From Oscillospiraceae bacterium (GTDB lineage: Bacteria; Bacillota; Clostridia; Oscillospirales; Ruminococcaceae), in NCBI GenBank assembly GCA_017408395.1, contig JAFQUQ010000060.1, forward strand, positions 1-41,779: 41,779 bases of DNA, given 5' to 3'. The translations under genes and the position numbers were made by a program. Positions 1-41,779 of this stretch are shown here, piece after piece. Position 1 is the stretch's first letter; every line of letters begins with the position of its first letter. A model generated the notes under the pieces. The model was given only the letters and a program-made list of their open reading frames with translations. It made no database searches and had not been told where the DNA came from.

Positions 1-250
1 GAAAAAGATATAGCTATATGTAATAATGCACAAACTTTAGGGGACGCCCTCTCTTGCAGGGCGTCCCCTCTTCAAAAACAGTCCACTGGACTGTTTTTGA
101 ATTCACCCCTTGCGGAGCGCCTCTAAGGCAAGGAATTTCGCTCTCTGCGGAGGGCGACAAGGGCTCTGCCCCTTGACCCCGCAAGCCTTTGAAAAGGCTT
201 GACCTAAACTTTAACGTCAAGCGATTTTGTGCAACTTTTTCGACAAGCTG
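1..250 (+). repeat. MITE-like palindromic intergenic element, left end cut by window edge
   Basis: Non-coding element made of consecutive hairpins. Visible stems include GGGACGCCCT/AGGGCGTCCC (42-68), AAAAACAGTCCA/TGGACTGTTTTT (74-98), CAAGGG/CCCTTG (about 158-175) and AAGCCTTT/AAAGGCTT (183-200). The right end reads CTTTTTCGACAAGCTG (235-250). It is the near-perfect inverse of the left end seen in the second copy (41665-41680, CAGTCTGTCGAAAAAG), giving terminal inverted repeats of about 16 bp with two mismatches. A full copy would be about 258 bp. No ORF with coding character lies inside. Movement by a transposase supplied in trans is inferred. Confidence 0.75.
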
Positions 251-251
251 G

Positions 252-282
252 ACCGTCCCTGTGAAAACGGGGACGGTTTTTA
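252..282 (+). terminator. Rho-independent terminator of a gene left of the window
   Basis: Stem ACCGTCCC (252-259) pairs with GGGACGGT (270-277), followed by a T-run. It sits just outside the right end of the repeat and just upstream of the next promoter. It probably ends a plus-strand transcript that starts outside the window. Confidence 0.6.
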
Positions 283-285
283 TTA

Positions 286-314
286 TTGACAAGTAAAATT
301 ATATGTGATATAAT
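286..314 (+). promoter_or_regulatory. Consensus sigma-A promoter
   Basis: TTGACA at 286-291, 17-base spacer, TATAAT at 309-314; both boxes match consensus perfectly. The start would fall near 321, leaving almost no leader before the ribosome site AAAGGAGGG at 322-329. Confidence 0.8.
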
Positions 315-335
315 GCCCCAAAAGGAGGGATTTTT

Positions 336-1097
336 TTGACAAGAAAAAAGAAAGTTTTTATTGCGGTAACGGTTGTTCTGCTAATTGCTGCGGTTGTTTT
401 TCTGGTGCCAAGGCTTCTGGTGTATCTTTCGGTAAAAAACCTTACTATGGTTGACAATCCGCCAGCCGTAAATTTTACGGAATATGATGCGGATTTTACC
501 TGCGGAACGGTTAAGGTTGAAAACGGTCTGTACAGTATGGAAATTCCGTCTGATTTTACGAAAACGGACAGAGCTTCAGACAAAGGCAGCTTTTACCAGA
601 GAGTCAACGGTGATTTCAAGGAAAATATTTTTATGTCAGAAACAATAGGCGAATCTTTTAATCTTTCCGACCCTGAACTTTATGATGACGCTGATTCGCC
701 GAAGGGTATTTCCCCTGAGAAAATCGTGGAATGGTTTGAAATACTGGGTCACGGTGCTCCCGATTCAACTTATGACACTTTAAGGATGATTTCACTGCTG
801 ACCCGTGATGATTACAGCTTCTTGAATCTGAAAAAGGGTACGGCTTTTGCGGCAATAGCGCTTATGAAAGAAGTGGAGTTCTCTATGGAAAACACGTATA
901 TTTATGAAAGAGAGGACATCTGCGGCTTTATAAATATGTCGGATTACGCTGACAAAGAAACAGGAGCAAAGGGTGTGTATGTTATCTTTGAGTTTTTTGA
1001 TACGTCGTCCCTTGATAATTCCTACATTATCGCACTTAAAACTGCTTCGGAGCAGGACATTTATGCGGCAATAAATTCCGTAAAAATAATAAAATGA
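336..1097 (+). CDS. Membrane-anchored hypothetical protein
   Basis: 253 residues starting at TTG, chosen because AAAGGAGGG ends about 7 bases upstream and no better start exists. A short basic N-terminus (TRKKK) is followed by one hydrophobic segment at about residues 7-30, so the protein is probably held by an uncleaved N-terminal anchor with the rest outside the membrane. The extracytoplasmic part is acidic and contains no family motif I recognise. It is transcribed alone from a perfect sigma-A promoter. The shape resembles a small anchored lipid- or wall-associated protein, but no function can be assigned. Confidence 0.75.
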   Translation: MTRKKKVFIAVTVVLLIAAVVFLVPRLLVYLSVKNLTMVDNPPAVNFTEYDADFTCGTVKVENGLYSMEIPSDFTKTDRASDKGSFYQRVNGDFKENIFMSETIGESFNLSDPELYDDADSPKGISPEKIVEWFEILGHGAPDSTYDTLRMISLLTRDDYSFLNLKKGTAFAAIALMKEVEFSMENTYIYEREDICGFINMSDYADKETGAKGVYVIFEFFDTSSLDNSYIIALKTASEQDIYAAINSVKIIK

Positions 1098-1130
1098 TTT
1101 TCAGCGTTATTTCTCTTTACTTTCACACAA

Positions 1131-1158
1131 TTTACACAAAAAGGGGTTATTATATAAA
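1131..1158 (+). promoter_or_regulatory. Candidate promoter of the triple-hairpin RNA
   Basis: TTTACA at 1131-1136, 16-base spacer, TATAAA at 1153-1158. Both boxes differ slightly from consensus. It points into a region with no credible ORF that ends in a strong terminator, which is why I treat the following stretch as a possible independent RNA. Confidence 0.45.
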
Positions 1159-1164
1159 CTGTAA

Positions 1165-1355
1165 TCGGGAGATACATAACCGAACGATTACGAAGAAGCT
1201 TTTATATGCAGGTTTATTTACCCCGATAATCCTGCTTAATATAAAAGAACCCTTACTTCGGAATATTTTACCCCGATATTCCGAAGACCCCCCAATAATC
1301 CTATATCATAATCTTGCCCTTGTCTTTACCCCGGACAAGGGCGCTTCTTTTTTTA
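1165..1355 (+). ncRNA. Candidate structured small RNA with three UUUACCCCG-loop hairpins
   Basis: Four hairpins in a row. The first is GTAATCG (1161-1167)/CGATTAC (1185-1191), whose 5' arm overlaps the predicted start. Then come three stems of unrelated sequence presenting the same loop: GCAGGTTTAT/ATAATCCTGC with loop TTACCCCG (1208-1235, one mismatch), CTTCGGAATAT/ATATTCCGAAG with loop TTTACCCCG (1256-1286), and GCCCTTGTC/GACAAGGGC with loop TTTACCCCG (1316-1342). The last doubles as a terminator. Stems differ while loops are kept, as expected if the loop is functional. It could be a free sRNA or a leader of the downstream carboxypeptidase. I know of no named RNA family with this pattern. 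Confidence 0.5.
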
Positions 1356-1356
1356 T
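1316..1356 (+). terminator. Terminator with UUUACCCCG loop
   Basis: A 9-bp GC-rich stem (1316-1324/1334-1342) followed by CTTC and a long T-run. It ends either the candidate RNA or the 336-1097 transcript. Confidence 0.75.
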
Positions 1357-1394
1357 ATTTTTTTGAAATAACTCTTCCATTTTGCCTTGAAATT

Positions 1395-1403
1395 TGGTAT
1401 AAT
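1395..1403 (+). promoter_or_regulatory. Extended -10 promoter for the carboxypeptidase
   Basis: TGG followed by TATAAT (1398-1403) forms an extended -10 box. The -35 position (TTCCAT, 1375-1380) is poor. The predicted start near 1410 gives a leader of about 35 bases before the ATG. Confidence 0.5.
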
Positions 1404-1443
1404 AAATGTGTGTATCATTTTAACAGAAAGGATTGCCTGACAA

Positions 1444-2805
1444 ATGAAGAAATTATCTGTAATTGTTGCGGTTATAATGCTTTTTACAGTGCTTATGCCG
1501 CTTGATATAAAAACATCCGCCCTTACGTTTACGCCGAATTTTACGGTAAACAGCGAGGTTGCGGTGCTTATCAACCTTGACAAGGATATTGTTGTTTACG
1601 AAAAAAATCCCACAAAGAAGGTTTATCCTGCGTCGCTGACTAAAATTATGACGGCAATGGTGGTTCTTGATAATGTGAAGGACCTTGACAATACTACTTT
1701 TGAAGCCCCGCTGGTGGTTTTTGACGAGCTTTACGGTATGGGTGCTTCTGCGGTAGGCTATTCAAGAGGCGAGGTCGCTACGGTTACTGACCTTATGTAT
1801 TCGATGCTTATTTATTCTGCCTGTGAATCGGCAGGTATACTTGCATATAATGTAGGCGGCGAGAGTATCCCGAACTTTATCAATATGATGAACGAAAAGG
1901 CTGCCGCTATCGGCTGTACAGGCACTAATTTCGTAAATCCTCACGGTCTTCACGACCCTGAGCAGTACACAAATGCAAGGGATATGGCTCTTATTGCAAA
2001 GTATGCGGTTGAAAATTATCCTAAGCTGGTTGAAATTGCCTGCACCCAGAAATATGTTATGAAGGCTACAAACTATCAGGCTGAGGGCTGGGCTACGATT
2101 TATCACACAAACAAGATGCTTTCCACAGGAAGCGATTTCTACTATCAGTACGCAAGAGGTCTTAAGACCGGTACTCTCGATGAATCAGGCAGAAATCTCT
2201 GCTCTATGGCGAGAAAGGACGGCAATAACTACCTTCTCGTAACAATGGGTGCTCCTATGACTGACGCAGAGGGCAACAAGGCTAACGGTCAGTATGAGGA
2301 CCATAAAAATATTTACGAATGGGCGTTCAATAACTTCTCTTACGAAAAAATAGTTTCAAACACCCAGGAAATCACTGAGATCCCTGTTCTCCTCGGTCAG
2401 GACAGCGACCACGTTCTTCTTGTCCCCTCAGAGGAATTCTCAACCCTGTGGCCGTCAACGCTTGATACCTCAAACCTTAAGGTTGAGATAAACACAAGCG
2501 ATTATACCGACGAAAACGGAAGCGTTATGGCTCCCGTTGAAAAGGGACAGAAGCTCGGAACATATACCCTGTCACTTTCGGGCGAGGTGCTTTGTACAAT
2601 GGATCTTATCGCAAAGGACAGCGTTGAGCTTTCACAGCTTGATTACAACATAATGAAGGCAAAGGCGTTCCTTAATTCAGGCTGGTTCAAGCTTGCGGCG
2701 GTAATTGCAGGGGTGCTTATCGTTGCGTATGTTGTGATATACATTGCGGCAACAAGCAAGCGCAAGAAGAAAATGAAAAAGGTAAAAGGCAAACGCAGAT
2801 TCTGA
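1444..2805 (+). CDS. D-alanyl-D-alanine carboxypeptidase (peptidase S11, DacF/PBP5-like)
   Basis: 453 residues. Removes the terminal D-Ala from peptidoglycan stem peptides at the outer face of the membrane. A signal peptide covers about 1-26. The catalytic SxxK is SLTK at 64-67 and the KTG triad is at 241-243. The second motif, normally SxN, reads SAC at 125-127, so the usual Asn is Cys. A membrane helix at about 414-436 and a very basic tail (KRKKKMKK...) replace the amphipathic C-terminal helix of Gram-negative PBP5, anchoring the enzyme by its C-terminus. The ATG follows AGAAAGGA by 11 bases. Family assignment is secure; which dac paralogue it represents cannot be told from sequence alone. 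Confidence 0.92.
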   Translation: MKKLSVIVAVIMLFTVLMPLDIKTSALTFTPNFTVNSEVAVLINLDKDIVVYEKNPTKKVYPASLTKIMTAMVVLDNVKDLDNTTFEAPLVVFDELYGMGASAVGYSRGEVATVTDLMYSMLIYSACESAGILAYNVGGESIPNFINMMNEKAAAIGCTGTNFVNPHGLHDPEQYTNARDMALIAKYAVENYPKLVEIACTQKYVMKATNYQAEGWATIYHTNKMLSTGSDFYYQYARGLKTGTLDESGRNLCSMARKDGNNYLLVTMGAPMTDAEGNKANGQYEDHKNIYEWAFNNFSYEKIVSNTQEITEIPVLLGQDSDHVLLVPSEEFSTLWPSTLDTSNLKVEINTSDYTDENGSVMAPVEKGQKLGTYTLSLSGEVLCTMDLIAKDSVELSQLDYNIMKAKAFLNSGWFKLAAVIAGVLIVAYVVIYIAATSKRKKKMKKVKGKRRF

Positions 2806-2842
2806 TTTTGCTTGATATATTAAAACAAAGGAGAGTTTTTTT

Positions 2843-3127
2843 ATGGATAAAAAAGTATGCAAGGCAAGCCTCGTGCTTGGTATAGTAGGACTGGTATTTT
2901 CACTTTTTGCTCCTGCGGTAACATATTCCTGCTCGGTTACAGGTCTTGCGATCGGCGTTAAGAAGAAGGACACCCACAAGTGCTCTGCGGCAATTGCCCT
3001 CAATATTGTGGCTCTTGTTATTGCGGCTATAAACTCTGTGTGTGCGGTGGTTATGACGCTTAAAATGTTCGGCAAGGACGAGGACAAGGAAACTGCTGTT
3101 GTCGTCGAGGAAAAAACAGAGGAATAA
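2843..3127 (+). CDS. Small two-helix membrane protein, DUF4190-like
   Basis: 94 residues with two hydrophobic segments (about 8-38 and 47-73) separated by a short basic loop (KKKDTHK), then a charged acidic tail. This is the layout of DUF4190-type small membrane proteins, whose function is unknown. A good ribosome site (AAAGGAGAG) lies about 8 bases before the ATG. It starts 37 bases after the carboxypeptidase gene with no terminator or obvious promoter between, so the two are probably co-transcribed. Confidence 0.75.
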   Translation: MDKKVCKASLVLGIVGLVFSLFAPAVTYSCSVTGLAIGVKKKDTHKCSAAIALNIVALVIAAINSVCAVVMTLKMFGKDEDKETAVVVEEKTEE

Positions 3128-3135
3128 TTTTCTGC

Positions 3136-3172
3136 GGCTGCCCTGCATAAATTGCTGCGGCAGCCTTGTTAT
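3136..3172 (+). terminator. Possible terminator
   Basis: GGCTGCC (3136-3142) pairs with GGCAGCC (3159-3165), followed by a weak T-run (TTGTT). It closes the carboxypeptidase/DUF4190-like unit. Confidence 0.45.
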
Positions 3173-3186
3173 GCTGTAAAATGTAC

Positions 3187-3215
3187 TTGATTTAGGCGTT
3201 GTAATATGGTATTAT
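3187..3215 (+). promoter_or_regulatory. Promoter with extended -10
   Basis: TTGATT (3187-3192), 17-base spacer, TGG plus TATTAT (3210-3215). The start near 3222 gives a leader of about 50 bases containing the unusual ribosome site described next. Confidence 0.6.
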
Positions 3216-3240
3216 ATTATAAGCAAATGGTTACATTGTG

Positions 3241-3274
3241 AAAGGAGCGCTCTTACGGGCGATAAAATAAGATG
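3241..3274 (+). promoter_or_regulatory. Hairpin-bridged ribosome binding site
   Basis: The only good Shine-Dalgarno, AAAGGAG (3241-3247), lies 24 bases from the ATG at 3272, too far for normal use. Immediately after it, CGCTC (3248-3252) can pair with GGGCG (3257-3261) across a TTAC loop. Folding leaves a 10-base linker to the ATG. No in-frame start exists upstream because TAA at 3263-3265 closes the frame. Confidence 0.5.
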
Positions 3275-4153
3275 GAAATAGTAATGAAGGTGCTGAAAAA
3301 CAAGTGGTTCATTATGCTTGTCAGCATTCTTAACGGGGTGTATACGCTTTGTCTGCTGGGCTTTGCATATGCTGCAATGTTCTATAAGATCGAGTTTGTA
3401 AACACCACAAAATTTGCGATCCTTTACGCCGTGTTTTCGGTGGTCGTGGGATTGCTGATGTACTACACAAGAGGCTCGTTCCTTACGAGTATATTCAATC
3501 TGCTTAATATGTTCTCGTTCCTGCCGCTGTTGCTGCTTGAATGGGGAAACTGGCCGCTTATCATTCCTGCGGCACTGGTTACGCTGTTCAACTTCTTTAC
3601 CTGCCGTATGAACGATACGGTGAAGACGGTGTTCGGTACGGTTTATCTGCTGCTGTATGTAGTGTGCTGTGTAGCGTTTTTCCTGATAATGACCGTGTTC
3701 AGGGTTACAACCATTGATACTGTAATTGAAACGGGCGTGTCGCCGTCGGGCCATTTCAGATATTACGTGCTCAACGTTGAGAACAAGTCTTCGGGTAAAA
3801 CCGCAGTTTACGTAGAACCAAACACCCTTGATACTGAAATCGCAGGCATAATTGAGCTTGATACAACCATCAAAAAGCTTGTTAAGCAGGCGAATAACCC
3901 GACTACAATGGATTGTGAATGGTCAGGGGTAAGAATGTACATCAACGGCGAGGAATATTTTAACGAGGAGGACTACGTGAAGGTCGAAAATGGCGTTCCC
4001 GAGTATAACTTCCTTGACGATAACTGGACCCACACATATTTTGAAGCAAACTATCCGCTTCAGGACGCTGTTATGAATATGGTAAATATCATTAAGGACA
4101 AAATTGAAGAGTTTACTTCAAAGCCTCCTGAGGATGCCATGATCGCAGAATAA
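3272..4153 (+). CDS. Hypothetical multi-spanning membrane protein with extracytoplasmic C-domain
   Basis: 293 residues. Four or five hydrophobic segments fill about residues 8-145. A soluble domain of about 145 residues follows, beginning near TGVSPSGHFRYYV, a 'SPSG/SPDG' opening seen in several uncharacterised secreted domains, with only a loose likeness to DUF5412. It contains no enzyme motif I recognise. The start is forced by the upstream stop, and translation probably uses the hairpin-bridged Shine-Dalgarno. It is a single-gene unit with its own promoter and terminator. Function unknown. Confidence 0.75.
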   Translation: MEIVMKVLKNKWFIMLVSILNGVYTLCLLGFAYAAMFYKIEFVNTTKFAILYAVFSVVVGLLMYYTRGSFLTSIFNLLNMFSFLPLLLLEWGNWPLIIPAALVTLFNFFTCRMNDTVKTVFGTVYLLLYVVCCVAFFLIMTVFRVTTIDTVIETGVSPSGHFRYYVLNVENKSSGKTAVYVEPNTLDTEIAGIIELDTTIKKLVKQANNPTTMDCEWSGVRMYINGEEYFNEEDYVKVENGVPEYNFLDDNWTHTYFEANYPLQDAVMNMVNIIKDKIEEFTSKPPEDAMIAE

Positions 4154-4161
4154 TAAAATTT

Positions 4162-4200
4162 ATCCGCTTCCGATGATTTGTCGGAGGCGGATTTACATTT
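4162..4200 (+). terminator. Rho-independent terminator
   Basis: A 12-bp stem ATCCGCTTCCGA (4162-4173)/TCGGAGGCGGAT (4181-4192) with one G-T pair, followed by TTACATTTT. Confidence 0.65.
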
Positions 4201-4274
4201 TAAGGATAAAAAGTAATCAATAAGTTGCATTTTTTAAATTTTTATTTAATTTTTATATTTTTTTATAAAAATTG

Positions 4275-4303
4275 CAGACAAACGAAATAAAATATGTTAT
4301 AAT
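4275..4303 (+). promoter_or_regulatory. Promoter of the NUDIX gene
   Basis: Extended -10 TGT+TATAAT at 4295-4303, with CAGACA (4275-4280) 17 bases upstream as a weak -35. Confidence 0.55.
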
Positions 4304-4370
4304 TATACTAACGTATATTAATATTAAGGGTGCGCATAATAATGTGTACACGGAAAGGAATTGGCGGCTT

Positions 4371-4778
4371 ATGATGCACGAAAAGTCATGCGGCGCAATT
4401 GTGTACCGCAAGCATCATGGAAACATCGAAATACTGCTCATAAAGCATGTCAACAGCGGTCACTGGTCGTTCCCTAAGGGACACGTTGAAGCCGATGAAA
4501 CCGAGGTTGAAACAGCTGCAAGAGAAATCAAGGAAGAAACCGGTCTTGATGTTATTATTGACCCTACATTCCGTGAAACCGTAACTTATTTCCCTCGTAA
4601 GGACACACAGAAGGTCGTTGTTTATTTTATTGCAAGAGCTAAAAATTACGACTTTGTGAGACAGGAAGAGGAAATTGCGGAAATCAAATGGGTTGATGTG
4701 GGACACGCAACATCGGTGCTTACCTATGAAAATGACAAGTCCATCGTTAACAAGGCAAAAAAGGTAATTAAAGATTAG
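4371..4778 (+). CDS. NUDIX hydrolase, Ap4A-hydrolase-like
   Basis: 135 residues from the ATG at 4371, chosen because GGAAAGGAA ends about 10 bases upstream; the frame stays open to 4272 but that part overlaps the promoter. The complete NUDIX box begins GHVEADETEVETAAREIKEE and continues TGL, matching GX5EX7REUXEEXGU. The preceding WSFPKGH is typical of the bis(5'-nucleosyl)-tetraphosphatase (diadenosine polyphosphatase) group. It cleaves nucleoside-diphosphate-X bonds in the cytoplasm using Mg2+ held by the glutamates. The exact substrate is inferred. Monocistronic. Confidence 0.88.
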   Translation: MMHEKSCGAIVYRKHHGNIEILLIKHVNSGHWSFPKGHVEADETEVETAAREIKEETGLDVIIDPTFRETVTYFPRKDTQKVVVYFIARAKNYDFVRQEEEIAEIKWVDVGHATSVLTYENDKSIVNKAKKVIKD

Positions 4779-4783
4779 AGCGA

Positions 4784-4818
4784 AAATCCTTACAACTCCA
4801 ATGCTGTAAGGATTTTTT
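4784..4818 (+). terminator. Rho-independent terminator
   Basis: AAAATCCTTACA (4784-4795) pairs perfectly with TGTAAGGATTTT (4805-4816), then more T. It lies between the NUDIX and phosphoesterase genes; the next ATG follows 18 bases later, so readthrough may feed that gene. Confidence 0.85.
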
Positions 4819-4835
4819 ATTGGTGGGGAAGAGCT

Positions 4836-5690
4836 ATGAAGAAAGTTTTTGCCGTGATAAAAGCGGCGGCTGTGGGCGGTGCAGTCAGGGCGGTAGTTGA
4901 CCAGATGTCCGATCTGGGTGTTTCAAGATACACGATTGAGTCGGACAGACTGCCGAAGGATTTCGACGGGCTTAAAATTGCACACCTGTCCGACCTGCAC
5001 AATAAAAAATACGGCGACGGCGATATTGAGCTTTACAGGCTTATTGAGCAGGAAGAGCCTGACATCGTGGTTATGACAGGGGATATGATAAGTCACGGCG
5101 CACCCAACAAGGAGGATTTTATACGGCTTGTGGAGCGTCTTTGCAGTAAGTACCCCGTGTTTTACGTTAACGGCAACCACGAGCGTTCTGATATGTCTGA
5201 GAGCGACTACCGCCGTGTTGCAGAGCGTTTTCATAAGGCAGGTGCAAGGTGCATTGATAACGCATATGTAAATCTGTACAAGGGCGGCAGGGTTGTGAAG
5301 CTTTGCGGCTTGTGCTATTCAGCGAAATTTTACCGTGGCGTGCGGCAGCATAAATTCAACTGGAACAGGTTTACCCTCGAAGATATGGTGCACTACTGCG
5401 GCAAAAAGCCGTCGGATGACTACACCATCCTGCTTGCACACAACCCCCTGGATTTTGACGTGCACGCTGAATGGGGCGCAGATTTGTCCTTCGGTGGTCA
5501 TATCCACGGCGGATTTATACGCCTGCCCATTGTCAAGGGCGTGATTTCTCCCGAGCTTAAGCTGTTTCCGAAGTACAAGGAGGGTGTTTACAGCAAAGGA
5601 AAGTCACAGCTTGTGGTCAGCAGGGGACTGGGACGGATAAGATTTTTCAATCCCCCTGAGCTGGTAGTTGTTACATTAAAATCAAAATAA
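4836..5690 (+). CDS. Calcineurin-like metallophosphoesterase (YkuE/YaeI type)
   Basis: 284 residues. All metal-site motifs are present in order: HLSDLH, GDMISHG, NGNHE, LLAHNP and GGHIHGG, matching the D-x-H / GD / GNHE / H / GHxH pattern of the binuclear superfamily. The N-terminal segment (about 5-20, IKAAAVGGAVRAVV) is only weakly hydrophobic, so membrane attachment is uncertain. YkuE-type relatives act on phospholipid or phosphodiester substrates; the substrate here is inferred only. The ATG follows GGGGAAG. No separate promoter is visible after the NUDIX terminator, so expression may rely on readthrough. Confidence 0.88.
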   Translation: MKKVFAVIKAAAVGGAVRAVVDQMSDLGVSRYTIESDRLPKDFDGLKIAHLSDLHNKKYGDGDIELYRLIEQEEPDIVVMTGDMISHGAPNKEDFIRLVERLCSKYPVFYVNGNHERSDMSESDYRRVAERFHKAGARCIDNAYVNLYKGGRVVKLCGLCYSAKFYRGVRQHKFNWNRFTLEDMVHYCGKKPSDDYTILLAHNPLDFDVHAEWGADLSFGGHIHGGFIRLPIVKGVISPELKLFPKYKEGVYSKGKSQLVVSRGLGRIRFFNPPELVVVTLKSK

Positions 5691-5693
5691 AAG

Positions 5694-5736
5694 AAGCTTC
5701 ACTTTGAATTTTCCAAAGTGAAGCTTAATTTTTTTA
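5694..5736. terminator. Bidirectional terminator between convergent genes
   Basis: 13-bp perfect stem AAGCTTCACTTTG (5694-5706)/CAAAGTGAAGCTT (5714-5726), with T-rich sequence on both sides when read in either direction. It separates the phosphoesterase gene (+) from the pilin genes (-). Confidence 0.9.
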
Positions 5737-6249
5737 TCAGCCGCCCTGATTAGCGTTTCCGTTTCCGTTTAAATTATCAATTTTAAGAGGATGACAGCCG
5801 ACAGGGGTTGTTTCAAACTCTGTTTCAACGTCGGCAATAGTACGCTGATGGTCAAACATTGAGGCGTTTACGGGCTGATTGCTCCATAAAGCGTAGATTG
5901 AACAGTTGCCTGATGAGTCGGTGATGAAGCCGTAGTATCCCTGGAATGAATCACCGATATACTTGGTAATGTCGATTGTATCGCTGCCTGATGTTGCCTG
6001 ACAGATACCGCTTCCGTATGAATCGCAGATATAAACCGTGTCAGGAAGGATAGAGCCACCGTCAGCCATAACGTCGGTAATTGCAAGCTGTGCTCCCGAA
6101 TAAACGCTTCTTGCGTTGCTGTTATACTGGGAAATTCTTGAGTCCTGCACATAAGCAAGCACCGATGGAATGATGATTGCCGCAAGAATGCCTATGATTG
6201 CTATTACAACGATTAATTCTATAAGCGTAAAACCCTTTAATTTTTTCAT
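5737..6249 (-). CDS. Type IV prepilin (major-pilin class)
   Basis: 170 residues from the ATG at 6249; the open frame upstream to 6330 covers the promoter and is not coding. Class III signal MKKLKG|FTLIE: six-residue leader, cleavage after Gly6, Phe+1 and Glu+5, then a hydrophobic helix (LIELIVVIAIIGILAAIIIP). The globular part ends with VGCHPL, shared in form with the next two pilins, and a Gly/Asn-rich tail. The ribosome site is GGGGG 9 bases upstream. It has its own TTGACA-17-TATTAT promoter and is last in the minus-strand pilin series. Its helix closely resembles that of the pilin at 7288-7812, suggesting duplication. Confidence 0.92.
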   Translation of the reverse strand: MKKLKGFTLIELIVVIAIIGILAAIIIPSVLAYVQDSRISQYNSNARSVYSGAQLAITDVMADGGSILPDTVYICDSYGSGICQATSGSDTIDITKYIGDSFQGYYGFITDSSGNCSIYALWSNQPVNASMFDHQRTIADVETEFETTPVGCHPLKIDNLNGNGNANQGG

Positions 6250-6301
6250 TATATTATACCCCCATGTGTGAAATAAATGCAACTTTTTATCTCTAATTAA
6301 T

Positions 6302-6330
6302 ATAATATCATATATAAGGGGTTTTGTCAA
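6302..6330 (-). promoter_or_regulatory. Sigma-A promoter of the distal pilin gene
   Basis: Reading the minus strand: TTGACA (6330-6325), 17 bases, TATTAT (6307-6302) preceded by TGA. The leader is about 45 bases. Confidence 0.75.
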
Positions 6331-6376
6331 CCAAATTTTTAAGAAAATATTAACGGAATATCCTGTGGGATGTTAG

Positions 6377-7189
6377 TTACTTTGTATATAATTCGTAGAA
6401 AAGAGCCATTTCATTTTGTATTGTCTCAAAATCCCATACTTTTGACGTTACTTCGGGTACTTCGGGGTCATTGACATAGAAGCCGTTTTCGTCGTAACCA
6501 CGGATGATTATTGCGTGATAACCGAAAGTATCGCCTGTCATTCCCGCATAAACTACGGTATCATCCTTGTCGAGTGCAGCCTTTAATTCATCCTCGGTAA
6601 CTTTAACATCGTTATCGAGGTCGAAATTATGGCCAATGAATTCGATGTTGAAATAATTAAAAATCTGAGGAAGCTGTTCAGCCATAATGCCGCCCATCGG
6701 AGAACAAAGGCCGTTCTGTGTTGCATAATCCGCTACCTTTACGGGGTCTACCGCATCGTTGTGATTAAGATAGAGGTTTGCCATTGTCAATGCAACTGTG
6801 ACACATCCATCAACGTAGATGTAGTTTTCTCCCACTTTATCGTAACACCAGCGAAGATCGTTCATATAAATTGCCGGGACTTCCGTGCAGTTAAGCTCAT
6901 CCTCGGTAAAAGCTACTGTTCTGGATTGATTGATGTAGAATGGGTAGTTGTAAACAAAGTCTAGTCTGTCGGGGTTGTTGCAATTGTAGTAAACCCAAAG
7001 AACGTCTGGTGGGTACAATTCCTTGTTTTCAATAATGTAAGCAGCTTTTTCGTCAGTTTCTGCAAGTACCGCAATTTCGCCCCATTCTTCTTTCAATGCA
7101 CGCTTCTGCTCTATGGGCACAAGACAGCAAAGAATTCCAAGACATATCACGGTTATCACAGATGAAATAATTATAGTTTTATTATCCAT
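6377..7189 (-). CDS. C39-like (papain-fold) cysteine peptidase, membrane-anchored
   Basis: 270 residues. An N-terminal signal-anchor spans about 5-24. The C-terminal half matches Peptidase_C39_2: an opening MNDLRW (about 109-114), a catalytic-type Cys in DGCVTVALTM (Cys129), then GYHAIIIRGYD (His225) followed by FYVNDP (Asn240/Asp241), completing a C-H-N/D set. The Gln that usually forms the oxyanion hole before the xDPRW element is not obvious, so activity is likely but unproven. The ATG follows CGGAG. It lies between two prepilin genes, with a terminator upstream and weak structure downstream. A role in pilin maturation or in processing a secreted partner is inference from position only. 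Confidence 0.75.
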   Translation of the reverse strand: MDNKTIIISSVITVICLGILCCLVPIEQKRALKEEWGEIAVLAETDEKAAYIIENKELYPPDVLWVYYNCNNPDRLDFVYNYPFYINQSRTVAFTEDELNCTEVPAIYMNDLRWCYDKVGENYIYVDGCVTVALTMANLYLNHNDAVDPVKVADYATQNGLCSPMGGIMAEQLPQIFNYFNIEFIGHNFDLDNDVKVTEDELKAALDKDDTVVYAGMTGDTFGYHAIIIRGYDENGFYVNDPEVPEVTSKVWDFETIQNEMALFYELYTK

Positions 7190-7220
7190 ATCAAATACTC
7201 CGCTTTTATTAAAATCAGTT

Positions 7221-7250
7221 AAAAAAAACGACGGTTAAGAAAACCGCCGT
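7221..7250 (-). terminator. Rho-independent terminator after the major pilin
   Basis: On the minus strand ACGGCGGTT pairs with AACCGTCGT (one G-U pair) and eight T residues follow. On the plus strand the same position is an A-C mismatch, so it favours the minus-strand transcript. Confidence 0.85.
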
Positions 7251-7287
7251 TTTTATTTAAAGCTAATTAAGTATTTCTATTCAGAAA

Positions 7288-7812
7288 TTAGGTTGCATCA
7301 GCCTTGAGTGGGTGGAAGCCAACGATACCGTTGTCATCGCAGAGGGACTTCTGTTCAGAAGCTGTTGGAGCACCATTACCACCTGTGTATGTATCCCAAC
7401 CATCATAGAAAGAGTTATCCTGAGCCCAAGCTGTGTAAACTACTGCGTAGGACTTTGGCTTGAAGAATGCGTAACCTTCACCTGTGTAAGCTTCGCCAAG
7501 GTATGGGAAGAGGTCGAGGTCAGCCTTGTTGAATGTAACCATAAGTGTCTTAGCATCTGTAGAAGCTGTGATAGCACCGGACTTTACAACGTCGTTTGTG
7601 CTAGCGAGTGGTGTACCAGCGATGCTTGCTTCTGTAAGAGCGGAAGCTGCAGCGTTGTAAACCTGCTTAGCGTTAGCGTTAGCGGATGTGATTCTTGAGT
7701 TCTTAACGTAACCAAGCATAGATGGTACGAGGATAGCAGCAAGAATACCGATGATTGCGATAACTACGATGAGTTCGATAAGGGTAAAGCCCTTCATTTT
7801 TGAATTTCTCAT
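7288..7812 (-). CDS. pilA: Type IV prepilin, probable major pilin
   Basis: 174 residues. Leader MRNSKMKG|F with Gly8, Phe+1 and Glu+5, followed by the standard hydrophobic helix. The pilin body is Ala/Ser/Thr-rich and ends DNGIVGFHPLKADAT. The ribosome site AAGGAGGAA is the strongest in the locus, codon choice is strongly biased, and a strong terminator follows directly; these are the reasons to call it the major subunit. It is transcribed with the 7881-8657 prepilin from a perfect promoter at 8717-8745. The symbol pilA is by role, not by orthology. Confidence 0.9.
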   Translation of the reverse strand: MRNSKMKGFTLIELIVVIAIIGILAAILVPSMLGYVKNSRITSANANAKQVYNAAASALTEASIAGTPLASTNDVVKSGAITASTDAKTLMVTFNKADLDLFPYLGEAYTGEGYAFFKPKSYAVVYTAWAQDNSFYDGWDTYTGGNGAPTASEQKSLCDDNGIVGFHPLKADAT

Positions 7813-7880
7813 GGGAAATTCCTCCTTTTCAATTATAAAATGTTTTTGTATAAAAAGCGTAAACCGCGCTTTTCCGAAGA

Positions 7881-8657
7881 TTAAAGGTGAGGATAAAGAT
7901 CAGTCTTAAGTGTATATTCACTGGAAACATTGTTCATATAAGGATGGAATCCTGTGTAAACACCTAATTCGTCGTAAATATCCTTCTGGTGAAGAACGTC
8001 CTTGCAGCCATAAACAAGCTTTGAAATACCTGACGTAAATGCACCGTTTTTCTGATACTGGTCGATAAATGCGTTACTGCCCTTGAATGCATTTGAAGCC
8101 TTGGACATAGTTTCAAAATACACTACTGAGTCAACAACATAACTTTCAAGGTCGATACAAACGTAAGAATAACCTGTGAAGTCTGCTGCCAGAGTATCCT
8201 TGAGATAACGTACCAGTAAATCGTAGGACTTGGTTGTCTGAGCGCTTGCTCCGTCGTATGGAATTACAGTGGATGCAGTACCCATCTTATTCATACCTAC
8301 AACCGTTGTATTTGTCTTGTCAAGCTCACCGTTGTCGAAGTTAAGAGCAAGATAAACATATACCGGCTCAAAATCTGCGCCGCCGTTAACATAACCGGGA
8401 TCAATGAAAGTAGAGTCATTATCGATCTCACATTCAACCAGCATATTCTGCACTGAAGCGTAAACCTGCTGGGCTCTGTTGTTCACGGATTCACAATTCG
8501 CATCACGGATAAAACCTGTAACAAGAACAGATGAAATACCTGCGAGGATTGCAATTATTGCGATTACAATAATCAGTTCCAGCAAGGTAAAACCCTTGAC
8601 CTTTTTTAATGCAGCCTTTTTACTGCATCGGAGGTCACCGGATGTTTTTGAATTCAT
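7881..8657 (-). CDS. Type IV prepilin with long leader
   Basis: 258 residues. The leader is unusually long for the class (22 residues; cleavage G22|F23 in KKVKGFTLLELII), still with Glu+5. The body is larger than that of the other pilins and carries four or five Cys that could form disulfides. TGFHPY near the C-terminus corresponds to the VG[FC]HPL of the two neighbouring pilins. The ATG follows AGGAGGC. First gene of the pilin operon, directly behind a consensus promoter. Confidence 0.9.
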   Translation of the reverse strand: MNSKTSGDLRCSKKAALKKVKGFTLLELIIVIAIIAILAGISSVLVTGFIRDANCESVNNRAQQVYASVQNMLVECEIDNDSTFIDPGYVNGGADFEPVYVYLALNFDNGELDKTNTTVVGMNKMGTASTVIPYDGASAQTTKSYDLLVRYLKDTLAADFTGYSYVCIDLESYVVDSVVYFETMSKASNAFKGSNAFIDQYQKNGAFTSGISKLVYGCKDVLHQKDIYDELGVYTGFHPYMNNVSSEYTLKTDLYPHL

Positions 8658-8716
8658 TGGACTCGCCTCCTGATAAGATTAGCCTTTTCTGTATAGGCTT
8701 TCCTCTTACTGTCTAT

Positions 8717-8745
8717 ATTATATTACGTTAATTGTATTTTGTCAA
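8717..8745 (-). promoter_or_regulatory. Consensus sigma-A promoter of the pilin operon
   Basis: Minus strand: TTGACA (8745-8740), 17-base spacer, TATAAT (8722-8717). Both boxes are perfect, in keeping with high pilin expression. The leader to the ATG is about 55 bases and contains a short AGCC/GGCT stem. Confidence 0.85.
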
Positions 8746-8990
8746 TAGAAAAATGAATATTTTTGCACTAATTTTGTGAATTTGTTTATTATATCACCAA
8801 ATCACTAATATTGTGATTTTTTTTTGACGTTTTGACTAAAATATGTACAATTCCGAATAAATTTTAAACGGAGCGCATTTTATATTGCAAATTCCACATA
8901 ATCAGCGCAAAAATATCTTTTGTTTTGTGTTTTATGACAACTTGCACAATTTACTGTGTTTACAGTATGTTAATATGTCAATTAAACGTT
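8746..8990. other. AT-rich non-coding spacer between pilT and the pilin promoter
   Basis: About 245 bases without a credible ORF. It contains small inverted repeats AAATCAC/GTGATTT (8799-8805/8813-8819), followed on the plus strand by a T-run, and TACTGT/ACAGTA (about 8951-8966). These could end the pilT transcript or bind a regulator. No clear promoter other than the one at 8717-8745. Confidence 0.4.
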
Positions 8991-10118
8991 TTAGTTATAT
9001 CTTGTCATTGAAGGTGCACCGCCCAGTGACTTGATGTAACGTTCATATTCTGCAACGTCAAGGCACTTTTCACGAGCAGCCATATCTGTAATAACGCCTT
9101 CTCTTACATACTTTGCAAGCTCCTGGTCAAGACATACCATGCCGTCCTTCTTACCTGTCTGGATAGCTGTCTGGATAAGGTGAACCTTGTTATCACGGAT
9201 CATAGCCTTAACGGAGTCTGTTGCGTTGAGGATTTCTACGGCAGCAATACGGCCTGTACCGTCAGCCTTAGGAATAAGTGTCTGAGCGATAATGCCTACG
9301 AGTACGGCTGCAAGCTGGGATCTGATCTGGTTCTGCTGGTGAGCAGGGAATACGTCGATGATACGGTTGATTGTATCGGCAGCACAGGTTGTATGAAGTG
9401 TGGACATTACAAGGTGACCTGTTTCAGCGGCTGTTACAGCGGCGTTGATTGTTTCAAAGTCACGCATTTCTCCGACGAGGATAACGTCAGGGTCTTCACG
9501 GAGTGCGGCACGGAGGGACATAGCGAAGGATTCAACGTCGTCGCCTACTTCTCTCTGGTTGATCATGCAGCGTTTATGTTCGTGTACGTATTCGATAGGG
9601 TCTTCTACTGTGATGATGTGCGCAGAACGGCTGATGTTTACATAGTCGATCATAGCAGCAAGTGTTGTAGATTTACCGGAACCTGTTGGTCCTGTTACAA
9701 GGATGAGTCCTCTTGGACGGAGTGAGAATTCACCGAGGATCGGTGGAAGGTCCAGGTCTGCAAGTGTAGGAATATCATTTCTGAGCAGACGGATAGCGAT
9801 AGCTGTGTTGCCCTTCTGATGATATACGTTAACTCTGTGACGGTAACCTCTTCTTGTTACGTATGAAAAGTCCGTATCGACCTTGTTCTTGATATTTTCA
9901 AGGTTACGGCCTGTTGTCATCTGTTCAACAAGCTTCATAACGCCTGCTTCTGACATTTCAGGGTAGGAGCTGAGCTTTCTTAATGAGCCGTGAAGTCTTA
10001 CTACCGGTGAAATTTTTACTGTAAAGTGAACGTCGGAGCATCCGAGTACACGTGCTTCATCGAGAATTTTGTCAATACTGATGAGCACTTTTTCCTGTGG
10101 TCTGTTTTCCATATCCAT
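8991..10118 (-). CDS. pilT: Twitching-motility (pilus retraction) ATPase PilT
   Basis: 375 residues, typical length for PilT. Walker A GPTGSGKST at 143-151, Asp box ITVEDPIEY near 169-178, Walker B VILVGEMRD at about 213-221, His box STLHTT near 240-245, and a C-terminal MIRDNK equivalent to the AIRNLIRE motif that distinguishes PilT from PilB. It has no N-terminal MshEN domain and no zinc tetracysteine. A cytoplasmic hexamer that powers fibre retraction. The ATG follows AAAGGACAC. Downstream of pilB across a 94-base gap and probably co-transcribed. Confidence 0.95.
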   Translation of the reverse strand: MDMENRPQEKVLISIDKILDEARVLGCSDVHFTVKISPVVRLHGSLRKLSSYPEMSEAGVMKLVEQMTTGRNLENIKNKVDTDFSYVTRRGYRHRVNVYHQKGNTAIAIRLLRNDIPTLADLDLPPILGEFSLRPRGLILVTGPTGSGKSTTLAAMIDYVNISRSAHIITVEDPIEYVHEHKRCMINQREVGDDVESFAMSLRAALREDPDVILVGEMRDFETINAAVTAAETGHLVMSTLHTTCAADTINRIIDVFPAHQQNQIRSQLAAVLVGIIAQTLIPKADGTGRIAAVEILNATDSVKAMIRDNKVHLIQTAIQTGKKDGMVCLDQELAKYVREGVITDMAAREKCLDVAEYERYIKSLGGAPSMTRYN

Positions 10119-10161
10119 AATTTAAGTGTCCTTTCGCTGTTTTTATGATAGGGGAATGCCG

Positions 10162-10196
10162 TTTAATCTAAATACTTCAAGTATAAACAGATTAAA
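10162..10196 (-). other. Hairpin in the pilB-pilT intergenic gap
   Basis: TTTAATCT (10162-10169) pairs with AGATTAAA (10189-10196), with an inner ATACTT/AAGTAT. There is no U-run after it on the minus strand, so it is more likely an mRNA-stability or processing structure than a terminator. Confidence 0.45.
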
Positions 10197-10212
10197 TTTA
10201 TACCGCAGGTTA

Positions 10213-11901
10213 TTAAACTGCGTATGTAACTCTGACAAGCTCGTCGATTGTTGTATTACCAAGCTGTACAAGTTCCGAAACGTTATCACGAAGAAGCTTT
10301 GTACCCTGCTGCTTGGAAAGTGCTGCGATCTGGTCGATTGTCGCACCGTTTGCGATAAGACCTGTCATTTCAGGGGTACAGGTAAGGATCTCGTGAATAG
10401 CGGTACGTCCTGTGTAACCTGTGTTGTTGCACTTAGGACAGCCGCATGCGTCGTAAATTGTAATCGACTGGCTGATACCCATCAGTTCGTTTTCTTCCTC
10501 CGTTGAAATACGAGGAGTACGGCAATCGTGGCATATCTTCTTAACAAGTCGCTGAGCAACGATACCGATAAGAGATGTTGCAACCATGTAAGGCGCAACG
10601 CCCATATCTACCAGACGGGTTACTGTTGAAGCGGAGTCGTTTGTATGAAGTGTTGAAAGAACCATATGACCGGTGATAGCAGCTCTGATAGCGATTTCAG
10701 CTGTTTCCTGGTCACGCATTTCACCGATCATTACAATATCAGGGTCCTGACGGAGGATAGAACGCAGAGCAGCGGCGAATGTCATACCTGCCTTAGCGTT
10801 AACCTGACACTGATTGATACCTTCGATGTCCTTTTCGACAGGGTCTTCTACTGTTACTACGTTTACGTGTGGCTTAGCAAGCTCACCCAGCGCAGCGTAA
10901 AGAGTTGTTGTTTTACCGGAACCTGTAGGTCCTGTTACCAGCATAACGCCCTGAGGAACCTTGATAAGCTTGGAGAATCTTTCATAGTTGTACTCTGTCA
11001 TACCGAGGTCTGTGATCTTACGCAGAGCAACGTTACCTGTGGAAAGAATACGGATAACGACCTTTTCACCGTTAACCATAGGAAGGTTAGATACACGGAC
11101 GTCAAGTGTTGTACCATCTACGACCTGTGAGAAACGTCCGTCCTGAGGCACACGCTTTTCTGCGATGTTCATACCGCTTATGATCTTAAGACGGGTTACA
11201 AGTGCGTTATGTACAACATTTGAGATGTTCATAAGCTCGATAAGGTCGCCGTTAACTCTGATACGGATTCTTGTGTAGGTCTTGAACGGCTCGATGTGAA
11301 TATCCGTTGCGTCAGCACGGAAGGAGTTTTCAACGATTGTTGTAGCAAGCTTAACGATAGGCGCATTATCGATTCTTTCTGCGGATTCGTCATCAATTGC
11401 ATTAAGGTCATCTTCATTGAACTGGTCTTCAACGCTGCTGAGGATGTTGGATGTATTCTGCATGGAGTAGTTCTTACCGATTGCCTTGACGATAGCGTCC
11501 TTTGTAGCAAGGTTAGGAACAACGTCCATACCTGTCATAACCTTGATTTCTTCGAAAATATAGAAGTTTACAGGGTCATTTGTAGCAACGGTAAGTCTTT
11601 TACCGGTAGTTTTGATAGCGATAACATTGTGCTTCTTGGCAAGAGATTCAGGAAGTTTTCTTACCGATTCAACGTCGATTATTGTTTCAGGGTCGTTAAG
11701 GTCGATAAAGGGCACGTTAAGCTTTTTAGCAAGTGCCTGTCCGAACTGGATGTCTGTAACATAACCAAGCTCGATTACATAGTCACCGAAATATTTACCT
11801 GCTGTGTTCTGTTCTTTTTTTACGTCAAGAACGTGCTGAAGCTGTTGTTCGGTAATAATGCCTTCATTAACCATGTACTGACCGATAGGAATATTTTTCA
11901 T
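10213..11901 (-). CDS. pilB: Pilus assembly (extension) ATPase PilB
   Basis: 562 residues from MKNIPIGQYM; ATG at 11901 with GGGG about 6 bases upstream. An alternative ATG at 11913 would add four residues. An N-terminal MshEN-like domain (about 1-70) has two tandem halves, IGQYMVNEGIITEQQLQHVL and YFGDYVIELGYVTDIQFGQA. The linker and N2 domain follow, then Walker A GPTGSGKTT (324-332), Asp box VEDPVE, Walker B IVMIGEMRD (389-397), His box STLHTN and a zinc site of CxxC pairs (Cys457/460 and Cys488/491). MshEN binds c-di-GMP in MshE and some PilB proteins; here the conserved Arg of the first half is Ile, so binding is uncertain. Drives pilus polymerisation at the inner face of the membrane. 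Confidence 0.95.
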   Translation of the reverse strand: MKNIPIGQYMVNEGIITEQQLQHVLDVKKEQNTAGKYFGDYVIELGYVTDIQFGQALAKKLNVPFIDLNDPETIIDVESVRKLPESLAKKHNVIAIKTTGKRLTVATNDPVNFYIFEEIKVMTGMDVVPNLATKDAIVKAIGKNYSMQNTSNILSSVEDQFNEDDLNAIDDESAERIDNAPIVKLATTIVENSFRADATDIHIEPFKTYTRIRIRVNGDLIELMNISNVVHNALVTRLKIISGMNIAEKRVPQDGRFSQVVDGTTLDVRVSNLPMVNGEKVVIRILSTGNVALRKITDLGMTEYNYERFSKLIKVPQGVMLVTGPTGSGKTTTLYAALGELAKPHVNVVTVEDPVEKDIEGINQCQVNAKAGMTFAAALRSILRQDPDIVMIGEMRDQETAEIAIRAAITGHMVLSTLHTNDSASTVTRLVDMGVAPYMVATSLIGIVAQRLVKKICHDCRTPRISTEEENELMGISQSITIYDACGCPKCNNTGYTGRTAIHEILTCTPEMTGLIANGATIDQIAALSKQQGTKLLRDNVSELVQLGNTTIDELVRVTYAV

Positions 11902-11914
11902 TGTTTTCCCCATT

Positions 11915-11970
11915 TCTCCGTGAAGATAATTTTTGTGCGGTCTGCAGTATTTCACGGCAACACTGCAGCA
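11915..11970 (-). promoter_or_regulatory. Structured pilB leader that may mask the ribosome site
   Basis: On the minus-strand RNA, CTGCAGT (11968-11962) pairs with ACTGCAG (11948-11942). The loop of that hairpin contains CCGTGAA (11957-11951), which can pair with TTCACGG (11924-11918) next to the start region, including the GG of the local GGAG. The arrangement is a potential pseudoknot or on/off switch. Confidence 0.4.
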
Positions 11971-12020
11971 TATCAAATCCGGTTCCCCGGAACTGAAAGC
12001 GTGTTTTAATATGATAACTA

Positions 12021-12049
12021 TTGTAATTATTAAAAATATATGTTAAGAT
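12021..12049 (+). promoter_or_regulatory. Promoter of pilD
   Basis: TTGTAA (12021-12026), 17 bases, TGT+TAAGAT (12044-12049). It faces away from pilB; I found no equally clear minus-strand promoter for pilB in the same gap. Confidence 0.6.
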
Positions 12050-12086
12050 AAGAGTATCATATTAACAAAGTAAAGGAGTTTTTGCT

Positions 12087-13118
12087 ATGAATTATGCTTT
12101 TACGGCATTGGCAGCGTCAGGAATGATCGATCTTGAAGCTGTTCTTTTTGTCGGAGTATGTGTAATGGTATTCTTTTTCGGAATCTGTATCGGAAGCTTT
12201 TTAAATGTATGTATTTTAAGACTTCCAATGGGTGAGTCCCTTACCAAACAGAACTCACACTGTATGACCTGCGGTACCGAAATCAAGCGCTATGACCTGA
12301 TACCGCTTTTCAGCTGGCTTATATTGGGCGGTAAATGCCGTGCCTGCAAGGCACCGATTTCACCGAGATATTCGATAGTTGAAGGGTTGACAGGTGTAAT
12401 TTTTGTACTTACCTTTGTAAACTGCGATTTTGTCAACAATGGTTTTCTTTATCCTGCACTTGTATGTCTTTTTATTGCAGGCGTTATTGTAGTCGGATTT
12501 CAGGATTTTGATACACAGCATATGACAACATCTGTGCTTTTTTATATCGGTATAGTTGCTTTTGCAACGAGGGTACTGAGTATTGTCCGTCCGACACGTT
12601 TTCGTGCGTGCGATGTTACGGTGCTTGACGGAATAATCGGATTTTTCTGTGTAAGCGTACCCCTTCTGATAATCGGATTTGTGATTACTCCTCTTTTTTA
12701 TAAATTATTCATAAGCGAGGAGCACAAGAGTTTAAAGAATCTTAAGAAGCGTCTTAAAACCGAGAAGCTCAGCGATAAGGAAAGAGCCAAGCTTGAAAAA
12801 GCTGCTGAAGAAAAGCTTGCGGTAATCAAGGAGAACGGTCCTGTTTACGGTTTCGGAATGGGAGATGTACTTTTTATGGCAGCCTCAGGACTTATGTTAG
12901 GCTGGAAGGCTTGTGTTTCAGCAACATTCATTGCGATAATCCTCGGAGCTACCGCAGCGATTGTAATTAAGATAAAGAACAGCAAAACCGAAGGTGAAAC
13001 GGATAATGCGTTTGCGTTCGGTCCGTTCCTTGCAATAGGAGTTGTAGCCGCATTATTCTTCGGTGCGGACATCTTTGATTGGTACGTCGGACTTATTACC
13101 GTACCTGAAATGATGTAA
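12087..13118 (+). CDS. pilD: Prepilin leader peptidase / N-methyltransferase (peptidase A24)
   Basis: 343 residues, polytopic. The N-terminal cytoplasmic zinc domain has two CxxC pairs (Cys59/62 and Cys84/87) as in bifunctional PilD. The catalytic aspartates are expected in FQDFDTQ (Asp140 or Asp142) and GFGMGD (Asp260). The usual Lys of GxGDxK is Leu (GMGDVLF). A charged, Lys/Glu-rich insert of about 40 residues (208-250) precedes the second aspartate. Removes prepilin leaders and methylates Phe+1 at the inner leaflet. It is the only pilus gene on the plus strand, with its own promoter, AAAGGAG ribosome site and terminator, so its dosage can be set independently of the pilins. Confidence 0.93.
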   Translation: MNYAFTALAASGMIDLEAVLFVGVCVMVFFFGICIGSFLNVCILRLPMGESLTKQNSHCMTCGTEIKRYDLIPLFSWLILGGKCRACKAPISPRYSIVEGLTGVIFVLTFVNCDFVNNGFLYPALVCLFIAGVIVVGFQDFDTQHMTTSVLFYIGIVAFATRVLSIVRPTRFRACDVTVLDGIIGFFCVSVPLLIIGFVITPLFYKLFISEEHKSLKNLKKRLKTEKLSDKERAKLEKAAEEKLAVIKENGPVYGFGMGDVLFMAASGLMLGWKACVSATFIAIILGATAAIVIKIKNSKTEGETDNAFAFGPFLAIGVVAALFFGADIFDWYVGLITVPEMM

Positions 13119-13131
13119 AAAATAAGTTTTT

Positions 13132-13171
13132 TTACAGGGTGTGTAGTGTTTTACACACCCTGTAATTTTTT
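13132..13171. terminator. Bidirectional terminator between pilD and the minor-pilin operon
   Basis: 14-bp perfect stem TTACAGGGTGTGTA (13132-13145)/TACACACCCTGTAA (13152-13165), loop GTGTTT, with T-rich flanks in both directions. Confidence 0.9.
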
Positions 13172-13173
13172 AC

Positions 13174-14226
13174 TTATTCGTAGTCAGGGATAGTGAATAC
13201 AATGTATGTATTTGTACCCTGTGTAACTGTACCAGCAGGCTTGAGAGTTGTACCTGTGCCTGTTCTTCTGATGAAACGTGTGTCAGCAACGTTTTTGCCG
13301 ATGAGGGTATTAGGGCAGTTTGCAAGACCCTCTGTTTCAACGTGGTGGTAAGCTGTGTTTGAGGAATCAGCGTCAGTAACGAGATTACCGTTGTCGTCGA
13401 TTGAAGCGGAAGTGATGCTTGAAACTGTAACGTTGAAAGCACCTGTGCACTTGATGTGCTTATCGGTTGAACCTGTACCGCCGCCGCCGGGACCGGGAGG
13501 TGTTACACCAGGAGGTGTTACGCCGCCTGTGCCGTATCCGTTACCGGGAAGGACAAGCTTGGTGAACTGGTCGTTGATAGCGTTGCCTGAACCTGCGGGA
13601 CCGCCGCCGCCTGCACCGCCTGTTGTTGTAGGGTCGGACTCAAGTCCTTCTGCAAGCTCATAGTCAGGAACGACATTGATTGAGTAGGAATAGTTGCCGT
13701 AGTAACCTGCGCCGAGGGCAATTCTTCCGTAGCCTTCGCTTGTGCCGACAATATCAGCATTGTCGATCTTTGTGGAAGTGGTATTGCCTGTGCTTGTTGT
13801 TACGGGTCTGCTTACAAGAAGACGGCCGTAATATGTTCTGCCTGCGTAGGTATATGGTGTAGAGTTGTCGATTGTGATTACCTTGATTTTTGTATCATCG
13901 GTAATGCCTGTTCTTTTCTTGAATGCGATTACAGCGTCTTCAGCGTCGCCGTTGAAGGAGATTGTCTGAGTAGAGCCGCCGCTGGCTTTGACCTGAGTGG
14001 AAACACCCGGTGTGTAAATGCCTACGCTTTTTGCATAACGGAGGTTTTCCGTAATGTACTTTACGATACCGCTCTGTGTTGTACGCTGTGTTTCGTAAAG
14101 TGTTGCATCAAGATAGGTTGAACGGATAGGCTTCATCATATTGATAAGCGCTGTCATGAGGATACCCATGATAAGCATAACAATGATAAGCTCAACAAGG
14201 GTAAATGCTTTTAAAGATTTCTTCAT
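13174..14226 (-). CDS. Minor pilin, PilW/GspJ-like
   Basis: 350 residues. Leader MKKSLKA|FTLVE: Ala replaces the usual Gly at -1, which prepilin peptidases tolerate, and Glu+5 is kept. The body is PilW-like in size. A low-complexity Pro/Gly linker (repeated GVTPPG and GGGG, encoded at about 13480-13620) separates it from a C-terminal domain of about 100 residues with one Cys pair. The ribosome site is AAGGGGG. Last gene of the pilC-to-pilW operon, 12 bases from the PilV-like gene. A tip or priming role is inferred from related systems. Confidence 0.85.
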   Translation of the reverse strand: MKKSLKAFTLVELIIVMLIMGILMTALINMMKPIRSTYLDATLYETQRTTQSGIVKYITENLRYAKSVGIYTPGVSTQVKASGGSTQTISFNGDAEDAVIAFKKRTGITDDTKIKVITIDNSTPYTYAGRTYYGRLLVSRPVTTSTGNTTSTKIDNADIVGTSEGYGRIALGAGYYGNYSYSINVVPDYELAEGLESDPTTTGGAGGGGPAGSGNAINDQFTKLVLPGNGYGTGGVTPPGVTPPGPGGGGTGSTDKHIKCTGAFNVTVSSITSASIDDNGNLVTDADSSNTAYHHVETEGLANCPNTLIGKNVADTRFIRRTGTGTTLKPAGTVTQGTNTYIVFTIPDYE

Positions 14227-14238
14227 TTCATTTCCCCC

Positions 14239-14712
14239 TTATGGCTGGTTCGGCGTCCAGTATTTGTAGCTGAGGTAGTAGTTATCCTCTCTGTCGCCGA
14301 TATAGTTTGAATTTGCAGACCAGGTATCTGTTGCAGCGTCATAAATAAATGCTGCTTCGTCATTCTGGTCACGGTTCTGGAGAACGTTGTAGTCAACAGG
14401 GTAGCTGTACTCGTTTCCGTTGCCCTTTACGTAAATGTGTGTAACGCCTGTACGCATATGAGGAGCCTGATTGTTTAAAGGAAGCCCCGTTGATGCGTCA
14501 TAGGATTCATTTGCCTTGATCTTGATAGCCTGCATGTTGTCTTTCTTTTCAACATATTTCATCTGATAGGCAAGGCTGGAGTTTGTGTCGTGGTTTCCTC
14601 GGTTGATTCTGCATATGTTTGAGTAGATTTCAACCATAACGAGGGAGGCAATACCTAAAACTGCAAGAGCAACGATACATTCAACCAGCGTAAAACCCTT
14701 TAATTTTTTCAT
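14239..14712 (-). CDS. Minor pilin, PilV/GspI-like
   Basis: 157 residues. Leader MKKLKG|FTLVE with Gly6, Phe+1 and Glu+5, then a helix with the CIVALAVLGIASL pattern of PilV/GspI-type subunits. The remainder is soluble and Asn/Tyr-rich. The ATG follows AAGGAGGG. It lies between the large PilX-like gene and the PilW-like gene, matching the usual V-W-X minor-pilin cluster although the order is X-V-W here. Co-transcribed. Confidence 0.87.
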   Translation of the reverse strand: MKKLKGFTLVECIVALAVLGIASLVMVEIYSNICRINRGNHDTNSSLAYQMKYVEKKDNMQAIKIKANESYDASTGLPLNNQAPHMRTGVTHIYVKGNGNEYSYPVDYNVLQNRDQNDEAAFIYDAATDTWSANSNYIGDREDNYYLSYKYWTPNQP

Positions 14713-14724
14713 TGCATTCCCTCC

Positions 14725-17214
14725 TTATCTTGCTCTGTGTTCGTAAGCGTCAAATGAATAGATAGGTGCGATTGCGCCGTTTATAACAGGAATTGTAAAT
14801 ATTGATTCAGGTGCGAGGAATGTAATAACAGCATTATTGTTAAGACCTGATACACCGCCGACAACCATTGCGCCGATACAGAATGGATTAGCTGTTACGT
14901 TTGCACCTGTATCATTCTTTACGTAATCGCCGTTGTACATATAGCTGTAGCTTGAAACGCCTGATACTCTGCCTGTGTCAAGACCCTTTGAGCCGTTGAG
15001 CTGTGTACTTGGACCGTAGAAGTAGCCTGTCAGGAGACACCAGCCTGCCTGAGTCATGTTCCATGTGCTGTTACCGTCAACGTAGAAGTAAACAGACGGA
15101 GGCTTAAGAGCGTCGGCAGCGTCGCCTGCCTTGATTACGCCTGCCTGGAGTGCAGCAAGAACGCTGTCTGTGTAGTTTGCTACATTCCATGTATAGTTTC
15201 CCTGAGGAGCAAGGAAGTTTACCTGAATAGCGTCTGCGGACTGGATGTAGCCCTGATAATATCCGCCTGGCTGGAGGAAGATATTAGCAATACCTGAACC
15301 TGTCAGTTTGAGATTAAGATTTCCGCCTGCAAGGTAGAAATTCTGTTCACCTGAAACGCCCGCAGTACCTGATGCAGGAAGTGCTGAATATCCGCCGCTT
15401 GGGCATACGTTTGTAGGATCATAGAAGTCAAGAGTTTTACCGCTTGCTTCTTCAGGATGTTCGTACTTACCGATGTCTCTCTTATCCTGCGGAACGATCT
15501 TAACGATTGAAGCACCCTGGATTTCTCTTGGAGAGATAAAATCGTGTGGAGCTGTATCGGAAACTGTGAAGTAGTCGCTGTAAGCAGATGAATATACAGG
15601 AATTGTTCTTGTATATGTGCAAGCCTGAACATTATTTGTGCCTGTAACCTCAGGAAGAGTGATTTCGGCACCCTCATCAGGGTCAACTGATGCTGTGATG
15701 TCGAGGTTTGTTGCAAAATCATAGCTGAACGAGCATGGATTTGAGAAAATATCGTCCATATCCGCACCTGTTGCAGGGTCGGGATAATGATATTTGATAT
15801 TGTTAGGTGAATGGATATTTGCCATGTCTATTGCAGGAGCGTTTGCGAAGTCGTGGTCAAATACTTCAACCTGACCCTTTACGTAATAGTTGCCTGCAAA
15901 ATTACCAGGGGAGATATTTGTGCCTGACCACAGCGGGTCACCGATTGTCATGTTACCTGCTACATAAACGTTGCCGTTTATCTTGAAGGAGTCGGAGCTT
16001 GCAACAAGGTTTCCGAGAACGATAACGTCACCGTTGATGGAGTAAGGCTGTGAGCCTGTTGTGATAAGGTTATTGCAGATAAGAGTAACCTTTTCTTCAG
16101 GAGTTGCGTTATAACCGCCTGCCCATGTGAACTGGGAAGAACTGTCGATGTCGCCTGTCACAAAAACGATAGGAGTTTCCATCGGGTCAGGAGGGGAAGC
16201 AATGTCCATTGTAAGGTATTTGAAGTTGTTCTGTGCGTCAAAGTCGCCGTTACACAGTGTTGCTTCGCCTGCGGCAAGAGTTGTACAGCTACCGCCGCCC
16301 TGAAGGTAGATGTCGCCGCCGCAGTACATTTCACCGATAACGCCGCCTGTGTTTCCGAAGGTTACATCGTTCTGAGTTGAAAGACCGCCGATGATTGTTG
16401 CGTTATCGATGTTTGTCATAGCACCGAAGGATGTGATACCGTTTGAGAACATTTCAGGTTCGTTAGGATTGCTGATTTCAACGATTCTTGAAACTTCGCC
16501 GACAGTGTTCTGGTAAGGAATCTTTGATGTGATCTTTACAAACATCTCATCCTTCTTGTGATTGCCTATGTCGTTGAATTCACGTGCAAGAACCTCAACT
16601 CTTATTGTTGCCTTTGTTGTTGAAGCCTGTTCAATGTACTTACCGTACTTTTTGAGGGTTGCATCTGCCAGAGTATCAGGCATAGTGATTTCGTATTCAA
16701 TGTAATTATTGGTCGGAACTACGCCGAAGGAGAGATCCGAATACAGTGAGCTGGCAGGGTCGGTAGGATCAATATGTGCATTTGTAGGATTTGCATATGG
16801 GTCAGCAGAGAAGGTGTTTTCCTTATCTGCAAGAGCCTCATATTCCTGCATTGTCTTTGCGTGAGCCTTGATGCTGAAAAGATCCATCTGCATACCGAAG
16901 CCCTGTGACATACTTACAGTCTGATTAATACCGTTTTCATCGGTATAGGTAAATGTTCTGGTTCCGTGTGTGTCGGAAAGCGCAATGTAGCTTGAGTCTT
17001 CAAGGACGTTTGCTTCAAATACGTCTATCGCGGAACGTGCGGTGTAGTATGCCTGGTTTTCTTCAAATTTGCTGTATGATCTGTTCTTAGCCGTTGAAAC
17101 AACAGCCAGAGTTGCCATAAGCATGATAAGCAGCACGTACATTACGATAAGTACAAGACTAAGTACAGCACCGCGCAGCTTTTTACCAGCTTTAGCATTT
17201 GAATTTTTAGCCAT
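14725..17214 (-). CDS. Very large PilX/GspK-like minor pilin
   Basis: 829 residues, far larger than typical PilX or GspK (roughly 200-350). The N-terminus KKLRG|AVLSLVLIVMYVLLIML has a possible cleavage after Gly and Leu in place of Glu+5, the hallmark of GspK/PilX-type tip subunits. Residues 45-65 (ENQAYYTARSAIDVFEANV) match the helix of PilX_N proteins. The middle is built of short Gly/Val-rich strands (GDIYLQGGG, GDVIVLGNL, GNVYVAGNM) resembling a bactofilin or beta-helix repeat. Start chosen by AAAGGGTGG upstream. A tip adhesin role is inferred from size and position; the middle region has no enzymatic motif. Confidence 0.8.
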   Translation of the reverse strand: MAKNSNAKAGKKLRGAVLSLVLIVMYVLLIMLMATLAVVSTAKNRSYSKFEENQAYYTARSAIDVFEANVLEDSSYIALSDTHGTRTFTYTDENGINQTVSMSQGFGMQMDLFSIKAHAKTMQEYEALADKENTFSADPYANPTNAHIDPTDPASSLYSDLSFGVVPTNNYIEYEITMPDTLADATLKKYGKYIEQASTTKATIRVEVLAREFNDIGNHKKDEMFVKITSKIPYQNTVGEVSRIVEISNPNEPEMFSNGITSFGAMTNIDNATIIGGLSTQNDVTFGNTGGVIGEMYCGGDIYLQGGGSCTTLAAGEATLCNGDFDAQNNFKYLTMDIASPPDPMETPIVFVTGDIDSSSQFTWAGGYNATPEEKVTLICNNLITTGSQPYSINGDVIVLGNLVASSDSFKINGNVYVAGNMTIGDPLWSGTNISPGNFAGNYYVKGQVEVFDHDFANAPAIDMANIHSPNNIKYHYPDPATGADMDDIFSNPCSFSYDFATNLDITASVDPDEGAEITLPEVTGTNNVQACTYTRTIPVYSSAYSDYFTVSDTAPHDFISPREIQGASIVKIVPQDKRDIGKYEHPEEASGKTLDFYDPTNVCPSGGYSALPASGTAGVSGEQNFYLAGGNLNLKLTGSGIANIFLQPGGYYQGYIQSADAIQVNFLAPQGNYTWNVANYTDSVLAALQAGVIKAGDAADALKPPSVYFYVDGNSTWNMTQAGWCLLTGYFYGPSTQLNGSKGLDTGRVSGVSSYSYMYNGDYVKNDTGANVTANPFCIGAMVVGGVSGLNNNAVITFLAPESIFTIPVINGAIAPIYSFDAYEHRAR

Positions 17215-17303
17215 AAAACCACCCTTTCTAAGAAGCAGCAGTTACTTTGCATAAACCGCAGCCCCTTTATTATTCTTCTTTAAAAAGTTTTTTGCTATAT
17301 ATA

Positions 17304-17355
17304 TTTACCACTTTAGCCGATGAAGAATTTGCTCGCTTCATCGGCATATGGTAAA
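17304..17355 (-). promoter_or_regulatory. Large intra-operon hairpin between pilO and the PilX-like gene
   Basis: GCCGATGAAG (17316-17325) pairs perfectly with CTTCATCGGC (17336-17345), with an outer TTTACCA (17304-17310)/TGGTAAA (17349-17355) stem. No U-run follows on the minus strand. It separates the alignment-complex genes from the minor pilins. Possible uses are transcript processing, 3'-end protection or partial termination. Confidence 0.55.
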
Positions 17356-17367
17356 ATATAGTTAATT

Positions 17368-18120
17368 TTATTCGGCAGCAGCTTCTTCAGTTACTGCTAC
17401 GATTTCAACCTCATCGGTTTCCTCCATGATCTTTTCGATGTTAAGAGGATAGATAGAGTAGATCTGAACTGTCATCTGGCTTTCGTAAACAGGTTTGCTT
17501 GGGTCTTCTGCAACCTGATATACGTTAAGAACACGGAAGATTCTTTCGTCTTCAGCAACAGTATCAATAAACTTGTAAACGTTGGTAAGATCATAGTCAT
17601 CTGCATATGTGATATTGACATTTGTGATACCGATTGTGATGTTTGCGGGATCAGGATAGTCAATATCATTGTATGCGTTGTAAACTTCTTCAGGAAGCTC
17701 GTTGTAAAGGTCACCCTGTACAAGAAGGTCGTATGCAACAACATTGGAAGGATATACAATATAATCTTCAAGAGCTTCAGCAGTTGTATATGTTGTTGAG
17801 AGTGAAAGAACTTCTACATTGTTCTGGTCAAGGATTTCATAGATGAACTGTTCGTTGAGGTATGGGTCCTGTTCAGGAAGGAATCTTTCCTGCATTGCCT
17901 GTACCTCTTCGGCAGTAGCCTTAAGCTGATCTACGAGAGGAGTGAGGGTGTCGATCTTAGCCTGAACCTCAACCTTTTCAGCTTCCTTGGATTCAAGTCT
18001 GCTCTTTGCAGATGTCATTTCCTGATACTTAGGCTTGATGAAGAGGAAGAAACCTGCTACGAGAATTACAATTACGATCGCACAAATGAATATGACTTTA
18101 TCTCTGTATGAAAGCTTCAT
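17368..18120 (-). CDS. pilO: Pilus alignment protein PilO-like (GspM fold)
   Basis: 250 residues. A short cytoplasmic start is followed by one membrane helix (about 8-28), a coiled coil (about 30-80, rich in Lys/Glu/Ala) and an extracytoplasmic ferredoxin-like region. This is the layout of PilO, which pairs with PilN to couple the motor to the fibre. The acidic tail (EETDEVEIVAVTEEAAAE) is unusual. It starts 2 bases after the pilM-pilN stop, with its GAGGAGG inside the upstream coding sequence, so translation is probably coupled. Assignment rests on topology and gene order rather than a diagnostic motif. Confidence 0.82.
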   Translation of the reverse strand: MKLSYRDKVIFICAIVIVILVAGFFLFIKPKYQEMTSAKSRLESKEAEKVEVQAKIDTLTPLVDQLKATAEEVQAMQERFLPEQDPYLNEQFIYEILDQNNVEVLSLSTTYTTAEALEDYIVYPSNVVAYDLLVQGDLYNELPEEVYNAYNDIDYPDPANITIGITNVNITYADDYDLTNVYKFIDTVAEDERIFRVLNVYQVAEDPSKPVYESQMTVQIYSIYPLNIEKIMEETDEVEIVAVTEEAAAE

Positions 18121-18122
18121 AA

Positions 18123-19637
18123 TTATTCAACCTCCTCTGCTGTTTCTTCAGCCGTTTCTTCTTCAGGAATTTCACGCATCTGCGCTGTAAGCTGGAATTC
18201 GTATACGTCAACAGCTTCGTCGCCGGCAAAGTTAAAGCCTGTGTAAGTGATATTATCAAAAATATCCTGTTCAACAAACTTTGCTGCGATAGCTGCAGGC
18301 TCTGTGTTATCATCAACAGAAGCGATAACGTTGATAAATCCGTTGCTGATGTTCATAGAAAGGATTTCTGCGCTTGTTCCTTCGTAGTTTGCTCTGATGT
18401 CGGAAACTACCTGTGTGTCAAGAACAGGGTGTGCTTCATAAAGATTGATAGCATTCTGAACGCCGTCTCTGAAGGAAGTAACCTTGTTTACCTTTTCCTG
18501 CATAGCATCAACTGCAGCGAGTCTCTGTGCAGTTTCAGCGCTATCGAGCCAAGCCTGGATCTCAGCTGTGTCAGCCTGATACTGGCTCTTTGTGATGTTG
18601 AAGAATACAGTTACGCCTGCAACCAGTGCGATTGAAACGAGAGCTGCAACACCAACGCTTGCTGCGAAGGAAGCACCTGCTGCGGAACGGCCTACTGCTG
18701 CGTCAACTTCAAGAAGGTTGATACGTTCGGATTCCTTGTTGTTTCTGAACATGGCACCGATAGCGTTTGCGTATGCCTGGAATTCGAAGTTTTCATAGCC
18801 GCCGATGTTGTTAGGAACACCGAGAAGGCTTGTTGTGATGTCCATCTGTTCAAGAGCGTTTGTAAGACGGATGTACTCTGTTGTATCACCGTAGAATACT
18901 ACGTTCTGGATAGGATTATCACCGTTTCTCTGCTTCTGGAACTGGAACATTCTGAAGATGTTTTCATTTACAGCTTCATAAATGTAGTCAGGGGAGTTGT
19001 CATAGTCAACAGGGTCGATAGAAGCGAAACGTGAGAATGTAAGCTGATTGTTTTCGTAAAGATTAAGGCTTACGAAGTTAGGGTCGATCTGAACAAGAAG
19101 CATTGGCATCTTAGCCTTCATCTTAGGGTCGGTAAGAATGATTCTTGTGATCGTGTTACAAGCAACCGCTACGGAACGGAGACCGATACCGAGCATTGAG
19201 AATACCTTTCTGAAGCAGTCTACGACTTCAAAAGGACAAGCTGTTGCGAGAACCTTGAGTGCCTGAACGCCGTCTTCCTCAACTTCACCTGCAATGGTGT
19301 AGGAGATGGAATAGTCGTCTGCGATACCCATTGTGTGCTGCATCTGGTTCTGAACCATTGAGAGCAGCTGTGTACCCTTAGCCTTAGGAATATGTAATTC
19401 CTTGAAGATTACAAGGTTTGAGGAGATACTGATAACAGCTTCCTTATCAGCCATCTTCTTTCTCTTGAGTTCATCGTTGATGATTGTTGCCATTCTTGGA
19501 ATATCTTTAATGTGACCATTAACAATCAGACCTTCCTCAAGATCAATGGTAGAAGCGGACGCAACCTTGATTTTGTCGTGTGCTTCGGTACCACGAATAA
19601 TGCGGACGTGTCTGTCGGTAATATCAAATGAAAGCAT
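18123..19637 (-). CDS. PilM-PilN fusion protein
   Basis: 504 residues from MLSFDITD; this ATG (19637) is preferred over the GTG at 19646 because GAGGTGA lies 6-7 bases upstream. Residues 1-300 are an actin-like PilM: opening FDITDRHVRII, later LLVQIDPNFVSLNLY and VVFYGDTTEYIRL. From about 306 comes INLLEVD, matching the INLLP N-terminal motif by which separate PilN proteins dock into PilM, then a membrane helix (about 323-346), a coiled coil and a PilN-type extracytoplasmic domain ending in a Glu-rich tail. The two partners are therefore one polypeptide. The canonical DIG phosphate motifs are altered (DIT, QIDP), so ATP binding is uncertain. Confidence 0.88.
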   Translation of the reverse strand: MLSFDITDRHVRIIRGTEAHDKIKVASASTIDLEEGLIVNGHIKDIPRMATIINDELKRKKMADKEAVISISSNLVIFKELHIPKAKGTQLLSMVQNQMQHTMGIADDYSISYTIAGEVEEDGVQALKVLATACPFEVVDCFRKVFSMLGIGLRSVAVACNTITRIILTDPKMKAKMPMLLVQIDPNFVSLNLYENNQLTFSRFASIDPVDYDNSPDYIYEAVNENIFRMFQFQKQRNGDNPIQNVVFYGDTTEYIRLTNALEQMDITTSLLGVPNNIGGYENFEFQAYANAIGAMFRNNKESERINLLEVDAAVGRSAAGASFAASVGVAALVSIALVAGVTVFFNITKSQYQADTAEIQAWLDSAETAQRLAAVDAMQEKVNKVTSFRDGVQNAINLYEAHPVLDTQVVSDIRANYEGTSAEILSMNISNGFINVIASVDDNTEPAAIAAKFVEQDIFDNITYTGFNFAGDEAVDVYEFQLTAQMREIPEEETAEETAEEVE

Positions 19638-19679
19638 ACTCGTCACCTCACAAATTTATTTAATATAATTATTTTTTTA

Positions 19680-20876
19680 TTAACCTGCAATGTTACCCAT
19701 GGAGTTGTAGATAGCAGGAAGTACGCCGGCGATTACAAGACCGATAGCACCACCCATGATGATGATCATGAGAGGTTCGATCATACCTACAAGACGCTGG
19801 ATAGCTGATTCTGATTCGTCCTCGTAGAAGTCAGCGGACTTTTCAAGGATCGTATCAAGGGCACCTGATTCTTCACCAACGTAGATGATGGAGCAGAACA
19901 TTGATTCGAAGATGCCTGTTCTCTGGATGGAAACGGAAAGCTGTTCACCCTGCTTAACTTCGTCGATTACTGTTTCAAACGCCTTTTCAACAAAGCTGTT
20001 GTTGAGGATAGCGGATGAACGTTCGAGAGCTTCAACCATAGGGATACCTGAGGAGTAAAGGGAGGAGAGTGTTCTTGCGAACTTACCTGTGTAAACCTTT
20101 ACTACGAGCTTGCCGAAGCCCGGTCCTTTACATATGAACTTGTCAAACTGATAACGGACGCTGGGGACTTTAAGGGCGTATTTGATTACAAATACGAGAG
20201 TTACTACAACGCCCACATATATGTACCAATATCCTGTGAGGCTGTCTGCGAATGCAAAGAGCGCACCTGTCAGGCCCTTCATATCTTCTTCGGTAAGGAG
20301 ATCCTTAAATGTAGGAAGGATGAATGTGAAGAGTGCGATTACGATGATTACGCAAAGTACGGCAAGGATGATAGGGTACATAAGAGCACCTCTGATCTTG
20401 TTGTTGAGCTTTGCTTCCTTTGCATAGTTGTCTTCAAGTCGCTTTGAGATTACGTCAAGGCTACCTGACGCTTCGCCTGCCTGGATCATTGAAATCATGA
20501 AGCTCGGGAATGCACCCTGCTGCATTTTCAATGCGTCCGAGAAAGCCGAACCCTTCTGAACTTCTTCGTAAATTTCACGGTAAATCTGCTTAGGACCCTT
20601 TTTCTGCTGTTCCTTGTACAGAATATCCAGTGCCTTTACAAGTGTAAGTCCAGATGTCAGCATAGCACTGAGCTGACGGCAGTCGGCTGACAGCTCTTTG
20701 ATTGAGAACTTATGAAGAGTGCTTGACGATTTGGAAGAAGCTTCCTTGTAACTGGAACAGAAAAGTCCTTTTTCGTGAATCTTCTCCAGAAAGTCATTTA
20801 CGTCTTCCGCAGTCATTTTTGCGTTCTTGACGGTATTGCCCTGAACGTCGGTTGCGGTGTAAATAAATGTCTTCAT
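19680..20876 (-). CDS. pilC: Pilus platform protein PilC (GspF family)
   Basis: 398 residues, the standard PilC length. Two GspF domains (about 60-190 and 265-390) each lead into hydrophobic segments; the second ends with MIEPLMIIIMGGAIGLVIAGVLPAIY, highly typical of the family. The motif FPSFMISMIQAGEASGSLD in domain 1 is mirrored by FCSIIYVGEESGALD in domain 2. The inner-membrane platform is turned by PilB and PilT. The ATG follows GGAGGTG by about 10 bases. First gene of the operon running to the PilW-like gene. Confidence 0.95.
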   Translation of the reverse strand: MKTFIYTATDVQGNTVKNAKMTAEDVNDFLEKIHEKGLFCSSYKEASSKSSSTLHKFSIKELSADCRQLSAMLTSGLTLVKALDILYKEQQKKGPKQIYREIYEEVQKGSAFSDALKMQQGAFPSFMISMIQAGEASGSLDVISKRLEDNYAKEAKLNNKIRGALMYPIILAVLCVIIVIALFTFILPTFKDLLTEEDMKGLTGALFAFADSLTGYWYIYVGVVVTLVFVIKYALKVPSVRYQFDKFICKGPGFGKLVVKVYTGKFARTLSSLYSSGIPMVEALERSSAILNNSFVEKAFETVIDEVKQGEQLSVSIQRTGIFESMFCSIIYVGEESGALDTILEKSADFYEDESESAIQRLVGMIEPLMIIIMGGAIGLVIAGVLPAIYNSMGNIAG

Positions 20877-20944
20877 ATAGTTTTGACACCTCCGATATGG
20901 AATAATAGTGATTTAGGCATAGTTTACCTACAATACTATAAGCT

Positions 20945-20973
20945 ATTATAACATTTTAGTTACAAATTAGCAA
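20945..20973 (-). promoter_or_regulatory. Promoter of the pilC operon
   Basis: Minus strand: TTGCTA (20973-20968), 17 bases, TGT+TATAAT (20950-20945). The leader to the pilC ATG is about 60 bases. The rest of the gap up to 21108 is AT-rich and shows no other clear signal. Confidence 0.75.
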
Positions 20974-21108
20974 TATGTTATTTTGAACAAAATGTCTAAT
21001 TATATTGCACATTTATCACAAAATAATATCAGGGTTTTCCCCTTTATTGCATATTTCACATAACAGTCGAAAAGTAATTGTTTCGTTTGTGTTAATTGTA
21101 TAAAAATA

Positions 21109-21915
21109 TTATGTGTCACCCAGCAGTCTGATGGCATTTTTAAAGAAAATCAGCTCTTTTTCCTCGTGAGTCAGAGGTAAATTCTGCACAAAATCACGCT
21201 CTTTATCGGAGCCGTGCCACGGACAGTCCGAAGCAAAAAGTATCTTGTCGGCACCGTGATTACGGATAATTCTTACAGCCTGTTCGGGGGTAAGATGTCC
21301 CGCAGCAAAGGCTGTGTCAAGGTAAACGTTCTTTCCCACAAGATGCTTTTCAACGTCGTCCCAGCACTCGTTTCCACCCATATGGGCAAGAATCACGGTA
21401 AGGTCAGGGAACTTTTCAAGCACCCGTGCACTCATTTCGGGGGTGCAGTGGATACAATCGGGGCACATTGCGTCCAGACCTGCGTGGAAGATAACGGGAA
21501 GCCCCAGCTCCGCACACTTGCTGTAAATAGGGTAAAGACGTTCCTCGTCGGCAAAGAAGTTCTGATAATCGGGGTGGAGCTTGACCCCTCTCAGACCCAG
21601 TGATTTAATGCGTTCAAGCTCATCAAGTGCGTCCTCTGCCTCGGGATGGACGGTGCCGAAGCAGATGAGTCTGTCACACATTACCTCCTTTGCCCAGTTG
21701 TTGATAGAAGTCTGCTGTGAAGGCTTTGTTGCGATAGGTAGCAGCACGGCTTTATCGATGCCCCATTCCTCCAGCCGCCTGAGCAGGTCTGAAACCGTAC
21801 CGTTCGTAACGGCACGCTCCTCGTAGCCTGAGTCGATTACGGTCTGTTCAAGCTTTGCGATTGCTCTTTCCGCAATAGCGTCTGCGAATGCGTGGGTGTG
21901 AAAATCAATGTACAT
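21109..21915 (-). CDS. Metal-dependent amidohydrolase (Amidohydro_2, TIM barrel)
   Basis: 268 residues. Metal-site signatures: DFHTHAF near the start (HxH), LPVIFHAGLD and VILAHMGG (strand 5 and 6 His), and FASDCPW (strand 8 Asp). This is the ACMSD/resorcylate-decarboxylase-like group of cytoplasmic hydrolases and decarboxylases, so the substrate could be a carboxylated aromatic or a cyclic amide; sequence alone does not decide. The ribosome site is weak (AAGAAG). Monocistronic on the minus strand, outside the pilus operon with its own spacer on each side. Confidence 0.88.
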   Translation of the reverse strand: MYIDFHTHAFADAIAERAIAKLEQTVIDSGYEERAVTNGTVSDLLRRLEEWGIDKAVLLPIATKPSQQTSINNWAKEVMCDRLICFGTVHPEAEDALDELERIKSLGLRGVKLHPDYQNFFADEERLYPIYSKCAELGLPVIFHAGLDAMCPDCIHCTPEMSARVLEKFPDLTVILAHMGGNECWDDVEKHLVGKNVYLDTAFAAGHLTPEQAVRIIRNHGADKILFASDCPWHGSDKERDFVQNLPLTHEEKELIFFKNAIRLLGDT

Positions 21916-22197
21916 ATCTTCTTGCTTTTACACTATTAAAATAGTATATGGCTTCCTCCTTGCAAAGTGTAGTGATTTTAAAAATCCTTCTGATTATATT
22001 TTACTCCTGCCTGATAAAAATGTCAATTACTGTCTTCGAATTTTTAACTGCGTTAATTTAATAACGAAAATGCCGCCTTAATTGTTAAAATATGTAATTA
22101 ATTTGCAGTAAACATTGTGCAATATTTCATTTTTGCTTCATCAGACGTTGGATTTTTGAGTTTTTTGAAAAAATATTGATAAATTTTCGAAAAACAC

Positions 22198-22226
22198 TTG
22201 CATAATTTAATACGTTAGTGTATAAT
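22198..22226 (+). promoter_or_regulatory. Promoter of gdhA
   Basis: TTGCAT (22198-22203), 17 bases, TATAAT (22221-22226). The leader is about 60 bases with a weak GCAGA/TCTGC stem. The rest of the gap from 21916 is AT-rich and shows nothing else I can support. Confidence 0.75.
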
Positions 22227-22295
22227 TATTTTCATAAGGGCAGAGCAATGTGAAATCTGCTAATTTTATCCAATTATATTAGGAGGATTTTTAAA

Positions 22296-23651
22296 ATGGC
22301 TTTAACAAATGCATACCTCAAGGGCGTTTATGAAAATGTTGAAAAGCGCAATCCCGGCGAACCTGAATTCCTTCAGGCAGTAAAGGAAGTTCTCGAATCA
22401 TTCCAGCCTGTTGTTGAACAGGATAAGTCTTTTGAAACAAACGGCATCATCGACAGAATCGTTGAGCCTGAACGTTTCATCTCATTCAGAGTTTCATGGG
22501 TTGACGACAACGGCAACATCCAGGTTAACCGTGGTTACAGATGCCAGTTCAACTCCGCTATCGGTCCATACAAGGGCGGTCTCAGATTCCACCCATCCGT
22601 AAACGCAAGCATCATCAAGTTCCTCGGCTTTGAACAGTGCTTCAAGAACAGCCTTACAGGCCTTCCGATCGGCGGCGGTAAGGGCGGCTCCGACTTCGAC
22701 CCAAGAGGCCGTTCCGACGGAGAAATCATGCGTTTCTGCCAGAGCTTCATGACTGAACTCTACCGTCACATCGGCGCAAGCGTAGACGTTCCTGCAGGCG
22801 ACATCGGCGTTGGTGCAAGAGAAATCGGCTACCTCTACGGTCAGTACAAGAGAATCTGCAACAACTTCGAAAACGGCGTTCTCACAGGTAAGAGCATTTC
22901 TTACGGCGGAAGCCTTATCCGTCCTGAAGCAACAGGCTACGGCGCTGTTTACTTCTGCAACGAAACACTCAACAAGTGGGGCGAAGACATCAAGGGTAAG
23001 ACATTTGCAGTTTCAGGCTTCGGCAACGTTGCTTGGGGTGCAGTTCTCAAGATCAATGAACTGGGCGGTAAGGTTCTTACAATTTCCGGTCCTGACGGAT
23101 ATGTTTACGACAAGGACGGCGTAACAGCTGACAAGGCTGCTTATATGCTTGAAATGAGAGCTTCAGGCCGTGACAAGGTACAGGATTACGCTGACAAGTT
23201 CGGTGCTGAATTCCACGCAGGCGAAAAGCCATGGGGCGTTAAGGTTGACGTTGTTATGCCTTGTGCTACACAGAACGAAGTTGGTATCGAAGACGCTAAG
23301 AAGATCGTTGCTAACGGCACTAAGTTCTACATCGAAGTTGCTAACATGCCTACAACTGCTGAAGCTGTTGAATACCTCCAGGAAAACAACGTTGTTATCG
23401 GACCTTCCAAGGCTGTTAACGCAGGCGGTGTTGCAGTTTCCGCACTCGAAATGTGCCAGAACAGCATGCGTTACTCCTGGACAGCTGAAGAAGTTGACGC
23501 TAAGCTCAAGGGCATCATGACAAACATCTTCAACGCTGCATACGATACAGCTGAAAAGTACGGCGACAAGGGCAACCTCATCATGGGCGCTAACATCGCT
23601 GGCTTTGTAAAGATCGCTGACGCTATGAAGTGGCAGGGTGTAGCATACTAA
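22296..23651 (+). CDS. gdhA: NADP-type glutamate dehydrogenase
   Basis: 451 residues, standard for hexameric GDH. GYRCQFNSAIGPYKGGLRFH and PIGGGKGGSDFDPRGRSDGE carry the substrate-binding and catalytic Lys, followed by DVPAGDIGVGAREIG; the dinucleotide fold begins near KTFAVSGFGNVAWG. Fixes ammonium onto 2-oxoglutarate. NADPH preference is inferred from overall likeness to the 450-residue biosynthetic group. Codon choice is extremely biased (GGC, AAC, AAG, GTT), the ribosome site AGGAGGA is strong, and the gene is alone between its promoter and terminator, all pointing to high expression. Ammonium assimilation by GDH is typical of gut and rumen Ruminococcus. Confidence 0.96.
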   Translation: MALTNAYLKGVYENVEKRNPGEPEFLQAVKEVLESFQPVVEQDKSFETNGIIDRIVEPERFISFRVSWVDDNGNIQVNRGYRCQFNSAIGPYKGGLRFHPSVNASIIKFLGFEQCFKNSLTGLPIGGGKGGSDFDPRGRSDGEIMRFCQSFMTELYRHIGASVDVPAGDIGVGAREIGYLYGQYKRICNNFENGVLTGKSISYGGSLIRPEATGYGAVYFCNETLNKWGEDIKGKTFAVSGFGNVAWGAVLKINELGGKVLTISGPDGYVYDKDGVTADKAAYMLEMRASGRDKVQDYADKFGAEFHAGEKPWGVKVDVVMPCATQNEVGIEDAKKIVANGTKFYIEVANMPTTAEAVEYLQENNVVIGPSKAVNAGGVAVSALEMCQNSMRYSWTAEEVDAKLKGIMTNIFNAAYDTAEKYGDKGNLIMGANIAGFVKIADAMKWQGVAY

Positions 23652-23684
23652 GACGTGTGCAATTTACTTAAGTAAAATATAATT

Positions 23685-23724
23685 AATAGCCGCAGAGTTG
23701 TATAATACTTTGCGGCTATTTTGA
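23685..23724 (+). terminator. Terminator of gdhA
   Basis: AATAGCCGCA (23685-23694) pairs with TGCGGCTATT (23711-23720), with extra AGT/ACT pairing inside the loop, then TTGATT. Confidence 0.75.
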
Positions 23725-23836
23725 TTATTTGTAAATGTTTTAACAAAGTTAAAAAACGGTTAATTATAAATTCATAAACTCTGGCAATGACAGGTGTATA
23801 ATTATAGCAAATATTATTAAAAAAGGGGAAAAATAC

Positions 23837-25021
23837 ATGAAGATGAAAAAAATTCTTTCAACTGCACTTGCGTTTGTCGTTGCATTCGGTGCGGTAACTG
23901 CTGTTCCTGATATTAACGGTGAAAACAGCGGTTTTGCTATCACTTCCGAAGCAGTAATGTCAACAGACTTCGTTATCGAAGAAGACGATGACGGATTAAA
24001 GTGGATCGTTGAATATAAGGGTAACGGCGGACACGTCAAGATCCCAAAGGGCGTTGCTGTTGACAAGCATGCTTTTTATGGCAACATGGCTGTAAAGAGC
24101 GTAACATTCGAAGGTGAATGCAACGTTGGTACAGAAGCATTTTCACGCTGCTACAACCTCGAAACAATTACAGCAAACGGTGTACTGAAAATTCATGACG
24201 GCGCTTTCAGCTGGTGCCTTAATCTTAAGGAAGTCAATTTAAAGAAGGGCGTTACAAACAAGATCGGCAACAATGCTTTTGAACTTTGCCAGAACCTTGA
24301 AAAGGTAACTATTGCAAAGGGCTCCAACAAGTTCGTAATTGATGAGTATGTTTTCAATGAATGTGCATCCCTCAAGACTGTAAGCATTCCTTCAACATGT
24401 ACAAGAATCTGCAGCAATGCATTCATCAACTGCTACAATCTTTCCGAAATCGTTATTCCTTCAAACACAACATTTGAACAGCCAAGCAATAACCAGCATA
24501 TCGGCTATTCAGGCATTCCTCAGTCAAACGGCAGCATAAAATACGAAAGAAATGACGGCAAGAAGTCATTCTATATGTATGTTTACAGCGACAAGGGCAA
24601 CGGTGTATCCGTTGGCTTCGGACTTGTTGCTGACAAGAAGAAGATCACTCCTAAGGAGCTTACACTGATCGTTACAAAGGGTTCTGACGCTGAACAGTAT
24701 GCAAAGAGCTTCAAGATCAAGTATAAGTATCCTTCATCCAAGCTTGCTGCACCAAGCGGCTTCACATCTTCCTCCACAGCATCAAGCATCAAGCTCAAGT
24801 GGAAGGCTGTTGAAGGTGCTGACGCTTACAGAGTATACAAGTACAACGCAAAGACAGGCAAGTATGAAAAGTACAAGACTGTAAACAGCGCTGCCTGCTC
24901 CATCAGCGGTCTCAAGAAGAACACAACATACAAGTTCAAGGTTGTTGCTCTTGATGAAGTTAACGGCAAGTACAAGGCCGGTGCAACATCCAAGTCTGTT
25001 TCTGTAAAGACAACAGGCTGA
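23837..25021 (+). CDS. Secreted BspA-type leucine-rich repeat protein with C-terminal FN3 domain
   Basis: 394 residues. A signal peptide covers about 1-22. Five or six LRR_5 repeats of about 23 residues follow (patterns such as FSRCYNLETITANG, FSWCLNLKEVNL, FELCQNLEKVTI), at about residues 75-215. One FN3 domain (about 298-394) opens LAAPSGFTSSSTASSIKLKW. There is no LPXTG, dockerin or transmembrane anchor, so the protein is probably released or held non-covalently. BspA-like LRR proteins bind host matrix or other bacteria in some anaerobes; the target here is unknown. Codon bias is as strong as in gdhA. A TATAAT at 23797-23802 lacks a good -35. Confidence 0.88.
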   Translation: MKMKKILSTALAFVVAFGAVTAVPDINGENSGFAITSEAVMSTDFVIEEDDDGLKWIVEYKGNGGHVKIPKGVAVDKHAFYGNMAVKSVTFEGECNVGTEAFSRCYNLETITANGVLKIHDGAFSWCLNLKEVNLKKGVTNKIGNNAFELCQNLEKVTIAKGSNKFVIDEYVFNECASLKTVSIPSTCTRICSNAFINCYNLSEIVIPSNTTFEQPSNNQHIGYSGIPQSNGSIKYERNDGKKSFYMYVYSDKGNGVSVGFGLVADKKKITPKELTLIVTKGSDAEQYAKSFKIKYKYPSSKLAAPSGFTSSSTASSIKLKWKAVEGADAYRVYKYNAKTGKYEKYKTVNSAACSISGLKKNTTYKFKVVALDEVNGKYKAGATSKSVSVKTTG

Positions 25022-25040
25022 TCAGGCTGAAAACAATCAT

Positions 25041-25077
25041 AAACGGCACGGTAAAAAACTGTGCCGTTTTTTATTTT
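25041..25077 (+). terminator. Rho-independent terminator
   Basis: AAACGGCACGGT (25041-25052) pairs with ACTGTGCCGTTT (25058-25069, one G-U), followed by a T-rich run. Confidence 0.88.
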
Positions 25078-25082
25078 TACTA

Positions 25083-25111
25083 TTGACAAAACTGTTGTGA
25101 CGTAGTATAAT
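25083..25111 (+). promoter_or_regulatory. Consensus sigma-A promoter of the 28-codon mini-gene
   Basis: TTGACA (25083-25088), 17 bases, TATAAT (25106-25111); a perfect match. The predicted start is near 25118. Confidence 0.8.
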
Positions 25112-25151
25112 ACCGTTAATATTTATTTTAAAACAGGAAAGGACAGCGGCT

Positions 25152-25238
25152 ATGAAGATTTATAACGCAGCAGTTATGAATATGAATGGTATGGTCATGT
25201 GCGGAATGCATAATGGCTTTAAGCTGCTGCGCCCGTAA
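25152..25238 (+). CDS. 28-residue Met-rich small protein or leader peptide
   Basis: ATG with GGAAAGGA 8 bases upstream, 28 codons, TAA at 25236. Seven of the 28 residues are Met, mostly in the stretch MNMNGMVMCGM; one Cys and one His are nearby. It has its own perfect promoter and is followed by a terminator hairpin at 25267-25304. CGCAGCAG (25166-25173) and CTGCTGCG (25224-25231) form a perfect inverted repeat inside the ORF. The heptamer AGCGGCT occurs both just before the ATG and in the 5' arm of the terminator, so alternative folding is possible. It could be a leader peptide controlling the acetyltransferase genes, or a free small protein that binds metal or membrane. Confidence 0.6.
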   Translation: MKIYNAAVMNMNGMVMCGMHNGFKLLRP

Positions 25239-25266
25239 TGGGATTTTGCACGAATTGATGTAAAAG

Positions 25267-25304
25267 CGGCTTGAAGCGTAATGCTTTGAGCCGTATTTTT
25301 ATTT
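25267..25304 (+). terminator. Terminator or attenuator after the mini-gene
   Basis: CGGCTTGAAGC (25267-25277) pairs over all 11 positions, two as G-U, with GCTTTGAGCCG (25283-25293), followed by TATTTTTATTT. The ribosome site of the next gene begins right after it. Confidence 0.75.
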
Positions 25305-25317
25305 CGGAGGTGAGATT

Positions 25318-25794
25318 GTGGGGATAATAATTAAAAAAGCCGAAAACGACAGGGTGATTGACGAAGCAATAAAGCTTACGGAGGAAGTCTTTGACGTGTA
25401 TGAGGCTCCCGATTACGGCGAGGACGGTGCAAGGGAGTTCCGTGAGTTCCTTTACGGTGAAAATTTAAAGAGGATGCGTGAAAAAGGCGATATTGTTTTC
25501 TGGTGTGCATACTGTGGGGATAAGCTTGCGGGAATGTGTGCGCTGAGGAACGGAAGCCACATTTCCCTGCTGTTTGTTCACGGTGACTTTCACAGGCAGG
25601 GAATAGGACGAATGCTTATGGATACCGCCTGCGGATTTGCTTTTAAAGAGAAAAATGCAAGGAATATAACGGTCAATTCCTCTCCCTACGGTCTGCCGTT
25701 TTACAAGAATTACGGCTTTATTGCAACGGATATGGAGAGAATTGAGGGCGGTATCCGCTACACACCAATGATTTTGCTTAAAAGGACTGATTAA
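25318..25794 (+). CDS. GNAT family N-acetyltransferase
   Basis: 158 residues from GTG, with GGAGGTG at 25306-25312. Acetyl-CoA loop motif HRQGIGRMLMD (the R/Q-x-x-G-x-G signature) after strand LLFVHGDF, then NSSPYGLPFYKNYGF, the usual C-terminal 'FY...GF' of the fold. A cytoplasmic acetyl transfer enzyme; the substrate is not predictable. It overlaps no promoter of its own and may depend on readthrough of the mini-gene terminator. The next acetyltransferase starts 1 base after its stop. Confidence 0.87.
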   Translation: MGIIIKKAENDRVIDEAIKLTEEVFDVYEAPDYGEDGAREFREFLYGENLKRMREKGDIVFWCAYCGDKLAGMCALRNGSHISLLFVHGDFHRQGIGRMLMDTACGFAFKEKNARNITVNSSPYGLPFYKNYGFIATDMERIEGGIRYTPMILLKRTD

Positions 25795-25795
25795 A

Positions 25796-26386
25796 ATGCT
25801 TACCCACGTGGGTACAAATAAAATTGAAACGGAACGTCTTATACTGCGTCCGTTCAGGTCGGACGATGCGGCGAAAATGTTTGAAAACTGGGCGTCCGAC
25901 GACGAGGTAACACGCTTTCTTACCTGGACAAGCCACCGTACTGTAAGCGATACGGAAAATATCATAAATCTGTGGCTGTCCGAGTACAACAACACCGATT
26001 ATTACAACTGGGTGATAATACTTAAACGTACAGGAGAGCCGATCGGAAATATCAGCGTTGTAAACTATAATGCCTCCTCGGAATTTGCCGAAATAGGCTA
26101 TTGTTTAGGAAAATACTGGTGGGGCATAGGCATTATGCCGGAAGCACTTGACGCAGTTACGGCTTATCTCTTCAACAGGGTGGGCTTCAATTCGGTAAGA
26201 GCCTGCCACGCTGTAAAAAATCCGGGCTCGGGCAGGGTAATGGAAAAGTGCGGTTTTAAGCCCGAAGGCACGTTAAGACAGTACTTCAAAGCCCACAGCG
26301 GCGAATTTCTGGATATTTCCTATCGTTCAATTTTAAAATCGGAATATATTTCTATTGAAAAGAAAAGAGAAAAGTGCTATAATTAA
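25796..26386 (+). CDS. RimJ/RimL-type GNAT acetyltransferase
   Basis: 196 residues. Opens IETERLILRPFRSDDAAKMFENW, the RimJ/RimL signature, then EIGYCLGKYWWGIGIMPEAL (acetyl-CoA loop) and CHAVKNPGSGRVMEKCGF. This subfamily acetylates protein N-termini, aminoglycosides or small amines; no more can be said. The first codons contain a 12-bp palindrome ACCCACGTGGGT. Translation is probably coupled to the preceding GNAT gene (1-base gap). The promoter of the next gene lies inside its last codons. Confidence 0.88.
   Translation: MLTHVGTNKIETERLILRPFRSDDAAKMFENWASDDEVTRFLTWTSHRTVSDTENIINLWLSEYNNTDYYNWVIILKRTGEPIGNISVVNYNASSEFAEIGYCLGKYWWGIGIMPEALDAVTAYLFNRVGFNSVRACHAVKNPGSGRVMEKCGFKPEGTLRQYFKAHSGEFLDISYRSILKSEYISIEKKREKCYN
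26355..26383 (+). promoter_or_regulatory. Promoter of the O-acetylhomoserine sulfhydrylase gene
   Basis: TTGAAA (26355-26360), 17 bases, TGC+TATAAT (26378-26383), located inside the 3' end of the GNAT gene. The leader of about 45 bases is too short for a SAM riboswitch or T-box. Confidence 0.7.
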
Positions 26387-26433
26387 TCTGGATGTGACTT
26401 TATCACAGTAAAACGTTTTATGGAGGACTGAAA

Positions 26434-27720
26434 ATGAAAGAAATCAACCCAAACGCAAAAATTGAAACCAAGTGCCTGCACGCAGGCTATACACCAAAGA
26501 ACGGCGAGCCGAGAGTAGTGCCTATCGTTCAGAGCACAACCTATGTTTACGACTCAACAGACGACGTAGCGGCTGTTTTTGACGACCCTACCAAGAGCCT
26601 TATCTACTCACGCTTCGAAAACCCCACAACTGACGCCGTTGAAAAGAAAATCGCCGCACTTGAAGGCGGTGTTGCCGCAATGTGTACTTCAAGCGGTCAG
26701 GCAGCTTCTCTCCTGTCAATTTTAAACATCTGTGAGGCAGGCGACAGCTTTATCGCTTCATCTTCAATCTACGGCGGTACTATCAACCTTTTCGGCGTAA
26801 CATTAAAGAGAATGGGTATCGAGTGCATCTGGGTTGACGTTGACGCTTCCGAGGAAGAGCTCAATGCCGCATTCAAGGAAAATACAAAGGCTGTTTTCGG
26901 CGAAACTATCGCAAACCCTGCTCTTACAGTCCTTGATATTGAAAAGTGGGCAAAGGCTGCTCACGCTCACGGTGTACCGCTTATTATCGACAACACCTTT
27001 GCAACACCTATCCTCTGCCGTCCTATCGAATGGGGCGCTGACATCGTTATCCACTCCACATCAAAATATATGGACGGTCACGCAGTTCAGGTCGGCGGCG
27101 TTATCGTAGACAGCGGCAAGTTTGACTGGAAGAACGGCAAGTTCCCTTGCATGACCGAGCCTGACGAAAGCTACCACGGTATCGTTTATACAGAACAGTA
27201 CGCATTTGCACCGTTTATCGTAAAGGCAAGAATGCAGTTAATGAGAGATTTCGGCTGTTATCCTGCTGCAAACAGCTCATTCCTGCTTAACCTCGGCCTT
27301 GAAACACTTCACGTAAGAATGCAGAGATACTGTGAAAATGCAATCAAGGTTGCAAAATTCATCGAGTCCACAGGCAAGGTAAACTTTGTTTCCTATCCGG
27401 GACTTGAAAGCGACAAGTACAATGCACTTGCAAAGAAGTATCTCCCACTCGGCACAAGCGGCGTAATTTCCTTCTCAATCAAGGGCGGCCGTGACAATGC
27501 TGTAAAGTTTATGGACAGCCTTAACCTTGCATCAAATGAGGTACACGTTGCAGACATCCGTACCTGCGTGCTTCACCCTGCATCCGCAACACACCGTCAG
27601 CTTACAGACGAACAGCTTGTTGCGGCAGGCATCGACGGCGGACTCATCAGATTCTCCGTTGGCCTTGAAAATGTTGAGGATATTCTCGACGATGTAAAGC
27701 AGGCATTTGATAAAATATAA
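26434..27720 (+). CDS. O-acetylhomoserine aminocarboxypropyltransferase (sulfhydrylase)
   Basis: 428 residues, the longer form typical of MetY rather than the about 380-residue MetB/MetC. The PLP lysine is Lys211 in IHSTSKYMDGH, with PLP-phosphate contacts from SSGQAAS and YSRFENPTTDAVE at the dimer interface. Makes homocysteine from O-acetylhomoserine and sulfide, or uses methanethiol to make methionine directly. The ribosome site is GGAGG 7-8 bases upstream. Codon bias indicates high expression. It has its own promoter, so it is only loosely linked to the GNAT genes. MetY is the most likely assignment; a methionine gamma-lyase is less likely on length. Confidence 0.92.
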   Translation: MKEINPNAKIETKCLHAGYTPKNGEPRVVPIVQSTTYVYDSTDDVAAVFDDPTKSLIYSRFENPTTDAVEKKIAALEGGVAAMCTSSGQAASLLSILNICEAGDSFIASSSIYGGTINLFGVTLKRMGIECIWVDVDASEEELNAAFKENTKAVFGETIANPALTVLDIEKWAKAAHAHGVPLIIDNTFATPILCRPIEWGADIVIHSTSKYMDGHAVQVGGVIVDSGKFDWKNGKFPCMTEPDESYHGIVYTEQYAFAPFIVKARMQLMRDFGCYPAANSSFLLNLGLETLHVRMQRYCENAIKVAKFIESTGKVNFVSYPGLESDKYNALAKKYLPLGTSGVISFSIKGGRDNAVKFMDSLNLASNEVHVADIRTCVLHPASATHRQLTDEQLVAAGIDGGLIRFSVGLENVEDILDDVKQAFDKI

Positions 27721-27734
27721 GCTTAAACAAATAT

Positions 27735-27762
27735 CGCCGTGCAGGTTTTGCACGGCGGTTTT
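27735..27762. terminator. Terminator between convergent genes
   Basis: CGCCGTGCA (27735-27743) pairs with TGCACGGCG (27749-27757), loop GGTTT, with GTTTTG after it and a T-rich stretch on the other strand. Confidence 0.8.
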
Positions 27763-27765
27763 GCA

Positions 27766-27957
27766 TTATCTGTTTCCTGTTTCTGTTGAAGTGCTGTCCT
27801 CATCTAAATTTTCTATGGCATAATTAAGACATTGCACCACAAGCTGATTAAGCGATAAATTGTATTTGAATGCGAGTGACTCCAGATTATCAACCATTTC
27901 TACGGGAAGTCTGAATGATTTGCTGACGGTGTCATAACCCTTTTGAATTTTAAACAT
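27766..27957 (-). CDS. Ribbon-helix-helix (CopG/Arc-type) DNA-binding protein
   Basis: 63 residues from the ATG at 27957, chosen because GGAGGAG lies 8 bases upstream; the GTG at 27966 touches the Shine-Dalgarno. A beta strand VSKSFRLPVEMVDNLESLA is followed by helix-turn-helix KYNLSLNQLVVQCLNYAIENL, the standard RHH core, with a short polar tail. Probably binds DNA as a dimer of dimers. A 28-bp inverted repeat directly upstream (27973-28004) may be its own operator. No toxin gene lies next to it, so an antitoxin role is not supported. Confidence 0.78.
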   Translation of the reverse strand: MFKIQKGYDTVSKSFRLPVEMVDNLESLAFKYNLSLNQLVVQCLNYAIENLDEDSTSTETGNR

Positions 27958-27972
27958 AAATGCCACTCCTCC

Positions 27973-28004
27973 GCATAATAATTATATCCTTATAATTATT
28001 ATGC
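27973..28004. promoter_or_regulatory. Palindrome upstream of the RHH gene, possible operator
   Basis: GCATAATAATTATA (27973-27986) and TATAATTATTATGC (27991-28004) are perfect inverted halves around TCCT. A minus-strand TATAAT lies inside, so a bound protein would block transcription of the RHH gene. Confidence 0.5.
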
Positions 28005-28038
28005 ATTATTTTTTGTAGAAAATAAACAACACAAAACG

Positions 28039-28090
28039 ATTATTTTTGCAACACAAAAGTGTTGCAAAAATAATTACAGTATGGTATAAT
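28039..28090 (+). promoter_or_regulatory. Promoter overlapping a 16-bp inverted repeat
   Basis: ATTATTTTTGCAACAC (28039-28054) and its exact inverse (28059-28074) flank AAAA. The -35 box TTGCAA (28062-28067) sits inside the right arm; 17 bases later comes TGG+TATAAT (28085-28090). A further half-site CAACACAAAA occurs at about 28027-28036. The layout suggests a repressor site for the downstream gene. Confidence 0.6.
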
Positions 28091-28121
28091 GTAGAAAATT
28101 GTATAAAAGGAGGGTTTTGCT

Positions 28122-28532
28122 ATGTGGGCAAAATTACTTAAAACTGTTATGACATTAGTTATAGTATTGGGGATTATAGCATCGGGAATTTTAGGCTTTA
28201 GCGTTATTGAGGAAGGAAAGGAAATTGCGGGACTGGTTGTAGCGGTAATTGGAATACTTGTTGTACTAATATCTGCAAGCAGTACAATGCTGATATTGGA
28301 AGCGGCAGAAAATATTCAGGATATGAAAACCACATTAAACAAATTCTGTCAGCTGTATGAGCGTTCAAATAGCGGAATGAGTGTATCATCTTCAACGCCG
28401 ATTCACCGTTCTGCGCCTTCATCGAGTAAGGTATTTTCCGGCGAGATACACACATGGAAATGTGAATCTTGCGGATATACGAATCATTCGGGAGACTCCT
28501 GCGATAAATGTGGTCGAAACAAAGAGAAATAA
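28122..28532 (+). CDS. Two-helix membrane protein with C-terminal RanBP2-like zinc finger
   Basis: 136 residues. Hydrophobic segments at about 6-28 and 36-60, a helical stretch (EAAENIQDMKTTLNKFCQLY), a Ser-rich linker, then WKCESCGYTNHSGDSCDKC, which fits the RanBP2 zinc-finger pattern W-x-C-x2-C-x3-N-x5/6-C-x2-C. Such fingers usually bind RNA or protein; in bacteria they are common in uncharacterised membrane proteins. The ribosome site AAAGGAGGG is strong and the promoter is palindrome-controlled. Function unknown. Confidence 0.78.
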   Translation: MWAKLLKTVMTLVIVLGIIASGILGFSVIEEGKEIAGLVVAVIGILVVLISASSTMLILEAAENIQDMKTTLNKFCQLYERSNSGMSVSSSTPIHRSAPSSSKVFSGEIHTWKCESCGYTNHSGDSCDKCGRNKEK

Positions 28533-28548
28533 ATGCATAATACAATAA

Positions 28549-28588
28549 AAAGGTCTTACAGCTTAATTTTGCTGTAAGACCTTTCGCT
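28549..28588. terminator. Bidirectional terminator
   Basis: 14-bp perfect stem AAAGGTCTTACAGC (28549-28562)/GCTGTAAGACCTTT (28571-28584) between convergent genes, with T-rich flanks. Confidence 0.88.
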
Positions 28589-30511
28589 TTATTTTCTGTT
28601 TAATTTACTGCGTTCCTTCTCACGGAACATTCTCTCGTCGGCAATGGAAATAGGAACTTCAATGTTGCTCATTCCAATTGTCGTATCGTAGAAAACACCT
28701 AAACTTATACTGAGAGGATAATTTCTCTTTAATCTTATTGCGTCAGCTTCAAGGTGTGCGTGGATGGATTTTGTGAAGGTATCAATTTCCTCGGTGGAAT
28801 ACTCTCCCGTGGAAATTATGATGAATTCATCGCCGCCGATACGGAAACAGCGTTTGTCCTGTCCGCATACCGAACTGAATGCACGTGCTGCCGCTTTTAT
28901 GGCAATGTCACCTTCAAAATGTCCGAAGGTATCGTTTATGAATTTGAGTCCGTTGAGGTCGCCAAGTATTACCAGCATTTTCTTGTTGTTGTCGGCGGCT
29001 GAACGGAAAATTTCATCGGCATAAAGGTTGAAGCCGTTTCTGTTGTAAATGCCCGTCATACTGTCGATAACGGCACTTTCACGCATATGCCTGTACATAA
29101 GTTCAAGCTTTGTCTGGCGTCTTAAGCTTTCCAGAGAGCCGTTTACAAAGCGTATCCACATACGGTATACAGCGTCATAGGAGCGTATTTCCCTGCCGTA
29201 GCTTATGACTGAATAGCCGAAACAGCGGTCGTTGAAGTGAACGGGGGTGAAAAAGTATGTTGTGGGGAAATCACGGCGGTAGTTCAGTATGGGCTGCATT
29301 TCGGAAAGGGGGAAATAGCGGTCTGTATTTACTCTGTGATGTTCTATCACCTGACCGTGCTCGATTGCGAAAATCATCTTTTCAGTATAGCCTTCTTTAA
29401 GGTATTCGTTATCGGCCATATTTTCGCTTAAACCGTCCCAGTTTTCGCAAAGACACAGGGCGAAATTATCAAAAGTGCCTATCTGATAGGTAAACCAGTT
29501 GAGGGTTAGCAGGTAGCTGTGAAGGTCTGATTCGGAAAGGAGACTTTCCAGCATATTGTTGTTAACGGCGTGGAAATCCTTTGTAACGTCCGTATCACGC
29601 CATTTCTGGGTCAGGATATTCTGCTTTTCCGCAAGGCTCACGCCGCAGCCGCAGCTTTGTCCCACGCTTATTTCTATGCTTAAATCCTTTGATTGGGACA
29701 GGGATTTTCCGAGAAGCTTTGCGTTTATGTAATCAACTGCCTGTGCGCCCGTGTTCTGCGACGGGATAATGGCAGAGGTTATGCAGGGGTAGTAGTTTAT
29801 GCCCGCAGGAACTGAGTCGTAGCCTACTACAGCAACTTCCTCGGGGACTTTTACGCCTCTCTTTTTAAGCTCCTCGCAGATACCGATAGCGGTTGTGTCG
29901 GAAGCGCAGGCTATTGCCTGTGGGAGAGGTCTGCCCGTAGAAAGCATTTCGTTTACGACCCTTTCACCGCAGGAATACCAGAAATCACCGTAAAAAACAC
30001 GTTCCTTGTCGATAGCAAGCCCGTGTTCAACGAGAGCTTCGCAGTAGCCTTCGAGTCGTTTCTGTGAATGAGGGTGTTCCTTAAAGCCTGTTACAAAGGC
30101 AATATCTGTAAAATTATGCTCTTCGATAAGGTGCGACACAAGCTTTTTAATGGGCTTCACATCATCGGAGAAAATGCTGTGGAAGCCTTCAAGCTCAAGC
30201 TCAACCGAAACTGCAGGACCCTTGAATTTGTTTTTTATATCGGCAATAACTTTTTCAAGGCAGCCTTCAAGCTGCATTGTATCGGGTGCGATTATCAATG
30301 CGTCCAGCATACTGTAATTTATCATATTGTAAATGTTTTTTTCGCCTGACTGCCATTCGGGTGATGAGCCTTCCTTTATGAAGGAAGAAAAAACCAGAAC
30401 ATCGTAATCCAGTGCATAAGCACGGGTCTGTATGCCTTGGATGAATTTATTCTGATAATCTCCGTCTGCGAGCGAAAGAATAACACCTATTGTCTTTCTT
30501 GCTTTCTTCAC
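28589..30511 (-). CDS. Diguanylate cyclase with LacI-type periplasmic-binding-like sensor
   Basis: 640 residues from GTG at 30511, favoured because AGAGGTGAT lies at proper distance; the ATG at 30517 is only 2 bases from it. Residues about 8-285 are a LacI/PBP1-type sugar-sensor fold (KTIGVILSLADGDYQNKFIQGI at the start, ACASDTTAIGICEELKKRG and VAVVGYDSVPAGINYYP later) without a helix-turn-helix, signal peptide or membrane segment. A middle region of about 190 residues is unassigned, possibly GAF-like. The C-terminus is GGDEF: GDLNGLKFINDTFGHFEGD and RIGGDEF near residue 559. There is no RxxD inhibitory site five residues before GGDEF. Predicted cytosolic enzyme making c-di-GMP in response to a small ligand. 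Confidence 0.88.
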   Translation of the reverse strand: MKKARKTIGVILSLADGDYQNKFIQGIQTRAYALDYDVLVFSSFIKEGSSPEWQSGEKNIYNMINYSMLDALIIAPDTMQLEGCLEKVIADIKNKFKGPAVSVELELEGFHSIFSDDVKPIKKLVSHLIEEHNFTDIAFVTGFKEHPHSQKRLEGYCEALVEHGLAIDKERVFYGDFWYSCGERVVNEMLSTGRPLPQAIACASDTTAIGICEELKKRGVKVPEEVAVVGYDSVPAGINYYPCITSAIIPSQNTGAQAVDYINAKLLGKSLSQSKDLSIEISVGQSCGCGVSLAEKQNILTQKWRDTDVTKDFHAVNNNMLESLLSESDLHSYLLTLNWFTYQIGTFDNFALCLCENWDGLSENMADNEYLKEGYTEKMIFAIEHGQVIEHHRVNTDRYFPLSEMQPILNYRRDFPTTYFFTPVHFNDRCFGYSVISYGREIRSYDAVYRMWIRFVNGSLESLRRQTKLELMYRHMRESAVIDSMTGIYNRNGFNLYADEIFRSAADNNKKMLVILGDLNGLKFINDTFGHFEGDIAIKAAARAFSSVCGQDKRCFRIGGDEFIIISTGEYSTEEIDTFTKSIHAHLEADAIRLKRNYPLSISLGVFYDTTIGMSNIEVPISIADERMFREKERSKLNRK

Positions 30512-30575
30512 AAACATCACCTCTTAAAAACACTTTTATTTTATCTTAAAATATGCTATAATAAATAATGTAATA

Positions 30576-30604
30576 ATTATACCACATCGTAATTTTTTTG
30601 TCAC
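30576..30604 (-). promoter_or_regulatory. Promoter of the diguanylate cyclase gene
   Basis: Minus strand: GTGACA (30604-30599), 17 bases, TGG+TATAAT (30581-30576). Confidence 0.65.
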
Positions 30605-30681
30605 TATATTATTTTTAAATTTTTAACTGCAAAAATTGTGTAAAAAGCGGAGTATTACTTTTATTGGTTTTTCAGCACGAT

Positions 30682-30711
30682 TTCACAGATTTTACACATA
30701 AGAGGTATAAT
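30682..30711 (+). promoter_or_regulatory. Promoter of the HtrA gene
   Basis: TTCACA (30682-30687), 18 bases, TATAAT (30706-30711). The leader carries an AAGCTGT/ACAGCTT stem (about 30714-30742). Confidence 0.55.
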
Positions 30712-30776
30712 ATTAAGCTGTGGCTGAGAGAGATACAGCTTTGAAAAAAGATTTTTAAAGAAAGGAACTGTATATT

Positions 30777-32114
30777 ATGTACGATTCTAATAATTATAAT
30801 TATTCCGAGGGAAGCTTTACACCTGTTGAGCCTGAGGAAAAGCCTTCAAAGAAAAGCGGCGGTGCAGGCAAGGCGATTGCGGCAATACTGGCTGTTGTCC
30901 TTATAGGCGGTGCTTCGGGTTACGGCGGAGCGTGCCTTGCGAATATGAACAATGAAACAGTTTCCGTTTCCGCTGACGGTACCGTTGCCGAAACACAGCG
31001 TCCCGTTGTTACGGCTTCCACCGAGCAGGCTTCATCTGCGGAAGCGCTTACCAATAAGCCAAAGCCTGTGGGAAGCGTGCTTACAACTGCCGAGGTAATA
31101 AACAAGGTAACACCTTCCGTTGTTCATATCACCTCTGAATTTGACGATATGAGTTCAGGTGCAACAGGCACAGGCATCGTTTTTACAGCTGACGGCTACA
31201 TTGTTACAAACGCTCACGTTATTTCGGCTGAACAGCAGATACGCACAAATAATAACGATACCTACCCAAGCTTCGGAAACGACCCCTTCAGCTTCTTTGA
31301 AAACTTCTATAATTTCGGCGGAGGCGGCAATTATGAGACCGTGGTTGTTGACGCTGAAAAGGTCACCGTTACAATGTCGGACGGCACCGAATACGAAGCA
31401 GAGGTTATCGGAAGCGACGCAAACACCGACCTTGCTGTACTTAAAATTGAGGCTGACAATCTCACGGCTGCTGAGATAGGCGACTCAAAGGCGCTGGTAA
31501 TGGGCGATACGGCTATTACCCTCGGCTATCCTCTGGGACTGGGACTTTCCGCTTCGGACGGTATCATTTCGGGTCTTGACAAGGAAATGTCCGTTGAGGT
31601 CGCAGGCGGAAGCGTTACAATGAATCTTCTCCAGACCGATGCTGCTATAAACTCAGGCAACTCAGGCGGTCCTCTTCTCAACAGCAGAGGTCAGGTCGTT
31701 GGCATAACCTCCTCAAAGCTTACAGGCTCAAGCATTGACGGCGTAGGCTTTGCAATTCCGATAACAGACGCTCTCCCTATCATAAACGAGCTTATGACTA
31801 CGGGCGAGGTAAAGAATACTATCCCTAAAATCGGTATCACGGGTATGGAGATCACCCAGTCGGTACAGCGTTACTACGGTCTGCCTATTGAAAGCGGCGT
31901 GTTCGTAGAATCCGTTGAACCCGGCTCCTGCGCTGAAAAGGCAGGCATTGCCGCAGGCGACGTTATCGTTGCCGCTGACGGCGAGGAGGTAACGGATATG
32001 GATACCCTTATCAAGCTTAAGAACAAGCACAAGGCAGGAGAAAAAATGATAATCACTCTTGCAAGAAGCAACGGAAATATTGATGTTGAGCTTATACTTG
32101 ACGTTGATGAATGA
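30777..32114 (+). CDS. HtrA/DegP-type serine protease with one PDZ domain
   Basis: 445 residues. A cytoplasmic N-terminal tail of about 30 residues, a membrane helix (about 32-52), a Thr/Ser-rich linker, then a trypsin-like domain with His147 (TNAHV), Asp218 (NTDLAVLK) and Ser296 (NSGNSGGPL), and one PDZ domain (about 350-440). This is the membrane-tethered HtrA layout of Firmicutes, active outside the membrane in quality control and in processing of secreted proteins. A Gly/Asn/Phe-rich insert (about 160-186) corresponds to the regulatory loop between the catalytic His and Asp. The ATG follows AAAGGAAC. Single-gene unit. Confidence 0.93.
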   Translation: MYDSNNYNYSEGSFTPVEPEEKPSKKSGGAGKAIAAILAVVLIGGASGYGGACLANMNNETVSVSADGTVAETQRPVVTASTEQASSAEALTNKPKPVGSVLTTAEVINKVTPSVVHITSEFDDMSSGATGTGIVFTADGYIVTNAHVISAEQQIRTNNNDTYPSFGNDPFSFFENFYNFGGGGNYETVVVDAEKVTVTMSDGTEYEAEVIGSDANTDLAVLKIEADNLTAAEIGDSKALVMGDTAITLGYPLGLGLSASDGIISGLDKEMSVEVAGGSVTMNLLQTDAAINSGNSGGPLLNSRGQVVGITSSKLTGSSIDGVGFAIPITDALPIINELMTTGEVKNTIPKIGITGMEITQSVQRYYGLPIESGVFVESVEPGSCAEKAGIAAGDVIVAADGEEVTDMDTLIKLKNKHKAGEKMIITLARSNGNIDVELILDVDE

Positions 32115-32139
32115 TCCTTTTCAATAATCTTTAAAGCGG

Positions 32140-32177
32140 CTGCTGCGGAATATTCTGCGGCAGCAGTTTTATTTTTA
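32140..32177 (+). terminator. Terminator of the HtrA gene
   Basis: CTGCTGC (32140-32146) pairs with GCAGCAG (32160-32166), followed by TTTTATTTTT. Confidence 0.75.
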
Positions 32178-32190
32178 CAGGCATAATAAA

Positions 32191-32618
32191 CCAAAAAATC
32201 CGCAAGCTTCAGGCTTACGGATCTTTGGTGAAAGGGAGGTGTGTATGTTAAACTTTATAAAGTGAATTGTTTGTTTGCTGCCCTCGCTGCAGGGATATTT
32301 CCCTGCTTGGGGACAGCTGTTATATATTTACAGCCGTTTATTTTTTTCGGCATTTTAAGCGTCGTCTGCGGTTTAAGGGGAAATTTCCGCAGACAAGGAG
32401 AAAGTTTAAGGAAAGTGAAAAGGAATTTTTCATTTGATAAACTGTTGAAAGCTTTTTGTTTCTTTCAATGATTAAATTATAGTACGGATTTGTGTTAAAA
32501 ATATGAAAACGAAGCGAAAAGGAGCAAAAATCGGAATGTCAAAGCGATGATATTTCCTTTTATATATGGGACAGGGCAGGTTAAAATAATACAGATTTCC
32601 GCAGAGGAGGTGTGAAAA
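32191..32618 (+). other. Structured non-coding stretch with a strong ribosome site and hexapeptide ORF
   Basis: A compound hairpin (32191-32228, outer CCAAA/TTTGG, inner TCCG/CGGA and AAGC/GCTT) is followed by AAAGGGAGG and an ATG at 32245 that reads only MLNFIK before a stop. A 76-residue frame from GTG 32241 touches the Shine-Dalgarno and looks non-coding. Further stems are GCAGGGA/TCCCTGC (32289-32306) and GTCTGCGG/CCGCAGAC (about 32365-32395). The stretch may be a leader for the gene at 32619. A weak TTTATA-17-TAAAAT lies shortly before that gene. Confidence 0.4.
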
Positions 32619-33011
32619 ATGCTTGGGAAAATCAGAGAAAATGCGGTAGTTTTCCTGTTCGGCGGTATTCTGTATTCGATGATAGAAATCTGCTTCAGGG
32701 GACACACCCACTGGTCGATGACGCTTACGGGCGGAATGTGTCTGGTGATAATGTACCGTCATTTTGAGGCGTACCCTTTTGAAAGTATGCTGGCAAAGTG
32801 TCTGTTCGGGGCGATGGTCATTACTGCGCTGGAATTTGCGGTGGGGTGTGTTGTAAACCTTATGCTGGGGTGGAACGTGTGGGATTATTCGTCACGTCCG
32901 TTCAACATAATGGGACAGGTCTGCCTGCTGTTTTCGGCAATGTGGTTCCTGCTGTCCGTGCCTGCTGTCTATCTTTGCAGAATGTTTAAAAATAAATTCG
33001 GCGGTGCGTAG
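32619..33011 (+). CDS. CmpB-like ABC-transporter type IV membrane protein (PF06541-like)
   Basis: 130 residues with four predicted helices. The opening (FLFGGILYSMIEICFRGHTHWSM) and later VNLMLGWNVWDYSSRPFNIMGQVCL match the conserved Trp/Asp/Tyr signature of the 'putative ABC-transporter type IV' family common in Clostridia. No ATPase or substrate-binding gene is adjacent, so the transporter name is nominal. The ribosome site AGAGGAGG is strong. Confidence 0.8.
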   Translation: MLGKIRENAVVFLFGGILYSMIEICFRGHTHWSMTLTGGMCLVIMYRHFEAYPFESMLAKCLFGAMVITALEFAVGCVVNLMLGWNVWDYSSRPFNIMGQVCLLFSAMWFLLSVPAVYLCRMFKNKFGGA

Positions 33012-33061
33012 AAAGTAGTATATGAAGGTAAATTTTTGTGCAAAATTTTTGCGTGGTCTAC

Positions 33062-33090
33062 TGGACTTTTATACAAAAATGTGATATACT
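33062..33090 (+). promoter_or_regulatory. Promoter of the FN3 surface protein gene
   Basis: TGGACT (33062-33067), 17 bases, TGA+TATACT (33085-33090). It gives a long leader of about 145 bases. Confidence 0.55.
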
Positions 33091-33206
33091 GTATTTAAAT
33101 ATCATTAACATAGGATAATTGCCTGTGTATTTATACTCATTGTATAATTCAACAAAAATATACTGACAAACTTGTGCAGACTTCTGTTTCAGATACCCAC
33201 TTGGAG

Positions 33207-33243
33207 AAGGAGGAGGCTCTGTTTAAGAGCAAATTCGGTTATG
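33207..33243 (+). promoter_or_regulatory. Hairpin-bridged ribosome binding site
   Basis: AAGGAGG (33207-33213) is 27 bases from the ATG at 33241. Between them GCTCT (33216-33220) pairs with AGAGC (33226-33230) over GTTTA, leaving a 10-base linker to the ATG. The geometry is the same as at 3241-3274. Confidence 0.5.
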
Positions 33244-36200
33244 ATCAATTTTGACGCCAAAAAAAGAATACTGAAAAAACTTTCGGCAGTTGCGGAGAAG
33301 AACGCTCTGCTTCTGCTGCCGTGCCTTATTGCGGCAGGCTGTGTAAAGCTGTTTTATTTTATTGTCTGCAACATTGACATTGCCCTTTCGGACAGCAACG
33401 GCAACTTCCTGGGCATAAAATCCAGCAGAAAGGAAGCGGCTCCGAAGCCTAAGAAGCAGGACGAGATCGTTTATTCAAGACGTCCCCTCAGGTTCAGATT
33501 TGTTTCTGCGGTGCTCTCCTTTGCATTTGCAATGATGATAGTGCCTGCGGCGGTGCTTACAACTGCTTTTGCGGCGTTTGACCCAAATCAGTACAAGCTT
33601 GAAACCGAGTATGATTTTGATCCGCCAAGATACTATGAAGAAAGACTTAATCATATCGAAGCGCCTACACTTATTACAAATGCCTGCGTTCCCGGCGACA
33701 GCGCTTTCCAGGTTGCGTGGGAATGGGAATACCCTGTCAAGCTTACAGATGACCCGAGAGCATACTCCTTTGAAGTTTACTACACCTCAGGTACCGACAG
33801 TAAGCAGCTTGCAGGCAATGTAAAGGCTGTAAACACCCAGAGCCAGTATGAATATATTATAGAAGGTCTTGACCCTAAGCGTGAGTACACCTTTACTGTT
33901 GTTGCAAAGACATCCATACCTTATTATATCATTGAACAGATGTATGACAGCGACGACAATCCTTATGATGTATGGAAAAAGCTTGGCGCAAACGACTGGA
34001 AGACCGTAAAGGCCGAAAGCAGCGGCTATACTGCCGAGCCTTATGCATACCTTACTCCCGACCCTGTGTTTACTGTGCAGTATTACAGGACAGGCGAGCA
34101 GGCACCGGGCGATATTCCGGGAAATGATACCGAGCAGAGAGTTATCCTTACTCTTCTTAAGGAAACCGACGGTGCGACGGGTTATATTGTTTACAGAAAA
34201 AATCTTGACGACAAGAACCCTGTTGAACTGGAAATAGGTCAGTGGAAGGCTGAGGAGCTTGCGGCAGGCATCGAGCTTGGCAACGGTAGGATACAGAAGT
34301 CGGGCAAAGACCATACTCTTGCTCCTACTACTCTTTACAGCTACCGTGTTGTTGCATACAAGAATGCTTTCGACGAAACCTATGCAGGTGAATACAGCAA
34401 TGTGCTGGACAATTACTTCATTAAGAGTATAAGCTCAAAAAGCGGTACTATACATACAATGACTGCAAAAACCAGCGTTTCGGCAAAGAATGACGAAACC
34501 TCCATCACCGTTACCTGGACAAAGGTTGACAGAGCTACGGGTTATTATCTGTACCGTCTTACAGATGAAGAAAATACCAAGTATCTTAACGGCGAACTCA
34601 ATATCGAGGATTACCTCGTAAAGAAATACGACGACGGAAGCAAGACCCTGTCCTATGTGGATACGGCTGCTGACAACAAGGTGACATACTGGTATTATGT
34701 TGCGGCTTACCGTGATTATTCGGCAGGCGGCGGCTCCAGTGCAAGCGAAGAGATCGGTCAGCTTGCTCACACCTCACATTCGCTGAATACAACCATCAGC
34801 ACTCCTCAGAGCGTTGTTGCAACTCCTGACGACGGCAAGAATATCGTTACATGGAGCTGTCTTGACAAGAAGGTTGCGGGCTTTGAGATCAGAGTTACAA
34901 AGCTTACCGACAAGGAAGGCAACGACCTTGCTCTCAAGGACGCTGACGGCAATTTTATCCTCGATGAAAACGGCAACAAGACTTATGAGTATGTTGACGT
35001 ATTCTCAGTAGGTCCGACTCCTTTGAAATGGGAGCATACGGGTCTGCTTAACGGCGAAACATATCAGTACGAGATCCAGGCATTCAAGATCATCAACGAG
35101 GTAAAGGAGCCTGTCAGTGACTTCTCCAAGCCTCCTGCTGTTGCAACGGTAGGTCTTCCTTTCTACGCTCCGCAGGATATTACAGCTACCCCGGGTGACG
35201 GTCAGATTACTGTTGAATGGTCAAAGGTTGACAGAGCTACCGAGTATATCCTCCACATCTACAAAATCACAGGCAACTTTATTCAGGAAGTGGGCACAAA
35301 GACCCTTACAACCAACAAGTACGTTCACAAGAACCTTAAAAACGGCGATAAGTATATGTACTATGTTATCGCAAAGAAGGTCGTAAACAACGACCCTGTC
35401 TACACAGAGGAGTCCGAGCACGTTACTGCTGTTGTAGGTATTCCGCTTCTTGCTCCTACCGACCTTGAAGCAAAGGTAACAAACGAAACTGTTGAGCTCA
35501 GCTGGACAGCCGTAAAGGGCGCTGACGGTTACTATGTATATGTAATCGGCGACGGCAAGACTGAACAGTATGACGTTACAAAGAACAAGTTCTCACATCA
35601 GGCTAAATACGGCGTGAGATACACATATTACGTTATCCCTTACAAGAACATCATCACTTCCGACGGCGTTCAGAAGTGGACGGGTCCTTCCTCAGACACG
35701 ATCTCAGTCGTTGCGGGAATTCTCCTTGACGCTCCTACCAACCTTCAGGCTGAAATGAAGGACGGCGAGATCGAGCTTACGTGGGATAAGGTAACAGGCG
35801 CTGAAGGTTATATCGTTTATGTAATGGTAGACGGCGAAACTACAACATATACTGTTACAAAGAACAGCTTCCTTCATACAGGCGTAATCTCAGGCAAGGT
35901 TTATTCCTACTTTGTAAAGGCATTCAAGACCGTAAACGGCACAAAGATCTACAGCCTGCCGTCAAGTACGGTTTCCATCAAGGCAGGCGAGTATCTCGCA
36001 GCACCTAAGGATTTCACGGTTGAAACCGAAGACGCAAACGCTATCCTTTCCTGGACAAAGGTTGCAGGTGCAGAGGGTTATATCGTTTATGCTTACAAGA
36101 GCGGCGAGTCCTATGAATTCGACGTTTCCAAAACGGGCTACACACACACGGGCCTTACAAACGGCGATGTATGGCACTATTATGTAAAGGCATACAAGAC

Positions 36201-37218
36201 CGTAAACAACGGTCAGAGAGTTTACAGTGAGCCTACCACTACAAGAACTGTTACTATCGGTGCTTCACTCAACGCTCCCGTTGACCTTGTTGCTACCGCA
36301 GGCGACCGTCAGATAGACCTCAGCTGGACTGCTGTAAAGAACGCAGAGGGCTATGTTGTTTACATCTACAACGAGGGAAGTGAAAGCTTCGTTCCTCTTA
36401 CAGTTGTTTCAAAGCCCGGCTATTCTCACGTGGGACTTAAGAACGGCACAAAGTACACTTATATGGTTGCCGCTTTCAGAACAATAAACGGCGAGAGAGT
36501 CTACGGTGAATATTCAATGGCGGTTTCCGCTATTCCTACATCGGGAAGCGCTGCTGATCTGGATTTACTGCTCAACATCAAGGGTACTTCCCCTTACGGC
36601 ATTTCCCACAGCGAGCTTATTTCCGCAGCTGCAAACCACGAGGCATTTGACGAGTCCGTTGACATTTACTTCTCCGTAAACGAGGAGTCCACAAACGCTA
36701 TCAAGAATGTTCTCAAGCATTTTGCAAACGGTCTTAAGAGCTTTATCATCTATCCGTTTGACATAAGCACTTATTATGCTGATACGCTGGTTTCGGTTGA
36801 CCCTAACCCGGGCTACAGCATTACAATTACAATGCCTATCCCTGATAAGCTTGTAAAATACCGTGACTACATTACAGTTGTCCACATTGACACAGGCAGC
36901 TCAAATGTTATCACAGAGGAAAGCGACGCTGTTTATACAGACTCTGCTGACCTTGAAGTGCTTCCGAGTGCTGTTATTGAAATAAACGGCATATGGTGCA
37001 TCCAGTTTGTAACAACAAGCTGTTCACCGTTTGCGTTTGTAATCTACAAGGAAAATATGATGGACGTTTCCTCCGAGGCTGCCGCAGGTGCAGGCGGTTT
37101 TGCAGGCGCATTCAATACGGGTGTGTTCCTGTTTACTGCACTTCCTGACATTATGCCCCAGGAAAAGAAAACAAAGTTCGTTGTTTCCGCAAAGAAATAT
37201 TACAGAATTAAAAAGTAA
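33241..37218 (+). CDS. Large cell-surface fibronectin type III repeat protein
   Basis: 1325 residues from ATG 33241; the frame is open upstream to 33172 but that part is Arg-rich and non-coding in character. A first hydrophobic segment lies at about 22-48 and a second, signal-like one at about 88-111, so the mature part starts late. About nine FN3-type domains follow, the last five nearly regular at about 90 residues with openings such as APTDLEAKVTNETVELSWTA and core GAEGYIVYV. A distinct C-terminal domain of about 200 residues has VDIYFSVNEE and YSITITMPIP and ends in a weak hydrophobic stretch with a Lys-rich tail. There is no LPXTG or enzyme domain. Probably a scaffold or adhesin. Confidence 0.87.
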   Translation: MINFDAKKRILKKLSAVAEKNALLLLPCLIAAGCVKLFYFIVCNIDIALSDSNGNFLGIKSSRKEAAPKPKKQDEIVYSRRPLRFRFVSAVLSFAFAMMIVPAAVLTTAFAAFDPNQYKLETEYDFDPPRYYEERLNHIEAPTLITNACVPGDSAFQVAWEWEYPVKLTDDPRAYSFEVYYTSGTDSKQLAGNVKAVNTQSQYEYIIEGLDPKREYTFTVVAKTSIPYYIIEQMYDSDDNPYDVWKKLGANDWKTVKAESSGYTAEPYAYLTPDPVFTVQYYRTGEQAPGDIPGNDTEQRVILTLLKETDGATGYIVYRKNLDDKNPVELEIGQWKAEELAAGIELGNGRIQKSGKDHTLAPTTLYSYRVVAYKNAFDETYAGEYSNVLDNYFIKSISSKSGTIHTMTAKTSVSAKNDETSITVTWTKVDRATGYYLYRLTDEENTKYLNGELNIEDYLVKKYDDGSKTLSYVDTAADNKVTYWYYVAAYRDYSAGGGSSASEEIGQLAHTSHSLNTTISTPQSVVATPDDGKNIVTWSCLDKKVAGFEIRVTKLTDKEGNDLALKDADGNFILDENGNKTYEYVDVFSVGPTPLKWEHTGLLNGETYQYEIQAFKIINEVKEPVSDFSKPPAVATVGLPFYAPQDITATPGDGQITVEWSKVDRATEYILHIYKITGNFIQEVGTKTLTTNKYVHKNLKNGDKYMYYVIAKKVVNNDPVYTEESEHVTAVVGIPLLAPTDLEAKVTNETVELSWTAVKGADGYYVYVIGDGKTEQYDVTKNKFSHQAKYGVRYTYYVIPYKNIITSDGVQKWTGPSSDTISVVAGILLDAPTNLQAEMKDGEIELTWDKVTGAEGYIVYVMVDGETTTYTVTKNSFLHTGVISGKVYSYFVKAFKTVNGTKIYSLPSSTVSIKAGEYLAAPKDFTVETEDANAILSWTKVAGAEGYIVYAYKSGESYEFDVSKTGYTHTGLTNGDVWHYYVKAYKTVNNGQRVYSEPTTTRTVTIGASLNAPVDLVATAGDRQIDLSWTAVKNAEGYVVYIYNEGSESFVPLTVVSKPGYSHVGLKNGTKYTYMVAAFRTINGERVYGEYSMAVSAIPTSGSAADLDLLLNIKGTSPYGISHSELISAAANHEAFDESVDIYFSVNEESTNAIKNVLKHFANGLKSFIIYPFDISTYYADTLVSVDPNPGYSITITMPIPDKLVKYRDYITVVHIDTGSSNVITEESDAVYTDSADLEVLPSAVIEINGIWCIQFVTTSCSPFAFVIYKENMMDVSSEAAAGAGGFAGAFNTGVFLFTALPDIMPQEKKTKFVVSAKKYYRIKK

Positions 37219-37224
37219 TAAAAT

Positions 37225-37259
37225 ACAGCCTGATGTTTAAAATGCATCAGGCTGTTTGA
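37225..37259 (+). terminator. Terminator of the FN3 protein gene
   Basis: ACAGCCTGATG (37225-37235) pairs perfectly with CATCAGGCTGT (37245-37255); the T-run is short. Confidence 0.7.
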
Positions 37260-37277
37260 TTGAATTGGGGGTATTTT

Positions 37278-38447
37278 ATGATCAAGCTTCTGATTAAGGC
37301 TTTTGTCAAGGATTATGAAAAAACGGGAGATAAAAAAGTCCGTGAAAGATACTGCGTGCTGGGCGGTGCGGCAGGTGCGGTCTGCAATCTGATACTGTTC
37401 GGCATAAAGCTTGCGATAGGAATTGCAATGAACAGCATTGCGGTAATGTCGGACGCTTTCAACAACCTTTCCGATATGGGAAGCTGCTTTGTTGCGGTTA
37501 TCGGTGCAAAAATGGCAGGCAGACGTCCTGACAGGGAGCACCCCTTCGGTCACGGCAGAATTGAATATATTTCCTCCCTTATCGTTGCGTTTATGATAAT
37601 GCTGGTGGGCTTTGAGCTGCTTAAAACTTCCTTTGATAAAATAAGAAATCCTGAAGAAATGACCTTCAGCGTGACAATGATAATCATTCTTGCGGCGTCA
37701 TTGCTTGTAAAGTTCTGGATGTTCTGTGCTTACAGATACATCGGCAGGACCATAAATTCTACGGTAATGCTTGCAACCGCTAAGGACAGCATAAACGACG
37801 TAATTTCCACAAGCGCCGTAATTATTGCCACTGTAATAGGAAATTTCCTGCCGTTTAAAATAGACGGTATCGTCGGTCTTGTTGTTGCGGTTTACATTAT
37901 GATAGGCGGATTTAATCTTGCAAAGGACACAATCGACCTTCTTCTCGGCACAAAGCCTTCGGATGAGCTTATAAAAAGTATCGGCGGAGAGGTTATGCGT
38001 CACAGGGAGATCGTCGGTATGCACGACCTTATCGTTCACGACTACGGTCCGGGACGTGTTTTTGCGTCTGTTCACGCAGAGGTGCCCGATAATGCTGACA
38101 TCGTTCAGGCTCACGAAATAATCGACAGGATAGAGCGTGACGTTATGGATAAAATGGGCGTAGTGCTTGTTATTCATATGGACCCTATCACCGTTGACAA
38201 CGAATTTGTAAACGGATTAAAGCAGATGGTAATGGAAACCGCCGCAGAAATTGAGCCTTCCTGTTCGATACACGACTTCCGTATAACAGACGGCGAGGAC
38301 AGGATAAATGTTATTTTTGATATTATTATGCCTGATGTGTTTGATCCGAAGTCACGTGAAAGCAAGGTCGGGGAGCTTAAAAAGCGTGTTGCGGAAAAGG
38401 ACGGACGTTTATGTCTTGTGGTGACAATAGATGAGGTGTACGCATGA
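37278..38447 (+). CDS. Cation diffusion facilitator (CDF) metal exporter
   Basis: 389 residues from ATG 37278, with GGGGG at 37267-37271; an upstream TTG would add six residues and overlap the ribosome site. Six helices, with metal-site residues NxxxD in TM2 (DAFNNLSDMGS) and DxxxD in TM5 (AKDSINDVIST). TM5 has Asp where zinc-specific CDF proteins have His, which points to manganese or iron. The cytoplasmic C-terminal domain (GRVFASVHAEVPDN, VVLVIHMDP) is standard, followed by a longer tail of about 85 residues. Exports divalent metal in exchange for protons. Its last four bases overlap the next gene (ATGA), so the two are translationally coupled. Confidence 0.9.
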   Translation: MIKLLIKAFVKDYEKTGDKKVRERYCVLGGAAGAVCNLILFGIKLAIGIAMNSIAVMSDAFNNLSDMGSCFVAVIGAKMAGRRPDREHPFGHGRIEYISSLIVAFMIMLVGFELLKTSFDKIRNPEEMTFSVTMIIILAASLLVKFWMFCAYRYIGRTINSTVMLATAKDSINDVISTSAVIIATVIGNFLPFKIDGIVGLVVAVYIMIGGFNLAKDTIDLLLGTKPSDELIKSIGGEVMRHREIVGMHDLIVHDYGPGRVFASVHAEVPDNADIVQAHEIIDRIERDVMDKMGVVLVIHMDPITVDNEFVNGLKQMVMETAAEIEPSCSIHDFRITDGEDRINVIFDIIMPDVFDPKSRESKVGELKKRVAEKDGRLCLVVTIDEVYA

Positions 38448-39169
38448 CAAACAAGGAGATCACCGTCATATGCGGTGAAAATGAAATTACCTACTATCTT
38501 ACAAAAAAGAGCGTGAAAAATATCAACCTGCGTATAAAAGAGGACGGAACGGTAAAGGTTTCGGCTCCCCACAAAATCAAGCAGGAGGTTATTGACGAGT
38601 TTGTAAGGTCAAAATATGATTTTATCGTAAAAAGCCGTGAGGAAATGAAGGAGCGTGCAGACAACAACCCTGAGCCTGACGCTGACGACGTTTACTGCGA
38701 GGGCAAGGAGCTTCGCTATCTGGGCACGAAATACACGCTTAAAATTGAAAAAGCGGAAGATGACGAGGTTGTCACGGAGGGCAGGTTTATTGTTGCGAGA
38801 ACTATTGATACGGAAAATCTTGCCTATATAAAAAAGATGGTGAACAACTGGTACTATAATAAGACAAGGGAGCTTTTCAAGCGGCTTAACGAGGAAACTT
38901 ACAGCGTATACCGTGAATATTACAACGTGCCGAAAGCAAATATACAGATAAAAAGTATGAAATCAAGATGGGGCTGCTGTTATATGAAAGAGGGAAAAAT
39001 CGTTATGAACAGCAGGCTTATCTACTATCCCGAAATGTCGGTGAGGTAAGTTTTCATTCACGAATACGCTCATTTTATGGTACCGGGTCACGACAGAAGC
39101 TTTTACAGGATAGTGGGACGGTTTATGAACGACTACAAACGCTGGTCGGATCGTCTGAAACGTCCGTAA
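38444..39169 (+). pseudogene. YgjP-type zinc metallopeptidase interrupted by an in-frame TAA
   Basis: The frame opens at 38444 and stops at 39047-39049 after 201 residues, ending PEMSVR. The same frame continues after the stop with VFIHEYAHFMVPGHDRSFYR to TAA 39167-39169. The zinc motif HEYAH and third ligand in GHDRSF lie after the stop, while the family's KSMKSRWGCCYMKEGKIVMN lies before it. The TAA stands where relatives usually have Tyr (pattern YVxxHE), one base from TAT or TAC. As sequenced the product lacks the active site. The cause could be a real nonsense mutation, a base-calling error or readthrough. Intact length would be 241 residues. Confidence 0.82.
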
Positions 39170-39278
39170 AATACAACAATTTCTTTGCTGTTTCTTAGGT
39201 AAAGTTGTCGGTTTATACAAACTTTTGAAAAATAATCATTTATAACATTTATGTAACAAAAAAACCACAATTAAGGTC

Positions 39279-39351
39279 TATAATACAAAAGTTGCTTAAA
39301 GCAGCACCGTGCAGTTATCTTAGCGTGTTTGTAGCAGATAATTGTACGGTG
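39279..39351 (+). promoter_or_regulatory. -10 box and structured leader of the antiporter gene
   Basis: TATAAT at 39279-39284 has a poor -35. The leader contains a 16-bp stem CACCGTGCAGTTATCT (39305-39320)/AGATAATTGTACGGTG (39336-39351) with two G-U pairs and a 15-base loop. It is followed about 40 bases later by the ribosome site GGGAGGG. Such a stable leader stem before a cation antiporter could be part of a riboswitch or other cis-element, but I cannot match it to a named class. Confidence 0.5.
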
Positions 39352-39390
39352 ATTTATTTGAGCACACGGATTATTGTGGGAGGGAAAACA

Positions 39391-40632
39391 ATGGAAACAT
39401 TTCTTATTTTTAAAGATCTGGCAATAATTATTTTTGCGGCTGAAATATGCGGTCTGCTTGCAAAGAAGTGCAAGGCACCGCAGGTAGTAGGTCAGATCAT
39501 TGCAGGTCTGCTTATAGGCTCAGCGGTTTTCGGATTTGTAGACCAGTCCGAATTCCTTAACAAAATGGCTGAAATCGGTGTAGTACTGCTTATGTTCTCG
39601 GCAGGTCTTGAAACTGACCTTAAGGAGCTTATCAGGACAGGCCCTCTGGCTCTGCTGGTAGCGTGCGCAGGTGTATTTATTCCGCTGGTCGGCGGTTTTG
39701 TGCTGTATGCGTTCTTCGTTTACGGCGGAATTCCTGAAGTGGGTTCACCTGAATTCTACCGTTCACTGTTTATCGGCACGATCATGACGGCTACTTCCGT
39801 TACTATCACAGTTCAGACTCTCCGTGAGCTTGGACACCTCAAGGGAAGAATAGGCACTCTTATTTTAAGTGCCGCAATCATTGACGACGTAATCGGTATC
39901 GTGGTACTTACATTCGTAACAAGCCTTGCAGGCGGCAACTCAGGCGAATCAAACGGCGTAGGCAAGGTGCTCCTTAACATACTTCTTTTCTTCGTTGTGA
40001 CAATTATAATCGGTTTTCTTGTATACCACTTATTCAAGTTCCTCAACAAGAGATACCCTCACAGAAGACGTCTTCCTATCCTCAGCCTTGCATTTGCAAT
40101 GATCCTTTCATTCTGTGCGGAGGCGCTCTTCGGCATTGCTGACATCACAGGCGCATATGCCGCTGGTATCATCCTCAGCAGCCTTAAGGACAGCCCTTAC
40201 ATTGAAAGAAAGATGGACGTAAGCTCATATATGATCTTCGGACCTATCTTCTTTGTAAACATCGGTCTTAAGACAAACTTCTCCGATATGACTTCCGACC
40301 TGCTGCTGTTCTCAATACTGTTCGTAGTGGTTGCTCTGATTACAAAGATTGTCGGCTGCGGTCTTGTTTCAAAGGTCTGCAAGAACAGCTGGAAGGATTC
40401 CCTTAAAGTCGGCGTTGGTATGATGACAAGAGGCGAGGTTGCGCTTATCGTAGCTTCAAAGGGTCTTACAGCAGGCCTTATGGATCAGAAGTATTTTGCT
40501 TCCGTAATTCTCCTTATCATCTGCTCATCGGTAATCACACCTATTGTAATGAAGCTTCTTTACAGAGGTGAGGATAAAACCGATACGGCTCCTGCTGAAG
40601 CTGTAAAAACATCTGAAAAGGCTGAAGCTTAA
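39391..40632 (+). CDS. CPA2-family cation/proton antiporter (KefB/NapA-like membrane domain)
   Basis: 413 residues from ATG 39391 (GGGAGGG upstream); the frame is open to 39292 but covers the leader hairpin. Twelve to thirteen helices. The signatures PQVVGQIIAGLLIG, LLMFSAGLETDL, SAAIIDDVIGIVVL (the paired aspartates of the ion site), ADITGAYAAGIIL and MMTRGEVALIVASKGL are all those of Na+(K+)/H+ exchangers. It has no TrkA-N or TrkA-C domain, so it is the short NapA-like form. Exchanges Na+ or K+ for H+ in pH and salt balance. The Ala/Glu-rich tail is short. Confidence 0.92.
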   Translation: METFLIFKDLAIIIFAAEICGLLAKKCKAPQVVGQIIAGLLIGSAVFGFVDQSEFLNKMAEIGVVLLMFSAGLETDLKELIRTGPLALLVACAGVFIPLVGGFVLYAFFVYGGIPEVGSPEFYRSLFIGTIMTATSVTITVQTLRELGHLKGRIGTLILSAAIIDDVIGIVVLTFVTSLAGGNSGESNGVGKVLLNILLFFVVTIIIGFLVYHLFKFLNKRYPHRRRLPILSLAFAMILSFCAEALFGIADITGAYAAGIILSSLKDSPYIERKMDVSSYMIFGPIFFVNIGLKTNFSDMTSDLLLFSILFVVVALITKIVGCGLVSKVCKNSWKDSLKVGVGMMTRGEVALIVASKGLTAGLMDQKYFASVILLIICSSVITPIVMKLLYRGEDKTDTAPAEAVKTSEKAEA

Positions 40633-40684
40633 ATTTAAACCGTCCCTTTATGGGGCAATAAAGAAATTTTATCGTATGTACTGT

Positions 40685-40725
40685 AAGACAGCGTAGCAAT
40701 GAGTTGCGCTGTCTTTCTCTTTTCT
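40685..40725 (+). terminator. Terminator of the antiporter gene
   Basis: AAGACAGCG (40685-40693) pairs with CGCTGTCTT (40707-40715), followed by TCTCTTTTCTT. Confidence 0.75.
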
Positions 40726-40760
40726 TCGGTGTTTTGTTTAATGTTCAGGCAGGGAATGTA

Positions 40761-40789
40761 TTGTTTTTGGGTTATGGATATGGTATAAT
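40761..40789 (+). promoter_or_regulatory. Promoter with extended -10
   Basis: TTGTTT (40761-40766), 17 bases, TGG+TATAAT (40784-40789). Confidence 0.65.
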
Positions 40790-40824
40790 AAAAAAATCCG
40801 GAAATATGAATTTGGAGATACATT

Positions 40825-41601
40825 ATGGAAAATATTTTAATCAAAATACTTGTATGCTTTATTGCAGGTGCGGGAGCGGGCATTGGAACAGGCTTTGCCG
40901 GTATGAGTGCCGCCGCAGTTATAGGACCTATGCTTATAACCTTTTTAGGAGTACCTGCTTATGATGCAGTCGGCATAGGGCTTATCAGCGACGTTCTGGC
41001 AAGCCTTGTAAGTGCATATACTTATAAGAAAAGCGGTAACTTAGATGTAAAGAACAGTTTGCCGTTACTTGTAAGCGTGCTTGTTGTAACGATGGTCGGC
41101 AGCTTTGCGGCAAGTTTTCTGCCCGAGCAGACCATGAGCGGCACAATGCAGATAGCACTTATTATTATCGGGCTGCGTTTTCTTTTGAAGCCTGTGAACA
41201 AAACGAGAGAGCAGCTGGAAGAAAGTTCTCCGAAAAACAGACTGATAAAGGCAATCATAGGAGGCGTATTTGTTGGCTTTATCTGCGGTTTTGTAGGAGC
41301 AGGCGGCGGAATGATGCTGCTGCTCGTTCTGACTTCTTTTCTCGGTTATCCTGTGCATCTGGCAGTTGGCACAAGCGTGTTTATTATGGCATTTACTGCT
41401 CTTACCGGAGGCGTCAGCCATTTTATGATAGGCGGAATACCTGATATTCTCTGCCTTGTACTGTGCGTTTTGTTTACGCTGCTTTGGGCAAGAATTGCTG
41501 CGAAAATTGCCAACAAATCCAACGCCAAAACCTTAAACCGAGTGGTAGGTATTGTAATGATAGCCACAAGTATAGTTATTTTGCTGGTTAATTATTTTTA
41601 A
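40825..41601 (+). CDS. TauE/SafE (TSUP) family permease
   Basis: 258 residues, eight predicted helices in two related halves. The repeated glycine-rich motif appears as GAGAGIGTGFAGMSAA in the first half and FICGFVGAGGGMMLL in the second, the defining feature of the family. Members export sulfite, sulfoacetate or other sulfur and organic anions; no neighbouring gene fixes the substrate. The ribosome site is GGAGA 8 bases upstream. Own promoter; no strong terminator before the repeat that follows. Confidence 0.9.
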   Translation: MENILIKILVCFIAGAGAGIGTGFAGMSAAAVIGPMLITFLGVPAYDAVGIGLISDVLASLVSAYTYKKSGNLDVKNSLPLLVSVLVVTMVGSFAASFLPEQTMSGTMQIALIIIGLRFLLKPVNKTREQLEESSPKNRLIKAIIGGVFVGFICGFVGAGGGMMLLLVLTSFLGYPVHLAVGTSVFIMAFTALTGGVSHFMIGGIPDILCLVLCVLFTLLWARIAAKIANKSNAKTLNRVVGIVMIATSIVILLVNYF

Positions 41602-41635
41602 TGCTGCCATGCAAATTTAAATTATGACATATACC

Positions 41636-41663
41636 GCCGTATTCAGAGAAATCGGAGTACGGC
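41636..41663 (+). other. Hairpin after the TSUP gene
   Basis: GCCGTATTC (41636-41644) pairs with GAGTACGGC (41655-41663, one G-U). There is no T-run, and the repeat element begins directly after it. It could be a terminator whose T-tail was displaced when the element inserted. Confidence 0.4.
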
Positions 41664-41664
41664 T

Positions 41665-41779
41665 CAGTCTGTCGAAAAAGATATAGCTATATGTAATAAT
41701 GCAGAAACTTTAGGGGACGCCCTCTCTTGCAGGGCGTCCCCTCTTCAAAAACAGTCCACTGGACTGTTTTTGAATTCAC
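41665..41779 (+). repeat. Second copy of the MITE-like element, right end cut by window edge
   Basis: 41674-41779 is identical to 1-106 except for one base (31 C versus 41704 G) and lies in the same orientation. This copy shows the left terminus CAGTCTGTCGAAAAAG, the partner of the inverted right terminus seen at 235-250. Only the first two hairpins are inside the window. Confidence 0.8.

Follow-up and report, generated by a model that had tools for sequence, protein, structure and literature searches.

In enterobacteria, envelope-stress factors are paired with small RNAs. The protein CsrA recognizes the motif GGA, which the sponge RNAs CsrB and RsmZ repeat in their hairpin loops, and a layout of 11-nt direct repeats is common to OmpR-family regulators. 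According to the available excerpt of PMC3091779, streptococcal CiaR is associated with an 11-nt direct repeat, TTTAAG-N5-TTTAAG, near the promoter, htrA is among the genes that it strongly regulates, and the csRNAs are short RNAs in which stem-loops surround an unpaired anti-Shine-Dalgarno region, usually with CAU. The canonical CssR box of Bacillus subtilis is given as TTTTCACA (excerpt of PMC6749698). In RsaE, FsrA, SprD, and RNAIII, a C-rich single-stranded motif binds the target mRNAs at the Shine-Dalgarno sequence (excerpt of PMC4132741).

This study analyzed a stretch of DNA of 41,779 bases, hereafter the window. Judged from the sequence, positions ~1163 to 1353 almost certainly represent a real and conserved stand-alone gene for a small regulatory RNA, with its own predicted promoter and terminator. 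The RNA, unnamed so far, occurs in gut Ruminococcus-like bacteria, where one envelope-stress two-component system seems to activate both it and the HtrA protease. The features of the locus are as follows.

1098-1138, + strand: array of 11-nt direct repeats of the TTTCA type, a CssR/CiaR-like response-regulator box (29-promoter consensus and pattern match).
1131-1160, + strand: sigma-A type promoter, with the -35 element TTTACA at 1131-1136 overlapping the last repeat and the -10 element within 1151-1160 (pattern and conservation in homologs).
1161-1191, + strand: 5' hairpin GTAATCG/CGATTAC with GGGAGA in the loop (predicted fold; relatives pair similarly with other sequences).
1198-1247, + strand: outer helix around hairpin 1, pairing GCTTTTATAT at 1198-1207 with ATATAAAAG at 1239-1247 (predicted fold).
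1208-1235, + strand: hairpin 1, with the loop UUUACCCCG at 1217-1225 (fold, loop count, and homologs).
1256-1286, + strand: hairpin 2, with the loop UUUACCCCG at 1267-1275; the best-conserved loop, on diverged stems.
1287-1314, + strand: single-stranded linker ACCCCCCAAUAAUCCUAUAUCAUAAUCU, near invariant among homologs of the RNA.
1315-1353, + strand: intrinsic terminator, comprising a hairpin at 1315-1343 with the loop UUUACCCCG at 1325-1333 and a U tract.

A first-pass annotation had described this region as a possible new small RNA with three hairpins presenting a common loop, the last being a terminator, preceded by a candidate promoter and lacking a credible open reading frame. The window contains exactly three copies of TTTACCCCG, at 1217-1225, 1267-1275, and 1325-1333; 0.29 copies were expected, three copies were reached in 0 of 100 shuffles, and every copy forms the loop of a predicted hairpin. 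The predicted fold of 1150-1370 had an energy of -61.8 kcal/mol, compared with -32.5 kcal/mol (SD 3.6) in 200 shuffles (z = -8.2). These results revealed that the three hairpins are real, although the set has to be extended by the outer helix and the 5' hairpin. The terminator assignment was likewise upheld, with one terminator-like hairpin found, at 1315-1343, against 0.1 expected. The promoter-like pair at 1131/1160 is one of four found against 1.8 expected, and the pattern is therefore weak when taken alone, but the region is conserved in the homologs; transcription is predicted to start near 1163. A 90-codon frame (1094-1366) runs through the RNA stretch and is unlikely to be a gene because the hairpin lengths in the homologs vary by indels of differing size. 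Palindromes (GGGGACGCCCTC...GAGGGCGTCCCC-like and AACAGTCCACTGGACTGTT) lie in the upstream intergenic region at 1-260, possibly as a repeat element, and a GGGGACG...CGTCCCC palindrome was also observed before the response regulator gene RR1 in G264.

The absence of a recognized family was also borne out. The window contained no match to Rfam 15 at the gathering score, and a search of 1100-1440 at E <= 5 returned SNORA63 (1.5) and RUF6-5 (2.1) as the top two entries. Twenty homolog loci matched just two SAM riboswitches, both outside the RNA. The RNA is not described in Rfam or in the literature searched, including the accessible portions of PMC12802291 and PMC8040213, and it may be contained as an unnamed prediction among the microbiome candidates of PMC8040213. 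SAM riboswitches were observed near the RNA locus in genus g19 (L205:2880-2982 and L206:1255-1357).

In a DNA search of 61 genomes, the genus of the RNA was represented by five genomes other than the RNA's own, four of which showed clear relatives; a partial relative was found in another genus. The fifth same-genus genome, G001, is 79% complete. A linker-pattern search reached further genera, and among the matches listed, 23 of 35 carried two or three mismatches, three of these (g114) being real. Of the 32 stretches yielded by the scan of named genomes, 31 belonged to assemblies with Oscillospiraceae, Ruminococcus, or Clostridia in the title; the remaining one, L067 (Saelkia), was a chance match and was removed. 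Excluding duplicates, L067, and the partial L006 left 29 distinct close homologs. L006 (G025) has a different upstream part and was therefore not placed among the 29 sequences, although it was counted in the distribution.

Hairpin 2 with ACCCC was present in all 29 close homologs, mostly with 11-12 bp and in a register that moves by 1-2 bases between genera. Its loop was TTACCCC (UUUACCCC in the RNA) in 27 sequences, and CCACCCC and CTACCCC occurred once each. Hairpin 1 with at least seven pairs was found in 23 of the 29, and the terminator loop contained ACCCC in 17, so the three-loop layout of the window holds in only part of the homologs. The terminator itself was kept in all 29 aligned sequences. 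The upstream GCTTTTAT was also found in 29 of 29, GCTTTTAT being the anchor with which these sequences were cut. In the close group, the search pattern itself dictates that the linker reads CCCC[A/C]AUAAUNCUAU; UCCCCAAUAAUCCCUAUAUCAU was present in most distant loci too, although the pattern did not select those loci.

Covariation was analyzed in two sets. The first comprised 16 of the 29 close sequences, aligned without structure: 99.1% of the cells were paired, and double changes occurred at 11 of 20 pairs (8 of 11 in hairpin 2 and 3 of 9 in the terminator). The covariation score was 0.456 against 0.194 in shuffled alignments and was reached by 0 of 500 shuffles, whereas the value for further pair types, one of five measures in all, was reached by 87 of 500; sliding the partners by 1-3 columns lowered pairing to 28-43%. 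The second set comprised 35 matches mostly from other genera, in an alignment fitted to the model and including one false match (L228). Here, 96.7% of the cells were paired and the score was 1.027 against 0.258 (0 of 500 shuffles); all 20 pairs showed double changes, a measure that 57 of 500 shuffles also reached. The compensatory stem changes and loop conservation in relatives support the new small RNA originally proposed, in which the loop is kept and the stems have diverged.

The distribution was determined with the covariance model R2, whose core comprises the ACCCC-loop hairpin, the linker CCCCAAUAAUCC(C)UAUAUCAU, and the terminator. Strict filters were used in both searches with this model. 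At E <= 0.01, R2 gave matches in 46 of the 396 genomes of the family, and the sequences of all 46 were inspected, six as core excerpts alone. The L228 match in G163 was judged false once its sequence was read, and 45 genomes in 12 genera were considered credible. Among 295 sampled genomes of the order, R2 matched only the RNA's own genome and one further genome of the same family, and none outside the family. A thirteenth genus, g101, matched weakly (17-20 bits) in three of three regions after the kinase gene, each with the box and an ACCCC hairpin; L329 of this genus also has a 5' hairpin, CCATATCATAATG, and a terminator. In three genomes (L209, L217, and L222), a tandem second copy lies ~200 nt from the first, with a box-like promoter but with the hairpin loop and the beginning of the linker degenerate (UCCCUAUAAUCCCUAUAUCAU).

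The regulatory side of the locus was absent from the first reading. The 29 aligned RNA promoters contain up to four 11-nt direct repeats with the consensus nTTTCGnTTTnATTTCAGCnTnTTTTCACAnGATTTACACA, the last overlapping the -35 element, and as a box the consensus reads TTTTCACA-N3-TTTACACA. The last two repeats in the window are CTTTCACA-N3-TTTACACA at 1120-1138, and the array ends in TTTCACA-N4-TTTACACA. The RNA promoter carries, at or near its -35 element, the TTTTCACA box that characterizes the CssR regulon. The htrA gene of the window is preceded by such a box.

30680-30698, + strand: box ATTTCACAGATTTTACACA in the htrA promoter (pattern match and matrix).
30777-32114, + strand: htrA, encoding an HtrA/DegP-like trypsin-PDZ protease, putatively co-regulated.

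The two-repeat box, allowing up to two mismatches, gave 116 matches in 14 genomes against 52 for the reversed control, and the gene recurring besides the small RNA in 30 fetched box loci was htrA (five loci, plus the window). Orthologs of htrA were found in 14 of 15 genomes, G392 having a paralog alone, and all 14, that of the window among them, had the box upstream, with scores of 1.6-25.2 for a 41-nt matrix. Thirteen exceeded all 6000 background windows (maximum 8.0), from which the small RNA promoters were masked; the score of the fourteenth (G263) was reached by 19 of 6000. With the same matrix, none of 16 fetched htrA paralog loci scored above -3.5. The two-repeat matrix placed four of the 14 scorable paralogs in close genera above the 5% level, and the box is therefore not exclusive to one htrA. 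By eye, the paralogs L141, L142, and L144 have seemingly real diverged boxes (TTTCAT-type, then TTATCACA or TATCACA, before the -10 element), and the regulon may contain two proteases, one being such a paralog.

Nine further genera (17 genomes) yielded 36 htrA matches, 30 with loci and two without a start, which we divided by identity into better-matching and poorer-matching groups. The 5% background level was passed by 17 of 19 better-matching loci and by one of nine scorable poorer-matching paralogs. The box in these genera drifts to TTATCATA-N3-TTATCACA, as do the small RNA promoters of the same genera. The RNA and htrA promoters thus have 11-nt direct repeats in common, as would a small RNA in a two-component-controlled htrA regulon. 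In G004, the start of the htrA 5' UTR (L127), CTGTGATCGGGAGG, resembles the 5' end CCGTAGTCGGGAGG of the small RNA of the same genome (L004), as though one of the two genes had received its promoter and 5' hairpin from the other. Two further regions of the window were described by eye: a gene divergent from htrA (28589-30520, - strand), whose 643-aa product resembles a LacI-type sugar-binding sensor with a GGDEF domain behind it, and a region (33172-37218) encoding a 1348-aa protein with many fibronectin-III-like repeat units.

The response regulator RR1 was found, at 80-86% identity, in 14 of 15 genomes, the RNA's own among them and G205 the exception. Its gene is followed by that of the kinase HK1, in which HisKA and HATPase domains were recognized, together with a HAMP match below threshold. 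Scored with the two-repeat matrix, 9 of 14 RR1 promoters exceeded the 99% background level (G354, G392, G005, G391, G002, G004, G263, G000, and G003), and those of G264, G355, and G025 were at background; with the 41-nt matrix, only G354, G391, G003, and G263 stood out. In 20 of the 30 loci outside the close genera, the RNA core starts 49-371 nt (once 895 nt) past the HK1 stop codon on the same strand, an arrangement found in five genera (g120, g19, g28, g5, and g109). The kinase beside the RNA is 44-57% identical to HK1 and ~30% identical to HK2, the kinase of a second pair, and is the only match of its genome at E <= 1e-85. No HK1 lies beside the RNA in the other 10 loci (g27, g135, g142, and one g5 locus); in g1, g114, and g116, the RNA is located elsewhere and the box is kept.

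At the same threshold, HK1 was present in 45 of 45 genomes with the small RNA and in 166 of 351 without it (p = 4e-14, without correction for kinship); at the level of genera, the counts were 12 of 12 and 57 of 114 (p = 5e-4). Among 20 regions after HK1 in model-negative genomes, 17 hold no such RNA, two g114 genomes included. Neither RR1 nor HK1 scores above the cut-off of any NCBIfam equivalog, and CssRS is therefore used as a functional label and not as demonstrated orthology. On this sequence evidence, we consider it very probable that the RNA belongs to the htrA/RR1-HK1 regulon. In 14 genomes, the second pair, RR2-HK2 (L179 and relatives), shares a contig with an htrA paralog that is at most 3 kb away. 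Eight of these paralogs were scored with the 41-nt matrix, none above -3.5, and RR2-HK2 is apparently a separate envelope circuit.

The complete chain, in which an envelope- or secretion-stress small RNA is co-regulated with htrA and represses translation by anti-Shine-Dalgarno pairing, appears likely to us, and its weakest link is the target step. Under envelope or secretion stress, HK1 would phosphorylate RR1, which would bind the 11-nt repeats and activate both htrA and the RNA. The single-stranded UUUACCCC loops and the C-rich linker would then be offered to G-rich ribosome-binding sites, such as GGGGUAAA or similar, probably with the help of Hfq at AAUAAU and the U tail. We take AAUAAU and the terminal U tract to be plausible Hfq contacts, and hfq was found in each of 16 genomes except the RNA's own, which is 71% complete. 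The translation of selected mRNAs would be blocked, plausibly those of secreted or membrane proteins, the misfolded forms of which HtrA would clear.

On balance, the RNA probably acts by anti-Shine-Dalgarno pairing, and its loops are able to pair with GGGGUAAA, a plausible ribosome-binding-site sequence. In 14 genomes, the pattern GGGGTAAA-N0-7-ATG was counted 158 times and the reversed control 97 times; the counts include some antisense sites of the RNA itself, and ordinary Shine-Dalgarno sites could explain so modest an excess. A usable start was present in 34 of the 90 loci read from these 158. By a crude home-made hydropathy rule, membrane or secreted proteins made up 18 of the 34 against 75 of 185 background genes, an enrichment that was not significant (p = 0.12), and the target class of the RNA is therefore a guess. 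Suggestive loop-complement targets, named by eye and without statistical support, included lipoproteins in G004, amtB in G003 and G005, galU in G003 and G004, and RR1 in G263. A search for the complement of the linker (17-nt pattern, at most two mismatches, 14 genomes) recovered the antisense of the RNA in every genome and seven further sites, against three with the reversed control, and no repeated full-length complement was seen.

The loops and the linker might instead form a binding site for a titrated protein or another RNA, as CsrB and RsmZ do for CsrA, the repeats raising its capacity. Such a site would also fit identical loops on unrelated stems together with a near-invariant linker of ~20 nt, and complementarity established no target. 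The CsrB-type sponge invoked in the first-pass annotation does not hold up well, however: the loops lack GGA, those of hairpin 2 being of the UUACCCC type in 29 of 29 homologs, and homologs differ in how many ACCCC hairpins they have. By the stem rule, the close homologs have three (14 of 29), two (12 of 29), or one (3 of 29), and genera g5, g19, g28, and g120 show a single ACCCC-loop hairpin by eye. We consider titration unlikely and continue to prefer an RNA of the htrA/RR1-HK1 regulon that pairs with ribosome-binding sites.

The regulator itself could be another one. If the box belonged to RR2-HK2 or to a PhoB/PhoP-type phosphate regulator of the OmpR family, the inducing stress would be misassigned. 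Repeats of 11 nt are common among OmpR-family regulators (for CiaR, see the excerpt of PMC3091779), the best NCBIfam score of RR1 was to PhoB, although below the cut-off, and the homolog L002 lies near a ppk1-like gene, named by eye. The Pho regulon, suggested by these repeats and this neighbor, was dropped as the first choice because the box of the RNA promoter was also found before htrA. As for RR2, its promoters scored -9.5 to -25 in 14 of 15 genomes and -0.2 in G004, and in 20 loci the kinase next to the RNA gene is HK1 and not HK2; the box, moreover, is found at RR1 in 9 of 14 genomes and tracks htrA. Control by a regulator other than RR1 therefore appears quite improbable, and we retain RR1-HK1 as the candidate regulator.

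The hairpins might instead serve the downstream D-Ala-D-Ala carboxypeptidase gene (1444-2805) as its leader or attenuator, with no separate RNA; that gene starts ~90 nt past the terminator on the same strand. The neighboring genes, named by eye, nevertheless differ by genome (aspartokinase, sensor-kinase, CNNM-like transporter, and others), three g116 genomes having a ZapA-like neighbor in common, and they differ even between same-genus genomes, indicating that the unit is the RNA and not a leader. The 29 aligned homologs keep the terminator, and an extended -10-like TGGTATAAT (1395-1403, by eye) after it could serve the carboxypeptidase gene, making the leader a very remote alternative. The locus has the attributes of a trans-acting small RNA gene: a predicted promoter of its own, an intrinsic terminator, a conserved structure, and no single fixed neighbor. 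A chance or selfish hairpin cluster without function is contradicted by the compensatory changes, the conserved promoter, and the linkage across genera, and its probability is negligible.

If the preferred reading is true, Ruminococcus-like gut bacteria gain an envelope-stress small RNA for which a candidate regulator, one co-regulated gene, and a search model are already at hand. The idea of a repeated pairing of htrA with a C-rich small RNA in Gram-positive bacteria, comparable to that of envelope-stress factors with small RNAs in enterobacteria, would then become testable. As a tentative and rather doubtful extension, the three-part envelope-stress module of a two-component system, htrA, and a C-rich small RNA may have arisen independently in streptococci, Listeria, and Oscillospiraceae, or may be an ancient Firmicutes module with its RNA rewritten beyond recognition; the UUUACCCC loops would act on mRNAs and the linker on a protein (for example, Hfq) or a second RNA.

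The likeness to C-rich-loop small RNAs of low-GC Gram-positive bacteria noted at the outset fits these findings. The layout resembles that of the streptococcal csRNAs (CiaRH) and of listerial LhrC, although the present RNA belongs to neither group by box, motif, or Rfam. As with the csRNAs, a response regulator has an 11-nt repeat near the promoter and htrA in its regulon, and the conserved csRNA sequence [A/C]UCCUAAA[A/C] (excerpt of PMC3091779) resembles AAUCCUAUAU of the present RNA by eye. Hosts of the present RNA carry hfq, which streptococci apparently lack (same excerpt). Unlike the csRNAs, the present RNA has a box of TTTCACA instead of TTTAAG, with the consensus TTTTCACA-N3-TTTACACA in place of TTTAAG-N5-TTTAAG, has ACCCC in its hairpin loops, and matches no Rfam model. 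LhrC1-5 of Listeria monocytogenes (LisRK) have the motif UCCC and exist in five copies, whereas the motif here is UUUACCCC; the LisR box consensus was not known in the LhrC paper. The Rfam library holds an LhrC model, and the window region matches no such model at E <= 5. RsaE, FsrA, SprD, and RNAIII are under other regulators. The present RNA shares with them a C-rich single-stranded motif (excerpt of PMC4132741), the sequence comparison being the Rfam search alone. A literature search, which returned mainly unrelated papers, found no small RNA in the CssRS regulon of B. subtilis. That regulon resembles the present system in its TTTTCACA box, in htrA as a target, and in the autoregulation of cssRS (excerpt of PMC6749698).
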